NCBI RefSeq assembly: GCF_000300235.2
Contig: NZ_CP004388.1
Location: 3,914,001 to 3,978,000 of the forward strand
Source: Thalassospira xiamenensis M-5 = DSM 17429
GTDB taxonomy: Bacteria > Pseudomonadota > Alphaproteobacteria > Rhodospirillales > Thalassospiraceae
Length of the DNA: 64,000 bases
Direction of reading: 5' to 3'
In this document: positions 1-64,000 of the stretch, piece by piece
Layout of the letters: each line of letters begins with the position of its first letter
How positions within the stretch are numbered: the first letter of the stretch is position 1
Program-made: the position numbers and the translations under genes
The notes under the pieces: generated by a model
Told to the model about the DNA's origin: nothing
Databases searched by the model: none
What the model saw: the letters and a program-made list of their open reading frames with translations, nothing else

Positions 1-49
1 GATAATCGATACCTTTCGATAAGCATAAGAAATTCAGGGGAAGCCCGAA

Positions 50-1966
50 GTGTACAGGGTAGTGGGTTGCTTTATATCGCTGGTATTATTGCTGGCCGTG
101 GTTTTGACCGCGCCCCGGAATAATGCATATGCAGCCGAATTCGGCGAAGCGCCGATGCTTGCCGAGATGGTGGCGAACGGCACATTGCCCCCGGCCGCAG
201 AACGCCTGCCCAAGACCCCGATGATTGTTACCCCGACTGACAAGCTTGGCCAGTATGGCGGCACCTGGATGATGGCGCAAAATTCGGAACGCGATCACGC
301 CCTTCTGATCAGGACGATCGGCTATGAACCGCTTCTGCGCTGGACCCCGCAATGGACAGACACGGTTCCCAACGTTGCTCTTTCGATGCAGGCCAACAGT
401 GACGCCACGGAATTTGTCTTCCGGTTGCGTCCGGGCATGCGCTGGTCGGATGGTGCGCCTTTTACCGCCGAGGATATATCCTTCTGGTACGACGACATTT
501 TACGCAATCCGGCTTTTGGCAATGCGACGCCTGAATGGCTGACCGCAGGCGGAAATCCGGTGCATGTTGAAAAAATCGACGAAACCACGGTCGCGTTCCG
601 CTTCGACACGCCCTATGGGCTGTTTCCGACCTTTCTTGCCCGGCCCGAAGGTGTCGAACCGGTAAGCTATCCCGCCCATTTCCTGAGGCCCCTGCTTCCG
701 AAATATAACAGGCACGCAGATGCCGATGCGCAAAAGCTTGGCTTCAAGGATTGGAAAGATCGCTTCCTTTCGGTGTTCGGAATGCCGGGCACCATAGACG
801 ATCCCAGCCGCTGGATGAACCCGCAGGTTCCGACCCTGAACGGCTGGATTCTGACCGGGACATATGGCAAAGACGATCCGCTGGTTGCGGTTCGCAATCC
901 GTTTTATTGGAAAATCGATCCGGGCGGACGTCAGTTACCCTATATTGATCGGGTTTCCTTTGATCTGGTCGGCAGCAAAGATGAAGCCGGTGACACCGCC
1001 ATCACAGGCAGGGTCAATATGCAGGAACGCCATATTGGCCGCCGCGTGGACGAAATTCTTGCGGCCAATAACAATCTGCAATCCTTCACGCTGATTGAAA
1101 GCGACATGAATATCCTGACCCTGTCGCTTAATCTGAACGACAGGGACCCGGTGCTTCGCGACATATTCCAGAACAAGGAATTCCGCGTGGCCCTGTCGCA
1201 TGCCATCGACCGCGACAGCATCATTGGCCGGTTCGTTCCCGGTGCCCTGCCCCATCAGGCCGCACCACGTCCCGAAAGCCCGCTTTACCACACGGTTCTC
1301 GCACGCCAGTTCATTACCTATGATCCGGTACTTGCCGCAAGCCATCTGGCGAATGCCGGTTTGACACGCAAAGACGACGAAGGTTTCCTTCTGCGTCCCG
1401 ATGGCAAAAGGCTGTCCTTTACCATCGATACCGAAGGCGCATCCCGCTTCGAAATGCTCTCTGCCGTTATCGATTACTGGCGTGATGTCGGACTTGATGT
1501 GACCGCCCGCGACTTATCGCGTGATGTATTTGTCGATATGCGTGAAAAAAACAATCACCATGCCAGCGCATGGGGCGGTGATGGCGGGCTTGATGCCATG
1601 GTTCTGCCGATCAACTACCTGCCAGTATCCAGTGAATCATCTTGGTACGCCACCGGTTGGGCACAATGGTATTCCGACCCGGAAAATCCCGACGCGGTTG
1701 AGCCCCCGGCCGAGGTTATCCGTCAACTGGAACTCTATAACCAGTTGAAAGCCACCGCAGATGCAGAAAAACAGAATAAACTTATGCGCGATATTCTCGA
1801 CATCAGCGCAAATCAGTTTTACGTTATGGGAATTGCCTTGCCGCCCAATCGCAAAGGGCTTGTGGCAAAGAACTTCAAGAATGTTCCCAAGGTCATCCCG
1901 GCGGCTTGGAGCTATGCCACACCGGCACCAACCAATCCATCCCAGTATTATCTTGAGAGCCAATAA
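50..1966 (+). CDS. ABC transporter periplasmic solute-binding protein (family 5, peptide/oligo-type)
   Basis: The 638-residue product begins with a hydrophobic signal sequence (residues about 5-29, cleavage probably after NAYAA), so it should be periplasmic. The body has the family 5 extracellular solute-binding layout: a conserved FVFRLRPGMRWSDGAPFTAE-type segment near residue 125 and a central FRVALSHAIDRDSII region near residue 380, both typical of DppA/OppA-like proteins. The GTG start is supported by an AGGGG Shine-Dalgarno at 36-40. No permease or ATPase gene follows; the next gene, 45 bp downstream, is a membrane sensor kinase. It could therefore bind ligand for uptake by a transporter encoded elsewhere or act as ligand receptor for that kinase. 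The family call is firm; the substrate is unknown. Confidence 0.88.
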   Translation: MYRVVGCFISLVLLLAVVLTAPRNNAYAAEFGEAPMLAEMVANGTLPPAAERLPKTPMIVTPTDKLGQYGGTWMMAQNSERDHALLIRTIGYEPLLRWTPQWTDTVPNVALSMQANSDATEFVFRLRPGMRWSDGAPFTAEDISFWYDDILRNPAFGNATPEWLTAGGNPVHVEKIDETTVAFRFDTPYGLFPTFLARPEGVEPVSYPAHFLRPLLPKYNRHADADAQKLGFKDWKDRFLSVFGMPGTIDDPSRWMNPQVPTLNGWILTGTYGKDDPLVAVRNPFYWKIDPGGRQLPYIDRVSFDLVGSKDEAGDTAITGRVNMQERHIGRRVDEILAANNNLQSFTLIESDMNILTLSLNLNDRDPVLRDIFQNKEFRVALSHAIDRDSIIGRFVPGALPHQAAPRPESPLYHTVLARQFITYDPVLAASHLANAGLTRKDDEGFLLRPDGKRLSFTIDTEGASRFEMLSAVIDYWRDVGLDVTARDLSRDVFVDMREKNNHHASAWGGDGGLDAMVLPINYLPVSSESSWYATGWAQWYSDPENPDAVEPPAEVIRQLELYNQLKATADAEKQNKLMRDILDISANQFYVMGIALPPNRKGLVAKNFKNVPKVIPAAWSYATPAPTNPSQYYLESQ

Positions 1967-2011
1967 CAGAATTCACCGGCAATCAGGCTGGGCCAGGGTT
2001 TAGAGGTTGGC

Positions 2012-4369
2012 GTGAAGAAGCTTTTTGACCGCCTGTTTGGCAGTCTGGTTTTCAAGATCGGGATCGCAATTGTCATTGTCGAAACCATACTGCTTGGCCT
2101 ATTTGGTGGTTACTATGTTCAATATTTCGGTGCAGAAATTGATCGGCGGATCGCCGAACAGATCAGTGCGCCCGGTCGCCTGATTCAGGATGAACAGCTC
2201 AAGATTTCCGTCATTAGCGATCCCAAGCAGCTTGAACTGCTGTTGGGACCGCATCTTCGCGAAGCCATGGCCATAGGCTTTGATGGTACGATCTATCACG
2301 CTATGGACCCGATGCTGATCGGATCCGATATTGCCTCTGTACCGGATTTCCCCAAAGACCGGCTTTCTGCCGATTTGCGCAGTCAGGTGCTGTTTACCAC
2401 CGATGGCCCGGATGGCCGCAACATGGTCAGCATCACACCCCTGTTCAGCCTGAATGCCAACCAGCCCTTCATGTTTGCTTATTTCAAGGTCTCGACCCTC
2501 GGTCTGGAACAAAGCCAGCGACAGATGCAGTCGGTTCTGCTGATCGGCTCGGTTCTGTGCATTCTGATGACGTCGGGACTGATTTTCCTTTTCATGCAGC
2601 AAACCGTTCTGCGTCGCCTGATCACGGCCGCGCAATTTGTTTCTGAAATCCAGTTTGGAAAGCTTAGCGCCCGACTGAAACCGGCTGGTCGCGACGAAAT
2701 CGGCGCGCTTGAACGTGGCCTGAACACCATGGCCGAAAGCCTGGAGCGGCGCACCAACCAGCACCAGATCGCCCAAGAGGCCCTTCGCGATAGCGAGGAA
2801 CGTTTCCGCGACTTTACCCTGTCGTCCGCCGACTGGTACTGGGAAATGGGGCCGGACCTTAAAATCGCGTTTGCATCCTACAAATTCTATCAGCTGATCG
2901 AAGAACTGAACGGCTCCCCGCAGGGTCAATCCTTTGATAAACTGGGCCTCAAAGCTGAAACAGATCATAGCTGGAACAGTCTGATCAAACGGCTCGAAAG
3001 TCATCTTGCATTCCAGAATTTCGAATTTTCCTGGATGTCGCGGGACGGACAAAAACATTTCGGGCGCATCAATGGCGTCCCGGTTTTTGATCTTGATGGC
3101 TCGTTCAAGGGGTATCGTGGCACCGGTAGTGACGTCACATCACAGCACCGCGCGACCGAAGAACAGCATGCCCTGCAACGTCAGCTCGCCACGTCACAAA
3201 AACTCGAAGCCGTCGGTCAGATGGCAGGCGGCGTGGCGCATGAATTCAACAATTGCCTTGCAGGTATTCTAAGCTTTGCCGAAGTAGCTCGCGCGAAAAT
3301 TGATGATCCCGAACGGGTCAAGGAATATCTGGACCATGTGATTTCCCTTGGTGAACGCGCCACCAGTGTCGCCGATCAGCTTCTGATGTTCTCGCGCCGC
3401 CGGATTGATCAGCCGACCGTCGTTCAGGTCGATACAGCCATTACCGAAATGGAAAAGCTGCTGATCACGCTGCTGGAACACCGTATTGAATTGCAAATCT
3501 GGGCCAATGATGCTCCGCTTTACACCTGCGTTGATCCGACACAGCTTTCGGCCTGCATCCTGAACCTTGCGATCAATGCCCGTGATGCGATGCCCGATGG
3601 CGGTACATTGCAGATTTCCTGCTATGGCGCGACAATCCCGCCTGCGGATGAACGCTCCCCCGATGACGAAGATGACATCTTCCCGAAGGCCGCCGCAGGC
3701 GACTATGTCGTGGTAACAGTTCAGGATACCGGCACGGGCATCCCTGCCGACATTCTTGGCAACATCTTCGAACCCTTCTTCTCGACCAAGGAACCCGGCA
3801 AGGGCACCGGGCTAGGACTGTCGATTGTTCATAGCTGGGTCGAAGAATCGAACGGCTTTATCGATGTCGAAAGCGTCGAGGGCGAAGGCACGACCTTCTC
3901 GATCTATCTGCCGCGCTCCGAAGCCGGAAAGGTCAAGGCATCCGCCTTGCAGGAAATCGACTATTTTCCGGGCAATGGCGAACGGGTTCTGATTGTTGAT
4001 GATGAGCAATCCCTGCGCACGACCGCCAAGATCATCCTTGAAGATGCCGGCTTTGATGCCCTTGTGGCCCGCAGTGCCGAAGAAGCCCTACAAATCATTA
4101 CCGAATCCCAGAAAACAGATCGCATTGATGTCATTCTGACCGACGTTGTGATGTCGGGACTGAGCGGACCGCAACTTGCGATCGAAGCACAACGTCAATA
4201 TCCCGATCTGGCCGTCGTCTTCATGTCGGGCTATCCGGCACGCACACGCAAGGAAATGGAAAAGATGCTGGGCGACTATATCTTTGTCAAAAAACCGTTC
4301 CGCCCGGCCCAATTGCAAAAAGCCATTCACGAGGCCCTGGCCCATAAAACCGAACGCCAGCGTCTTTAG
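2012..4369 (+). CDS. Membrane hybrid sensor histidine kinase (periplasmic sensor-HAMP-PAS-HisKA-HATPase-REC)
   Basis: The 785-residue protein has a first membrane helix (about 12-34), a periplasmic sensor region of about 140 residues and a second helix (about 172-195). HAMP and PAS domains follow, then a HisKA dimerisation domain with the phospho-acceptor His410 in GGVAHEFNN. The ATPase lobe shows [21 protein letters not shown] and GKGTGLGLS, and a C-terminal receiver carries Asp711 in ILTDVVMSG and a late lysine in VKKPF. It should autophosphorylate and pass phosphate within itself, then to an unlinked phosphotransfer protein, since no partner regulator is adjacent. The start is GTG with AGAGG at 2002-2006. 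The close upstream solute-binding protein gene suggests co-transcription. Confidence 0.93.
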
Positions 4370-4633
4370 AAACCTTGTTCGATTCGTTCAAGCTCATCCA
4401 ATGTTCTGGTCTTCCGCACGGCAAGCCCCCCCCCCGCACGCAAAAATTTTATTATTCCAGCCATAGATAACCCATTGATATAAAACGGCTCACAAAAATG
4501 TCATCGGGTTCAAATGCCACATTGTGACAGCTGTCACTTTAAAAGTGTTAATTGAAACCTAATCTCTAAGTCAGAAGCAGCAATATCTGATTTTACAGAT
4601 ACTCAACTTCACGAAATTTGAGGCGAGGACACA
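4370..4633. other. Intergenic region with C10 tract and perfect palindrome
   Basis: This 264-bp gap separates the kinase from the first small protein gene. It holds a ten-C homopolymer at 4426-4435 and a perfect 14-bp palindrome at 4524-4537 (GTGACAG/CTGTCAC). The palindrome lies about 95 bp upstream of the small gene and could be an operator. No convincing promoter hexamers or coding frame were seen. Confidence 0.5.
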
Positions 4634-4849
4634 ATGGTCGGTTCAGTAGGTTCAGGACTGAGTTCAGCAGCTCAAGCCGTGAGTAACGCAATCACACCCG
4701 GAACTGGTGTATCTGCGCCGCTTGATGCGGCAATGTCTGCAACCAAGAAGGCACAAGGCCTTACCGAAATGATTGGGTCGATTATCACCGACTATCAGCC
4801 ACTTGAAACCAGCGGCCCACGTGGCACCCGCGTCAATCTTCTAGCGTGA
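4634..4849 (+). CDS. Small hypothetical protein with C-terminal RGTxxN motif
   Basis: The product is 71 residues, rich in Ser, Ala and Gly in its first half, with no signal peptide or clear membrane segment. It begins MVGSVGSGLSSAAQAVSNA, and the amphipathic helix-like N terminus loosely resembles small motility/YjfB-type proteins, though not enough for an assignment. The C terminus ends GPRGTRVNLLA, which resembles ARRGTYLNIVL at the end of the next small gene. A GAGG ribosome site at 4625-4628 supports the ATG, and a strong terminator follows. Function unknown; coding is likely because of the ribosome site, terminator and shared motif. Confidence 0.7.
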   Translation: MVGSVGSGLSSAAQAVSNAITPGTGVSAPLDAAMSATKKAQGLTEMIGSIITDYQPLETSGPRGTRVNLLA

Positions 4850-4873
4850 TTTTTCCCTCTCGTTAGCTTCCTT

Positions 4874-4898
4874 GGGTGGTTTTGACCACCCCTTTTTC
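4874..4898 (+). terminator. Rho-independent terminator after the small gene
   Basis: A perfect 7-bp stem (GGGTGGT at 4874-4880, ACCACCC at 4885-4891) with a 4-nt loop is followed by CTTTTTCT. It lies 24 bp after the stop of the 71-aa gene, so that gene is probably transcribed as its own unit. Confidence 0.85.
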
Positions 4899-5004
4899 TG
4901 TGTGCGTCCCTGTCCACAACGGTCCCACCCGCTACCCGCTTCAACGTCATGACAAAACCCGTTGATCATGCTAATGTTTTTGCAGTTTCAGAACGGATAA
5001 ACTC

Positions 5005-5235
5005 ATGGCAACCAACCGGATTGGCAGCAGCGCCACACAAACGGGCCTTCTTGATGCCCGATCCATGCCGCAAGGCGTGCCTTCGGGTACGCGCGGCCGT
5101 GTTGCCGCGAACATGGATCAACCTTCATCCGACAGCTTCATCGCCGCCCAACTTGCCCGTCTGCGCAATCTGATCGCTGCTGACCAGATTGACCACAACG
5201 CGCGGCGCGGGACATATCTGAACATTGTCCTTTGA
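5005..5235 (+). CDS. Small hypothetical protein, second with C-terminal RGTxxN motif
   Basis: The 76-residue product is polar, with no signal or membrane segment. A predicted helix (FIAAQLARLRNLIAAD, about 45-60) precedes the terminal HNARRGTYLNIVL. The RGT-x-x-N ending matches that of the neighbouring 71-aa protein, which suggests a shared partner or paralogy. The ribosome site is weak (ACGGA upstream of the ATG). An overlapping frame at 4949-5173 is a shadow. It ends just before the convergent pncB stop. Function not recognised. Confidence 0.62.
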   Translation: MATNRIGSSATQTGLLDARSMPQGVPSGTRGRVAANMDQPSSDSFIAAQLARLRNLIAADQIDHNARRGTYLNIVL

Positions 5236-5252
5236 TCAGGCCTTATCCCGGC

Positions 5253-6542
5253 CTATCCTTGCCTTGTGGGATGACCAAAAACCCGGATGTAACGTTCGAC
5301 CTGCCTGGGATCGCCAGAAATCTTTTCCGGATTGTCTGAAAGCTTGACCGCCGGATGACCATTGGCACTTGTCACCTTGCACACCAGTGACATCGGCTCA
5401 AGCCCTTGTTCCCCCGCCGGATCACAACCGCGAAAATCATTGGTCAGGTTCGTGCCCCAGCCAAAGCTCATGCGGACCCTGCCATGGAAATGCAGATAGG
5501 TTTCGATAATCGCATCAATGTCGAGATTGTCAGAAAACACCAGAAGCTTCTCGCGCGGGTCCCTGCCATGTTCTTCCCACCATCGGATGATCTGTTCGCC
5601 ACCCTCAATCGGTGGCGCACTGTCGGGGCGAAATCCGGTCCAGTCTGCCAGCCAGTCGGGCGCGCCTTCTAGGAACGCCGCCGTTCCATATGTATCGGGC
5701 AACGCGATCAGAAGATTGCCGCTGTAATGCTGGCGCCATTGCTCCAGCACCCGATAAGGCGAAGCCGCAAGTTCGTCATCATTCTTGGAAATCGCCGCTT
5801 CGACCATCGGCAATTCATGGGCGTTGGTACCAATCGCCTCGATATCCGCGGTCATTGCCAGCAACACATTTGACGTGCCGATGAACCGGTTGCCGATCCC
5901 CTCTTTCAGGGCTTCGACACACCAGCGCTGCCACAAAAAACCATGCCGCCGCCGGGTGCCGAAATCGGCAAGAACAAGGTCTGGCAAATCGCGAAGCCGT
6001 TCAACCTTTTCCCAAAGCTTGGCCTTGGCACGCGCATACAGCACATCAAGTTCGAACCGCCCGCGATTGCGCAACACAGCACGCGACCGCAATTCGGTAA
6101 TGATCGCAAGGGCCGGTGTTTCCCACATAGAACTATGCGTCCATGGCCCCGTAAAATGCAGTTCAAACTGCCCGTCGATCTTGCGCAATTCATATTCCGG
6201 CAATTGGAAATCGCCAAGCCAGCGGATAAATTCCGGCTTGAACATATGGTTGCGCCCGTAAAATGTCGCCCCCGCCAGCCAGATCAGTTCCTGGCGGGTA
6301 AAACGCAGGCTGCGTGCATGGTCAAGCTGCGCACGTAATTCGCCTTCATCGATGATATCGCCAAGCCTTATATGTCGGCTGCGATTGATCAGCGAAAAGG
6401 TAACGTCCACATCCGGGTGTTCCTGCCAGATCGCCTGCAACATCAGAAGCTTGTAAAAATCGGTATCCAGAAGACTGCGGATGATCGGATCAAGCTTGAA
6501 ATTGTGGTTATAGGTCCGTGTGGCAATATCGGTAACGGTCAT
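5253..6542 (-). CDS. pncB: Nicotinate phosphoribosyltransferase
   Basis: The 429-residue protein matches the full length of bacterial PncB, the ATP-assisted enzyme that joins nicotinate to PRPP giving nicotinate mononucleotide in the NAD salvage (Preiss-Handler) pathway. Visible signatures are [17 protein letters not shown] at the N terminus, [23 protein letters not shown] and the phosphate-binding [10 protein letters not shown] segment near residue 220. It is cytosolic. It is convergent with the small gene ending at 5235 and sits downstream of glutamate synthase on the same strand, but a terminator at 6635-6664 separates it from gltB, so it probably has its own promoter. Confidence 0.96.
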
Positions 6543-6634
6543 GAACCACCTGTCAGATTGGCAAAGATGTTCGCTTTGACATAAGTATCAATGTCCCCCG
6601 GCGAAAGCGCCACCCCGCAAACATCCCGACCGGC

Positions 6635-6664
6635 AAAAAAAGAAGCCCCGTACAAAGTACGGGG
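6635..6664 (-). terminator. Rho-independent terminator of the gltD-gltB operon
   Basis: Read on the minus strand, a perfect 8-bp stem (CCCCGTAC / GTACGGGG, 3-nt loop, 6646-6664) is followed by TTC and a seven-T run. It lies 60 bp beyond the gltB stop and separates that operon from pncB. Confidence 0.9.
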
Positions 6665-6723
6665 CCAGTTTGTTTGTCCGGGTGTATGGACAAGGGAGCT
6701 TGCGCAAAAGCGTGAAAAATGGT

Positions 6724-9700
6724 TCACGCAGTTGCCTGGTTTTCGCTCATCGAGCGAATGGGGTTTTCCAGCTTGTCGACGATTTCTTTCGGCACGATCT
6801 GCCAGAAATTGCCGCGTTCGCGATCCCAATTGTCAAGGATGGTGCGTGCAAAACCGCTATCGGTTTCCGCAACATGCTCTTCAATCAGCGAACGACAGAC
6901 TTCGTCCCAATGCTGGGTTTCAATACGTTGGTACAGGATGGAGCCATCGTTGACGACATCGCCAAAGGTGCCCTCGACGTCATAGATGAACGCCATGCCG
7001 CCGGTCATGCCTGCACCAAAGTTCTCGCCAACCGCGCCAAGGATCACGGCGGTACCGCCAGTCATGTATTCACAACCGTTCGAACCACATCCTTCGACCA
7101 CAACCGTCGCGCCCGAGTTACGAACGCAGAAACGTTCCCCGGCCTGACCGGCTGCAAACAGCTTGCCCGCCGTTGCACCATAAAGGATGGTGTTGCCGAT
7201 AATCGTGTTTTCGTTGGTCTTAAGCGGGCTTGATGGCCGCGGGCGCAAGACGATGGTACCGCCCGAAAGACCCTTGCCGACATAATCGTTGGCATCGCCC
7301 TGAACTTCGATTTTCAGCCCCTGAACCGAAAACGCGCCCAGCGACTGACCGGCAGAACCGCGCAAACGCACATGCAGATGGCCCGGTTTCAGGCCGGTCA
7401 TGCCATATTTCTGCGTGATCAGCGACGAAATACGCGTCCCGATAGCACGCTGCGTGTTCTGAATGTTGTATTGCAGCTGCATCTTTTCGCCGTCTTCAAG
7501 CAATGCGCGCGCATCCTTGATCATCTGGGCGTCAAGCGTATCGGGCACTTCGTTGCGCCCCTCAATCGTGCAGTAACGCTTGTGATCACCGGCATCGGCC
7601 TGTGCAAGCAGCGGGTTCAGGTCAAGGTCAACAAGGTCCTTCGCACCGCGGTGAACCTGCTGCAGCAGATCCGAACGACCGATGATTTCCTGCAGGTTGT
7701 CATAGCCAAGCTCGGCCAGGATATCCTTGACCTCTTCGGCCATAAACGTGAACAGGTTGACCAGTTTGTCCGCCGTGCCGACGAACTTGGCACGCAATGC
7801 CGGGTCCTGGGTACAAACGCCAACCGGACAGGTGTTCGAATGGCACTGACGCACCATGATGCAGCCAAGCGCGATCAGGGATGCGGTACCGATACCGAAT
7901 TCCTCAGCACCCAGCATCGCACCGATCACCACGTCGCGGCCGGTTTTGAACCCGCCATCGACACGCAGTTTCACCTTGCTGCGCAGATTGTTCAGCGTCA
8001 GAACCTGGTTGACTTCCGAAAGGCCCATTTCCCACGGAATACCGGCATATTTGATCGAGGTCTGCGGGCTGGCACCGGTGCCGCCATCATAACCTGAAAT
8101 CAGGATGACGTCGGCCTTTGCCTTTGCCACACCGGCCGCAATCGTGCCGACCCCCGAACGCGACACCAGCTTGACGCAAACGCGGCAACGCGGGTTGATC
8201 TGTTTCAGGTCATAGATCAGCTGCGCCAGATCTTCGATGGAATAAATATCGTGATGCGGCGGCGGCGAAATCAGGGTCACACCCGGCGTCGCATGACGCA
8301 GCTGTGCGATTTCAACCGTAACCTTAAAGCCCGGAAGCTGACCACCTTCGCCCGGTTTTGCACCCTGGGCGACCTTGATCTGGATTTCTTCACAGTTGTT
8401 CAGATATTCGGCAGTCACACCGAAACGACCCGATGCCACCTGCTTGATCGATGAACGCGCATTATCCCCGTTCGAACGCGGACGGAAACGTTCACGCGAT
8501 TCACCGCCCTCGCCAGAGTTCGATTTCGCACCGATGCGGTTCATCGCAATCGCCAGCGCCTCGTGGGCTTCGGTCGAAAGCGCACCGTGGGACATGCCCG
8601 GCGTTACGAACCGTTTGCGGATTTCGGTGATGCTTTCAACCTGTTCCTGACGAACCGGCTTACGGTCGGAACGGAAATCAAGCAAATCACGAAGATGAAG
8701 CGGTTCACGCGAACGAAGCCCCTCCGAAAACTTGCGGAAGGTATTATACGACCCCGTGGTGACGGATGACTGCAACGTATGGATCAGCGGACCGGTCCAG
8801 ACATGGCGCTCACCCGAACGGCGATATTTGTAAAGACCACCGACCGGGAGGGTCACGACATTGCCGTTAAACGCTTCCTTGTGCTGGGCAATGCAACGAC
8901 GCTGGATACCCTGAAGGCCGATACCCGAAATGCGCGACGGCATACCCGGGAAGAATTCCGCCACCAGCGACCGCGACAGGCCGATACTTTCAAAGTTATA
9001 GCCACCGCGATAGGAACTGATGATCGAAATGCCCATCTTGGACATGATCTTGAGCAGTCCGGCATCAATCGCCGCCTTGAAACGCTGCATGACTTCGGCC
9101 GTGCTGCCGACATTGGGGAACAGCCCGCGCGCATAACGGTCCAGAAGACCTTCCTGCGCCAGATAGGCGTTCACCGTCGTCGCACCTACACCGATCAGAA
9201 CCGCAAAGTAATGCACATCCATGCATTCCGCCGAACGGACGTTAAGCGAGATATAGGTACGCAGCGACGTTTTCACGAGATAGCTGTGCACACCACCCGT
9301 CGCCAGAACCATCGGGATTGCGGCACGCTCGGCCGAAATGCCCTCGTCAGTCAGGATGATATGAAGCGCGCCACCACGAACGGCTTCTTCGGCTTCGCGC
9401 TGGATGCGGGTAATCGCATCGCGCAGTGCTGACGCGCCGCCATTAATGTCGAACGTGGTGTCGATTTCGACCGCCGTATCGCCCATATAGCCGCGCATCG
9501 CGTCATACTCGGCATTGGTCAGAACCGGGCTTTCAAGCTGAAGCAGGTCACACTGGCTTTCATCCTCGTCAAGGATGTTGCCAAGGTTGCCAAGGCGCGT
9601 TTTCAGGCTCATGACGCGGGCTTCGCGCAAAGAGTCAATCGGCGGGTTGGTTACCTGCGAAAAGTTCTGGCGGAAGAAGTGATGCAAACCGCGATACCGA

Positions 9701-11274
9701 TCCGAAAGGATCGCAAGCGGGGTATCATCCCCCATCGAGCCAATGGCTTCCTTGCCGTCTTCACCCATCGGATGCAGGATCAGTTCAAGGTCTTCGTGCG
9801 TAAGACCCATTGCCTTCTGCAACCGCAGAAGCGCTTCCTTGCCGAGGCGCGCGGGTTCAGTGTGCTCCGGCGAAATCAGGTCATCAAGCACCTTGGTGCG
9901 ACCCACCCATTTCGACCAGTCACGACGGTTCGCAAGCTTATCCTTAAGCTCGCTGTCATGGTACAGCTTGCCTTCTTCAAGGTTGATGGCAATCATCTGC
10001 CCCGGGCCAAGCCGCCCTTTTTCAAGGCAGCTTTCCTCGTCGATATGCACCATGCCTGCTTCGGAACCGGCAATCAGAAGACCATTGCCCGTCACCGCAT
10101 AACGCAGCGGACGAAGACCATTGCGGTCGGTCCCCCCCATCAACCACTTGCCGCCATAAGCTGCCAGTGCCGCCGGGCCGTCCCACGGTTCCATCACCGC
10201 GTTGCAATAGGCATAAAGGTTTTTATAGCTGTCCGGCGTCGATGCCTTTTTCGACCATGCTTCGGGGACCATCATGGTTTTCACCATCGGCAGGTCACGA
10301 CCGGCACGCACCATCAGTTCGAACACGGCATCAAGGGCGGCCGAGTCCGATGACCCCGGCTGAATGACCGGTTTCAGATCTTCGATGGTGTCGGAAAATG
10401 CCTCGTGCGCCATGCGGGCTTCGTGGCTTTTCATCCAGTTGACGTTACCGCGCAGCGTGTTGATCTCGCCGTTATGGGCCAGAACACGGAACGGCTGCGC
10501 CAACGGCCAGCTCGGGAAGGTGTTGGTCGAATAACGCTGATGATAGACGCAGAAATTCGAAACAAACCGCTCGTCACGCAAATCCGGATAGAAAATGTCG
10601 ACCTGCTCGGCAAGGAACATGCCCTTGTAGATGATCGAACGGCACGACATCGAACAGATATAGAAATCCTTGATCGCTTCGGACAGGACCGCTTTCTCGA
10701 CACGACGACGGATGGTGTAAAGATCGACCTCGAACTGGTCTTCATCAACGTCACCCCGCGCACCGATCAGAACCTGTTCGATTTCAGGCCGCGTCTGGTT
10801 GGCTTTTTCACCGACAACCGAAACATCCACCGGAACCTGACGCCAGCCAAGAATGCCGTAACCCTGTTTCAGGATTTCGGTTTCAACGATGGCACGGCAC
10901 CGTTCCTGTGCCGACATATCGATACGCGGCAGGAATACCTGACCAACCGCAATCAGGCTTTCCGGGGCTTCCTGATTGATAACCTTCAGATACGCCTTGA
11001 AGAAATCCTGCGGGATTTGCAGGTGAATGCCTGCGCCATCGCCGGTTTTGCCGTCGGCATCAACGGCACCACGATGCCAGATCGCCTTAAGCGCTTCGAT
11101 ACCGGCTTCAACCACCTCGCGACGTGGCTTGCCATCAATCGCACCGACAAGACCCACACCACAGTTGGCATGTTCTTCGGCCGGGTCATACATACCGTTT
11201 ACCGACAGATGTTCGGCATTCTTTTCAAAACGGGCGATCTCTTGCGCGCCACGGTCATGAATAATCTTGTTCAT
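6724..11274 (-). CDS. gltB: Glutamate synthase (NADPH) large subunit
   Basis: This alpha subunit of GOGAT hydrolyses glutamine and transfers the ammonia to 2-oxoglutarate, giving two glutamates. The 1516-residue product has an N-terminal class II amidotransferase domain whose nucleophile Cys38 in EEHANCGVGL becomes the mature N terminus after removal of a 37-residue propeptide. The FMN/2-oxoglutarate synthase domain carries the iron-sulfur cysteines in CHSNTCPVGVC, and a C-terminal GXGXG beta-helix is visible (GGTAVILG, GAGMTGG). I chose the ATG at 11274 because AGGAGAG lies just upstream; the frame stays open to 11430 but that extension overlaps gltD and is not GltB-like. It is the second gene of a gltD-gltB operon, with the order reversed from enterobacteria. 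Confidence 0.97.
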   Translation of the reverse strand: MNKIIHDRGAQEIARFEKNAEHLSVNGMYDPAEEHANCGVGLVGAIDGKPRREVVEAGIEALKAIWHRGAVDADGKTGDGAGIHLQIPQDFFKAYLKVINQEAPESLIAVGQVFLPRIDMSAQERCRAIVETEILKQGYGILGWRQVPVDVSVVGEKANQTRPEIEQVLIGARGDVDEDQFEVDLYTIRRRVEKAVLSEAIKDFYICSMSCRSIIYKGMFLAEQVDIFYPDLRDERFVSNFCVYHQRYSTNTFPSWPLAQPFRVLAHNGEINTLRGNVNWMKSHEARMAHEAFSDTIEDLKPVIQPGSSDSAALDAVFELMVRAGRDLPMVKTMMVPEAWSKKASTPDSYKNLYAYCNAVMEPWDGPAALAAYGGKWLMGGTDRNGLRPLRYAVTGNGLLIAGSEAGMVHIDEESCLEKGRLGPGQMIAINLEEGKLYHDSELKDKLANRRDWSKWVGRTKVLDDLISPEHTEPARLGKEALLRLQKAMGLTHEDLELILHPMGEDGKEAIGSMGDDTPLAILSDRYRGLHHFFRQNFSQVTNPPIDSLREARVMSLKTRLGNLGNILDEDESQCDLLQLESPVLTNAEYDAMRGYMGDTAVEIDTTFDINGGASALRDAITRIQREAEEAVRGGALHIILTDEGISAERAAIPMVLATGGVHSYLVKTSLRTYISLNVRSAECMDVHYFAVLIGVGATTVNAYLAQEGLLDRYARGLFPNVGSTAEVMQRFKAAIDAGLLKIMSKMGISIISSYRGGYNFESIGLSRSLVAEFFPGMPSRISGIGLQGIQRRCIAQHKEAFNGNVVTLPVGGLYKYRRSGERHVWTGPLIHTLQSSVTTGSYNTFRKFSEGLRSREPLHLRDLLDFRSDRKPVRQEQVESITEIRKRFVTPGMSHGALSTEAHEALAIAMNRIGAKSNSGEGGESRERFRPRSNGDNARSSIKQVASGRFGVTAEYLNNCEEIQIKVAQGAKPGEGGQLPGFKVTVEIAQLRHATPGVTLISPPPHHDIYSIEDLAQLIYDLKQINPRCRVCVKLVSRSGVGTIAAGVAKAKADVILISGYDGGTGASPQTSIKYAGIPWEMGLSEVNQVLTLNNLRSKVKLRVDGGFKTGRDVVIGAMLGAEEFGIGTASLIALGCIMVRQCHSNTCPVGVCTQDPALRAKFVGTADKLVNLFTFMAEEVKDILAELGYDNLQEIIGRSDLLQQVHRGAKDLVDLDLNPLLAQADAGDHKRYCTIEGRNEVPDTLDAQMIKDARALLEDGEKMQLQYNIQNTQRAIGTRISSLITQKYGMTGLKPGHLHVRLRGSAGQSLGAFSVQGLKIEVQGDANDYVGKGLSGGTIVLRPRPSSPLKTNENTIIGNTILYGATAGKLFAAGQAGERFCVRNSGATVVVEGCGSNGCEYMTGGTAVILGAVGENFGAGMTGGMAFIYDVEGTFGDVVNDGSILYQRIETQHWDEVCRSLIEEHVAETDSGFARTILDNWDRERGNFWQIVPKEIVDKLENPIRSMSENQATA

Positions 11275-11302
11275 AACTCTCTCTCCTAATGCGGCAGCGG
11301 GC

Positions 11303-12733
11303 TTAAGCAGCAGCTTCTTTGCGCGCCAGCAGATATTCATCGATCCGGTCAGCCGCATCGCGACCGTCACGGATGGCCCAAACCACCAGCGACGCACCGC
11401 GCGCAATATCACCGGCGGCAAAAACGCCATCCAGATTGGTCATCATCGAACGGAAATCGATTTTAACCGTGCCCCAGCGCGACACACCGAGTTCCGGCGC
11501 ATCAAACAGGGTCGGCAGGTCTTCCGGCTCAAAACCAAGTGCCAGAATGACCATGTCGGCATCCATGGTGTAGTTCGAACCTTCGATCAGTTCCGGGCTC
11601 TGGCGGCCACCGGCATCCGGGGCACCAAGGCGCATCTTGACCGCACGCACACCGGTCACCTTGTCGTCGCCAACAAAGGCTTCCGGGTTGGTCAGCCAGA
11701 CAAACTCAACGCCTTCTTCCTCGGCATTGGCCACTTCGCGCTGGGATCCCGGCATATTCGCACGGTCACGGCGATAAAGACATTTGACCGACTTCGCACC
11801 CTGACGGATCGCGGTACGAACACAGTCCATGGCCGTATCGCCACCGCCAATAACCACAACGTTTTTGTCTTTGGCATTCAGCGTGCCATCGTCATAGGCG
11901 GCAACCGTGTCGCCAAGGCCGATGCGGTTCGACGTGGTCAGATATTCAAGTGCTGGATAGATATTGCCAAGACCAACACCGGGCAGCTTCAGATCGCGGG
12001 ACTTGTAAACACCCGTAGCGATCAGAACGCTGTCATGTTTGCGGCGCAGTTCATCAAGCGTCGCGTCGCGGCCAACCTCGAATTCGGTGTGCATGACGAC
12101 ACCACCTTCTTCAAGCAGCTTCACCCGGCGTTCAACGATATGTTTTTCAAGCTTGAAACCCGGAATCCCGTAAACCAGCAACCCGCCCATGCGGTCATAG
12201 CGGTCATAGATATGGACTTCATATCCTTTAAGGCGCAGTTGTTCCGCCGCCGCCATGCCTGCCGGACCACCACCGATGATCCCGACCGACATGCCGTTTT
12301 CCTGCGTCGGCTTGGGTGCCTTGACCCAGCCATTCGCAAAGGCGGTATCGGTAATGTATTTCTCGACCGACCCAATCGTGACTGCACCGTGCGTTGACTG
12401 TTCGATCACGCAATTGCCTTCGCACAGGCGATCCTGCGGGCAGATGCGGCCGGTCACTTCGGGCATGTTGTTGGTGGCCGCCGAAATGGCATAGGCTTCT
12501 TCCATGCGACCTTCGGTCGTCAGGCGCAGCCAGTCCGGGATGTTATTATACAAAGGACAATGGGCCTGACAGAACGGCACGCCACATTGCGAGCAGCGCG
12601 CAGACTGATCCGCCGCGGCTTCTGTCTCGAAACCTTCGTAAATTTCATTGAAGTCCGTGCGACGCTCGGATGCTTCTCTCTTGTGCGGATATTTTTGTTC
12701 AAGATGAACAAACTTCAGCATCTTTTCTGTCAT
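11303..12733 (-). CDS. gltD: Glutamate synthase (NADPH) small subunit
   Basis: This beta subunit takes electrons from NADPH through FAD and iron-sulfur clusters to GltB. The 476-residue protein has the N-terminal cysteine clusters CSQCGVPFCQAHCP and CPQDRLCEGNC, an FAD-binding GGGPAGMAAAEQL near residue 155, and an NADPH-binding GGGDTAMDCVRTAIRQGA near residue 295. The ATG at 12733 has GAGGG upstream. The stop is 28 bp before the gltB start, so the two are co-transcribed. The long upstream gap shared with uppP holds a 19-bp palindrome that may be an operator. Confidence 0.97.
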   Translation of the reverse strand: MTEKMLKFVHLEQKYPHKREASERRTDFNEIYEGFETEAAADQSARCSQCGVPFCQAHCPLYNNIPDWLRLTTEGRMEEAYAISAATNNMPEVTGRICPQDRLCEGNCVIEQSTHGAVTIGSVEKYITDTAFANGWVKAPKPTQENGMSVGIIGGGPAGMAAAEQLRLKGYEVHIYDRYDRMGGLLVYGIPGFKLEKHIVERRVKLLEEGGVVMHTEFEVGRDATLDELRRKHDSVLIATGVYKSRDLKLPGVGLGNIYPALEYLTTSNRIGLGDTVAAYDDGTLNAKDKNVVVIGGGDTAMDCVRTAIRQGAKSVKCLYRRDRANMPGSQREVANAEEEGVEFVWLTNPEAFVGDDKVTGVRAVKMRLGAPDAGGRQSPELIEGSNYTMDADMVILALGFEPEDLPTLFDAPELGVSRWGTVKIDFRSMMTNLDGVFAAGDIARGASLVVWAIRDGRDAADRIDEYLLARKEAAA

Positions 12734-12904
12734 AGCGGCCCTCTAAAAGGGTTTTATGTTGCGGGTTGGCTTTTGTATACGCGCCGGTTTTGCAAGAATC
12801 CAGCACAAAATGCACGATAGGTCAACATTACTGACCATTATATCCCCAAATAAAATCAGGACATCGGGAATTTCGGGATTTAAAGCGCTGAAAGAAAGTT
12901 TCAT

Positions 12905-12923
12905 TAGTACCACAATGGTACTA
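12905..12923. promoter_or_regulatory. Perfect 8-3-8 palindrome in the gltD/uppP divergent region
   Basis: TAGTACCA and TGGTACTA are exact inverted repeats separated by CAA. The element sits about 170 bp upstream of gltD and about 75-95 bp upstream of uppP. The size and GTAC-type symmetry suit a dimeric repressor such as a GntR-family protein. Which gene it controls cannot be told from sequence alone. Confidence 0.5.
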
Positions 12924-12998
12924 TTAATGCATTTCGTCTGTTTGCGCTAAGCTGCTATAAGCGGTGAGTTTTTGCCGATAACAGCGATCGAGGCCGGG

Positions 12999-13829
12999 GT
13001 GACGTTACAACATATAATTCTTCTGGCGGTCATCCAGGGGATCACGGAATTCCTGCCCATCAGTTCATCGGGTCACCTGATCCTGACCCCCGCCCTGACA
13101 GGGGCCGCAGATCAGGGTTTGTTGGTAGATGTTGCCGTTCATGTCGGTACACTGGCCGCCGTCCTGATCTATTTCTGGCGCGATGTTTTCGCGATGATCG
13201 GCGGATTCTTCTTCCTTTTGTCCGGTCGGATCAACCCCGGGGCCCGACTCGCCCTGCACATCATCCTTGCCACCATCCCGGTTGTAGCGGTCGGATTCTA
13301 TCTGAAGGTCTCCGGAATCGAAGAACAGATGCGCTCGGTCGAAATCATTGCTTGGACCACACTTGTATTTGGCATCGTGCTTTGGATTGCCGACAAGATC
13401 GGCATGACGATCAACCGGCTTGAACATATGCGTTGGGGCGGGGCGCTGTTCATCGGCCTTGCACAGGTCATTGCCCTTATTCCCGGCACCAGCCGTTCGG
13501 GCATCACCATGACGGCCGCACGCCTGATGGGCTATGAACGCGCCGATGCCGCACAGTTTTCCATGCTGCTGTCGATTCCGGTTATTCTGGGCGCGGGTCT
13601 TCTGGCCGGTATTGACCTGCAACAGTCCGGTGACATGGCCCTGACCATGGATGTCCTTCTCGCGGCGGGCCTGTCCTTCATTACCGCCCTGATTGCCATT
13701 GCCATGCTGATGAGCTGGCTTAAACGCTCCACCTTCACACCGTTCGCAATCTATCGCATCCTTCTGGGCGGCGGTTTGCTGGTGTGGATCTATGGCTATG
13801 GCGGCGGTCCGATCCCGTTCCTTGGGTAA
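12999..13829 (+). CDS. uppP: Undecaprenyl-diphosphate phosphatase (UppP/BacA)
   Basis: This inner-membrane enzyme dephosphorylates undecaprenyl pyrophosphate to recycle the lipid carrier for peptidoglycan and other envelope polymers. The product has about eight hydrophobic segments and both signature motifs: QGITEFLPISSSGHLIL at the N terminus and PGTSRSG near the middle. I prefer the GTG at 12999, which has GAGG at 12990-12993 and gives the family's usual short N terminus (276 residues). A TTG at 12972 would add nine residues. The acetyltransferase gene follows 26 bp later and may be co-transcribed. Confidence 0.95.
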   Translation: MTLQHIILLAVIQGITEFLPISSSGHLILTPALTGAADQGLLVDVAVHVGTLAAVLIYFWRDVFAMIGGFFFLLSGRINPGARLALHIILATIPVVAVGFYLKVSGIEEQMRSVEIIAWTTLVFGIVLWIADKIGMTINRLEHMRWGGALFIGLAQVIALIPGTSRSGITMTAARLMGYERADAAQFSMLLSIPVILGAGLLAGIDLQQSGDMALTMDVLLAAGLSFITALIAIAMLMSWLKRSTFTPFAIYRILLGGGLLVWIYGYGGGPIPFLG

Positions 13830-13855
13830 AACCGCAACTGACCATGTGATTGACG

Positions 13856-14404
13856 ATGCCAACCCGAATGTTTCTGAGTCCGCTTGATCCTGTTGCTGAC
13901 GGTGCGGCACTCCACGCCATTTTTGGTGATCTGGAATGCTGCACATGGCTTCCCGAACCGGCCTTTGCATCGGTCACGGATACCATTGCAAAGCTCAAAC
14001 ACTGGAACAGCGGCTTTGAAAAGACGTCATGGGTGGTCGCCGCGTCGCCGGATGGCCCAGCCCTTGGCCGCATCGCCCTTTATAATACCGGCGATGATCC
14101 TGACGTGTGGGAAGCTGCCTGCATGATTTCCCCTGCGGCACGCGGGCAAAACCATGCCGCCCGTGCCCTGTCCCATGCAGTTGGATATCTGTTTGAAACG
14201 ACAAGCGCACGTCGCGTTTTTGCCGATATCGATCCGGATAACATTGCATCAATCCGGGTATTTGAAAAACTGAGCTTTACCCGCGAAGGTCTGCTTCGCG
14301 GGACCTGGAACACCCATATCGGCATTCGGGATTCGGTCATCTTTGGATTGATGAAAACAGATCCGATGCCCGATATCGGCCCGGCCCCCGTCGTGATGAT
14401 ATGA
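13856..14404 (+). CDS. GNAT-family N-acetyltransferase (RimJ/RimL-like)
   Basis: The 182-residue protein fits the ribosomal-protein-acetyltransferase-like GNAT group. It has an acetyl-CoA loop region AARGQNHAARALSHAVGYLF at about 95-114 and the conserved DPDNIASIRVFEKLSFTREG near residue 130-150. The substrate is unknown: a protein N terminus, an amino sugar or a small amine are all possible. The ATG at 13856 is preferred over an in-frame TTG at 13850. It lies directly behind uppP and is convergent with the DUF3572 gene, with an imperfect terminator-like hairpin at 14406-14428 between them. Confidence 0.85.
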   Translation: MPTRMFLSPLDPVADGAALHAIFGDLECCTWLPEPAFASVTDTIAKLKHWNSGFEKTSWVVAASPDGPALGRIALYNTGDDPDVWEAACMISPAARGQNHAARALSHAVGYLFETTSARRVFADIDPDNIASIRVFEKLSFTREGLLRGTWNTHIGIRDSVIFGLMKTDPMPDIGPAPVVMI

Positions 14405-14433
14405 ATCCGGTCCGACAACACGACCGGAAGGCA

Positions 14434-14709
14434 TCAATCCTGCCAGATCGGCCCACCCGAAAGGATGACTTGCGCGCGCGCCGGGTCTTCCGGTGCATAA
14501 CCGCTATCTTCGGCAAAACGCATTAAAAACGGCTCATGCGACATTAAAAAGTCAATCGCACCCAGTTGGACTTCATTGCTGGTAATCCCGGCTTTCAGGT
14601 CATCAAGCCCCATACCGGTTTGCGCAAAAAGCCCCTCCAGCAACTCGTCATCACCTACAATATGCGCGATTGCCCGAATGGCAAGCGTTTCTGCTGCTTC
14701 CTTGTTCAT
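14434..14709 (-). CDS. DUF3572 family protein
   Basis: The 91-residue protein is an acidic, helical protein of the DUF3572 family found widely in alphaproteobacteria. Its recognisable pattern is ETLAIRAIAHIVGDDELL followed by a central FLMSHEPFLMRFAE. There is no signal peptide or membrane segment. The ATG at 14709 was chosen because the family normally begins close to the ETLA motif; upstream codons in this frame are unlike the family. It lies 47 bp downstream of the 130-aa membrane protein gene on the same strand, so the two may be co-transcribed. Function unknown. Confidence 0.8.
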   Translation of the reverse strand: MNKEAAETLAIRAIAHIVGDDELLEGLFAQTGMGLDDLKAGITSNEVQLGAIDFLMSHEPFLMRFAEDSGYAPEDPARAQVILSGGPIWQD

Positions 14710-14755
14710 CGTCCATCTGCCCTTTGCCGCAAGACCTGTTTGTTGACCAAAAGTA

Positions 14756-15148
14756 CTAGCTGAACCACTTGGCCTTGGCCAACGCACGCCAGACAACCAG
14801 CCCGGCAATCACGATCAGAACCGTGCCGATCATACCGAAATTCTGCCCAAGCAACACGACAAGCCCCCAGAACCCGATAGTACCAAACCCGACAGCAAGT
14901 GCGAGGAATGCCGATTTTGTAAGGCTATCCTGATTTTTCTGGGCGGCTTCGGCGCGTTTGAGTTCGTCAACAATCTCGTACCAGGCAATCTGTTGCCAGC
15001 GGGAATATTTAAGGCCCTTGCGCGGACCTTTGCGCAGGAACTCGTCAAGCAGCTTGACGATATTGTTCGCGCGCTCCTCGGGTACGACATATTTGCCGAA
15101 CCGCTCTTTCTTGCGCGGGCCTTCGTCTTCACTATCGATATCGTTCAC
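14756..15148 (-). CDS. Hypothetical protein with two C-terminal membrane segments
   Basis: The 130-residue product has a charged, Lys/Arg-rich N-terminal half containing a probable amphipathic helix (ANNIVKLLDEFLRKG), then two hydrophobic segments (about 80-100 and 105-122) and a short basic tail. The predicted topology puts both ends in the cytoplasm. No known domain is recognised. It is upstream of the DUF3572 gene and downstream of a strong hairpin at 15198-15232. Coding is supported by composition and by the coherent topology. Confidence 0.7.
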   Translation of the reverse strand: MNDIDSEDEGPRKKERFGKYVVPEERANNIVKLLDEFLRKGPRKGLKYSRWQQIAWYEIVDELKRAEAAQKNQDSLTKSAFLALAVGFGTIGFWGLVVLLGQNFGMIGTVLIVIAGLVVWRALAKAKWFS

Positions 15149-15197
15149 CCAACCACTCCGAAAGCTGCCCGTTTTCAGGCCATGTCATCGGTCATAA

Positions 15198-15232
15198 GCG
15201 TTTCTGATTTATATCCGGTAAATCAGAAACGC
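15198..15232. repeat. Perfect 14-bp inverted repeat, 7-nt loop
   Basis: Arms 15198-15211 (GCGTTTCTGATTTA) and 15219-15232 are exact reverse complements around TATCCGG. It lies between the tiny ORF and the 130-aa membrane protein gene. It could end the tiny-ORF transcript, but no T-run follows on either strand. Confidence 0.85.
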
Positions 15233-15322
15233 CATGATGACGATCACACAGCACTTTATGTCCCGCAATGGATTGCAGGAAAAAGATCACGGCAGAAACC
15301 AGACGGTTGGAAATGTCCAGGC

Positions 15323-15382
15323 TCAGGCAACAACCATTGCGGTAATTGCAATCACGCCAAATGCAAGAAGATGGATCATCAT
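15323..15382 (-). CDS. Candidate 19-aa hydrophobic small membrane peptide
   Basis: On the minus strand AGGAG (15386-15390) precedes tandem ATG codons at 15382 and 15379 and opens the frame MMIHLLAFGVIAITAMVVA followed by TGA. The peptide is one continuous hydrophobic helix with a single His, the usual form of small single-pass membrane proteins. It is downstream of tRNA-Leu on the same strand and preceded by two hairpins (15398-15411, 15415-15437). Evidence for translation is only the ribosome site and composition. It could instead be a leader peptide. The function is unknown. Confidence 0.45.
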   Translation of the reverse strand: MMIHLLAFGVIAITAMVVA

Positions 15383-15397
15383 TTTCTCCTGTTGCTA

Positions 15398-15437
15398 GGG
15401 ACATTCGTCCCGGTCAAACGTATGCATCTTACGTTTG
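15398..15437. repeat. Two hairpins upstream of the tiny ORF
   Basis: GGGAC-ATTC-GTCCC (15398-15411) lies immediately before the tiny ORF's ribosome site. Next to it CAAACGTA/TACGTTTG (15415-15422 and 15430-15437, 7-nt spacer) is an exact 8-bp inverted repeat. The second has the size of a protein operator and the first that of an RNA hairpin in the leader. Confidence 0.6.
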
Positions 15438-15524
15438 TTCCTGATCCCTAATCTGCAAAACAGGTAATTTGATGGCGCAATTCCGCGCCAAAAACGGTGA
15501 TCAAACAATCGTGACTGGGGGATA

Positions 15525-15613
15525 TGGTGCGGGCGGCCGGACTTGAACCGGCAAGGTCTTTAAGGACCGGCGGATTTTAAGTCCGCTGCGTATACCAATT
15601 TCGCCACGCCCGC
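15525..15613 (-). tRNA. tRNA-Leu (anticodon UAA)
   Basis: The minus strand folds as a class II tRNA. The 7-bp acceptor stem starts GCGGGCG (15613-15607) and pairs with CGCCCGC before discriminator A and an encoded CCA (15527-15525). The anticodon stem-loop GCGGA-CTTAAAA-TCCGC places UAA in the anticodon. A long variable arm (GGTCCTTAAAGACC) and a T-arm with GTTCAAGTC are present. The long variable arm and anticodon fix leucine identity. Confidence 0.97.
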
Positions 15614-15851
15614 AAAGCGCTTACAAGGTTGGTGTCCAACCGGCAGAACAGGGTTCTAGCGCGGCTTTAAAAACGGCGCAATACCGGAATGCCTGATTTT
15701 ATCAATCCGTAAAAGCCGAAATCCGATGCCATCGCACAAAAGCGAATGCGGCATTGCGACAGAATTGCCTGTCTTTCACCATATTACCCCCATTTTTCTG
15801 CGACACGGTTGCAAGGATCCCATCGGAATCAAACAGGCGTACCGGTTGACC

Positions 15852-17249
15852 GTGAAGAGGCGCAGATACATTTCACTGGCTATCTCAGCATGTCTGGCAC
15901 TTGCCATGCTTGGCCTTTTGCTGCGTCACGAAATCGTCCCGAATGCCAATGCCGAAGATGACGGCTCCGGTCGCCCCGACGCCCCGATTTTGCGCAGCGA
16001 AACACTGAACCGCGCCGCCAACCAGCAACGCCATATCGACCGCCTGTATGACAAGATGGAAAATGACCTGCTGGGCAGCACCATCGGGCCCCTGTTTCTT
16101 GACGATTCTGTTCCCGCGCCCGAACAGCCGCCCAATGCCCTTGCGCTTGGCACCGGGAATGCGACCACGATTGAAACCTTTGGCGGGCGCTCGGCACTGG
16201 CATCCATCGCCAAGAAACTGGATTTCGATACCGCAAATGGCACCTTCCCCAACCAGACCCGCCGCGGTGCCTCCCCGATCAGCCTTTGGGTCCATGGCAG
16301 CCAGACCGACATCGAAAACAGGGTTACCGAGACCGGCTATAACCCGAACCTCAGCGGCGACGTCATTTCAATCGATACCGGGGTCGATTATCTGGTGGAT
16401 GACAGCCTGATCATCGGGCTTGGCGTTGGCTGGGGCAGCACGCTTAGCGAGGCCGCCGCCCGTCAGGTACTGTATCGGGAAAACAACGTGACCTTTTCCC
16501 CCTATTTCGTGTCGCGCATGACCGAATGGCTTAACATTCGTGGCAGTGTGGGGATGGGCACAAGTACCATCACCCAGTCCGCCATTGATGGCGGCCCGAA
16601 TGATCTCAGTTACGCCGAAAATCTTGAAAGTTCGACACTATCAAGCTCGATCGGTTTTGGCACCGAATACGACCTTGGTTTCCTGCCCGTCACCGTAAGC
16701 CTTGATGGCGACATCATCACCGCCCGCGAAGAATTTGAAAGCGCACGCGGTGCCGACGGGTCACTGATCCCCGCCCGAACAGCCCTGACCCAGCTTTTCG
16801 ACAGCACCGCCGAGGCCCGCTACAACCTCGTGCTGGGTGATCATCGCCTTGTGCCCTTCGCCGGACAGGATCAAACCATCACCCTGATGAACCAGGGATA
16901 CGGTCGATCCACCAATCGCCGCTACTTTGCCGGAAGCGAATATGCCTATGACCCGTGGAATTTCGGTTTATCACTCGAAGGATTCCGCGAATTTGCCCCC
17001 AATACCGATCCCTTGGAAGGTGTTCGCTCGGAACTCAGCCTCAGTTCCGAACTCCCCTATGGCTACGGTATTCTAAGCCCCTATGTGACAAGTGAAAATA
17101 CCAGTACCTATTCACAGCTGGGCGGCGGCATCACCCATGACTGGGGTGGCATTCCCGGCCAGATGAGTCTCGAAGTACAGCGCAAACTGACCTTTGCGAC
17201 CGAACACAACAACCTGTCAGGGCTGATGACAATCCATTTCGATTTCTGA
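15852..17249 (+). CDS. Outer-membrane beta-barrel (autotransporter-type) protein
   Basis: The product has a basic, hydrophobic N terminus (MKRRRYISLAISACLALAML) ending near NANAEDD, which should direct export. A low-complexity passenger-like stretch of about 120 residues follows, then about 280 residues of alternating amphipathic strands (LWVHGSQTDIEN, LIIGLGVGWGSTLS) typical of an autotransporter-class barrel. The last residue is phenylalanine (TIHFDF), matching the C-terminal signal recognised by the BAM complex. I chose the GTG at 15852 because the export signal begins there; the frame is open back to 15726 but those 42 residues do not look like a leader. The passenger is too short for a known adhesin or enzyme domain. 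Role unknown. Confidence 0.75.
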   Translation: MKRRRYISLAISACLALAMLGLLLRHEIVPNANAEDDGSGRPDAPILRSETLNRAANQQRHIDRLYDKMENDLLGSTIGPLFLDDSVPAPEQPPNALALGTGNATTIETFGGRSALASIAKKLDFDTANGTFPNQTRRGASPISLWVHGSQTDIENRVTETGYNPNLSGDVISIDTGVDYLVDDSLIIGLGVGWGSTLSEAAARQVLYRENNVTFSPYFVSRMTEWLNIRGSVGMGTSTITQSAIDGGPNDLSYAENLESSTLSSSIGFGTEYDLGFLPVTVSLDGDIITAREEFESARGADGSLIPARTALTQLFDSTAEARYNLVLGDHRLVPFAGQDQTITLMNQGYGRSTNRRYFAGSEYAYDPWNFGLSLEGFREFAPNTDPLEGVRSELSLSSELPYGYGILSPYVTSENTSTYSQLGGGITHDWGGIPGQMSLEVQRKLTFATEHNNLSGLMTIHFDF

Positions 17250-17350
17250 TGCTTTCCCATGCGCGCCCCCATCTTGTGTCTTGGCGTAATAGTGCTGTGC
17301 GGTTAGGGTGCACAAAGAATTGAAACCGCCAAGACCAGCAGGTTCGCGCC

Positions 17351-18058
17351 ATGACCCGATCCGATCGCGATGCGCCCGATACGTCCGACGCGCCCAACGC
17401 GCCCACCGCGACAGATACACTGACCCCGCCGGTGTTTGATCGCACCTTTCAAAAACAGTTCATCGATCTGTTGTTATGGCGGCGTGACGTGCGGCGTTTT
17501 CGCACCGATCCGATCCCCGGGGACGATATTGACGACCTGATCAAGGAAGCCTGCCTTGCGCCATCTGTTGGCAACTGTCAGCCATGGCGCTTTGTAAAGG
17601 TCAACGATCCCGACCGCCGCAAAACCATCCGCGACAGTTTCGAACGCGCCAATCAGCAGGCGCTTAACGACTATCACGGCGAACGTGCCAGACTTTATGC
17701 GTCGCTGAAATTGCAGGGCATGGATCAGGCCCCCATACAGCTCGCCGTTTTCGCCGACGAGGAAACCGAGGCTGGCATGGGACTGGGCCGCAAAACCATG
17801 CCCGAAATGCTCGATTATTCCGCCGTCGCCGCCGTACAGCTTTTGTGGCTGGCCGCGCGCGTCAAGGGCATCGGGGTCGGCTGGGTTTCGATCCTTGAAC
17901 CCGAAACCGTTCTCAAAACGCTAGACGTTCCGTCGCACTGGCGTCTGATCGCCTATCTGTGCATCGGCTATCCCGAAGAAGACCACGTCGTTCCCGAACT
18001 CGTCCGCGAAGGCTGGCAGGATCGCATCGATCCGGCTGCCCTGACGCTTGAACGCTAA
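17351..18058 (+). CDS. bluB: 5,6-dimethylbenzimidazole synthase (BluB)
   Basis: BluB cleaves reduced FMN with oxygen to make 5,6-dimethylbenzimidazole, the lower ligand of cobalamin. The 235-residue protein has the nitroreductase-like fold with BluB signatures: LWRRDVRRFRTDPI at about 38-51, the flavin-binding ACLAPSVGNCQPWRFV, and MGLGRKTMPEMLDYSAV near residue 140, which distinguishes BluB from ordinary nitroreductases. The N-terminal 25 residues are disordered. No other cobalamin biosynthesis gene is adjacent. Its presence implies that the cell makes its own cobalamin ligand, consistent with the cobalamin-dependent mutase and the cobalamin riboswitch near 38.4 kb. Confidence 0.93.
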   Translation: MTRSDRDAPDTSDAPNAPTATDTLTPPVFDRTFQKQFIDLLLWRRDVRRFRTDPIPGDDIDDLIKEACLAPSVGNCQPWRFVKVNDPDRRKTIRDSFERANQQALNDYHGERARLYASLKLQGMDQAPIQLAVFADEETEAGMGLGRKTMPEMLDYSAVAAVQLLWLAARVKGIGVGWVSILEPETVLKTLDVPSHWRLIAYLCIGYPEEDHVVPELVREGWQDRIDPAALTLER

Positions 18059-18086
18059 CCAAATTCGATCACCAAAGGAAACCCCG

Positions 18087-18338
18087 ATGTCCGCCGACAA
18101 AGGCCAACCGACCAATCCCGAACAACCCGCCAAGAAAAGCCTGCCGAACGGTCACTATTTCAAGATCATGGGCTATCTGCTGACTGCGGCATGGGTCGGC
18201 TACATTCTGGCGATTTCCGGGGGCGATACCACGCACCCGATGTTTGATTATATCTTTGTCGTTCCGCTGGCATTCTGGATTGGCGGCATGATCATCGGCA
18301 AAATCCTGCGCGCGCGCAGTGGTGCAGATCGGCCCTAG
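18087..18338 (+). CDS. Small two-helix membrane protein
   Basis: The 83-residue product has a polar Lys/Pro-rich N terminus and two hydrophobic segments (about 30-48 and 56-74). The ATG at 18087 has AAAGGA at 18074-18079, so I reject an in-frame extension back to 18048 that overlaps bluB. It follows bluB by 28 bp and may share its transcript. No family recognised. Confidence 0.65.
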   Translation: MSADKGQPTNPEQPAKKSLPNGHYFKIMGYLLTAAWVGYILAISGGDTTHPMFDYIFVVPLAFWIGGMIIGKILRARSGADRP

Positions 18339-18345
18339 AGCCTTT

Positions 18346-18696
18346 TTATTCGCCCCTGCCGTCATTGCGGTCATTCCGGTGGCTTTTGCGTTCGTCCTCA
18401 TAACGGTCGTTATCGGAAAAACCGCCCAGATTCATGATCCCGATGCCAAGACTGATGCCGCCAAACGTGATGAACAACCCGAAAAACAGCAACATGATAA
18501 AGATCGGCGCATCGCGTGATGCCATGGCAAGGCTGTAAATCCCGCCAATATCAAAAAACAGCACCAAGGCACCAAAAACCAGCGCGCCGAACCCGCCATA
18601 GGCGGTATGTTCAATCATGAATTTGACAATCGACCGGGCTTCGCGCGCAGCCCGGCTGTTGCGAATTTCATCCGTTTCCTTCGGGTCACCTGTCAT
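18346..18696 (-). CDS. Hypothetical membrane protein, 116 aa
   Basis: The protein has two long hydrophobic segments (about 32-55 and 65-90) between a charged N terminus and a strongly polar Asp/Arg-rich C-terminal tail. GGAGG sits upstream of the ATG. It is convergent with the 83-aa membrane protein, with only seven bases between the stops. No domain recognised. Confidence 0.68.
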   Translation of the reverse strand: MTGDPKETDEIRNSRAAREARSIVKFMIEHTAYGGFGALVFGALVLFFDIGGIYSLAMASRDAPIFIMLLFFGLFITFGGISLGIGIMNLGGFSDNDRYEDERKSHRNDRNDGRGE

Positions 18697-18778
18697 ACCG
18701 GTCCCTCCAACGCACCCTCAAACGATTGTCATAGCCGCAATGATAGCCCCGCCAAAATGATCAATTGCAATCCGCACG

Positions 18779-19540
18779 TTACGAAACGGCACCACTATCT
18801 TCGATAATCTCGCGGCCCAGCTCAATGATCACCGCGCGAATGCGCTCTGATGCAAGGTCAACATCCTTGGCCTCTTCGCCCCGCACCACAAGCGTCGTGC
18901 CCAGCTTCCCTTCGCGCAGGAACGGATAGGACCCGATATCGGTATCGGGGAAATCATGCTGGATCTCGCCCAGCACCTTGGCAATCGCGCCTTCCGGGAT
19001 ATAACCGCCAACCGATCGCGATACCATTGGTCGCCCGCCGGTCAGCTGATGTTTGATCCCCTGGAACATCGCCTGCATGATCATCGGCACACCGGCCATG
19101 ACATAGACATTTTCCATCCGGAACCCTGGTGCCTTGGAAACCGGGTTATCAATCAGCTCCGCCCCCACCGGAATATGCGCCATGCGCAGCCGCGCCTCGT
19201 TCAGGTCGGCAGGGTTCTCATAATGGCTTTTCAGCAATTCATGCGCTTGCGGGTTCAGTTCGATCTCGACCCCGAACGCACGCGCCACACAGGGCGATGT
19301 AATATCATCATGGGTCGGACCTATGCCGCCCGTGGTAAAGACATAGTCGAACTTTGCCCGGCATTCATTGACCGTCTCGATGATCGTGGTTTCGATATCG
19401 GGAATTACCCGCGTTTCTGCCAGGCGAATTCCAAGCTTGTTCAGCTCCTCCGCCAGATAAGGCAGATTCTTGTCATGGGTCCGTCCCGACAGGATTTCAT
19501 TGCCGATAATGATCAGACAGGCCCGAACCGCTTCAGACAT
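18779..19540 (-). CDS. CinA-like molybdopterin-binding domain protein (competence/damage-inducible protein A family)
   Basis: The 253-residue protein consists of a MoCF_biosynth fold: ACLIIIGNEILSGRTHDKN at the N terminus and the diagnostic FTTGGIGPTHDDITSPCVA near residue 70. It lacks the C-terminal nicotinamide-nucleotide amidase domain of full-length CinA, so it is the short stand-alone form. Short forms are often annotated as competence/damage-inducible protein A or molybdenum cofactor-like, and the biochemical role is not settled. The ATG at 19540 is favoured over a GTG at 19543 because GAGG is better spaced. The mutT-like gene lies 60 bp upstream on the same strand. Confidence 0.85.
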   Translation of the reverse strand: MSEAVRACLIIIGNEILSGRTHDKNLPYLAEELNKLGIRLAETRVIPDIETTIIETVNECRAKFDYVFTTGGIGPTHDDITSPCVARAFGVEIELNPQAHELLKSHYENPADLNEARLRMAHIPVGAELIDNPVSKAPGFRMENVYVMAGVPMIMQAMFQGIKHQLTGGRPMVSRSVGGYIPEGAIAKVLGEIQHDFPDTDIGSYPFLREGKLGTTLVVRGEEAKDVDLASERIRAVIIELGREIIEDSGAVS

Positions 19541-19599
19541 CACAACCTCGCAAACTTGAACTCAGTATTCAAATACGACCGCCAAGAGGGGTCGGATCG

Positions 19600-20031
19600 T
19601 CACAGAAAATCGCGCAACATCGCCACCAGCGGCACATCGGCCGGCGGCATCGGATAATCACCCAACCGGATCGGGCGCACCCATTTTACCTGCTGGCCTT
19701 CCATCGGGGTGATTTCCCCTTTCCAGACCCGGCACAGATAAAGCGGCATCATCAGATGGAAATCATCATAGGTAAATGACGCAAAGGTAAAAGGTGCCAG
19801 ACAGCTTTCGGTAATATCAATGCCAAGCTCTTCCTTAAGCTCCCGCACCAATGCCATTTCCGGCGTCTCGCCGGCCTCGACCTTGCCGCCGGGAAATTCC
19901 CAAAGCCCCGCCATGGATTTGCCTTCGGGGCGTTGTGCGATCAAGACACGATGATCGGCATCCACCAGCGCCACCGCACTGACAAACACCGTTTTTTCGG
20001 GGATTTTTCCCTGCCGCAAGTCCACCGACAT
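19600..20031 (-). CDS. mutT: (Deoxy)nucleoside triphosphate pyrophosphohydrolase, MutT-type Nudix
   Basis: The Nudix box is complete: GGKVEAGETPEMALVRELKE followed by ELGI matches the G-x5-E-x7-REUXEEXGU pattern that binds the catalytic metal. MutT-type proteins remove oxidised 8-oxo-dGTP, and the upstream VLIAQRPEGKSMAGLWEFPGG is the common MutT N-terminal context. I prefer the ATG at 20031 (143 residues), which has AAAGAGG just upstream; an ATG at 20061 would add ten residues. The substrate is inferred by family. In related genomes mutT, argJ and secA often cluster, and they are near each other here as well. Confidence 0.88.
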   Translation of the reverse strand: MSVDLRQGKIPEKTVFVSAVALVDADHRVLIAQRPEGKSMAGLWEFPGGKVEAGETPEMALVRELKEELGIDITESCLAPFTFASFTYDDFHLMMPLYLCRVWKGEITPMEGQQVKWVRPIRLGDYPMPPADVPLVAMLRDFL

Positions 20032-20179
20032 GCAGCCTCTTTCTGGATTTTGAATGGTCATGCGATTGTTTTATCCTGCATGGCGGCTTTCGCCAAGAGA
20101 TGCATTTGACGGATACCCGCCCCTTCCCGATCCGGGTTGAAACGGCAATATCCTTTGCGTCATATTTCCCTGAAATAAA

Positions 20180-20206
20180 AAAGAACCCGATAGCGGGCTA
20201 TCGCGT
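20180..20206 (-). terminator. Possible terminator-like hairpin, minus strand
   Basis: On the minus strand CGATAG-CCCG-CTATCG is followed by GGTTC and a T6 run. No gene is seen upstream on that strand before secA, whose own terminator is closer, so the element may serve no annotated transcript. Confidence 0.35.
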
Positions 20207-20250
20207 ACAACAGTCAAAATCAAATCAATAATATCTGTTTTACGGTGACA

Positions 20251-21126
20251 ATGCGCGTATTCAAACTGACGGCAAATGCCCTCATCGCGGCCCTGTTTCT
20301 CGCCGGTTGCGATAAGCTCGCCGCATTCAATCACCTTCAGGCTGGCGACTATCAGCCGACCCTTGCCGATCTGCAATATGGCGATGCGGATCGCCAGAAA
20401 CTTGATCTTTATCTGCCTGCTGATCGCACAAAACCGGCCCCGTTGATCGTCTGGTTTTATGGCGGATCATGGGATTCGGGCGATAAGGCAAAATACGCTT
20501 TCGTCGCCAAACGCTTTACCGAAATGGGCTATGCCGTCGCCATCCCCGATTATCGTCTGGTGCCTGAAATCCGTTTCCCGGAATTCATCAAGGACGGCGC
20601 AAAAGCCCTCGCCTTCATCAAGCAATACAGCCATGACCATCCCGACCGCATCACCACAGGTCCAATCATCCTGGCCGGTCATTCCGCCGGTGCCTATAAC
20701 GCGGTTCAACTGGTGGCCGATCAATCCTATCTGGCATCCGTGGGGATGACCGCCAACGACATTGCCGGGATCATCGGGCTGTCCGGCCCCTATGATTTCT
20801 ATCCCTACGACGTCAAGGCAACCCAAATCGCCTTTGGCGATACCCCCGCCGCCCAAAGCCAGCCGGTCGAGCAGGATTTATTCCACATGCCGCCGATGCT
20901 TCTGATCACCGGCAACCGCGATCACACGGTCTATCCCCGCAATTCCCGCCGATTGGCCGAACTCGCCCCGGATACGAAACTCGTGATTGTCAAGGACACC
21001 GGCCACGCCGGAACTCTGATTGCTCTTGGGAGCGTCCTGACCGAAAACCGGGCAGTACTGGACCCTGTTGGGGAATTTCTCGACACACGGATCGTAAAAC
21101 CAGCGCCTTCAAAATCGGAACCGTAA
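20251..21126 (+). CDS. Alpha/beta-hydrolase lipoprotein (esterase/lipase family)
   Basis: The N terminus is a lipoprotein signal with lipobox LAGC at about residues 17-20, so the mature protein should be lipid-anchored. The rest is an alpha/beta hydrolase of the HSL/carboxylesterase type: an oxyanion-hole motif near WFYGGSWDSGDK, the nucleophile elbow GHSAGA near residue 147, a late Asp in TGNRDHTVYP and a His in KDTGHAG near the C terminus complete the triad. The substrate is unknown; short-chain esters or formylkynurenine-like amides are typical of the family. The ATG at 20251 was chosen over a GTG six bases earlier. Confidence 0.85.
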   Translation: MRVFKLTANALIAALFLAGCDKLAAFNHLQAGDYQPTLADLQYGDADRQKLDLYLPADRTKPAPLIVWFYGGSWDSGDKAKYAFVAKRFTEMGYAVAIPDYRLVPEIRFPEFIKDGAKALAFIKQYSHDHPDRITTGPIILAGHSAGAYNAVQLVADQSYLASVGMTANDIAGIIGLSGPYDFYPYDVKATQIAFGDTPAAQSQPVEQDLFHMPPMLLITGNRDHTVYPRNSRRLAELAPDTKLVIVKDTGHAGTLIALGSVLTENRAVLDPVGEFLDTRIVKPAPSKSEP

Positions 21127-21129
21127 TCT

Positions 21130-21178
21130 GCCCCCCCAAAAAAAACAAAACGCGCCGATGGTAAACAGCGCGTTTTGT
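21130..21178 (-). terminator. Rho-independent terminator of secA
   Basis: An exact 11-bp stem (ACAAAACGCGC at 21145-21155, complement at 21168-21178, 12-nt loop) lies 26 bp past the secA stop. Read on the minus strand it continues into an eight-T run (A8 at 21138-21145 on plus). It probably also blocks the convergent lipoprotein transcript. Confidence 0.85.
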
Positions 21179-21203
21179 CTATCAAGTTCCGTTTAAGGCA
21201 GCC

Positions 21204-23915
21204 TTACGCCAGCTGACCGTGGCAATGCTTGTACTTTTTGCCTGATCCACACGGGCAGGCGGCATTGCGTGCAACACGGCCCCAGGTCGATGGATCGTTC
21301 GGATCAACATTACCCGATGCAGCCCGCGAATGGACCGTTGCGCTGTCACCACCCTCACCTGCCATGGCTTCGGGTTCCGGGTGATTTTCGTGCATTTCCT
21401 GCGGCGCGCGGCGCGGTTCCAGATCTTCCGGGCGGGGTGTCGATTGCAATTCAACATGTGACAGCATCTGGGTCACGCGTTCGCGCAATGTCACCAGCAT
21501 GCCTTCAAACAGGTTGAACGCCTCGCGCTTGAACTCGTTTAACGGATCGCGCTGGCCATAAGCACGAAGCCCGATGCCCTGACGCAAATGGTCAAGGGCG
21601 AGAAGATGCTCTTTCCATGTCTGATCAAGCAGCTGAAGCACAAGGCTCTTTTCAACCTGGCGCATGATATCGGCACCATAATTGGCAACCTTGGCCGCCA
21701 TCTTGCTCTCGACCGCCTGCTCGATCCGCTGGCGCATGACTTCGACATCAATGCCTTCTTCCTTGACCCACTCGGCCACCGGAAGATCAAGACCGAACAG
21801 ACGTGTGCATTCTTCATGCAGGCTGGCGGCTTCCCACTGTTCCGGATAAACCTTTTCCGGGCAGTATTTGGTCACAAGGTCTTCGACAACCTCGCTGCGC
21901 ATATCCGCCACATCTTCGGCAACATTCTTGGCCTGCATCAGATCGCGGCGCTGTTCATAAATGACCTTGCGCTGGTCATTCATCACATCATCGAATTTCA
22001 GTACGTTCTTACGAATATCGAAGTTACGCGCCTCGACCTTCTGCTGTGCCTTTTCAAGCGCCTTGTTGATCCACGGATGATAGATCGCCTCGCCTTCCTG
22101 AAGGCCAAGCTTCTGAAGCATCCCGTCCATGCGCTCGGACCCGAAAATACGCATCAGGTCATCTTCAAGCGACAGGAAGAATTTCGATCCCCCCGGGTCA
22201 CCCTGACGGCCAGAACGACCGCGAAGCTGGTTATCAACGCGGCGCGATTCATGGCGCTCGGTACCGATCACAAACAGACCACCGGCATCAAGAACCTTCT
22301 GCTGATCGGCTTTGACCTCGGCCTTGATCCGCTCGATCCCCTCGGCGCGCTTTGCGTCGTCTTCGATATTGGCAAGCTCGATCTCGGCACGCATTTCAAC
22401 GTTGCCACCAAGCTTGATGTCAGTACCACGACCGGCCATGTTGGTGGCAATCGTGATCGCGCCCGGCGCACCGGCCTGTGCCACGATGAACGCTTCGCGT
22501 TCATGCTGCTTGGCGTTCAGGACCTCGTGCGGGACTTTTCGTTCTTTCAGCAACGCGCCAAGAATTTCCGACTTTTCAATCGACACCGTGCCGACAAGGG
22601 CCGGCTGGCCGCGTTTGTGGCAATCTTCCAGAAGATCGGCAATCGCGTTCCATTTTTCCTTGGCCGTCCGATAAATTTCATCATCGGCGTCTTTACGGGC
22701 AATCGGGCGATGGGTCGGGATTTCGACAACCTGAAGATTGTAGATTTCCTCGAATTCCTCGGCCTCGGTCATTGCCGTACCGGTCATGCCCGCAAGGGTC
22801 GGATAAAGACGGAAATAGTTCTGGAAGGTGATCGATGCCAGGGTCTGGTTTTCGTTCTGGATCTTGACCTTTTCCTTGGCTTCCAGCGCCTGATGCAAAC
22901 CGTCCGAATACCGGCGGCCTTCCATCATGCGGCCGGTGAATTCGTCAATGATCACGACCTTGTCGTCCTTGACGATGTAATCGGTATCCTTCTGGAACAG
23001 CTTGTGCGCCTTAAGCGCCTGATTGACGTGATGCACCAGATGCACGTTGGCAACGTCATAAAGCGTGCCTTCGGTCAGGATGCCCATCTGCTGCAAAAGC
23101 TGCTCGGCATTCTCGGTGCCATCTTCGGTCAGGGTGACGGCACGTGCCTTTTCATCCTTCTCGTAATCGTCCTCGGTCAGTTTCGGGATCAGCGCATCAA
23201 TCGCGCGATACAACTCCGAACTGTCTTCGGCCGGGCCGGAAATGATCAGCGGCGTCCGTGCTTCGTCAATCAGGATGCTGTCAACCTCATCGACAATGGC
23301 AAAGTTGAACGGGCGCTGCACCATGTCTTCAAGGCGGAACTTCATGTTATCGCGCAGATAATCAAAGCCCAGCTCGTTATTGGTCGCATAGGTGATATCA
23401 CATGCATAGGCCGCACGCCGCTGGTCATCGGTCATGCCATGCATGATCACGCCAACAGAAAGCCCCAGGAAGCCGTAAACCTGCCCCATCCATTCCGCGT
23501 CACGACGCGCAAGGTAATCGTTGACCGTCACAACATGGACGCCCTTGCCTTCGATCGCGTTCAGATAAACCGGAAGCGTCGAAACAAGCGTTTTACCTTC
23601 ACCGGTTTTCATCTCGGCGATCTTGCCAAGTGTCAGAACCATGCCGCCCATCAGCTGCACATCGTAATGACGTTCGCCGCGGACACGCTTGGCAGCCTCG
23701 CGAACGGTGGCAAATGCGTCAGGAAGAATATCCTTCAGAGTCTCGCCCTTGGACAGACGTTCGCGCAGCCAATCGGTACGGGCGCGCAGTTCGTCGTCAC
23801 TAAGCTTCTCGACTTCGGGTTCCAGGGCATTGACTTGCTCGACCGTGGCCCGCAGGGCTTTGACTTCACGATCGTTAGCTGAACCGAAAATTTTCCGGGC
23901 AATTACGCCGAGCAT
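21204..23915 (-). CDS. secA: Preprotein translocase ATPase SecA
   Basis: SecA drives preproteins through SecYEG using ATP. The 903-residue length is normal. The Walker A motif MKTGEGKT is at residues 102-109, the DEAD-like [16 protein letters not shown] near residue 210, and [13 protein letters not shown] and [12 protein letters not shown] mark nucleotide-binding fold 2. The C terminus has the SecB/zinc-binding motif [14 protein letters not shown]. The ATG at 23915 with AGGA upstream was chosen over a TTG at 23933. It is divergent from the 367-aa protein gene, with about 300 bp between them. Confidence 0.98.
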
Positions 23916-24215
23916 TAAAACGTTCCTGAACAAATGAAAAAACAGTTATGGGGCAACGGCTATATACCGAGGCCCGATCACAGATAGAACCCTGTCTGCC
24001 ATCTGTCAACGGAACGAACCATTATCACTAATATGTTCACGTCCAGCAGCGAAAACCATCGCCCTCAAAAATGGTACTCGCCCCCTGTCCTTCGCGCTTG
24101 AGCAAACCATAAAAAACACGTATATTCCATGTTCAACCCAGAATTTGAGAGCAAGTAGCTCACCTTTCGTAAAGAGACGACAGATTTCTTTGCGGAAAAA
24201 CCTCAGGAGGAGGAA
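23916..24215. other. Divergent intergenic region, secA and the 24.2 kb gene
   Basis: Both flanking genes read away from this 300-bp stretch, so it should hold promoters for both. Only the ribosome sites are clear: AGGA for secA and an unusually strong run of GGAGG-like sequence at 24205-24213 for the rightward gene. No repeat, RNA gene or small ORF was identified. Confidence 0.5.
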
Positions 24216-25319
24216 ATGGTGAATCTCACCACGCTAAATCCCTTTCAAAGGGGGCAATCGCCCCAGACTGACTCGCGTCAGTTGGTAAACGCATCGGACA
24301 GGCAAGCTGATCCGAATGCGGCAAAGTCCGACAAAAATTCCCGTCAGATCGTCGATCCCGTTGATTTGTCCACGGACGCGGTTGCGGCCAAAGCATCCGA
24401 TGACAAAGCCGTGCAGACATCAGCGGCAACCGAAGAACTGTCAACCAAAGACCTGTTTGAACGCGCACTCAATGCCGCCCTTGAACTGATCAAGGATGAC
24501 GTGATCGAAATGTTCAGACTAAGCGGCATGGACGGCCGCGAAGCCATGCTCGCCACCGATGCATTGTTCGAAGGCATCCGCGGCATGTTCTCTGACGATG
24601 GCAATGTTGATTTCAACTTCCAACAAGCCGTCGCAAAATATTCGCGCACCGAAATTGCCTATGCTGGGTCCAAGGGTGCCGGTGCTGCGGTTTCCGAATC
24701 CGCGATGATGGGGGTGCAGTCCCTGAACATCAACATCAACAGCACCACGGGCGAATTCCTGTTTGATTTTAAGACCGCCAAGGTCGAAGTTGTCACCACC
24801 AAAGCCGTCGCCATCGGTGATAGCACCGCTGGCGTCATGGGGGCGATTGACTCCATGATGGACGGTCTTAAAAACAACAATCTGGTGGATATGCTGGGCA
24901 ATCCGACAAGTGCGGATAAAGGCGGCCTCATGTTCGATATGAATGACGGCGGTGTTGCCGAATTCATCCGTCAGCTTATGGCCGACACCACCGGCACGCA
25001 AACCGCGGCCGCAACACCAGACGAAAAAACCGATGCCGCAAGCGGTGCGGATGACGCCGCCATGATGGCCGAACTGATCCAAAGCCGCATGGCAAAACTC
25101 AATGCACAGATCATGGAACAGGCGGGCGCCATCGTCCGCGGCATTTCCCAATCCACGGCTCCCGATGGATCGGGCAATAAGATGCTTAATCTGTCTGTTG
25201 ATATGATCTTGCCGATGGGCATCTTCGGACAAAACGAAAACGGTGCAACCTTCCAATTCCCAAAAGGTGAAACTGTCGCCGTGGCCGATCCCAGCCAGGA
25301 ACAGGACGTTCTGGCTTAA
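24216..25319 (+). CDS. Hypothetical protein, 367 aa, related to the downstream calcium-loop protein
   Basis: This acidic, Ala/Asp/Ser-rich protein has no signal peptide and no membrane segments. Its first 80 residues look disordered, followed by a helical stretch (DLFERALNAALELIKDDVIE, about 80-100) and a beta-rich stretch (LNININSTTGEFLFDFKTAK, about 170-190). The helical-then-beta order and the spacing resemble the first 200 residues of the protein encoded just downstream, suggesting paralogy. A very strong ribosome site precedes the ATG. The low Cys content, acidity and lack of an N-terminal leader would suit a type I or flagellar-type secreted protein, but no secretion signal is provable. 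Function not recognised. Confidence 0.75.
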   Translation: MVNLTTLNPFQRGQSPQTDSRQLVNASDRQADPNAAKSDKNSRQIVDPVDLSTDAVAAKASDDKAVQTSAATEELSTKDLFERALNAALELIKDDVIEMFRLSGMDGREAMLATDALFEGIRGMFSDDGNVDFNFQQAVAKYSRTEIAYAGSKGAGAAVSESAMMGVQSLNININSTTGEFLFDFKTAKVEVVTTKAVAIGDSTAGVMGAIDSMMDGLKNNNLVDMLGNPTSADKGGLMFDMNDGGVAEFIRQLMADTTGTQTAAATPDEKTDAASGADDAAMMAELIQSRMAKLNAQIMEQAGAIVRGISQSTAPDGSGNKMLNLSVDMILPMGIFGQNENGATFQFPKGETVAVADPSQEQDVLA

Positions 25320-25396
25320 TCGTAAATGCTGGATCGGGGGGCAATCCCCGATCCCACAGCATTTCGTCAAAATGCCTTCAGGAAGGAGGCGACCAA

Positions 25397-26509
25397 ATGT
25401 TTGAACATTCCGATTTTTCACGTCCCCGCGCCGACCGGTCTGCGCATCGCGATCTTGGCCTGTCGGGAAAAATGGCTAATAAAACCGCCAACGATGATCC
25501 CACGGTCGATGTCGACGAAGACATCAGCCGTCTGCGTCGCATTGTCGATAATATCGATATCAGTCTCGAAGCATCCAAACGCCTTCAGAAACTGACCAAG
25601 CAGGCAACCGAGGTAACTTCCCCACCCTGGAGCAAAATGCCCGATTTCCTGCGCCTCAGCGAAATATCATATGACGAGGTTATGGACAAAATCCAAACCG
25701 ACGCGCTGATTTTGTTTGCGATGTTGGGAATCCCGCCTGAAAAAGCCCGCGCAATGGCAAGGGAACTGACAGGCACCTCCCCCGAGGATGTCACCTTTAC
25801 CGGCTTTCAGGATTATATCCGGGCGCTCGTCGGGCAAAAAGTCCCGTTCTCGGCAAACCAGCTCGCCGCGATCGGAACCTTCAGCGGCACCGCCGTTATA
25901 TCGCAAACCGTGCAAATCAATCTGTCACAGATCGAAGGTCATCTATCGTTCTCCGGCGACGAGACCAACGCCAGTTGGTCCTACACCGAGGTTAATGTCG
26001 AAATCAGTAAACTTCGCGTCGAATTCGGCCAGGTGGACCCGCTGATCCTTGATCTTGACGGGGACGGCATCACCACCTCACACGTCAATGATAACAAACA
26101 GTTCGATATTGATGGCGATGGAACTGTTGATCAGACCGCATGGGTTGACGGCAATGATGCCTTGCTGGCGCTTGATCGCAACGATGATGGCATCATCAAT
26201 GATGGCACCGAATTGTTTGGCGATCAAAACGGTGCCAAGGACGGCTTTGCCGAACTCGCCAAATATGACGACAACAATGATGGCGTGATCGACAGCAAGG
26301 ACAAGGTCTTTTCCTCTTTGGTCCTGCTGCGTGCTGATGGCAGCCAAAGCTCGCTTGAAAACGAAGGCATCAAATCGATTTCGCTGACAATGATCACCCC
26401 GCTTGATCAGCGTCTGATCGGTGGTGATCTGGTTGCCAAATCACAATTTGAGCGCGATGACGGCACCACCGGCACCGTCGGCGAAGTCTTTTTTGACGTT
26501 CGCGCCTGA
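25397..26509 (+). CDS. Hypothetical protein with C-terminal EF-hand-like calcium loops
   Basis: The 370-residue protein has an N-terminal helical region, a beta-rich middle (residues about 155-210) and a C-terminal domain starting LILDLDGDGI. That domain carries DxDGDG-type loops (DLDGDGITT, DIDGDGTVD, DRNDDGIIND, DDNNDGVID) and the surrounding DGLLALDRN/ELFGDQNG pattern known from the ends of large RTX-associated exoproteins. Here it stands without an RTX array or signal peptide. GGAGG at 25385-25389 supports the ATG. It follows the related 367-aa gene by 77 bp, probably in one operon. Calcium binding is likely; location and role are unknown, secretion without a leader being one option. Confidence 0.78.
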   Translation: MFEHSDFSRPRADRSAHRDLGLSGKMANKTANDDPTVDVDEDISRLRRIVDNIDISLEASKRLQKLTKQATEVTSPPWSKMPDFLRLSEISYDEVMDKIQTDALILFAMLGIPPEKARAMARELTGTSPEDVTFTGFQDYIRALVGQKVPFSANQLAAIGTFSGTAVISQTVQINLSQIEGHLSFSGDETNASWSYTEVNVEISKLRVEFGQVDPLILDLDGDGITTSHVNDNKQFDIDGDGTVDQTAWVDGNDALLALDRNDDGIINDGTELFGDQNGAKDGFAELAKYDDNNDGVIDSKDKVFSSLVLLRADGSQSSLENEGIKSISLTMITPLDQRLIGGDLVAKSQFERDDGTTGTVGEVFFDVRA

Positions 26510-26540
26510 CGGCTATTTCTGGATTCTGGCAGAAACCGTT

Positions 26541-26568
26541 GGGCAAGGGCGCGAAATCCCCCTTGCCC
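26541..26568 (+). terminator. Possible terminator after the 25.4 kb gene
   Basis: GGGCAAGGG (26541-26549) and CCCTTGCCC (26560-26568) form an exact 9-bp stem 31 bp after the stop. The sequence beyond is AT-rich but not a pure T-run, so termination is plausible rather than certain. Confidence 0.5.
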
Positions 26569-26736
26569 GCGCCATTATATTTTCCGCACTACATCAGCAT
26601 TTCACATTTTAGCCAGATTGCTTTGAAAAAACCGTGACATCCGAGGGGAACCCTTGTGTGTCACGAGCGGATGTGATTTATCCGTGGGGTGAGGCATGGG
26701 GAAAAATCCCCCTTAAATGAAAAGTCTGGAGAAAAT

Positions 26737-27591
26737 ATGCTGCGCAAAACCCTACTCGCTGCGTCACTTGCGACCGTCATGTTTGCAAGCCCGGTTATGG
26801 CACAGGACGCTGCACCGGCCGAAGACCAGGTTCTTGCAACCGTCAATGGCGAGGAAATCCTGGAATCCGAAGTGCGCGCGACACAACAGGGCCTGCCCCA
26901 ACAGTATCGCCAGCTCCCGTTTGAAATGCTCAAGCCGATGCTTGTCGACCGCGAAATCAATCAGCGCCTGCTGATGCTTGCCGGTCAGGATGCGGGTCTT
27001 GCCGACGATGAAGAGGTCAAGAATCAGCTCGCCGCCCTTGAGCGCCGCCTCGTTGCCGAAACCTATCTTGAGCGCGCAATCGCCGAGAAAGTCACCGACG
27101 ACGCGATCAAAGCCCATTACGACGAATTCATCAAAACCAACGAGCCAGAGCCGCAGGTTCACGCGCGTCACATCCTTCTGGAAAACGAAGACGACGCCAA
27201 AGCCGTGATTGCCGAGCTCGATGACGGTGCCGATTTCGTCGAACTCGCCAAAGAAAAATCAACCGGCCCGTCCGGTCCCAATGGTGGTGATCTTGGCTTC
27301 TTCAACAAGGGCGACATGGTCGCACCGTTCGCCGAAGCCGCCTTCGCGATGGAGCCGGGCACATACAGCAAGGAACCGGTTCAGACCCAGTTCGGCTGGC
27401 ACGTGATCCTAGTTGAAGAGAAAAAAGACGGCGTCCAGCCGACCCTGGAAGAAATCCGTCAGCAGATGGAAGCAGAAGTCACCCAGCAGGCCGTTCAGGA
27501 CCTGATTGAAGAACTTCGATCTGATGCCGAGGTGGTGAACAACACCGAAACCCCGGCCACAGACGACAGCGCAGAAACCCCGAAAAACTAA
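26737..27591 (+). CDS. Periplasmic parvulin-type peptidylprolyl isomerase (PrsA/SurA-like)
   Basis: The 284-residue protein has a cleavable signal (MLRKTLLAASLATVMFASP, cleavage after VMAQ). It then has a SurA-N-like helical region and a PPIC parvulin domain with ARHILLENEDDAKAVIAEL near residue 145 and GGDLGFFNKGDMVAPFAEAA, then FGWHVILVEE. It should assist folding of exported proteins, the expected partner of the nearby SecA. An acidic, Thr/Pro-rich tail follows. The ATG at 26737 has GGAG eight bases upstream; an extension to 26689 would place codons before the signal. argJ follows after a strong terminator. Confidence 0.92.
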   Translation: MLRKTLLAASLATVMFASPVMAQDAAPAEDQVLATVNGEEILESEVRATQQGLPQQYRQLPFEMLKPMLVDREINQRLLMLAGQDAGLADDEEVKNQLAALERRLVAETYLERAIAEKVTDDAIKAHYDEFIKTNEPEPQVHARHILLENEDDAKAVIAELDDGADFVELAKEKSTGPSGPNGGDLGFFNKGDMVAPFAEAAFAMEPGTYSKEPVQTQFGWHVILVEEKKDGVQPTLEEIRQQMEAEVTQQAVQDLIEELRSDAEVVNNTETPATDDSAETPKN

Positions 27592-27626
27592 GCCCCACGG
27601 CTTAACCGGTTTCAAAGCTGAGATCC

Positions 27627-27664
27627 AAAACGGGGTGAGCCGTCCGGCATCGCCCCGTTTTTTT
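27627..27664 (+). terminator. Rho-independent terminator after the parvulin gene
   Basis: AAAACGGGG (27627-27635) pairs with CCCCGTTTT (27653-27661), extended inward by a G-U pair, and the stem runs straight into a T7 tract. It separates the isomerase from argJ. Confidence 0.88.
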
Positions 27665-27737
27665 GTCATCCACCCGTGCCAAATGCGCTACCTTTGGATT
27701 AATGGCAGGGTTACGTTCAACGAAGGAAATTGAACAG

Positions 27738-28967
27738 ATGGTTGCGACGTCGCTTTCTCCGCTGGCCCCGGCCGGCTTCCCCGATCTTCCGGCAATTCCC
27801 GGTGTCAAACTGCATACCGTGACCCTTGGTATCCGCTACAAGGGCCGCCCCGATGTCCTTCTGGCCGAACTCGAACCGGGCACACAGGTTGCGGGGGTCT
27901 TCACCACCTCGACCACGGCATCGGCCGCTGTTCGCTGGGGACGCGAGGCGCTTAAAGGCGGCACCGGTCGGGCATTCTTTGTCAATGCCGGTAACTCGGT
28001 TGCCTTCACCGGCAAGGCGGGCGAAAAATTCGTCGCAGACAAGGTCGAAGCCGCCGCAAAGGCGCTGGGCTGCGACAAGACCGAGATTTTCACCGCCTCC
28101 ACCGGTGTCATCGGCGAGCCGACCACCGCAAACCGCATCACCGATGCCCTGCCCGATCTTCTGGCAAATGACGCTGGCTGGCTTGATGCCGCCAAGGCGA
28201 TCATGACCACCGACACCTTCCCCAAGGGCGCATCGGCCACCGCCACCATCCACGGTGCCAAGGTCAGCATTGCCGGTTTTGCCAAGGGTTCAGGCATGAT
28301 CGAACCCAACATGGCCACCATGCTTGGCTTCATCTTTACCGATGCCGCCGTGCCCCATGCCGTGCTGCAATCCCTGCTTGCCGATTGCACCAACCGGTCG
28401 TTCAATGCGATCACGGTCGATAGCGATACCTCGACATCCGATACCGTCCTTCTGGCGGCAACCGGCAAGGCCGGTAATGCTGCCGTCACCGGCATTGATG
28501 ATCCGGCACTGGCCGGTTTCAAAACCGCGCTTGAAGACGTCATGCGTGATCTTGCCCATCAGGTCGTGCGCGACGGCGAAGGGGCGTCGAAATTCATCAC
28601 CGTCAATGTCACCGGCGCCATCAGCGAAGCAGAAGCCAAAATCACCGCCAAGGCGATTGCGAACTCTCCGCTGGTCAAAACCGCGATTGCCGGTGAAGAC
28701 GCCAACTGGGGCCGCATCGTCATGGCGGTTGGCAAATGCGGCGTGCAGGCCGACCCGAACAAACTGACCGTTTCCATCGGTGGTATTATTCTGGCGAAAA
28801 ACGGCGAACGCGTCGCCGATTATGACGAAGCCCCGGTCGCAGCCCACATCAAGGGCCAGTATATCGATATCGATGTCGATCTTGGCTTTGGCGATGGCAC
28901 GGCCACCGTCTGGACCTGCGATCTGACACATGGCTATATCTCGATCAATGCGGATTACCGCAGCTGA
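27738..28967 (+). CDS. argJ: Glutamate N-acetyltransferase / amino-acid acetyltransferase (ArgJ)
   Basis: ArgJ moves the acetyl group from N-acetylornithine to glutamate and can also acetylate glutamate from acetyl-CoA, completing the cyclic arginine pathway. The 409-residue precursor shows GFAKGSGMIEPNMATML near residue 190. In this family the protein cleaves itself between Ala and Thr of that motif, and the exposed Thr is the nucleophile. The C-terminal half has GEDANWGRIVMAVGK. The ATG at 27738 was chosen over an upstream start at 27663, which lies in the previous terminator; AAGGA is ten bases upstream. Confidence 0.96.
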   Translation: MVATSLSPLAPAGFPDLPAIPGVKLHTVTLGIRYKGRPDVLLAELEPGTQVAGVFTTSTTASAAVRWGREALKGGTGRAFFVNAGNSVAFTGKAGEKFVADKVEAAAKALGCDKTEIFTASTGVIGEPTTANRITDALPDLLANDAGWLDAAKAIMTTDTFPKGASATATIHGAKVSIAGFAKGSGMIEPNMATMLGFIFTDAAVPHAVLQSLLADCTNRSFNAITVDSDTSTSDTVLLAATGKAGNAAVTGIDDPALAGFKTALEDVMRDLAHQVVRDGEGASKFITVNVTGAISEAEAKITAKAIANSPLVKTAIAGEDANWGRIVMAVGKCGVQADPNKLTVSIGGIILAKNGERVADYDEAPVAAHIKGQYIDIDVDLGFGDGTATVWTCDLTHGYISINADYRS

Positions 28968-28992
28968 TCAGCTTGCCAGACCCCAAAAGATC

Positions 28993-29025
28993 AAATCCGC
29001 CTTTCACCCGAAAGGCGGATTTTTT
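28993..29025 (+). terminator. Rho-independent terminator of argJ
   Basis: A perfect 13-bp stem (28993-29005 with 29010-29022, loop ACCC) ends in a T-run to 29025. It sits between convergent argJ and the pentapeptide-repeat gene and may act weakly on the opposite strand as well. Confidence 0.92.
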
Positions 29026-29048
29026 ACAGATACCCCCGACCTTCAAAA

Positions 29049-30320
29049 TCAGGCGTGATCGGGCAAACGCCCATTCAGGGCCGCGGCTACATTGGCTCCG
29101 GCAAAATCCACACTGCTCAGGTCCGTTTCACCAAATGCAACGCCGGAAATATTGGCGCGCACCATTTTGACTTCCGCCATCTTTGGCTGGCTGAAACTGG
29201 CATTGCGCATATCGGCCTTGGAAAAATCCGCACCGCTCAGATCGGCATACCAGATCACACCTGTTTTTTGCCCATTGCCATCACGTTGTTCAACGGCACC
29301 AAACCGCGCGCCCTGGAATATCGCCTTCTGGCAGTTGGCTCCGTTCAACCGCACACCGTTTAATATCGCACTATTGAATTTCGCCAGTTTAAGGTCTGCC
29401 CGCCGCAGTGATGCCATGGCAAGAATGGTGTCGACGAACAACGCACCGCGTAAAACGCAATTTTCAAAACATGCCGCCGAAAGATCCAGGCCCGAAAAAT
29501 CCATCCCCGAAAGGTCACGCCCGGTCGCATCCAACGGCTTGCCCTGTCGTCCACCGGTCGAAAGCCATTCGCTATGTGCATTGACCAGATCGCGAATATC
29601 TTCGGGCAAAGGGGCCACTGCCTTGCTGCCAAGGCTGTTGGCGGTATTGGCCTGCGAAAGATCGACACCGTTCAGATCGACATTGCGAAGGTTCGCTCCG
29701 CTTAAATCGGTACCGGCCAGAACTGCATTATGAAGCTTCGCCCCCTTGAGGTTGGCGTTCTTCATCTTCGCCCCCGAAAGATTGCAGCCCGTTAAATCCG
29801 CCCCGGCAAGATTGACGGCAAACATGTTTGCATCACTCAGGTCGGCATCCACCAGGCTGGAACCCGACATATTGGCTTCCGAAAGATTGGCCCCCGCCAT
29901 CATCGACCCTGCCATGTCGGCATTGCCAAGATCGGTGGCCCGTTTGACCCGGCGTTCCCGCCCGGCATCCATCACGATCATCACTCCGGACCGAAGGTCG
30001 GCCGCCTTGAGACTGGCGTTTCGCAACTTGGCCCGCGCCATATTCGCCCCGCGCAAATCGGCCCGCTCAAAGCTTGATCCTTCAAGATCGGCTTCGACAA
30101 AGTTGGTTCCAAACAGGTCACAGAAATTGAAACTGACATCCTTGATCACGGCCTGGATGAAGTTTGCTCCGGGCAGGATGGCGTCTTCAAGGCTGATCTT
30201 GCTCATTTTGATACGCGAAAGGTTCCCGTTGCGAAGCTGCATGCGCTTGCCACCGGGCTGCTTTAAAACATATCGCTGATGCTTTTTGATCGCCTCGATC
30301 AGCTCCGGTCGTGACACCAT
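29049..30320 (-). CDS. Pentapeptide-repeat protein
   Basis: The 423-residue protein is built largely of A(D/N)LXX pentapeptides in two blocks, about residues 45-230 (for example NFVEADLEGSSFERADLRGA) and about 265-420, separated by a short non-repeat linker around PEDIRDLVNAHSEWLSTGG. Such arrays form a right-handed quadrilateral beta-helix. No signal peptide is present, so it is probably cytosolic. The N terminus (IEAIKKHQRYVLKQPGGKRM) is conserved in a subset of alphaproteobacterial pentapeptide proteins. Members range from gyrase-protecting DNA mimics to unknowns; the net charge and linker do not single out a Qnr-like role. Confidence 0.88.
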   Translation of the reverse strand: MVSRPELIEAIKKHQRYVLKQPGGKRMQLRNGNLSRIKMSKISLEDAILPGANFIQAVIKDVSFNFCDLFGTNFVEADLEGSSFERADLRGANMARAKLRNASLKAADLRSGVMIVMDAGRERRVKRATDLGNADMAGSMMAGANLSEANMSGSSLVDADLSDANMFAVNLAGADLTGCNLSGAKMKNANLKGAKLHNAVLAGTDLSGANLRNVDLNGVDLSQANTANSLGSKAVAPLPEDIRDLVNAHSEWLSTGGRQGKPLDATGRDLSGMDFSGLDLSAACFENCVLRGALFVDTILAMASLRRADLKLAKFNSAILNGVRLNGANCQKAIFQGARFGAVEQRDGNGQKTGVIWYADLSGADFSKADMRNASFSQPKMAEVKMVRANISGVAFGETDLSSVDFAGANVAAALNGRLPDHA

Positions 30321-30687
30321 GTGATAGAATCAATCCCCTAGCAACCTGCCCCAACCGCAAAATGCAACGTTACAAAATTAGTATAGCCGGGCCGGGCCCG
30401 TTATTTTCTGACACTATATGACATCTTGGAATTTGCCGGGCGCTTTCCAACAACCAGCCAACATAAATTGTAAAACAATTATGCTCGCCCGGGGCCTGTT
30501 CGATGCGGCATTGATCGACCCTGTATCGCCTGTGCACGACTCGCGGCCCGCCGCCGAAATGCGCCATCACATCCTGAACGTGCAGAATGTCTTTTCCTGC
30601 AATTTTATTTAAATGTGATCGAGACCTTTGATCTGGCGGACAAAATCACCAAATTCATAGTCAGTTCTCGTGGCATGGACCTATTTT
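30321..30687. other. Divergent intergenic region, no gene seen
   Basis: These 367 bp separate the pentapeptide-repeat gene from the rightward signalling operon and should contain both promoters. A 64-codon frame at 30418-30612 has no ribosome site and no protein-like composition. No strong repeat or RNA gene was recognised. Confidence 0.5.
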
Positions 30688-31908
30688 ATGAATAATATCC
30701 TGTTCGTTGATGATGACGAAAACATCCTGAACGGCCTGCGGCGGCGGTTGCGCGGCATGCGTCCGGACTGGCACATGGTTTTTGCCACCAGTGCGGCTGC
30801 CGCCATTGAACTTGCAAGTCACGAAGAATTCGATGTGGTCGTATCGGATATGCGGATGCCAGGTATGGATGGCGCAACGTTGCTGAGCACCCTGCAAAAA
30901 TCCCATCCACACGCCACCCGCATCATCCTTTCGGGCTTCGCCGAGGAAGAGGCCGTTCTGCGAACCGTCGGGCCAGCCCATCAATATCTTGCCAAACCGT
31001 GCGAAGACCTGGTGCTGATCGAAACCATCGAAAACGCGCTTGATTTGCGCAGTCTGCTGACCCGACCGGAATTGCGGTCCCTCGTTGCCAGCATCGACAC
31101 ACTCAGTTCCCCGCCCGATACTTACCTTCGGCTGGTCAAGGCACTCGAAGACCCGAAAATATCCCAGGATCAGATCACCCGGATCGTTTCATCCGATATC
31201 GCCCTGACCGCCGAAGTCCTGAAACTGACCAACTCCGCCTATTTCGCCATCGCCCAGAAAATCAGTTCCGTCTCCCATGCCGTACGCATGATCGGGACCG
31301 AGACGCTAAAAGCACTGGCCCTTTTTGTTGGCATTTTCCGCGGATTTGATGGCCCCAAAAGCGAAGCCGACAAATTGCTGCGCCTCTGCCATCGCAGCCA
31401 GCAGATCGGCGTCACCGCCGCCCTGATTGCCGAATATGAAAAACTGCCGCGCGCCATCTGCCACGCTGTTCCCTCGACCGGCATGCTCAGCCACGTCGGC
31501 AGCCTGATCCTTTATGCCAACCGCAATGCCGAAATGGCCAAGGTGATTGATCGGGTCGAACAGGAACATATCCCCATCGAACAGGCCGAAATCGAGCAGT
31601 TCGGCGCCGGTCATCCGGAAATAGGCGCCTATCTTCTGGGTTTATGGGGCTTCCCGGCACCCGTGGTACAGGCCGTTGCCTATCACCACCGCCCGATGGA
31701 TACCCCGCATCGCGAAATGAACGTCCTTACCGCAATTTATGTCGCACAGGACCTCACCCGGCAGGTTGCCGCCGAAGAAACCGGCAAACAGGTCGAAAGC
31801 CATATCGACATGGAATATCTGAAAACCATCGGCAAAGCTGACCAGCTTGACGAATGGCGCATGATCGCGCGCGTTGTCGCCGACAAATACAAAACCCTGA
31901 CCCAGTAA
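30688..31908 (+). CDS. Response regulator with HDOD output domain
   Basis: The 406-residue protein has an N-terminal receiver with acidic residues in FVDDDEN, phospho-acceptor Asp54 in VVSDMRMPGMDG and the C-terminal KPC lysine. An HDOD domain follows (about residues 135-340), with the typical DIALTAEVLKLTNSAYFA and a late YHHRP. HDOD domains lack HD phosphohydrolase activity in most members and act in signalling by protein contact. It is the first gene of a three-gene set with a receiver/HD-GYP-like protein and a PAS histidine kinase; gaps of 12 and 16 bp indicate one operon. The upstream extension to 30670 is not needed. Confidence 0.92.
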   Translation: MNNILFVDDDENILNGLRRRLRGMRPDWHMVFATSAAAAIELASHEEFDVVVSDMRMPGMDGATLLSTLQKSHPHATRIILSGFAEEEAVLRTVGPAHQYLAKPCEDLVLIETIENALDLRSLLTRPELRSLVASIDTLSSPPDTYLRLVKALEDPKISQDQITRIVSSDIALTAEVLKLTNSAYFAIAQKISSVSHAVRMIGTETLKALALFVGIFRGFDGPKSEADKLLRLCHRSQQIGVTAALIAEYEKLPRAICHAVPSTGMLSHVGSLILYANRNAEMAKVIDRVEQEHIPIEQAEIEQFGAGHPEIGAYLLGLWGFPAPVVQAVAYHHRPMDTPHREMNVLTAIYVAQDLTRQVAAEETGKQVESHIDMEYLKTIGKADQLDEWRMIARVVADKYKTLTQ

Positions 31909-31920
31909 AGATCCGTGGCC

Positions 31921-33114
31921 ATGGAAAAAAGCAAAGTCCTTTTCGTTGATGACGACAAAAACCTGCTGCATGCCCTGCAACGCAAGATGCGCCACAAATA
32001 CGATTTTGAAATCGCCATTGGCGGGCAGGAAGCCCTACGTATCCTGATGGAAGACGGTCCCTTTGCCGTCTGCATCGCCGATATGCGGATGCCCGGCATG
32101 GACGGTGTGAAACTTCTGACCGAAATCGGGCGCGTCAGTCCCGATACGGTTCGCATGATGCTGACCGGCAATGCCGACCAGCACACCGCCGTCGAGGCCA
32201 TCAATCGCGGCCATATTTTCCGGTTTTTCAGCAAACCCTGCGATGACGAGGTGCTGGAACAGGGGATCAACGATGCCATCCGCCAATATCATCTGATCAC
32301 GGCGGAACGCGATCTTCTGGAACAGACACTGGCAGGCAGCGTCAAGGTTCTGACCGATGTTCTGGCCCAGCTTAATCCCCTGATATTCGGCCGGTCCATG
32401 CGGGTGAAATCATGGTGCGACATGATTGCGCGCGATATTGGCTATCCCCAGCCGTGGGAACTTGGTCTGGCCGCCCTTCTTGCGCCGATTGGCCTGGTCT
32501 CGCTACCACCTGAAACGCTGGCGCGTCTGGCCATGGGCAAGGTTCTGCAACCGCTTGAACGCGACCTTTTGAAACGCACGCCAGAGGTCGGAAAACGACT
32601 GATTTCCAATATCCCGCGTTTGAACCATATCGGCGAAATCGTCTATCTTCAGTTCCGCAATTTTGACGGGACGGGCTTCCCCACCGACAACAGTCCGAAG
32701 GGTACGGATATTCCTCTTGGCGCGCGCGTGCTGCGTATCCTCAATGACCTTGCCGAAATCAGCACCAGCGACATGCCACTGGCCCAGAATTTCGATGAAT
32801 TGAAAGAACACCCGCATCGCTACGATCCGGAACTTTTCGGTCAGATTTCCGACCTGCTGGCAATAGTTGACGACTCTTACGATGTCGATATCCATCCCAA
32901 GGGCCGCGAACAGGATATCTTGCTGAAATCGCTGCGTGTGCACGACTTCCTGATGACCGATATCGAAACCGTCGATGGTCATGTGCTGCTGACCCACGGC
33001 AACCACGTTTCCGAGGTCCAGTTGCAGCGCCTGCGCGTGTTTCAACAGATCCACAAATTCCATGAACCGATCCGCATTCGTCGTGGCGGCATGAAACCTT
33101 CGCAAAACGGTTGA
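31921..33114 (+). CDS. Response regulator with degenerate HD-GYP domain
   Basis: The 397-residue protein carries a receiver with phospho-acceptor Asp54 in CIADMRMPGMDGVK and a C-terminal domain with the spacing of an RpfG-like HD-GYP phosphodiesterase. The catalytic residues are missing: the LHDIGK position reads LAPIGL, the HHE position reads LQFR, and only DGTGFP survives from the GYP motif. It is therefore unlikely to hydrolyse cyclic di-GMP and may bind partners instead. It is the second gene of the operon, 12 bp after the HDOD regulator and 16 bp before the kinase. A GTG six bases upstream is an alternative start. Confidence 0.88.
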   Translation: MEKSKVLFVDDDKNLLHALQRKMRHKYDFEIAIGGQEALRILMEDGPFAVCIADMRMPGMDGVKLLTEIGRVSPDTVRMMLTGNADQHTAVEAINRGHIFRFFSKPCDDEVLEQGINDAIRQYHLITAERDLLEQTLAGSVKVLTDVLAQLNPLIFGRSMRVKSWCDMIARDIGYPQPWELGLAALLAPIGLVSLPPETLARLAMGKVLQPLERDLLKRTPEVGKRLISNIPRLNHIGEIVYLQFRNFDGTGFPTDNSPKGTDIPLGARVLRILNDLAEISTSDMPLAQNFDELKEHPHRYDPELFGQISDLLAIVDDSYDVDIHPKGREQDILLKSLRVHDFLMTDIETVDGHVLLTHGNHVSEVQLQRLRVFQQIHKFHEPIRIRRGGMKPSQNG

Positions 33115-33130
33115 AACACGGAAAGCCGGT

Positions 33131-34561
33131 ATGAACGACACACACCACAATGACGAAAACCTCAAGGTCATCCACCCGACCAGCGATTCGGCGGGTACCG
33201 ACGACTTGCTCGACGCGATTGATCAACTTGATGTCAGCCCCGAAGCCCTGAAGCAGATTCATGCTCTTCTGAACGAACAGAAGAAACGCGAAACCGAGTC
33301 AAATCAGCGGCTTAAAACCATCCTCAACAGCGTTGTCGAAGGCATTCTGGTCATTGATGGTGCCGGGATGATTTGCGATTGCAACGAGTCCGCACTCAAT
33401 CTGATGCGGGGCACAATGTCCGATATGCTGGGCCGGTCGGTTGATGCATTGTTTGTCGATCGAAAATCGACCGTGCGTCACAAATTACTCAACCGTTGCA
33501 TCAATATCAGCAGCGGCACACTACGCTATGATTATACCGAAACCATGGGACAGCGCCTTGATGGCGATACCTTTCCGATGGAAATCACCGTAAGCCCCGC
33601 CAATTTCACCGGCGAAATGAGCTACCTTTACATTTTCCGCGATATCACGCGCCGCAAACAGGCCGAAGAATCGCATCAAAAGCTCGAAGGTGAATTGCGC
33701 GAAGCCTTGAAACTCGAAGCCATCGGTCATCTTGCCGGGGGCATTGCCCATGAAATCAATACGCCCAGCCAGTATATCCGCGACAACCTGAAATTCCTCA
33801 ATGACGGCTATGGGGCGCTGTCGCGCATTCTGGGGCTGGCCTTGCAAACGCTGTGGCAGAATCGCGACCGGTTGCCTGAAAACACCTTCAATAATTTTGC
33901 CCGCAAAATGCGCGATGCCGATCTGGAATTCCTGCTTGATGAAATCCCGCACGCCACCCAGCAATCCCTTGACGGCATCAATCAGGTGGCCCGCATTGTG
34001 CTGTCGATGAAGGAATTTTCCCATCCGGGCGGGGCGGAAAAAACCGCGACCGATATCAATCGCGTCCTGTCAAACGTCACCGTGATTTCGCGTAACGAAT
34101 GGAAACATTACGCGCAGCTCGTCGAAAATTACGAACCGGAACTGCCGCATATCCCGTGCCACATCAACGAAATCAATCAGGTCTTCCTCAACCTGCTCGT
34201 GAATGCCGCCCAGGCGATTGACGCCGCCGGACGCACGCCCGAAGAAGGCGAGATCAGGATCAAAACCACCTTCCTCGATGACAGTGTCCTGATCAGTATT
34301 TCCGATAACGGCACGGGCATCGCCAAGGAAAACCGATCCAAAATCTTCAACCCGTTCTTCACCACCAAGGAAGTCGGCAAGGGCACCGGTCAGGGCCTTG
34401 CCATCACCCACGACATCGTGCAGGTCAAGCATGGCGGGCGCATCTGGTTTGAAACCGAAATGGGCAAGGGCACAACCTTCCATGTCCTGCTCCCGGCCGA
34501 GGATCGAACAGGCAAAGCCGATACGGTCAAAAAACCGGTTAACGCGGTGCGAACAAAATGA
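33131..34561 (+). CDS. Cytosolic PAS-domain sensor histidine kinase
   Basis: The 476-residue protein has no membrane segment. A helical N terminus is followed by a PAS domain (about 60-175), a HisKA domain with His207 in [14 protein letters not shown], and an ATPase domain with [17 protein letters not shown] and [10 protein letters not shown]. The HEINTP-x-QY-I form is characteristic of kinases with a long HisKA insert. It is the natural phosphodonor for the two receivers encoded immediately upstream. Its last 23 bp overlap the convergent ynfA gene. Confidence 0.93.
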
Positions 34562-34859
34562 TCCCCGCCCCGACCAGACAGACCGCAACCCCGGTCATGT
34601 CCCATCTATCGGGCATTTTACCCTCAATCAGCCATAACCAGCCCAACGACGCCGCGATGTAAACCCCGCCATAGGCCGCATAGGCCCGCCCGGCAAAATC
34701 GCTTTCAACCCTGGTCAACGCCCAGGCAAACACAATCAGCGATAAAATGCCCGGCACGATCCAGAATGCGGATTTGCCAAGCCGCAGCCACGCCCAGAAC
34801 GCAAAGCATCCGGCGATTTCGGCAATTGCTGCACCGGCATAGGCCGCAATGCTGTGCAT
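34539..34859 (-). CDS. YnfA family inner-membrane protein (UPF0060)
   Basis: The 106-residue protein has four hydrophobic segments and the family pattern [40 protein letters not shown] and [19 protein letters not shown]. YnfA proteins resemble small multidrug resistance transporters and the E. coli member exports cations, but the role here is unproven. The start has GGGGGAAAG just upstream. It lies 12 bp after the asparaginase stop on the same strand, so it is probably the last gene of that transcript. Confidence 0.9.
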
Positions 34860-34871
34860 CTTTCCCCCAAA

Positions 34872-35894
34872 TCAGAATGCGGGTCGCAGATCCCCGGCAT
34901 ATTTGCCCGCCCAGTTGGTCAGAACCGGCGTCAGATAATTTTTAAGTGTTTCGGCGCGGGCATCATCAATCACGCCATGCTGGCGCAGGATCGCGCCCAT
35001 TGCGACCTCGGCCCCGCGCTGGGTGCCATCATCGATCTTAAGCGCAACGCCAAGACCCTGTTTGGGGAATGCTGCGCAATAAACGCCTTCCGCCCCAACC
35101 TTGACCAGCGCATCCTCGCCGCACACTTCCATGATCCCGGTGCAAAAACGCCCGGTGCCCGCCACCATGAACGGGGCTTGCGCACATCCCTTGCGAATAC
35201 GTTTGATCGCCTCAATACGTTTCGGTGCCAATCCGCTCGGATCGGCCATCCGCGCCATCGCAAGGCCAAGGTCACGCAACCGCATCCCGATCACCGGAAT
35301 GCCGCATCCATCAATGCCACGTGGCGTGGACGACAGATCGCAATCGCCCATTTCCTCCAGAACCCGGATCAGGCGCTGCTGAACCGGATGGGCTTCCTCG
35401 ATATACCCTTGCGGATCATCGCCCAGATACTGCGCGGTCGTCAGGAACCCCGAATGCTTGCCCGAACAATTGTTATGCGCCTTTGAAAGCTTCACATGAT
35501 CAGACGCCTGCTTGATCGCCGCATTCAGGCTTAACGAATAATGCGGCGCGCATTCCAGCGTATCGACCGACAACCCGATTTTCTCAAGCCACGCCGCCAC
35601 CGTCCGGGCATGTTCTTCCTCGCCATTATGCGACGAACAGGCCAGTGCAATATGCTTATCCTCAAGCCCGAACGCATCCGCCGCCCCGCTTTCAACCAGC
35701 GGGATCGCCAGCAACGGCTTGATCGCGGATCGCGGATACATCAGCGCGTCGATATCCCCGCCCTCGGCAACCACCGTGCCATCGGCCTTCATCACGACAT
35801 ACCGCCCGCGATGGAAACTTTCGACCATTTCGCCACGGGTGGCTTCGACAAGGATCGGATTGGCAGCAATCTGGTTGGCAGAATTGGCAGACAT
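34872..35894 (-). CDS. L-asparaginase, thermolabile/AnsA (COG4448) type
   Basis: The 340-residue protein belongs to the Rhizobium-type asparaginase group (COG4448), structurally unrelated to E. coli AnsA/AnsB. Visible landmarks are YPRSAIKPLLAIPLVESGAA near residue 50, ACSSHNGEEEH near residue 80, NCSGKHSGFL near residue 130, and GCGIPVIGMRL. In this family the Ser-Lys pairs and a zinc-binding site (His, Cys) act in asparagine hydrolysis. The ATG at 35894 has GGAGAG upstream; longer starts at 35909 and 35921 are possible. The Lrp-like regulator lies upstream on the same strand and ynfA downstream. Confidence 0.86.
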   Translation of the reverse strand: MSANSANQIAANPILVEATRGEMVESFHRGRYVVMKADGTVVAEGGDIDALMYPRSAIKPLLAIPLVESGAADAFGLEDKHIALACSSHNGEEEHARTVAAWLEKIGLSVDTLECAPHYSLSLNAAIKQASDHVKLSKAHNNCSGKHSGFLTTAQYLGDDPQGYIEEAHPVQQRLIRVLEEMGDCDLSSTPRGIDGCGIPVIGMRLRDLGLAMARMADPSGLAPKRIEAIKRIRKGCAQAPFMVAGTGRFCTGIMEVCGEDALVKVGAEGVYCAAFPKQGLGVALKIDDGTQRGAEVAMGAILRQHGVIDDARAETLKNYLTPVLTNWAGKYAGDLRPAF

Positions 35895-36021
35895 CTTGGG
35901 GCTCTCCATGACTGGGCACATTCAAAGACCTGGCGCATTCAGAACAGGATCAAACCTATGCCCGAAATCACCAACCAAAAGCAAGCATCACCCGTGACGC
36001 AGTGCAGCGCGATCAAAACGA

Positions 36022-36507
36022 TCACCCGCCCGCCAGATGACCAACCGGGATGGCCGTCTGGTTTTTGTATTCCTTGAGCACAAGGCTTGACTGCACATCA
36101 CGCACATTGGGCATCGAGAGCAGCTTGTGCGTCACGAAATCCCCAAAGCTTTCAATATCGCGCGCCAACGCCACCAGAAGGAAATCCTGCCGCCCGGTCA
36201 TCGCCCAGCAGGACATGATCTGCGGCAGGTCGTTCATCGCCTTGGCAAAATCCTCCGCCCCTTCTTCGGTGTGGCGTTGCAGGCGGACCTGAATGGTTGC
36301 CAGCACGCCAAGCCCGGCCTTCCTGCGGTCCAGCAACGCCACCGTCTGGCGAATGATGCCCGATGCCTCAAGCTGCTTGACCCGGCGCAGGCAGGGTGAA
36401 GGCGACATGCCGACCTTTTCGGCCAGCTGCACATTGCTGATCGATGCGTCGCGCTGAAGGATTTGCAGGATTTTGATGTCGGTCGGGCTTAACAGCACAT
36501 CGGTCAT
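36022..36507 (-). CDS. Lrp/AsnC-family transcriptional regulator
   Basis: The 161-residue protein has a winged helix-turn-helix (DIKILQILQRDASISNVQLAEKVGM with recognition helix SPSPCLRRVKQLEASGII) and a C-terminal RAM ligand-binding domain (about 65-150). Such regulators respond to amino acids. It is divergent from phhA across a 142-bp gap and in the same direction as an asparaginase gene. The arrangement suggests control of phenylalanine hydroxylase, as in other bacteria where an Lrp-type regulator neighbours phhA or tyrosine-degradation genes. Confidence 0.93.
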   Translation of the reverse strand: MTDVLLSPTDIKILQILQRDASISNVQLAEKVGMSPSPCLRRVKQLEASGIIRQTVALLDRRKAGLGVLATIQVRLQRHTEEGAEDFAKAMNDLPQIMSCWAMTGRQDFLLVALARDIESFGDFVTHKLLSMPNVRDVQSSLVLKEYKNQTAIPVGHLAGG

Positions 36508-36649
36508 TTTTCGCCCTCAAAATGGTTTATACGGTCATATTTGATCAACCATAACGCATTTTGATCCCTATATCGCGCGAAAATGACATTTGAATTGATG
36601 TAAAATAGTCCATGCAGAAAGTCTCATCAGGGAGCAAACGAGGACCGCT
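36508..36649. promoter_or_regulatory. Divergent promoter region of the Lrp-like regulator and phhA
   Basis: This AT-rich 142-bp gap, with TTTGATCAACC and a TTTTGATC repeat at 36539-36570 and AAATAG near the phhA side, is the likely binding region of the Lrp-type protein. The precise operator cannot be fixed by eye. phhA's GAGGA ribosome site lies at about 36639-36643. Confidence 0.5.
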
Positions 36650-37540
36650 ATGGACCAGAACAAAAATCTGCGCGGCGATTACAGCCACATCAATGATGAC
36701 TACACCGTGGCCCAGGACTGGGCATCCTATTCTGAGGCCGAACATGACCTTTGGCGCAAACTTTATGCCCGTCAGAAGGCGATCCTGCCGGGCTATGCCG
36801 CCCCGGACTATATCCGCAATCTTGAAAAACTTGATGCCGCCGATGGCATTCCGCATTTCGGCCGGGTCAGTGAGAAGCTCCATGCCGCCACTGGCTGGCA
36901 CCTTGTCGCGGTGCCGGGGCTGGTGCCCGATGATGTGTTTTTCGATCATCTCGCCAACCGGCGTTTTCCGGTGACCGTCTGGCTGCGCAAGCCGGAGGAG
37001 ATCGACTATCTCGTCGAACCCGACATCTTCCATGACTTCTTTGGTCATGTGCCGATGCTTTATGCCCCGGTCTTTGCCGATTATCTGGCGGCCTATGGTG
37101 CCAAGGGCCCCGAAGCCATTGCCAAAGGCGGGCTCAAGAAACTCGCCCGGATGTACTGGTACATGGTCGAGTTCGGCCTGATCATGACCGACCATGGATT
37201 GCGCGCCTATGGGGCGGGCATGCTGTCATCGCAAACGGAAACCATCTATTCCGTCACCGATCCAACCCCCAACCGGGTGGCGTTTGACCTCGAACGGGTG
37301 ATGGCAACCGACTATGCGATTGACGATTTCCAGAAAACCTATTTCGTGCTGACCGACTATCAGCAGCTTTTCGATGCGATGGATGCCGATTTTGCGGCAC
37401 TCTATGACCGCCTTGCCCAACGTCCGACCATTGATCCGTCGGTCACACTTGCCGGTGATCAGCTTTATCATGTCCACGGGGACGAAAACCACACGATCAC
37501 CATGCCATCAGGTGATCCGGCGCAGCTTCGCCACGCCTGA
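36650..37540 (+). CDS. phhA: Phenylalanine 4-monooxygenase
   Basis: The 296-residue iron enzyme hydroxylates phenylalanine to tyrosine with tetrahydropterin. The non-haem iron triad is visible as His128 and His133 in DIFHDFFGHVPML and Glu174 in YWYMVEFGLI. It lacks the long regulatory N terminus of animal enzymes, as is normal in bacteria. No pterin dehydratase (phhB) is adjacent. The divergent Lrp-like gene is the probable regulator. A terminator follows at 37580-37620. Confidence 0.97.
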   Translation: MDQNKNLRGDYSHINDDYTVAQDWASYSEAEHDLWRKLYARQKAILPGYAAPDYIRNLEKLDAADGIPHFGRVSEKLHAATGWHLVAVPGLVPDDVFFDHLANRRFPVTVWLRKPEEIDYLVEPDIFHDFFGHVPMLYAPVFADYLAAYGAKGPEAIAKGGLKKLARMYWYMVEFGLIMTDHGLRAYGAGMLSSQTETIYSVTDPTPNRVAFDLERVMATDYAIDDFQKTYFVLTDYQQLFDAMDADFAALYDRLAQRPTIDPSVTLAGDQLYHVHGDENHTITMPSGDPAQLRHA

Positions 37541-37579
37541 GATGGCATTTAAATAGTATGATATGAGGAATACGAAAAA

Positions 37580-37620
37580 TCGGGTCCAACGGCATTTTTT
37601 GCCAAAAGACCCGACTTTTT
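37580..37620 (+). terminator. Rho-independent terminator of phhA
   Basis: TCGGGTC (37580-37586) pairs with GACCCGA (37608-37614), enclosing an inner GGC/GCC hairpin, and is followed by CTTTTTTG. It is 40 bp past the phhA stop. Confidence 0.8.
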
Positions 37621-37666
37621 GATTATTCACTGAAAATGAAAAATGCAGGCGATTACCAAAAACAGC

Positions 37667-38089
37667 TCAGCAATGGCTCATGGATTTATCAAGCGCCCGG
37701 TTAAGCTGCTCGATCACCACCATCGGGCTGGCGTCCTTGCTGATAAAGTCCGCCGCGCCAAGGGCATCGGCCTGGGCCCGCGTATCGGCATCATAATGGG
37801 CCGAGAAGAACAGAACCGGCACTTCAACCGCGTTCGGATAGCGGCGGCGAATCTCGCAAAAGGCTTCAAACCCGCTCATCCCGGGCATTTCAAGATCCAG
37901 AATGATCGCCCGCGGATAAAGACCGTCCAGCTGGTCGATCAGATCGTCGGCACAATCAAACCCTGCCACGTCATAGCCGGCACGGCGCAAAACGGTTTCA
38001 AGAGCCGCCTTGGCGCTGGGGCTGTCGTCGGCAAACACCACCAGACCGTCATTCATTGGTCGGGGCGGCACGGCGCTAAGCGCATTCAT
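37667..38089 (-). CDS. Stand-alone receiver (CheY-like) response regulator
   Basis: The 140-residue protein is a single receiver domain: the acidic pair in VVFADDSPSA, the phospho-acceptor Asp in AIILDLEMPGMSGFEAF and the SKDAS lysine region are present. There is no output domain, so it would act by binding a target or as a phosphate sink. It is convergent with phhA. I prefer the ATG at 38089; a TTG at 38098 and an ATG at 38055 are alternatives. Confidence 0.85.
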   Translation of the reverse strand: MNALSAVPPRPMNDGLVVFADDSPSAKAALETVLRRAGYDVAGFDCADDLIDQLDGLYPRAIILDLEMPGMSGFEAFCEIRRRYPNAVEVPVLFFSAHYDADTRAQADALGAADFISKDASPMVVIEQLNRALDKSMSHC

Positions 38090-38374
38090 GGATGGCAATA
38101 CTCCGAGATTTGGGACAGCGCCAATCTGGCAGACGAAAATGTCAAATTGGTTAAACCCCGCAATTTTTCCCAGAAACCATCACAATCCGGCCAAAGTATA
38201 ATGGCAGCGGCACGCCATTAATATCCGTTCATCAATCTCGTCCTTGGCAGAAAACAACCATTTTTCAGAAGGATAACGTTACGGAATGCTGATGGATGAC
38301 CGCGACATTGACCTAAATAGGTATTTCCATGCCTATTTACGTAATTATGGGCGGGTGCTATAAACACCGCCATG
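38090..38374. other. Upstream region of the mutase operon
   Basis: This stretch separates the receiver gene from the riboswitch. It holds an inverted repeat AAATAGG...CCTATTT at 38315-38338 and, at 38350-38371, a hairpin GGCGGGTG/CACCGCC with one bulge. The mutA promoter is probably here. No coding frame with a ribosome site was found. Confidence 0.5.
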
Positions 38375-38535
38375 TCGCAGATGCGATATGAAACATTCTT
38401 TCGGGAATTCGGTGCGGTCCGGCGCATGTCCGCGATCAAGGCCGAAGCTGCCCTCGCAACTGTAAATGCGCCGTTTTTGGCGGCGCATAAGCCAGATACC
38501 GAAAGATGGCTCTTGTTTCTGCCGGACCGGGCGGG
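38375..38535 (+). promoter_or_regulatory. Compact cobalamin riboswitch upstream of mutA
   Basis: The leader matches the cobalamin aptamer core in order: GGGAATTCGGTGC (38403-38415), GCTGCCCTCGCAACTGTAA (38447-38465) and the B12 box AAGCCAGATACC (38489-38500). P1-like pairing is possible between GCAGA (38377-38381) and TCTGC (38518-38522). GGTCCGGC (38416-38423) is exactly complementary to GCCGGACC (38521-38528), suited to the L5-L13 kissing contact. Only one short hairpin (38466-38488, ATGCGCC/GGCGCAT) separates the ACTGTAA element from the B12 box, so the large peripheral arm of class I cobalamin riboswitches is absent. No intrinsic terminator is visible before mutA. Confidence 0.85.
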
Positions 38536-38614
38536 GTGTACCGGGCGGAGGGAATCCGTTGTAAAATAGATATCGGCCCAGATCCGAAAGATCCGACCGC
38601 GACCGGGAGAGAGC

Positions 38615-40678
38615 ATGACAGACCCGTTAAAGCTGGCCTCAGAGTTTCCAGCCGCCGATTATGCAAGCTGGCGTCAACTGGCGGAATCCGGCCTGAAAGG
38701 CGCATCCTTTGACAAGAAACTGGTCACAAGGATGCTTGACGGTTTCGCGATGCAGCCGCTTTACACCAACGACGATCAGGACGACGCAACCCGCCTGATC
38801 CATCAGGTCCTGTGTGCCGCGGTCGATGCCAAGGACGCCGCCAGCGGCTGGGACATCCGCCAGCTTCATGCCCATCCCGATCCCAAATCGGTCAATGCCG
38901 CGATTCTCGATGATCTGGAAAACGGCGCAACGTCGGTCCTGCTACGTCTGGATGCCGCCGCACGCACGGGCGCGGATATCACATCGGGCGATGCTGGCAT
39001 TGACGGCATTGCCATTCACTGCCTTGCCGATCTCGATGCCACACTTGACGATGTCTATACCAACCTTGCGACCGTTGCACTTGATGCCGGTGCCGCCGCA
39101 ATCCCGGCCGCCGCCCTTTTGGCCGCGCGCCTTGAAAAGGATGGGCAAAACAGCGCCGACGCGGATGACGATTTTGCAAGCGACGCCGCACCGGCCTTCA
39201 ACATCGATCCGATTGGCACCTTGGCCGCAACAGGGTGCCTTCCGGTTTCAGTCGATGATGCGATCAAACAGGCCACCGATATTGCCGCTGATCTGATCGA
39301 CCGTTTCCCGCATGCCACCGCCATCACGGTAAATGGCGCGCCGTTTTACAATGCCGGTGCAACCGATGGGCAGGAACTCGCCTGCCTGCTGGCAGGTGGT
39401 GTGACCTACCTTCGCGCGCTGACCGATACCGGTATGGTGATTGATCAGGCGGCAGGCGCGATTGCGTTCAATGTGGCGGTTGGCACCGATTTCTTTGCCG
39501 GGATTGCCAAGCTTCGTGCGCTTCGCCTGATGTGGAGCCGGGTTCTTTCGGCATCGGGTGTCGATGATGCCACTATCACGATCAATGCGGTATCGGCCGA
39601 AATGTCGCTGTCGAAGGTTGATCCGTGGGTCAATATGCTGCGCACCACCGTCACCAGCCTGAGCGCCGGTCTGGGCGGTGCCGATAGCGTTATCTGCCTG
39701 CCCTATGATCATCTGATCGGCCTGTCTGATGGCTTTGCGCGCCGCATTGCGCGCAACACCCAACTGATCCTTCAGGAAGAAAGCAACGTTCATCGTGTGA
39801 TCGACCCGGCGGGCGGTTCATGGTTCATCGAAAACCTGACCCGCGAACTGGCATCCAATACCTGGGGCCGGTTCCAGTCACTTGAAGCCAAGGGCGGCAT
39901 TATCAAGGCCCTTGCCGACGGGTCCCTGCAAAAGGAGATTTCGGAAATCTGGCAGGCCCGCGAAAGCCGCGCTGCCACCCGGCGCGATCCGCTGACCGGC
40001 GTGTCGGAATTCCCCAACATCACAGAGGCCAAAGTCACCTGCGATGCGCCAGACCTGACGACAATTCGCAAGGAAGCCAAAGCCCGCCAGACCGGGTTTA
40101 AGGATGCAATCGGCATCAGCCTTGAGGATCTGATCACGGCGGCCAAATCCGGTGCAACCATCGCACAGATGTATGAAGCCCTTTATGGCAAGGCCGCGGG
40201 CACACATATCGATCCGCTGCCAACCCATCGTCTTTCGGAAAGTTTCGAAACCCTGCGGGATCGTGCGGATGGCCACAAGGCATCAACCGGCAAATTTCCG
40301 CAAATCTTTCTGGCCAATCTGGGCCCGGTTGCCAAACATACCGCGCGCGCCATGTTTGCCCGAAACTTCTTCGAAGCTGGCGGGATCGAGGCGATTACCA
40401 ATAACGGCTTTGCCGATGCCAGCGATGCCGCCAAGGCATTTGTTGAAAGTGGTGCCAGGATCGCAGTCATTTGCGGATCGGACCCGCAATATGCCGAAAT
40501 GGCCGCCGATGCCGCCAAGGCCCTTAAACAGGCCGGGGCGACCCGCATTTACCTTGCCGGGCATCCCGGCGATGCGAGGGCCGATTACGAGGCGGCGGGT
40601 ATTGATGATTTCATTTTTATCGGGGCGGATGTTCTTGCGATCTGCGAGACGGCCCTTTCACATCTGGGGGTAAAATAA
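38615..40678 (+). CDS. mutA: Methylmalonyl-CoA mutase small (beta) subunit
   Basis: The 687-residue protein is the non-catalytic partner in the heterodimeric mutase that interconverts succinyl-CoA and (R)-methylmalonyl-CoA. The TIM-barrel part is clear ([40 protein letters not shown]). The C-terminal domain retains the cobalamin-fold shape but lacks the DxHxxG cobalt-ligand motif, as expected for this subunit. GGGAGAGAG precedes the ATG. The gene lies directly behind the cobalamin riboswitch and two bases before mutB, so both subunits are made from one message. Confidence 0.95.
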
Positions 40679-40680
40679 CC

Positions 40681-42837
40681 ATGACCCGGATTCCGGACTT
40701 TTCCAATCTGCCGCTGTTTGATCGTGCTACTTCCGGCCCGACCAGCCCGGTCAATACAGCGCCCTGGACCACGCCCGAAGGCATCGATGTCAAAGCGGTG
40801 TTTGGCGCGGATGATCTGGTGGGACTTGATCATCTCAACACCATGCCGGGCATGCCGCCCTTCCTGCGCGGTCCCTATCCGACCATGTATGTCCAGCAAC
40901 CCTGGACGATCCGGCAATATGCCGGTTTTTCGACCGCCGAAGAATCCAACGCATTTTATCGCCGAAACCTCGCCGCCGGCCAAAAGGGCCTGTCGATTGC
41001 CTTCGACCTTGCCACCCATCGCGGCTATGACAGCGACCACCCGCGGGTAACCGGTGATGTCGGCATGGCCGGTGTGGCAATTGACAGCATCTATGACATG
41101 CGGACCCTTTTTGATGGCATTCCGCTCGATCAGATGTCGGTCTCCATGACCATGAATGGTGCGGTCCTGCCGGTGATGGCGCTGTATATCGCGGCTGCCG
41201 AAGAACAGGGCGTGAAACATGAACAGCTTTCAGGCACCATTCAGAATGACATTCTGAAGGAATTCATGGTCCGCAATACCTATATCTATCCGCCGAAACC
41301 CTCGATGCGGATCATTTCGGACATCTTTGCCTTTACCTCGCAAAACATGCCGAAATTCAATTCGATCTCGATTTCCGGCTATCACATGCAGGAAGCTGGG
41401 GCCACGGCGGACCTTGAACTGGCCTATACCCTGGCCGATGGCATCGAATATGCCCGTGCCGGTCAGGCTGCTGGTCTTCCGATTGATAAATTCGCGCCGC
41501 GTCTGTCGTTCTTCTGGGCGATTGGCATGAATTTCTTTATGGAAATCGCCAAAATGCGCGCCGCCCGCATGATCTGGGCCAAGCTGATCAAACAGTTCGA
41601 TCCGCAGAACCCCAAATCCCTGTCACTGCGCACGCACAGTCAGACATCGGGCTGGTCACTGACAGCACAGGATGTATTTAACAACGTCATCAGAACATGC
41701 GTTGAGGCAATGGCATCAACCCAAGGCCACACGCAGTCGCTTCATACCAACGCCCTTGACGAGGCATTGGCCCTGCCGACCGATTTTTCGGCCCGCATTG
41801 CCCGCAATACGCAGCTTTTCCTGCAACAGGAAAGCGGCACGACCAAGGTCATCGATCCGTGGGGCGGGTCCTATTATGTTGAACGTCTGACCCGTGATCT
41901 GGCGGAAAAGGCATGGGCCCATATTCTTGAGGTCGAAGAACAGGGCGGCATGGCCAAGGCGATTGAAGCCGGCATTCCGAAAATGCGCATCGAAGAAGCG
42001 GCTGCGCGCACACAGGCCCGCATCGATAGCGGCCGACAGACACTGGTCGGTGTGAACAAATACCGTGCTACCGATGATCGCCCGGTCGATGTTTTGCAGG
42101 TCGATAATGCCGAAGTCCGCCGTCAGCAGATCGCCAAGCTGGAACGTCTGCGTGCCGAACGCAACAATGCGGATGTTGAAGCCGCCCTTACCGCCCTGAC
42201 CAATGCCGCCGATCAGGGGAATGGCAACCTTCTTGATCTTGCCGTGCAGGCCGCCCGGTCGAAATGCACGGTGGGCGAGATTTCCGACGCGCTTGAAAAG
42301 GTTTATGGCCGTCATCAGGCGGTGATCCGGTCAATTTCGGGGGTCTATAAAACCGAAGTCGGTGCCGATAACGAAGCACTGGCCAAGGTTGACCGGCTGG
42401 TAAACGAGTTCGAACAATCCGAAGGCCGCCGCCCGCGCATCCTGATTGCCAAAATGGGGCAGGACGGGCATGACCGCGGCCAGAAAGTCATCGCAACCGC
42501 CTTTGCCGATCTTGGCTTTGACGTCGATATCGGCCCGCTGTTCCAGACACCCGAAGAAGCCGCGCGGCAGGCGGTTGAAAACGATGTCCATATCGTCGGT
42601 GCCAGTTCGCTTGCAGCCGGTCACCTGACACTCGTGCCGCAGCTTCGTGCGGAACTGGACAAGCTTGGCCGCGAAGACATCATGATCGTTGCCGGTGGTG
42701 TTATCCCACCGCAGGACTTTGACAAACTTTACGAAGCCGGGGCAGAGGCGATCTTCCCGCCGGGAACCGTGATTGCCGAAGCGGCCTGTGACCTGTTAGA
42801 AAAGCTGAAGGAATCAACGTCCGAGGAAGCGGCCTGA
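40681..42837 (+). CDS. mutB: Methylmalonyl-CoA mutase large (alpha) subunit, cobalamin-binding
   Basis: The 718-residue catalytic subunit binds adenosylcobalamin. The barrel has [18 protein letters not shown] and a substrate region [20 protein letters not shown]. The C-terminal cobalamin domain has [16 protein letters not shown], with His597 as the lower axial cobalt ligand, followed by [16 protein letters not shown]. It is cytosolic and works in propionyl-CoA use and C4/C3 interconversion. Downstream, meaB (17 bp) supplies its G-protein chaperone. Confidence 0.98.
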
Positions 42838-42853
42838 TTGTGAAGGCAAGATC

Positions 42854-43939
42854 GTGACAGAAACCGCGCCAAAGAGTGTACCCCAAAATGCACCGGAAAC
42901 ACTGCGCACCGTATCGGGCGGTCCCAAGGGCCAGCCCCGCAAAACGGTGCGCAGGCGGGTTCTTTCAACCGACGAGATTGTTGATGGCATTCTGGCCGGT
43001 GACCGCACCATTCTGTCACGCGCGATCACGCTGGTCGAAAGCCGCAATGCCAGACATTTTGATCAGGCGCAGGACGTTCTTTCGCGCCTGATGCCCCATA
43101 CCGGCGGATCACAGCGGATCGGCATTACCGGCGTGCCCGGTGTCGGCAAATCCACCTTTATCGAGGCCTTTGGCAAAAACCTGACCAAGGCGGGCAAAAA
43201 GGTCGCCGTGCTGGCGGTTGACCCGACAAGTGCGCGGTCAGGTGGATCGATCCTGGGTGACAAGACCCGGATGAATGAACTTTCCATCGATCCCAATGCC
43301 TATATCCGCCCATCGCCCAGCAGCGGCTATCTTGGCGGGGTCAATCGCATGACCCGCGAAACCATTTTGCTATGCGAGGCGGCCGGTTTTGACGTGGTTC
43401 TGGTCGAAACCGTCGGGGCCGGTCAAAGCGAAACCATGGTCGCCCAGATGACCGATTTCTTTCTGGTCCTGATGCTGCCCGGTGCCGGGGACGAATTGCA
43501 GGGGATCAAGAAAGGCGTTCTTGAAATCGCCGATCTGATCGCGGTCAACAAGGCCGATGCCGACCCGGCCAAGGCGCGCGAAGCCAAACGCGAATATTCA
43601 TCCGCCCTTCGCATCCTGCAACCCAGCAGCCATCATTGGCGACCGCAATCGATCATGGTTTCCGCCCTGATCAATGACGGCCTTGATCAGGTCTGGGATT
43701 TGATCAACCAGCACCGCACCATCATGGAAAACGAAGGCGAGTTCACTGCGAAACGGGCGCGTCAGCAACGCGACTGGATGTGGACCATGTTGCGCGATCG
43801 TTTGCTTGAAACCTTTACCGCCCGCGAAGATGTCGCCGGACGCCTCAAAGCCCTAGAAGCCGATGTTCTGGCCGGGTCAACCAACCCGACCGCCGCGGTC
43901 GAGGAAATGCTTGGGCTGATCAAGACACCACATGCTTGA
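42854..43939 (+). CDS. meaB: Methylmalonyl-CoA mutase-associated GTPase MeaB
   Basis: This G3E-class GTPase loads and protects adenosylcobalamin in the mutase. The 361-residue protein has the P-loop GVPGVGKS at residues 93-100, a switch region ending GAGQSE in VETVGAGQSETMVAQMTDFF, and the base-specifying NKAD near residue 232. The first 30 residues are a flexible extension. A GTG start with AAGG upstream fits. It is the last gene of the riboswitch-controlled operon. The family is also called ArgK/YgfD. Confidence 0.96.
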   Translation: MTETAPKSVPQNAPETLRTVSGGPKGQPRKTVRRRVLSTDEIVDGILAGDRTILSRAITLVESRNARHFDQAQDVLSRLMPHTGGSQRIGITGVPGVGKSTFIEAFGKNLTKAGKKVAVLAVDPTSARSGGSILGDKTRMNELSIDPNAYIRPSPSSGYLGGVNRMTRETILLCEAAGFDVVLVETVGAGQSETMVAQMTDFFLVLMLPGAGDELQGIKKGVLEIADLIAVNKADADPAKAREAKREYSSALRILQPSSHHWRPQSIMVSALINDGLDQVWDLINQHRTIMENEGEFTAKRARQQRDWMWTMLRDRLLETFTAREDVAGRLKALEADVLAGSTNPTAAVEEMLGLIKTPHA

Positions 43940-44026
43940 AATAGTCGGCAATTAGTCATTTATTTCAGTGCCTTCCAATCGCCCTGCGTGTAAAAGCTTT
44001 AACACACTCTGCATGATTTCATTTGT

Positions 44027-45343
44027 ATGAAGGCACTGATGCAATCACAAAAGACTGTATACGTGCTTGGCGGTTATGGCCTGATCGGTTCCGCCTGTAT
44101 CAGAGCCCTTGTAAGAGACGGCTTTTCCGTTGTTGGAATTGGCCGGTCGATAGACAAGGGAAAGCAATCCAATCCGGCGATAGAATGGCGAGAAATCAAT
44201 ATTTCCACTGCCAGCACCCAAGATTGGCGGGAATTGCTGTCCAATGCCGACATCATCGTCAATGCCGCAGGCGCACTGCAAAATGGCGCGCGTGACAACC
44301 TGATTGCGATTCATGAAACATCCATTGCCAGAATCACGGAAGCGATTGGAGATTCTGGCAAAAAATTCATTCAGATATCAGCCGTTGGTGCAGACATTCA
44401 GGCATCAACAGATTTCATGCGCACCAAAGCCCGCGGCGACCAGATCATCATGCAGTCCAAACTGGAATGGTATGTGTTACGCCCCAGTCTGGTGATCGCT
44501 CGTGACGCATATGGCGGCACGGCACTTCTACGTGCAGCATCGGCATTTCCCATCGTCAATATGCGCATCTTTCCTGAAGTCCCGGTTCAAATCGTCTCTG
44601 TTGACGATGTTGCAGATGCCGTGGTTCAGGCAGCGTCAGGATCAATACGGCCAAAACTGCTGACCGATATTACAGCGGACGAGTGTTATGCGTTTGATCA
44701 ATTGAAGACAATAATCCGCAAATGGCTCGGCTTCCCGGACTGGCGATACCGTTTTGATTTTCCGCCCTTCCTGTTAAAAGCCATTGGCGCGTTTGCCGAT
44801 ATTCTGGGGTGGTTTGGCTGGCGATCCCCGCTGCGTAGCAATGCTCTTGCGGTACTCGATACAGGCATCACAGGCAATTCGAGTACGTGGATTTCAAATG
44901 GTGGCAGGCCATGCAAACCCCTTGAACAGGTACTTGATACGATGCCTGCAACCATTCAGGAACGCTGGTTTTCTCGTATCTATCTGTTGGTTCCTTTTTC
45001 TATCGCGATCTTGTCGCTGTTTTGGATTTCGTCAGGCTTGATCGGATTTTATGCGCAGCAAAATGCGCAAAACCTGCTGATTTCGCGTGGCGTTGAACCT
45101 TCCCTTGCGCACCTGTTTGTTTTTGGCGGTTCAGTCGCCGACCTTTTGCTTGGCCTATGCGCCCTTGCAAAAAGGACCTGCAAAAGCGCCTGCCTTGCAA
45201 TGATAGGTTTATCGCTGTGTTACGTGTTTGGCAGTATCGTTATAGCACCCGACCTTTGGCTTGATCCAATGGGACCCATGATAAAAGTATTTCCGGGGAT
45301 TGCCCTTTCCATGATCACACTGGCGGTTCTAAACGAAAGATGA
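44027..45343 (+). CDS. NAD(P)-binding SDR-like protein with C-terminal DoxX-like membrane domain
   Basis: The 438-residue protein has an N-terminal Rossmann domain (GGYGLIGSACIRALVRDGF nucleotide loop near residue 15) of the atypical/NmrA-like SDR group, and a C-terminal domain of four hydrophobic segments (about 310-435) like the DoxX-like domain fused to such proteins. The last four bases overlap the DUF2269 gene (ATGA), so the two are translationally coupled. These pairs are known in proteobacteria but their substrate is unknown. Its codon usage looks somewhat more AT-rich than that of mutB, which may mark separate ancestry. Confidence 0.85.
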   Translation: MKALMQSQKTVYVLGGYGLIGSACIRALVRDGFSVVGIGRSIDKGKQSNPAIEWREINISTASTQDWRELLSNADIIVNAAGALQNGARDNLIAIHETSIARITEAIGDSGKKFIQISAVGADIQASTDFMRTKARGDQIIMQSKLEWYVLRPSLVIARDAYGGTALLRAASAFPIVNMRIFPEVPVQIVSVDDVADAVVQAASGSIRPKLLTDITADECYAFDQLKTIIRKWLGFPDWRYRFDFPPFLLKAIGAFADILGWFGWRSPLRSNALAVLDTGITGNSSTWISNGGRPCKPLEQVLDTMPATIQERWFSRIYLLVPFSIAILSLFWISSGLIGFYAQQNAQNLLISRGVEPSLAHLFVFGGSVADLLLGLCALAKRTCKSACLAMIGLSLCYVFGSIVIAPDLWLDPMGPMIKVFPGIALSMITLAVLNER

Positions 45344-45807
45344 TTTACGAAATCGTTTTGTTCCTGCACGTTATCGGGGCGTTTGTTCTGTTTGGAACCG
45401 GTGCGGGAATAGCTTTCTTCTTCGTGATTTCAAACCGTTCAGGAAATCCCGCATTCATCGCGCACACAGCTGGCACTGTTGTTCTGGCAGATGGTATTTT
45501 CACCGCAACAGCAGCAGTCGCCCAACCCATTTCGGGTTATATCCTGACGCAGCTCGTTGGCTGGGAGCTGAGCGAAGGGTGGATTGCGCTGTCTTTGGGG
45601 TTATACGTGTTTGTCGGGCTATTCTGGCTTCCTGTCGTCTGGATTCAAATCAAACTCCGTGATTTGGCAAGAATTGCAGATTCCGAACAAATTCCCTTAC
45701 AACCAGCCTATCGCCGTCTTTATCGCATTTGGTTCGCCTTTGGGTTTCCCGCATTTTTCGCGGTTCTGGCGATCATTTGGCTTATGCTGACCAAGCCTTC
45801 TTTCTGA
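45340..45807 (+). CDS. DUF2269 family integral membrane protein
   Basis: The 155-residue product has four hydrophobic segments and the DUF2269 pattern: an N-terminal LFLHVIGAFVLFGTGAGIAF, a central GYILTQL and a C-terminal LYRIWFAFGFPAFFAVLAII. It overlaps the preceding SDR/DoxX-like gene by four bases, indicating coupled translation and joint function. The biochemical role is unknown. A hairpin with one mismatch at 45811-45836 follows the stop. Confidence 0.85.
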   Translation: MIYEIVLFLHVIGAFVLFGTGAGIAFFFVISNRSGNPAFIAHTAGTVVLADGIFTATAAVAQPISGYILTQLVGWELSEGWIALSLGLYVFVGLFWLPVVWIQIKLRDLARIADSEQIPLQPAYRRLYRIWFAFGFPAFFAVLAIIWLMLTKPSF

Positions 45808-45862
45808 TAAAAAGGCCGCGCAAAAGCGCGACCTTTGATCGGATAGATCATCGCAGCAGGTC

Positions 45863-46018
45863 TTATTTCTTTTCGCCCGCTGCTTCGAGTTTTGCCTTAA
45901 GAATTTTCAGCTTTTCGACGGCTTCATTGATTTCGGTGTCGAGATGCGCCAGGTCTTCGCGCTTGTCACGCGGCATGGCTTCGATCTCGTTCAAAGCTTT
46001 TTCGATGATATAAAGCAA
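45863..46018 (-). CDS. Small coiled-coil protein, copy 1 (51 aa)
   Basis: Read on the minus strand, GGAGG (46026-46030) precedes a TTG start at 46018 and a 51-codon frame ending TAA at 45865-45863. The product begins MLYIIEKALNEIEAMPRDKR and ends VEKLKILKAKLEAAGEKK. It is charged, almost wholly helical and shows heptad-like leucines. It is the same length as, and about half identical to, the next small gene at 46317-46472. Pairwise similarity plus good ribosome sites in both make coding very likely. Function not recognised. Confidence 0.78.
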   Translation of the reverse strand: MLYIIEKALNEIEAMPRDKREDLAHLDTEINEAVEKLKILKAKLEAAGEKK

Positions 46019-46316
46019 ATTCTGTCCTCCGTTATTGGCTGCCGGTTATATGACAGCTCGAAATCTCTTTGTCTTAAGCAGGCCGTAATTCGGCCTGTCA
46101 TAATCGCCACCGTCATAGCCCGGTTTGCTGTCAGCCCCCATGATCCTGATCAACAATCCGGTCAAACCGGGTCAACGGCTTATGGGTGGCGCACCCGTTT
46201 TAGTGCGCACCAATGAGCCGCCCGGATCGTATGCCGGACCTGCGCGTTATTCTACCCAAAACAGGGGTAAAGAAACAGGGATACAAGACAATGTCTGGTG
46301 AAAAAAGACCGGCAGG

Positions 46317-46472
46317 CTAACCGTTGGTGACAGGCTGTTCGAGTTTGTCTTTGAGGATTTTCAGATTTTGCGCCGTTGATTTCATCACGGTTTCAAGACG
46401 TGACAGTTTTTCACGGGCATCGCGCGATACGGCTTCGACTTCGTCCAGCGCACTTTCGATGACATACAGCAT
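46317..46472 (-). CDS. Small coiled-coil protein, copy 2 (51 aa)
   Basis: On the minus strand AGGAG (46482-46486) precedes an ATG at 46472 and a 51-codon frame ending TAG. The protein begins MLYVIESALDEVEAVSRDAR and ends LKILKDKLEQPVTNG. By direct comparison about 25 of 51 positions are identical to copy 1, concentrated in the first 22 residues and in the LKILK-x-KLE stretch. It lies about 300 bp upstream of copy 1 on the same strand. No known family was recognised. Confidence 0.8.
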   Translation of the reverse strand: MLYVIESALDEVEAVSRDAREKLSRLETVMKSTAQNLKILKDKLEQPVTNG

Positions 46473-46703
46473 TTCCACACTCTCCTGCCCGAACCATTCG
46501 TTCGGGTCGTTTTATTGTGATTAGACCTTATGAAGGTGGGCGGGAAATTCGCTGAAACCTTGTCGGAAATAAGCCAAATCGGCCTTAATTCGCCGATCCT
46601 GCTGTTGGCAAGGCAAACCTGATCTGTGATTTTTGACCGGCATGATGTTGCGGTTTGTGTTAAAAGCCGCGCACTTGATTTCATGAAACGGGATAATCGG
46701 CAC

Positions 46704-47702
46704 ATGACGCATCTGGTGCTTGCACCAATGGAAGGACTGGTCGACTGGCGCGTTCGGCAATTGCTGAGTGCGACGGGCGGGTTTGACCTGTGCGTGACCG
46801 AGTTTATCCGTGTGTCGCAAAACCTGTTTCCGGCCCATGTGTTTTACCGTTACTGCCCCGAATTGCTTCAGGGCGGCAAAACGGCATCGGGCACGCCGGT
46901 TCTGGTGCAGTTGATGGGGCATGATCCCGAACTGATGGGTGAAAATGCCGCCTTTGCCGCATCCCTTGGCGCACCGGGGATCGATATCAATTTCGGCTGT
47001 CCGTCCAAGACGGTGAATAAACGCGAAGCCGGTGCATCGCTTTTGAAATGCCCCGACAACCTGTTCAACATTGTTTCGGCCGTTCGCCGTGCGGTTCCCG
47101 ATCATATCCCGGTCAGTGCAAAAATCCGTCTGGGTTATGCCGACAAGGAACTGTTTCTGGACAATTCGCGCGCGGTTGAGGCCGCCGGTGCCCAGCACCT
47201 GACAGTGCATGCCCGCACCAAGCTTGAGGGATACAAACCGCCCGCACATTGGGAATATCTGGCGCGCATCCGCGACGCCATTTCAATCCCGATGACCGCC
47301 AATGGCGAAATCTGGACGGTCGAGGATTACGCGAAATGCCGCGATATTTCCGGCTGCACATCCTTCATGCTGGGCCGCGGGGCGATTGCCGCCCCGGATA
47401 TCGCCAATCGGATCAAGGCGTTTGAGACCGGTCAGAATCTCGAAAAACAAAGCTGGTCAGATGTCCTGACGATGCTTTTGACCTATATCGATCTGATGAG
47501 TGCCGATGACACCACCGAAAACCATCAGGCCGGGCGCATCAAGCAATGGGTGGCGATGATCCGCAAGGGGCATGAACAGGCCGCCGATTGCTTTGACGAG
47601 ATCAAGCGCATTCGCGACATTCACGAACTTCGCGCCAAACTGACCATAGACCGCGATAACCCGGAAAATCAGCGGCCAAATGTTCCGATTGCCGCCGAAT
47701 AG
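46704..47702 (+). CDS. dusC: tRNA-dihydrouridine synthase (DusC type)
   Basis: The flavoenzyme reduces uridine to dihydrouridine in the tRNA D-loop. The product starts MTHLVLAPMEGLVDWRVRQL, matching the DusC start. The flavin/catalytic region INFGCPSKTVNKREAGASLL holds the catalytic Cys, and TVHARTKLEGY and ANGEIW follow. DusC usually modifies U16; the subfamily call rests on the APMEG start and NKREAG. I prefer the ATG at 46704; an ATG at 46683 or a GTG at 46626 would extend it. It is convergent with the RTX gene. Confidence 0.9.
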   Translation: MTHLVLAPMEGLVDWRVRQLLSATGGFDLCVTEFIRVSQNLFPAHVFYRYCPELLQGGKTASGTPVLVQLMGHDPELMGENAAFAASLGAPGIDINFGCPSKTVNKREAGASLLKCPDNLFNIVSAVRRAVPDHIPVSAKIRLGYADKELFLDNSRAVEAAGAQHLTVHARTKLEGYKPPAHWEYLARIRDAISIPMTANGEIWTVEDYAKCRDISGCTSFMLGRGAIAAPDIANRIKAFETGQNLEKQSWSDVLTMLLTYIDLMSADDTTENHQAGRIKQWVAMIRKGHEQAADCFDEIKRIRDIHELRAKLTIDRDNPENQRPNVPIAAE

Positions 47703-47727
47703 CCGGTAAAGACAGACAATCAAAAGA

Positions 47728-47752
47728 AAAGGCAGCATGGTTGGCTGCCTTT
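47728..47752. terminator. Bidirectional terminator between dusC and the RTX gene
   Basis: AAAGGCAGC (47728-47736) and GCTGCCTTT (47744-47752) form an exact 9-bp stem between the convergent stops at 47702 and 47789. On the minus strand CTTTTCTTTTG follows, so it should end the giant RTX transcript. Confidence 0.85.
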
Positions 47753-47788
47753 GTCATTTCCGGGTCAGGTGATCCAAACGATCCGCGA

Positions 47789-48030
47789 TCAGGTGCCGAA
47801 CCCGAAATCATCAGCATCAAGATCATCGGTATCATGGACGCCCATCAGGGTGACAGACGCATCATTGCCAAGTTCAATCACGACATTGCCATCGGTATCA
47901 AGATGCATGTCATTTTTGATCTGGTTGAAATTGCTGTAATTCCATTCCGACAGATTGATGATGTCCTCGCCCGGCGTGAAGTCGGTGATGATGTCGTGAC
48001 CGTTGGTTTTGCCGATCTCGAATTCATCCC
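47789..48030 (-). other. Module A9: C-terminal secretion-signal-like domain of the RTX protein
   Basis: The last ~80 residues run from [17 protein letters not shown] to the end ([11 protein letters not shown]), with ending [18 protein letters not shown]. Type I secretion substrates commonly end in such a calcium-roll-capping segment. Eight internal relatives lie at about 49866-50113, 50750-51000, 54160-54400, 56185-56430, 58470-58715, 59805-60050, 62135-62375 and 63065-63320. Confidence 0.75.
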
Positions 48031-51000
48031 AGCCCGAACCACCGGTCAGGGTATCGTCACCGGCACTGCCATACAGTCGGTCGTTGCCTGCACCGCCCAG
48101 AAGCACATCGTCACCCGAATTGCTCCAGAGGATGTCATTGCCGTTGCCACCATCCAGCGTAACATTGTCATAGGTTTCATAGGAGCTGGTCAGATCGATG
48201 ATGTCATCGCCATCACCGGCCTCGATCACCTCGATATTGCGGATGCGCGGCGAAATGCCCGGATCGCTGACCGTATCGGCAAGGAATAGCGCGTCATTAC
48301 CGCTGGTCAGTTTCAGGGTATCGGTGCCATCGCCACCTTCGAAGATGTCATTCGACTGGTTATAGCCGTTCAGATTGACATATTCGCCAGTCCCGGAATC
48401 GCCACTGTAATCATGGCCCCAACCGTTACCGTGATGGCCGGTATGGCCCCAGCCGGTATTGTTGTCATGGCCGTCTTCGCCCGGCGCGCCATCATTAAGC
48501 GCATGCCAGTTCGAGCTCCAGGTGTCGTCGGCATTGTATTGCAGAACGTCATCACCCGCACCACCATTCAGGATGTCGATCCCGGCACCACCGGCAAGAG
48601 TGTCATTGCCCGCACCACCCCAAAGCGTGTCGTTGCCTTCGCCGCCATCAAGGACGTCGTCACCGGCGTTGCTCCAGATGATGTCATTGCCGGTTCCGCC
48701 AAGAACTGTCACATCGCCATAAGACTGGGTTTCGCTGGTCAGGTCGACGATGTCGTCGCCATTACCGGCATCGATGACTTCGATATTCGAAATGCGCGGC
48801 GAAACGCCCGGATCGGTGATCTTGTCGTCAAGGAACAGGGCATCATTGCCGCTGGTCAGGGACAGGGTATCGGTCCCATCGCCACCGTCGAAGATATCCT
48901 GCGAACGGGTATAGCCTTGCAGATTGATCTGTTCGTTGGTGCCGTCCATATCCGGATCGCCGACATTCTTTGCGGCATAGCTGCCCGACCAGGTCGCGTC
49001 TTTCTGATATTCGATGACGTCATCACCGGCACCGGCATCGATCAGATCGCTGCCCGATCCGCCATTGATGACGTCATTGCCATCGCCCCCCCAGATGGTG
49101 TCATTACCGCCATCGCCGCCCAGAACGTCATCGCCCGACAGGCCCGACAGCAGGTTCGCACCGTCATCGCCAAACAGATAATCGTTGAAGTTCGACCCGA
49201 TCAGATCTTCGATCGAAGACAGAACGTCATATCCGTCACCACCAACGGCGGTACCGTTTTTCAGGCTGACACCAACCGCGGATGTTGCATTGGCATAGCT
49301 TGCGGTATCGCGGCCCGATCCACCCGAAAGGGTATCGTTGCCCTGACCACCCATCAGGGTGTCATTGCCGCCATCACCATAAAGCTTGTCATCGCCCGAT
49401 CCGCCGAACAGGGTATCGTTGCCTTCGCCGCCCCACAGGCGGTCGTTGTTTTCGCCGCCATCCAGAACGTCGTTACCGTCCCCGCCAAGGATCGAGTCAT
49501 CACCGGTGCCGCCGTTGATCACGTCATTGCCGGCTTCGCCATACAGCCTGTCCTGACCCTGACCGCCCAGCAGCGTATCGGCCCCGTTTCCACCCCAGAC
49601 GCGGTCATCACCCGACCCGCCATCCAGCGTATCGTCGCCTTCGCCGCCGGTGATGCTGTCCTGACCGCTGCCGCCGTCGATAAAGTCATTACCGCCGTCA
49701 CCATACAGCTTGTCGTCGCCATCACCGCCATAAAGGCTGTCATTGCCATCCATGCCCGACAGCGTGTCCTGACCATTCAGGCCAAAGACGGTATCGTCAC
49801 CCGCAAGGGCGGCAATCGTGTCATTGTTGCTGGTGCCATACAGGACATCGTCATAGGGCGTCGGCCCGGTCGAGGCTTCGACACCGACAAACATGTTCGC
49901 ATTAAGATCGCTAATCGCGACACCCAGCAGGGTCAGGGTACCCTGACCATTCAGGTTGATAACGGTGTTGCCATTGACCTCGGACATCAAGCTGCGCAAC
50001 TCGGCCCAGTTATCAACATCAAGCGCAGACAGATTGATCTGGTCACTTGCCCGATTGAAATCGGTGACGACCTTGTCGCCGGAATTATCCGATACGATGA
50101 TCTGATCCGAACCGGCGCCACCGGTATAGGTATCGTTGCCAGCCCCGCCATCAAGCGTATCGTTGCCGTCCCCGCCCAGCAGCGTGTCGTTACCGGCATC
50201 GCCCGACAGGGTGTCGCTTCCGATACCGCCTTCGAGCAGGTCATTGTCATTTCCGCCCGACAGGACATCATTGCCGCTACCACCCGAAAGGGTATCGGCG
50301 CCATCGCCGCCAGAAATGACATCATCACCCGCTTCGCCCGAAAGCTGGTCATCACCGGCCGCGCCATAGATCGTATCGGTATCATCACCGCCGGTGACAA
50401 CATCGTCGCCATCCATCGCATCGATGAAGTCCGAACCGCCACCGCCGGAAATCACATCGTTGCCCGATCCACCGATCAGGGTGTCATTGCCCGCACCACC
50501 CGCGATCACGTCATGGCCGTCATTACCATTCAGGCTGTCGTCGCCATCGCCACCGTCAATCACGTCATTGCCGTTGCCGCCCGAAATCGTATCGTTCCCG
50601 GCACCACCCGACAGGTTATCGTCGCCGTCATTGCCAAGGATGGTGTCATTGCCATCCCCACCATCGACCACGTCATTCCCGGCAAGCGCATCGATATAAT
50701 CATCTTCGCTGGTGCCCAGCAGGACATCATCAAACGGCGTCGCGCCAACAGGGCCTTCGATGCCGACAAACATATCGGACGTGACTTCGTTCAGGCGCAC
50801 ACCCAGCAGCGTGACCGAGCCATCCGGGCCCAGATCGATCACGGTATTGCCATTGACCTGACTCAGACGCGGGGCCAGTTCGGACCATTCGGAAATGCCA
50901 AGGGCATCAAGGGAAATCTGATCAACGCTTGTGTTGAAATCGGTAACAACCTTGTCGCCGACAAGGCTTGTGACCTTGACCAGATCGGCACCCGACCCGG

Positions 51001-54000
51001 TCGAGATCCGGTCATTCCCCGATCCGCCATCCAGCGTATCGTTGCCATCGCCGCCCACAAGGCTGTCATTACCAGCCCCACCGTCAAGCGTGTCGTCGCC
51101 TTTTTCGCCGTTCAGATAATCGTTGCCATTGCCACCGATCAGGGTATCGGCGCCATCGCCGGTCCAGATCGTGTCATTGCCTTCGCCGCCATCGACTGTA
51201 TCGGCACTGACATCGGCTTCGACATTGTCAAACGTATCGTTGCCATCGCCCAGATCGACAACGTTGTTCTGGCTGTTGCCATAGACATAGTCATCATGCG
51301 CCGACGCAATGACGCGTTCGAAATTGGCAAGAATATCGCCCGCGGCATCACCGCCAAACGCACGGCCACCTTCGCCCGGTGCTCTGGCATTGCCATCGGT
51401 ATCGCCAAGATAAATCTCGACCCCGGCGCTTGAACCCTCATAGCTGATGGTATCAATGCCATCGCCACCATCAAGCGTATCGGCACCCGCACCGCCTTCG
51501 ATGGTGTCATCCCCGGCACCGCCCGAAAAGACGTTATCGCCATCCGATCCGGTAATGTCGTCATTGCCCGCCGATCCGATGACATTTTCAAAACCGGAAA
51601 TAGTGTCGTTGCCGGTTTCGGCACTGCTTGCGGTACCGGCCGACAGATCGACCGTGGCACCACTTGCCGCCTGTGTCAGGTCAAGGGTATCGGTGCCCGC
51701 ACCACCCGAAAGCGTATCATTCCCGGCACCGGCGATAATGGTGTCGTTACCGGCCCCGCCATAAACGGAGTCATCACCCGCACCGCCGTCCAGAACGTCA
51801 TCACCATCCGCACCAGACAGGACGTTTGCCCCGCTCGATCCGATAAGCGTATCCGCCCCCGCCGTGCCCAGAACATTCTCGAAGCCGGAAATGGCGTCCG
51901 TACCGGTGGCATCGCTGCTTGCGGTGCCGGTCGACAGGTCAACCGTCACACCATTGGCGGCAGCGAAATCAAGGGTGTCGGTGCCATCACCACCGGCAAG
52001 GATATCGTTGCCCGCACCGGCAACAACCGTGTCATCACCCCTACCCGCATCAACCGTATCTGCACCGGCACCTGCGGTGATGACGTCATTGCCATCGCCC
52101 GCCAGAATAACGTCGTCGCCCGCCCCGGCATCAAGGGTATCGTTACCAGCACCCCCGTCCAACGTATCATTGCCTGCCCCGCCATAAAGGCGATCAGCAC
52201 CGTCGCCGCCAGTCAGGATGTCATCACCATCGCCACCATCGAGCATGTCGTTGCCGATACCACCATCAAGGGTATCGTTGCCGCCATTGCCGATCAGGCT
52301 GTCATTGCCCGCACCGCCCGAAAGCAGGTTATCGCCATTCGATCCGGTCAGGGTGTCGCTGCCGCCCGAACCAATCAGGTTTTCAATGCTGGTCAGGGTG
52401 TCTTCTTCGCCATTGGCAAGCTGTGCGGTACCGGTTGCAAGGTTCGCACGAACCGCCGCGGCCGAATTGCTGTAATCCGCCGTATCGTTGCCATCACCAC
52501 CGCGCAGCGCATCATTCCCGGCACCACCCGAAAGGGTGTCATCACCAGAACCGCCATCCAGCGTGTTGTTCTGCGCATCCCCCCTGATGATGTCATCATG
52601 GGCAGATCCGACAACGTTTTCGACCCAGTAGATGCCGTCATTCCCGGCACCACCCGTTGCGGTGTAATTGGCCAGATCGACATTCACGCCCGATGCCGCG
52701 TCGTCATAGGTCACGGTATCGATGTCACCACCTCCATGGATGATATCGTCGCCTTCACCACCGCGAAGCGTATCGTTACCCGCACCACCGATCAGCGTAT
52801 CATTGCCTTCGGCACCATCAAGGACATCACGGCCATAACCACCATCAAGATAGTCGTCACCCGCACCGCCATAAAGATTGTCGTCGCCAAGTTCGCCATT
52901 GATGCGGTCATTGCCTTCATTGGCCCAAAGCGTATCGTTGCCGCCGCCACCATTGATGGTGACATCGCCATAGGCAATCGTATCGCTGGTCAGATCGACA
53001 ACGTCATTGCCTTCGCCCGCGTTGATAACCTCGACGCCGTCAAGGCGCGCGCCGTCGGTGACAGTTTCTTCGACCACCGCATCAAAGGTGATGGAACGCA
53101 CGAAATAGTCGCTGCTGTCACCACCCGATGAACCATCGGCGTAAGGTTCGCTTTCGAAGGCGAGGTAACGGAATTCAACCGGATTGCCGAGACTGTCGGT
53201 AACACTGATCGTTGCCGTGCCGACACCGCCACTGGTGTAACTGATCGTGCTTTCGTCAAGCACACCCGATGCCACCAGATTGCCATCGGCATCAAAGGCC
53301 TGCCACGAACCGACTTCGCCGCCATGTTCGGCCGCGATCAGGTTGGAAACCTGAACCTTGGCATTCCGCGCATTGGCACCAAGATCGACAACAACGGCTT
53401 CGCTTTCGCCGGTATTGCCATTGTGGTTGATCTGGCTTCCGGCCGGTGAACCGCCGTTATTGCCAATACCGTTGCCATCAAAGGTCACGGTGTCATCGGC
53501 CGCGGCAAGGTTCAGTTTGCCGTCTTCACCGACATAGGATGTGCCAAAATCAAAGGCATAAAGATTTGCATCCGACCATGCGGCCTGCACGGCACCCGAT
53601 GATGCCGAATCCGTCAGGCCCAATGTCCGGGTTTCAATCGTGCTACCCGTCGTCTGGCCATCGCCCAGTTTGCTGCCATCAAGGATCAGCGCATCACTGC
53701 CACCGGTCAGGTTCAGGGTATCGGTACCATCACCACCGACAAAGGTATCGTCCGAGATGTTCTTGCCACCGATATCGGCAAGATCGCCGGTACCATCGAC
53801 GCCCGGGCTGCCGGTATTTTCGGTGGTGTCACCGCTTGCGCCCGTGCCATCGGCTTCAAAGTTCAGGACATCGTCGCCAGATCCACCATCAAGGGTGTCG
53901 TCACCCGATCCACCCGAAAGCGTATCCGCACCATCGCCGCCACTCAGTTCATCATTGCCGGTGCCGCCGCCAAGCGTATCCGAACCGGTCCCGCCATCGA

Positions 54001-57000
54001 CCGTGTCATCGCCCGAACCACCCGTCAGGGTATCGTTGCCCGCACCACCATCAATCGTGTCATCACCGGCACCACCATCGACAACATCGTCACCGGCAAG
54101 GGCATCAATGACATCATCGCCATCGCCGCCGGTCAGGCTGTCGTCATAAGGCGTCCCGCCATCGGTAACCCCGGTGAAATCATCGGCTGAAAGATCAAGC
54201 GGATTGACACCTTGCAGCGTGATCGTGCCGCCGGACGGCAGATTGATCACCGCATCACCAAGCGAATTGCCGGTGATCAGATCACGAAGCTGGGTCCAGG
54301 TTTCAATGCCCGTGCCATCAAGGGTCAGCTTGTCGGTCCCGACTTCAAAGTCGGTGACAACATCATCATCGGTGCCATCGGCAAAGATAAAGCTGTCATT
54401 GCCAGCCCCGCCCGAAAGCGTATCGTCGCCAGCCCCACCATCAAGGGTGTCGTTACCCGCTCCTGCGGCCATGACGTTATTGGCGTCCGATCCGGTCAGT
54501 TCATCATAGCCCGAACCGGTTGTGACATTTTCAAAGTTCGAAATGCTGTCCGAACCGGTTTCCACCGATTGCGCCGAACCTGCTGCCAGATTGACCGTGG
54601 CACCATTGGTTGCGTTGCGCATGTCGATGGTGTCATTACCCTGGCCACCATCAAGACTGTCATCACCGGCACCCGCGATAACCGTGTCATCGCCCGCACC
54701 GGCATCGACATAGTCACTGCCTGCACCATCAGACACGACATCATTGCCGTCACCGGCCACGATCCGGTCATTGCCATCGGCACCGTCAATCGTATCGTTT
54801 CCTGCGCCGGACGATATGGTGTCATCGGCGGAACTTCCGGAAATCGTATCGTCACCAGCACCCGTAACGACCTGTTCAAAGCCCGAAATGGTATCAGAAC
54901 CGGTTTCCGTGCTGCTTGCCGTGCCATTTTCAAGATCAATGACGGCCCCGCCATCGGCATTGGTCAGATCAAGCGTATCGGTGCCATCGCCACCGGCAAG
55001 AATATCATTCCCGGCATCACCGATAACGCTATCGTCACCCGCACCGGCATCGACCGTATCATTGCCATCACCCGACGAAATCACATCGTTGCCGTCACCC
55101 GCAGCAATCACATCATCGCCAGAACCCGCCGCGATATCGTCATCACCCGCCCCGGCGTCAATCACGTCACTGCCAGAACCCGTATTGATATGGTCATTGC
55201 CATCACCGGCAAGGACGCTGTCATCCCCGGCACTGGTCCAGATGGTATCGTTGCCAGCCCCGCCATCAACCGTGACATCGCCATAGGAATGCACCTGGCT
55301 GGTCAGATCGACAACGTCATCACCGTCGCCGGTTTCAATGATTTCAACGCCACTGATTGACGGATTGGCAGCACCATTTTCATGATCGCGATCCAGAATG
55401 ATCGCATCACCGCCCGACGTGCCCACCAGCGTATCGATGCCGTCACCGCCATCATACTGATCATCACTGACGCCAAGCCCGTCAAGATCGGCAATTTCGC
55501 CGGTGCCATCGACACCCGGACTGCCCGCATGATCGGTGGTATCACCCGATTGGCCGGTGCGATCCGCGCCAAATTCCAGAACGTCATCACCCGCACCACC
55601 GGCAAGCGTATCCGTGCCAGGCCCGCCGATCAGGGTGTCGTTGCCGTCACCACCGTCGAGCGTGTCATCACCATCCCCGCCATCAACCGTATCGTCCCCG
55701 GCACCACCACCAACAGTGTCGTTACCAGCACCACCACCGACGGAATCATTACCATCACCGCCATCGACCGTGTCATTACCGTCGCCACCGTCGACCGTGT
55801 CGTTACCGGCACCACCGCCAACACTGTCATCGCCCGTGCCGCCACCAACGGAATCATCTCCGTCGCCGCCATCGACCGTGTCATTGCCATCGCCACCGTC
55901 GACCGTGTCGTTACCGGCACCACCGCCAACGCTATCGTCGCCCGATCCGCCACCAACGGAATCATCACCGTCGCCGCCATCGACCGTGTCATTGCCATCG
56001 CCACCGTCGACCGTGTCGTTACCGGCACCACCGCCAACACTGTCATCGCCCGTGCCGCCACCAACGGAATCATCGCCTTCGCCGCCATCGACCGTGTCAT
56101 CACCATCGCCACCGTCGACCGTATCGTTGCCATCACCGGCACCAACCGTATCGTCACCGCTGCCACCGCCAAGTGTATCATCACCCGGCGTTCCGACATT
56201 TTCGATTCCGGCAAAGTGATCCGGCGTCAGGTCGCCAACAGCAACACCCGAAAGCGTTACCGTGCCACCGGAAGGCAACGTGATCACCGCACCATCCGGA
56301 CCATCGGACAGAATCGACTGCAATTCGGTCCAGCTTGTAACACCGATATCGGGCAGGGAAATCACATCGCTGGCAAGATCAAAGTCACTGACCAGATCGG
56401 CATCGCTGCCATCCTCAAAAACAAAGACATCCGCGCCATCGCCACCGGTCAGGGTGTCGTTGCCGTCACCTGCGGCCAATGTATCATTGCCCGCACCGCC
56501 CGAAAGGACGTCGTCGCCAGCCCCGCCATCGATCACGTCATCACCAGCACCACCATCAATCGTGTTGGCCGCATCATTGCCGGTAATGGTATCGGCATCT
56601 GCCGAACCGGTGACATTTTCGAAATTGGCAATCGTATCGGAACCGGTTTGCGCACCATTCGCCGTACCAGCGGCAAGATCAACCGTTACCCCGCCACTAG
56701 TGCCCGACAGATCAAGCGTATCAATGCCGTCGCCGCCATCAAGGTGATCGTTACCGGCATCAATCGAAACCGTATCGTTGCCTGCACCGGCATCAATCAC
56801 ATTGTTCGCGGCATTACCGGTGATGGTGTCATCACCATCCGTCGCGATCACATTTTCAAAGCCGGAAATGCTGTCCGAGCCAGTGGCATCGCTGCTTGCC
56901 GTACCATTGGCCAGATCAATTTCCGCGCCATTGGCCGCAGACATATCAAGCGTATCGGAACCGTCACCACCCGAAAGCGTATCATCGCCGATACCGGCCA

Positions 57001-60000
57001 TGATCGTATCGTCACCGGCACCGCCCGCGATGATGTCATTCCCGGTTCCGCCATCAAGGATGTCGTTATCAGCACCCCCATCGATATTATCGGCACCCGC
57101 ACCGCCCAGTATATTGTCAGAACCGGCACCACCAAGGATGACGTCATCACCATCATTGGCCCAAAGGGTATCGTCACCGGCACCACCATCAATCGTGACG
57201 TCACCGTAAGAATGCGTTTCACTGGTCAGGTCGACAACATCGTTACCCGCACCGGCATTGATGTTTTCAATATCCACAATCGACGGGTTGGCGGCACCGC
57301 CACCGGCGTGATCGCGATCCAGAATGATGGCATCATCACCGTCGCCTGCCTGCAGGGTATCGTTGCCTTCGCCACCGACAAAGCTGTCATCAGAAAGGTT
57401 TTTGCCACTGATATCGGCGACGTCACCGGTGCCATCCGTCGTCGGGCTGCCGACATGGTCGGTGGTTTCACCCGACGCCGCGACATGGTCCCCGTCGAAG
57501 GTCAGGACATCATCACCGGCCCCACCGTCAAGCAGATCGGCCCCGGCGCCACCGGCAAGGGTGTCGTTCCCTGCACCGCCCGAAAGGGTGTCATCACCCG
57601 CACCACCCGAAAGGATGTTATCGCCATCCGATCCCAGAAGGGTATCGTTGCCCGAACCACCGGTCGCCCCTTCGATATCGATCAGCGTATCGTTGCCATC
57701 GCCGGTCGTGCCGGTCCCCGCGGCCAGATCGACCACAACCGGATCGGTCCGATCCGAATAATCGGCGATATCGGTGCCATCGCCACCGACAAGGGTATCA
57801 CTGCCGGTACCCGCCTGCAGGGTATCGTTACCCGCCCCGCCCAGAATGGTGTCATCGCCCGCACCACCGGCCAGCACATCATCCCCGGCACCGCCTTCGA
57901 TCACGTTGTTGGCATCATCGCCCGAAATGGTATCGGCATGGTCGGACCCGATCACGGTTTCAAAACCGTCAATCACATCATTTCCGGCACCACCGGTTGC
58001 GGTACCATTGGCAAGGTCGACGGAAACGCCTTCTTCGGCCCCTTCGTAGGACAGCGTATCATCGCCTTCGCCGCCAATCAGGGTATCGTCGCCGCCATTG
58101 CCATAAACTGTGTCGTTGCCTGCGCCGCCATCCAGGATATTGGCGTTTTCATCGCCGATCAGGATATCGTCGCCATTCCCGCCGATGACATTTTCGATGC
58201 TATCAAGGGTATCGTTTCCGGCTTCACCGGTTGCGCTACCTGTGCTCAGGTCAATGGTGACACCTTCGGATGTGTCGGAATAATCGGCGGTATCGTTACC
58301 GTCACCGCCATTCAGTTCGTCATCACCGGCACCACCGGTCAGGGTATCATTGCCCGCATCACCATTGATGACATCATCCCCGGCACCGCCATCAACAACA
58401 TCGTCACCGTCCAGTGCATTGATTTCATCGCCAAGCTGGCTGCCCTGCAGGACATCGTCAAATTCGGTGCCGTTGATCGCGACATAACCAAAGAAGTTTT
58501 CAGGACCAAGGTCCTCGACCGAAATACCTTCAAGCGTGATGGTTTCACCGGGTGCCAGATTTATAACGGCATTCCCATCAGCATCATTAAACATGCGATC
58601 TTCAAGATCGCTGTATGTTTCGATACCATATGCAGACAGATCGACAACGTCTTTGGACGGATCAAAATCGGTAACGGTGTCACTGCCACCACCCGGCGCA
58701 ACAACAACCACATCCTCGCCTGCACCCGTGATGACGATGTCATCGCCCGCACCGCCGGACAATGTATCGTTACCCGAACCGCCATCAAGCGTATTGACGC
58801 CATCCGAGCCAATCAGCGTATCGGCAAAATCGGTTCCGACAACATCTTCGATATTCAAGATGACATCGTTGCCCGCGGTACCGCTGGCATATTTATTCAT
58901 CAGATCGACGACAACCGGACCATTCACATTCGAATAATCGACCGTGTCGTGATAACCGCTTTCGCCATCAATGATATCGTCCCCGGAGTCCCCCATGATC
59001 CGGTCGTCGCCAGTACCGCCAAGAAGAATATCATCCCCATCGCCACCAGATAGCGTGTCATCATCAGCACCAGCAACAATGACGTCGCCACCGTCTCCGC
59101 CGGACAGCGTATCCTGCCCCGTGCCACCATCAATCTTGTCGTTACCAGCACCACCTTCGACAACGTCATTACCATCGCCAGCAACAATGGTGTCATCCCC
59201 GCCACCGGCGATGATAGTGTTTGCGTCTGCATTGCCAACGATATTGTCGGAGAAATCCGTCCCGACGACGTTTTCGATACTTTCAAGAAAATCATTGCCC
59301 GCGCCAGAACCGGAACGGTTTGCCAGATTGACATCAATACCCTGATTTGTGGCGCTGTAATCTACCGTATCGCTGCCTGCACCACCGACGATGTGGTCAT
59401 CACCCAGTCCGGCAAAAATGGTATCATCCCCGTCAAGCCCGAGAATGGTATTGTTTCCGGCATCATCGTAGAACACATCGTCAAACAGCGTGCCGGTAAC
59501 ATTCTCGATGCTTTCAAGTCTATCATTGCCGTCCGCACCGGCAACGCTACCCGCACCGATATCGGCAACAATCGCCCCACTACTTGTGGAGTAGTCAGCC
59601 GTATCCGACCCGTCACCGCCGACAAGCGTATCGTCGCCCGCTTCGCCAGCCAGAACATCGTCACCGGTATCGCCATAAAGCGTATCGTTACCATCACCAC
59701 CGATAAGACGATCATCGCCGTCACCGCCATGGACAACATCATCACCGCCAAGCGCATTGATAACATCGTCGTTCACGGAGCCCGGCATATCATCATTTTC
59801 GCCCGTACCAAGACGAACGTCGACACCGCTGAAATTACCACTTTCCAGCATTTCAGGACGAACATCATTCAATGTGACGCTGTCGCCGGTGTCGAAACGA
59901 ATGACGACATCACCCGCGTCGTTGGTATCAAACAACAGCTTCAGGGCATCAAACCCCGCAATGTTGAAGCCGGTCAGATCCAGAACATCGGTAACCGGAT

Positions 60001-63000
60001 CAAAATCCGTGACAACATCATTGCCGCTACCGGGGCCAAAAACGATCCGGTCATTACCCTTACCAGTCGAAAGGGTATCGTCGCCTTCGCCCCCGCGGAA
60101 CGTATCGTTTCCTTGACCGCCAAGGAAAATATCGTTGCCTTCGCCACCGACGAAGGTGTCGTTGAAATCAGAACCCTCGACGATTTCAATACCGTCAAGG
60201 CTATCTGTCCCCTCGTTCGCAGATACGACGGTTCCCGCATTCATATCCACAATGACCGCGCCGGTTGCATCGGCGTAGGATGCCGTATCCTGACCAGATC
60301 CGCCTTTCAGGACATCATTACCCGCACCGCCGACAAGCACATCATTGCCCGCACCGCCATCAAGCGTATCGTCGCCGTCACCGCCAAAGACGGTATCATC
60401 CCCCGCACCGGAGTTGACCGTATCATCCCCCGCGCCGGTTTTGATCACATTGTCATTTTCATCACCGGTAACGCTGTCTTTACCGGCACCGGTCAGGATG
60501 TTTTCAATATTTGCAAAGCTGTCAATTTCATTGCCAGTCGTGGCCTGCCCCGCCACCATATCGACGACGCTGTCATCTGTCAGATCAGACAGATCAAAAG
60601 TATCATTCCCGTCGCCACCGTCGATAACGTCATTGCCCAGACCACCGCGGAGCGTATCGTTACCCTCGCCCCCCGAAAGGACGTCATCACCGGACCGTCC
60701 ATCGACGAAATCGTTACCCGCACCCGCTGCAATCGTATTTGCGCCAGCATCACCCAAAAGCTCATCAGAAGCGGTCGAGCCGACAATGTTTTCAAAATTC
60801 CGGATAACGTCACTGTCCGAACCACTTGCTTGTCCGGATTGAAGATCAACACTCACACTACCTGTCGACGACGCATAAGAAACGGTATCTTCGCCGCTGC
60901 CGCCATCAAGTGTGTCACGACCAGCTCCACCTTCTATGGTGTCATTGCCAGCCCCGCCCATCAGATGATCGTTGCCAGCCCCACCGGTCAAAATATCATT
61001 CCCGGCGCCGCCATCCACACTTACTGCATTGTTTCCGGCGGCAAATACATCGTCAAAATCGGATGCAATGATACTCTCAAAACCACTGATCATGTCGGTT
61101 CCGATATCGGCACCACTTGCCGTACCGACATCAAGATCAATGTTCAGACCAGACCCGGAACCGCTATAATCAAGGGTATCTTTTCCACGTCCGCCATCAA
61201 GGACATCATTTCCGGCATCGCCATAAACGGTATCATCACCATCACCTGCAGCAATGGTGTTGTCATCGGTATCGCCCCTCAGTTCATCCGAATGCGATGA
61301 ACCAATAATATTTTCGATATTCGCAAGGGTGTCATTACCGTCTGCCCCCGTCGCGGTTTCCGCACCAAGATCAACGGAAACGGATCCATCCGCCTGAGCA
61401 TAGCTTACGGTGTCGCCCTCGGCACCACCGTCCAGAACGTCATCGCCACGGCCACCTATCAAGGTGTTTTCGCCGTCATCCCCGATCAGGGTATCGTCAA
61501 AATCACTGCCGATTACATTTTCGATATTTGCAAGCGTGTCGTTACCGTTCGCGCCAGTCGCCGTTCCCGCACCAATGTCAACGAACACCGCACCGTCAGC
61601 ATCGCCATAGGTTGCGACGTCACGCCCCTCGCCGCCATCCAGAATGTCGTTTCCTGTGCCGCCAAGAAGAGTATCGTCCCCTGATCCGCCTTCCAGGGTG
61701 TCATCGCCAGCGCCACCATCAAGATGATCGTCATCCATCCCGCCCAGAAGATGATCCTTCCCGCCCAGACCGCGCAAAGTATCGTCCCCGGCCTCGCCGG
61801 ATAAGATATTGTCACCCTCATCACCGGAAATCCGGTCCTGCCCCTTGGCGCCAATAACGTTTTCAACGTCGATCAGAACATCATTGCCAACCGAAGAATC
61901 CGCTGTTCCCGCGGCCAGATCGACAGTTACGGATAAATTTTGACTATAATCTGCAGTATCATTGCCCACGCCACCATCCAGCGTGTTCTGGCCAGTGCCG
62001 CCTGACAGCGTGTCATCCCCGGCACCGCCATAGATGATATCGTCACCTCCGGCCCCGTCGATCGTATCATTGCCATCAAGACCATCGATTATTTCGCCAA
62101 ATCCGCTGCCGACAATTGTGTCATCAGCTTCGGTCGCGCCGATGAATTTGATGTCGACAAAATGATCCGGGGTCAGGTCTTCGGGCGCAATGCCGGTTAA
62201 TGTGATCTTGCTTTGTCCAAGGTCGATAACCGTCCCGCCGTTGCCGTTCGAGACAATCATCTTCCGTAAGGCTTCCCAGGTCGGAACACCAAAGGCCGAA
62301 AGATTCAGACGATCTGCAGAAAGATCAAAATCAGCAATGGTATCGACACCAGACCCGGGCGCGAACACGAAGGTATCAGCTCCTTCACCGCCAACCAGAA
62401 GATCGTTTCCGCCGCCGCCAATGATAAGATCATCGCCCGCACCACCTTCGAGCGTATTGGAAATCAAAGATCCGATGATCGTGTCATTGCCGTCAGAACC
62501 GATAACGTTTTCGATACCGTTCAGATGACTGGTTCCGCTCTCGGTCGTTGCAGAACCCTCGTCAAGATCGACCGAAACCCCACCATCGATACCATCATAT
62601 GTAATGGTATCTTTGCCTGCACCGCCCAGAAGGCTGTCATTTCCGGCCCCTGCAATCAGGGTGTCATCGCCAGCACCACCATCGAGAAGATCATCCCCCG
62701 CGCCCCCTGAAAGGGTGTCGGCACCCTCTCCGCCCAGAAGAGTATTGTTTGCATCATTCCCGGAAATCACATCATCAAAGTCAGAACCCGTAACATTGTC
62801 GATGTTGGCAAGTGTATCGTTGCCCGCGCCACCCGACGCGTTACCTGCCGCCAGATCGACCTGCACCCCCGCAACGGCATCGTCATAAGCAACGGTATCA
62901 TTACCATCACCACCATCGATCAGGTCATTGCCCAGACCACCAGAAAGCGTGTCGTCGCCTTCCCCGCCAAACAATGTGTCGTCGCCATCCATGCCAAGAA

Positions 63001-64000
63001 TGGTGTCATTCCCGGCCAAACCATCGATGACATCACCAAGCGAAGTACCGATCAAAACATCGGCATTTTCCGTACCCTCAAGTGACCGAATGCCAACGAA
63101 ATTCGAATATTTCAGCATATCTGGCGATATGCCGAGCAACGTCATGGTCGCATCGCCAAGCGAAATCGTCGTATTGCCCGCTTCATCAACACCGACCAAC
63201 CCGGCAATATCGGAAAGCAAACCAACGCCATCGATCCCCTGAACATCAATCATATCCAGTTCCGGATCGAAATCAGTCACGGTGATCTGACCGTCGTTTG
63301 CGGAAATCACAAAGGTATCGCCGCCCGCACCACCGGTCAGCGTATCGTTACCGCCTCCACCGGAAAGCGTGTCATCACCGGCATCGCCAAGCAGGGTGTC
63401 GTCACCGGCACCGCCAAGCATAACGTCGTTACCAGCGCTACCCTTGATCGTTTCGAAACCGTCAATCGTGTCAACAAAGGTGGAACTGGTAACGGTGCCT
63501 GCATCCAGATCAAAGGTAAGCCCGGTATTGCTCTGACCTGAGCCTTTTACTGACTCATAACTCAGAACATCGTTACCATCGTCACCCGATAGCGTGTCCG
63601 ACCCAAAGCCGCCCAGAACAGTGTCATCACCCGCCCCTGCAGCAATGATATTGTCAGACGATGTACCTGAAATCACATCATTGCCATCACCGGTGACGAC
63701 ATTTTCAAATCCCGTAAATTCATCCGTCCCCATGCCGGATGCCGTTCCCGCCGCAAGATCAATCGTCATATCGGCAGAAAATTCGCTATAGTCGACGGTG
63801 TCGGTTCCTTCTCCACCGATGAAGGTGTCGTCGCCCCCGCTGCCAAGAACCGTATCGTCAGAACTTCCGGCATCTATAATATTTTTGCCACTGTCGCCGC
63901 GAATGATATCGGCTTGGCCCGAACCGGTCACATTTTCGATATTTTCCAGCGAAACAGTGCCGGACGCGTTTTTTGCGTATCCCGCGGAAAGATCAATCTC
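47789..64000 (-). CDS. Giant RTX calcium-binding protein (C-terminal part; 5' end outside window)
   Basis: One frame stays open from the right edge to a TGA at 47791-47789, over 5,400 codons. At the edge it is still inside a repeat (EIDLSAG...), so the start is outside the window. Most of it is GGxGxDxLx nonapeptides, which form calcium-bound beta-rolls. Interspersed are blocks of [20 protein letters not shown] linkers and nine copies of an about 80-residue module (VTDFDxxxDxIxLS...VTLxGV), the last of which forms the C terminus and resembles a type I secretion signal. Acidic, Cys-free and huge, it should be exported through a type I system and act as a surface adhesin or matrix protein. No transporter genes are in the window. 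Antisense frames here are shadows. Confidence 0.95.
48105..48560 (-). other. Module B5 with His-rich insert in the RTX protein
   Basis: This is one of five copies of a second, non-RTX module ([10 protein letters not shown]...DALFLAD...[13 protein letters not shown]...IDLTS..YDNVT...ILWSN). It carries an extra loop at about 48390-48485 with seven His and many Gly/Trp/Asn ([18 protein letters not shown]) absent from the others. Other copies: about 48650-49030, 52905-53885, 55225-55590, 57145-57515. Confidence 0.7.
53045..53660 (-). other. Unique inserted beta-rich domain in RTX module B3
   Basis: About 200 residues with no RTX repeats interrupt the third B module, starting near [16 protein letters not shown] and ending near [15 protein letters not shown]. 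The composition (alternating Val/Ser/Thr strands, [26 protein letters not shown]) suggests a beta-sandwich, perhaps ligand binding. No known family was assigned with confidence. Confidence 0.6.
55761..56192 (-). repeat. 108-bp tandem repeat, four copies
   Basis: A near-identical unit starts at 55761, 55869, 55977 and 56085 (landmark CCATCGACCGTGTCAT), giving a period of exactly 108 bp. That is 36 residues or four RTX nonapeptides ([20 protein letters not shown] pattern). The high DNA-level identity, including synonymous positions, indicates recent expansion. Confidence 0.88.

What the first reader, a model, noticed from the sequence alone, without database searches (positions are those of the whole stretch)
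38375..38614. Cobalamin riboswitch in front of a cobalamin-dependent enzyme operon
All core elements are visible (GGTGC, GCTGCCCTCGCAACTGTAA, B12 box AAGCCAGATACC, plus an 8-bp perfect L5-L13-type complement), directly upstream of mutA-mutB-meaB. Established cobalamin riboswitches mostly repress cobalamin synthesis, uptake or cobalamin-independent isozymes when the vitamin is plentiful. Repressing a mutase that needs the vitamin would be counter-productive, so this one may act as an ON switch or respond to a different cobalamin form. No intrinsic terminator is visible between aptamer and ATG.
Basis: partly seen in the sequence, partly recalled or inferred. Interest (0 to 1): 0.78.

Follow-up and report, generated by a model that had tools for sequence, protein, structure and literature searches.

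The report
Vitamin B12 riboswitch before methylmalonyl-CoA mutase
A vitamin B12-sensing RNA element sits in front of the genes of an enzyme that itself needs vitamin B12, and its predicted folding suggests that it turns the enzyme on, rather than off as such elements usually do, when the vitamin is present.

Summary
The cobalamin riboswitch is real: Rfam RF00174, window 38356-38522, 38.2 bits against a cut-off of 31.5, before mutA-mutB-meaB. The host is a Thalassospira. 26 of 29 genomes of the genus have it before mutA, against 0 of 23 other mutA loci found in the order. It is compact, without the P7-P11 extension, and most of its closing helix covaries. This fits a translational ON switch in which P13/L13, or in the window's clade the end of the closing helix, doubles as anti-Shine-Dalgarno. 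Nothing was measured; one boundary was moved after seeing results; the sign is inferred. The one activating corrinoid riboswitch that I read of is transcriptional and on a biosynthesis gene (PMC10653944). Verdict: new variant of a known kind, sign to be tested.

The parts
38315..38338 (.). 24-bp palindrome AAATAGGtATttccATgCCTATTT overlapping the -35 element; probable operator of an unknown regulator
   Evidence: Only exact match of the palindrome pattern in the genome; the six other places have 2 mismatches (shorter form). The 26-bp form, one position allowed A/G, is in 29 of 29 leaders examined
38336..38364 (+). Promoter: TTTACG, 17 nt, TATAAA with TGC before it (extended -10); start of transcription estimated near 38371
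   Evidence: TTTAC[GT]-N17-TATAAA and TGCTATAAA in 29 of 29 leaders, also the 3 without an aptamer. The generic scan did not call it. Start site inferred, not mapped.
38390..38404 (+). 5' strand of the closing helix (outer 38390-38395, inner 38397-38404)
   Evidence: Covarying pairs across 26 leaders; inner 8 bp perfect in the window
38356..38522 (+). Cobalamin riboswitch aptamer as called by Rfam
   Evidence: RF00174 38.2 bits
38452..38457 (+). L5 part of the presumed kissing loop, CCUCGC
   Evidence: Complementary to L13 GCGGGG; CCCCGC in 20 of 26 leaders, CCUCGC in 5, shortened in 1
38490..38500 (+). B12-box-like segment AGCCAGATACC (J6/3)
   Evidence: Rfam alignment; AG[UC]CAG in all 26
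38499..38519 (+). 3' strand of the closing helix (inner 38499-38506, outer 38514-38519)
   Evidence: Covariation
38517..38525 (+). Predicted anti-Shine-Dalgarno of the window's clade, UUCUgCCGG; shares 38517-38519 with the closing helix
   Evidence: Pairs with 38603-38611 when P13 is enforced but this stretch is left free; 9 of 182 other RBSs pair as well or better with the linker region
38527..38544 (+). P13 hairpin CCGG-GCGGGGUGUA-CCGG with L13 (38531-38536)
   Evidence: CGGGCGG[G/A]GUGUACCGG in 26 of 26 leaders
38603..38617 (+). Ribosome-binding site CCGGGAGAGAGC and start AUG of mutA (38615)
   Evidence: CCGGGA in 28 of 29 leaders (26 of 26 with the aptamer)
38615..40678 (+). mutA, methylmalonyl-CoA mutase small subunit
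   Evidence: TIGR00642, 488 bits, below its 617-bit cut-off, E 3e-146
40681..42837 (+). mutB, methylmalonyl-CoA mutase large, B12-binding subunit
   Evidence: NF006944, 1327 bits
42854..43939 (+). meaB, mutase-associated GTPase
   Evidence: NF006958, 486 bits

Best explanation
It is a compact cobalamin riboswitch that works as a translational ON switch for mutAB-meaB. Without ligand, the stretch from the end of the closing helix through P13/L13 is free to pair with the ribosome-binding site and start codon, and translation is low. In most of the genus the sequestering strand is P13/L13 itself; in the window's clade it is the 3' end of the closing helix plus the linker before P13. Shown: aptamer, its conservation, helix covariation, promoter conservation, no terminator-like site on the mRNA strand in the four leaders scanned. 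Inferred: ligand, ligand form, kissing loop, sign, translational level.
For: RF00174 before mutA in 26 of 29 Thalassospira genomes. Closing helix with double changes (C-G/U-A, U-A/C-G, G-C/A-U). P13 is complementary to RBS+AUG better than nearly all other RBSs of the genome in 13 of 14 main-clade leaders (0-1 of 182 null RBSs as good; L018 9 of 182), and in L029 (4) and L026/L064/L066 (5). Opening energy of SD-to-AUG falls in the bound-like state in 26 of 26 leaders (window 10.9 to 4.5 kcal/mol) and in 23-25 of 26 with the whole unconstrained leader as the free state at two temperatures and two 3' ends. Swapped-in RBSs reach the native drop in 2 of 120 for the window, and in 6 or fewer of 120 for 13 of 26 leaders. 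The same kind of calculation on 13 DUF4198-type riboswitch leaders of the genus gives a negative sign in 12 of 13 and a positive one in only 2-3 of 13. Two aptamer-deleted leaders (L020, L031) have an open RBS, 3.5-3.6 kcal/mol. Physiology: MutB needs adenosylcobalamin (recalled); all 29 genomes have cobI over cut-off; prpD was not found in the own genome.
Against: The implementation differs between clades, and cognate RBS and anti-SD do not covary clearly. P13-RBS complementarity is not special in the window itself: 61 of 182 null RBSs are as good. My first two-state runs left most of the window's clade without an ON effect (20 of 26 leaders ON by 1 kcal/mol or more, but the window 6.6 to 8.5; window diff -0.2); it appeared for the window only after I moved the boundary to the end of the closing helix, a change made after seeing the result. 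Thirteen of 26 leaders have 8-43 of 120 swaps as large, five of them 19-43 (L017, L018, L021, L024, L029). The calculation ignores pseudoknots, kinetics and proteins, and gives a positive sign also for cbtB (4 of 4) and CbiM-like (3 of 3) leaders, presumably OFF, where P13 lies 3-4 nt from the SD. In plain folding of the window's leader the closing helix has probability 0.04, so the free-state picture depends on the folding model. The third aptamer-less leader, L023, gives 7.0, with a differently placed SD. The 26 leaders are related, not independent.
Confidence: 0.58

Rival explanations
1. It is an ordinary OFF switch: cobalamin lowers mutAB-meaB, for instance to save cofactor or by Rho-dependent termination after occlusion.
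For: Corrinoid riboswitches were all known as repressing until the one activating case of PMC10653944 (passages read). A compact aptamer with a fused P1-P3 arm in another bacterium (ppe2 switch, PMC11260477) is a translational OFF switch (passages read). The early two-state runs gave no ON effect for the window.
Against: P13 ends 56-112 nt before AUG in the 26 leaders, unlike the cbtB and CbiM-like leaders of the genus where P13 is 3-4 nt from the SD; folding gives mostly the opposite sign to DUF4198-type leaders; no terminator-like site on the mRNA strand in four leaders scanned; repression of an enzyme by its own cofactor has no obvious benefit.
Confidence: 0.22
2. The aptamer senses another form (methyl- or hydroxocobalamin, or an incomplete corrinoid) and reports a state other than adenosylcobalamin supply; the sign could then be either.
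For: The aptamer lacks the P7-P11 extension and has a shortened B12 box. Class IIa riboswitches prefer methyl- and hydroxocobalamin (class division as given in PMC11260477); that they are compact is recalled.
Against: MutB uses adenosylcobalamin (recalled), the simplest ligand; class IIb binds adenosylcobalamin (same paper). No tool here can decide.
Confidence: 0.12
3. The riboswitch is vestigial and the operon is run by the palindromic operator over the -35 element.
For: The operator is in 29 of 29 leaders, the aptamer in 26 of 29 genomes; the aptamer was lost at least once (L020+L031 nested in the MutA tree); these aptamers score lowest of all RF00174 matches in the genus (28-54 bits).
Against: Core, L5, P13/L13 and B12 box are kept across MutA proteins down to about 64% identity with the window's, and the closing helix is kept by compensating changes.
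Confidence: 0.08

Closest known systems
Activating corrinoid riboswitch of Alkalihalobacillus halodurans cobT (PMC10653944; abstract and passages read)
   Same: Kissing loop stabilises P13, and P13 is mutually exclusive with the inhibitory structure, so ligand turns expression on.
   Different: There the inhibitory structure is an intrinsic terminator and the gene is a corrinoid biosynthesis gene; here no terminator-like site was found, the RBS is the predicted target, and the gene is a cobalamin-dependent enzyme. Here the sign is only predicted.
M. tuberculosis ppe2 class IIb-like riboswitch (PMC11260477; abstract, introduction and passages read)
   Same: Fused P1-P3 arm, truncated P6 extension, GGAA-type J3/4, L5-L13.
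   Different: It is a translational OFF switch acting on a short upstream ORF; different operon.
[quoted passage not shown] two passages read)
   Same: Riboswitch in front of the same B12-dependent enzyme.
   Different: Only an Rfam annotation in metatranscriptome transcripts; no sign or mechanism in the passages; distant phylum (recalled).
Listeria cobalamin riboswitch controlling an antisense RNA (as cited in PMC11575231, passage read)
   Same: Genes of a B12-using pathway are maximally expressed only with cobalamin.
   Different: Indirect: the riboswitch controls an antisense RNA; here it would act in cis on the RBS.

Membership tests
Cobalamin riboswitch (RF00174) | Covariance-model match over the curated cut-off | tested here: met
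   38.2 vs 31.5 bits; 24 of 26 mutA aptamers in the genus over it, 2 below (30.7 and 28.2)
Cobalamin riboswitch (RF00174) | Conserved core: GGGAA, L5, GCAACUGU, B12 box | tested here: met
   Largely invariant columns over 26 sequences; the B12 box is shortened
Cobalamin riboswitch (RF00174) | L5-L13 complementarity | tested here: met
   6 bp in 25 of 26 leaders (one G-U in 5 of them), weaker in L012; too invariant to covary, so pairing itself is not shown
Cobalamin riboswitch (RF00174) | Binds a cobalamin | not testable with these tools
   Needs in-line probing
Class I (adenosylcobalamin) subclass | Large P6 extension with P7-P11 | tested here: not met
   In the Rfam alignment 9 nt stand against 56 model positions of that part
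Class IIb subclass | No P8-P12 extension, GGAA at J3/4 | tested here: met
   GGGAA kept in 26 of 26; no long P6 extension in the window; definition from PMC11260477
Class IIb subclass | UCU motif in J6/3 and adenosylcobalamin selectivity | not tested
   Motif register not worked out; selectivity needs binding assays
Activating corrinoid riboswitch (A. halodurans cobT type) | Inhibitory structure is an intrinsic terminator | tested here: not met
   0 terminator-like sites in 38200-38800
Activating corrinoid riboswitch (A. halodurans cobT type) | P13 mutually exclusive with the inhibitory structure | tested here: inconclusive
   Predicted in the main clade, L029 and the L026 group; in the window the overlap is with the closing helix and the linker instead
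Activating corrinoid riboswitch (A. halodurans cobT type) | Expression rises with corrinoid | not testable with these tools
   Needs a reporter assay

The most novel reading that the evidence does not exclude
A genus-wide cobalamin riboswitch that activates translation of a cobalamin-dependent enzyme by letting the aptamer's own closing helix and kissing-loop hairpin double as the anti-Shine-Dalgarno: a direct cofactor-present, make-enzyme switch, with the sequestering strand re-invented between clades while the sign is kept.
Probability: 0.5. Interest if true: 0.75.

Novelty: new variant of a known kind. Interest (0 to 1): 0.6.

Why it matters
Cobalamin riboswitches are a textbook feedback device on synthesis, uptake and back-up enzymes. 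One that switches on the cofactor's client enzyme would be a feed-forward use of the same aptamer. It would be the second activating corrinoid riboswitch, and the first translational one, that my searches found. The genus offers 26 natural variants, at least one natural loss (plus one genome whose absence may be loss or original), and presumed OFF riboswitches in the same genomes for direct comparison.

Tried and rejected
A P1 3' strand acting as anti-SD in all clades: strong in 9 of 14 main-clade leaders (0-2 of 182 null RBSs as good; 7-19 in the other five) but not in the T. mesophila clade or L029 (45-85 of 182), and cognate RBSs do not beat non-cognate ones consistently. P13-to-AUG distance as a clean mark of ON versus OFF: rejected, because DUF4198-type leaders have a distant P13 too. 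A second copy of the closing-helix 3' strand at 38584-38591 (8 nt) as the switch partner: only 4-6 nt, or none, in the other 25 leaders and probability 0.01 in the window's ensemble, so left as chance. A terminator: none on the mRNA strand in the window and three relatives; the other 22 leaders with the aptamer were not scanned. A wider family of mutA riboswitches: 0 of 23 order-level mutA loci at Rfam cut-off, and a genus-trained model found nothing in these 23 at E<=1; about 1.5 kb upstream was present in the loci. The class-wide search with that model hit 81 of 289 genomes, 79 outside the genus; I read only the N-termini of downstream ORFs by eye for 28 of these loci, saw ordinary cobalamin or cobalt contexts where recognisable and no MutA. 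That is an incomplete check. The model's consensus structure pairs L5 with P13 as a nested stem, so it is a search aid, not a structure claim.

Rows dropped: L011 (contig ends inside the leader) and the nine non-Thalassospira loci (L032-L040) were left out of the leader set; the three aptamer-less leaders (L020, L023, L031) out of the 26-leader counts. Of 32 riboswitch loci read, the control calculation used the 20 that matched three P13 patterns (13 DUF4198, 4 cbtB, 3 CbiM-like); binding-protein, cobU and ribonucleotide-reductase leaders were not computed. The 32 are the loci that fetched, not all matches of the genus.

Not in print: searched an open-access library for this riboswitch with mutAB, Thalassospira or activation, and I saw listings only unless passages are cited; subscription papers and preprints are mostly not held, so 'first' is a statement about these searches only.

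Full report
What is there. The window lies in a Thalassospira genome: the 29 genomes of its family held here are one genus, and named close relatives of its MutA are Thalassospira. Rfam calls a cobalamin riboswitch at 38356-38522 (38.2 bits, cut-off 31.5). After 92 nt follows mutA, then mutB and meaB. The genome has three more RF00174 matches, which score far higher (68-112 bits) and precede cbtB, a periplasmic binding protein and cobU. In the mutA aptamer 9 nt stand where the model has 56 positions of the P7-P11 part.

Distribution. RF00174 stands before mutA in 26 of 29 Thalassospira genomes, 24 over the cut-off and two below (30.7 and 28.2 bits); the three without are G005, G006 and G026. 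These matches are the weakest of the genus (28-54 bits; the others 65-132). Of 100 genomes drawn from the order, 30 have a mutA match, 23 of them outside the genus; none of the 23 loci has RF00174 at cut-off, and none matches a model trained on the genus at E<=1. In a MutA tree the two aptamer-less leaders L020 and L031 sit next to L029, which has the aptamer, so they are a secondary loss; L023 is sister to the T. mesophila group on a long branch and may be loss or original absence.

Anatomy. I read 29 distinct leaders, 26 with the aptamer. All 29 share a promoter (TTTAC[GT]-17 nt-TATAAA preceded by TGC) and a palindrome over the -35 element. The estimated transcript begins near 38371, so Rfam's outermost pairs, which reach into the -10 element, are probably not transcribed in part; this is inference. 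The closing helix that covaries is 38390-38404 with 38499-38519. In its inner part four positions pair in 26 of 26 leaders, two of them with double changes (C-G/U-A; U-A/C-G), a fifth in 25 of 26 with five pair types, and the last three in only 12, 16 and 20 of 26. In the outer part six positions pair in 25 or 26 of 26, with G-C/A-U and G-C/U-G exchanges, the next in 18 and the last in 0 of 26. I set the register of the outer part by its GUUU motif, which favours pairing there. L5 and L13 can form 6 bp in 25 of 26 leaders. The RBS is CCGGGAG in all 26.

Sign of the switch. The scan found no terminator-like site on the mRNA strand in the window and three relatives, so the expression platform is probably translational. 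I computed the free energy needed to open SD-to-AUG in a free and a bound-like state. The bound-like state keeps the closing helix self-contained, P13 formed and L13 masked. First version: 20 of 26 leaders open by 1 kcal/mol or more and 2 close, the window among them (6.6 to 8.5); with RBS swaps as control 16 of 18 leaders of the main clade, L029 and the L026 group open by 4-7 kcal/mol (L017 1.4, L018 2.7), L021 and L024 by 2.0 and 1.0, and the window's clade by -1.6 to 3.2 (window -0.2). Inspection of pairings showed that my boundary left UUC of GUUUC, the 3' end of the closing helix, free to pair with the SD in the window's clade. With the boundary moved to the end of the helix, all 26 open (window 10.9 to 4.5). 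With the whole unconstrained leader as free state, 23, 23, 25 and 23 of 26 open at 37 or 25 C and two 3' ends (window 7.7 to 4.5 and 8.0 to 5.3 at 37 C). Because leaving sequence out removes partners, I made two controls. Swapping in RBSs of other genes gave a drop as large as the native one in 2 of 120 for the window and in 1 to 43 of 120 over all leaders; 13 of 26 have 6 or fewer. The same kind of calculation on 13 DUF4198-type leaders of the genus, which also have a distant P13, was negative in 12 of 13 and positive in 2-3 of 13 in the four settings. It was positive for 4 cbtB and 3 CbiM-like leaders, in which P13 lies 3-4 nt from the SD and steric OFF control is more likely, so the calculation is not valid for that layout. 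That DUF4198, cbtB and CbiM leaders are OFF is itself assumed from the usual logic of the family. Plain folding of the window's leader gives the closing helix a probability of 0.04; without the ligand the aptamer is not the favoured fold in this model, which fits a switch but also shows how much rests on the energy model.

How it would work. Free: P13/L13 (main clade, L029, L026 group) or the helix end plus linker (window's clade) pairs with the RBS. Bound: closing helix plus kissing loop hold these strands and the RBS opens. In the main clade the RBS resembles the 5' strand of the closing helix (CCGGGAGAAACC with CCGGAAAAC), so both can claim the same 3' strand. In the window's subclade the L4 loop can also pair with the linker (9 nt in the window, 5-6 nt in its four nearest relatives); this may help to free the SD but is not conserved as such.

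Physiology. All 29 genomes have cobI over the cut-off, so cobalamin is probably made in the cell and its level is an internal signal. No prpD was found in the own genome; other methylcitrate genes were not searched.

Literature. PMC10653944 reports the first activating corrinoid riboswitch. PMC3766115 lists four functional categories for cobalamin regulons, and no word beginning with mutase was found in its main text. PMC7160235 notes a cobalamin riboswitch before a mutase gene in Veillonella. PMC11575231 found higher mutase with cobalamin in Xylanibacter but no riboswitch near its genes. In the listings I saw no paper on this leader.

Verdict. A genuine member of the cobalamin riboswitch family in an unusual position. 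The ON sign is the better-supported reading but rests on folding calculations with one choice made after seeing data.

Noticed in passing
38315-38338: 24-bp palindrome over the -35 element of mutA, in all 29 leaders examined, also where the aptamer is lost; the only exact match in the genome. Looks like the operator of a dedicated, unidentified regulator.
   Followed up: partly
L020 and L031, about 114 nt before mutA: Natural deletion of most of the aptamer; the 5' hairpin, GGGAATCCGG and the RBS remain, and the RBS is predicted open. The genus-trained model still finds a weak match in L020 (14.6 bits).
   Followed up: partly
L076-L079, L081, L083-L088, L092, L099: Genes with a cobalamin riboswitch, P13 122-131 nt before the start codon and predicted OFF-type folding. 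The product of L076 is a DUF4198 protein (the others judged by eye). DUF4198 may belong to cobalt or cobalamin uptake.
   Followed up: partly
L074 (similar leaders by eye: L071-L073, L075, L080): In some species of the genus a cobalamin riboswitch precedes a large ribonucleotide reductase subunit with an ATP-cone (family tested for L074 only); the classic back-up-enzyme arrangement.
   Followed up: no
47789-63931, minus strand: A single open reading frame of 5380 codons, a giant protein near the operon.
   Followed up: no
38397-38404, 38499-38506 and 38584-38591: The window's leader has two identical copies of the closing-helix 3' strand CCGAAAGA, the second close to the SD. Relatives do not keep the second copy in full.
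   Followed up: partly
about 38372-38566, plus strand: Read by eye, a frame stays open from an ATG near the estimated transcript start through the whole aptamer; it seems shifted by an extra base in the nearest relatives, so probably chance.
   Followed up: no
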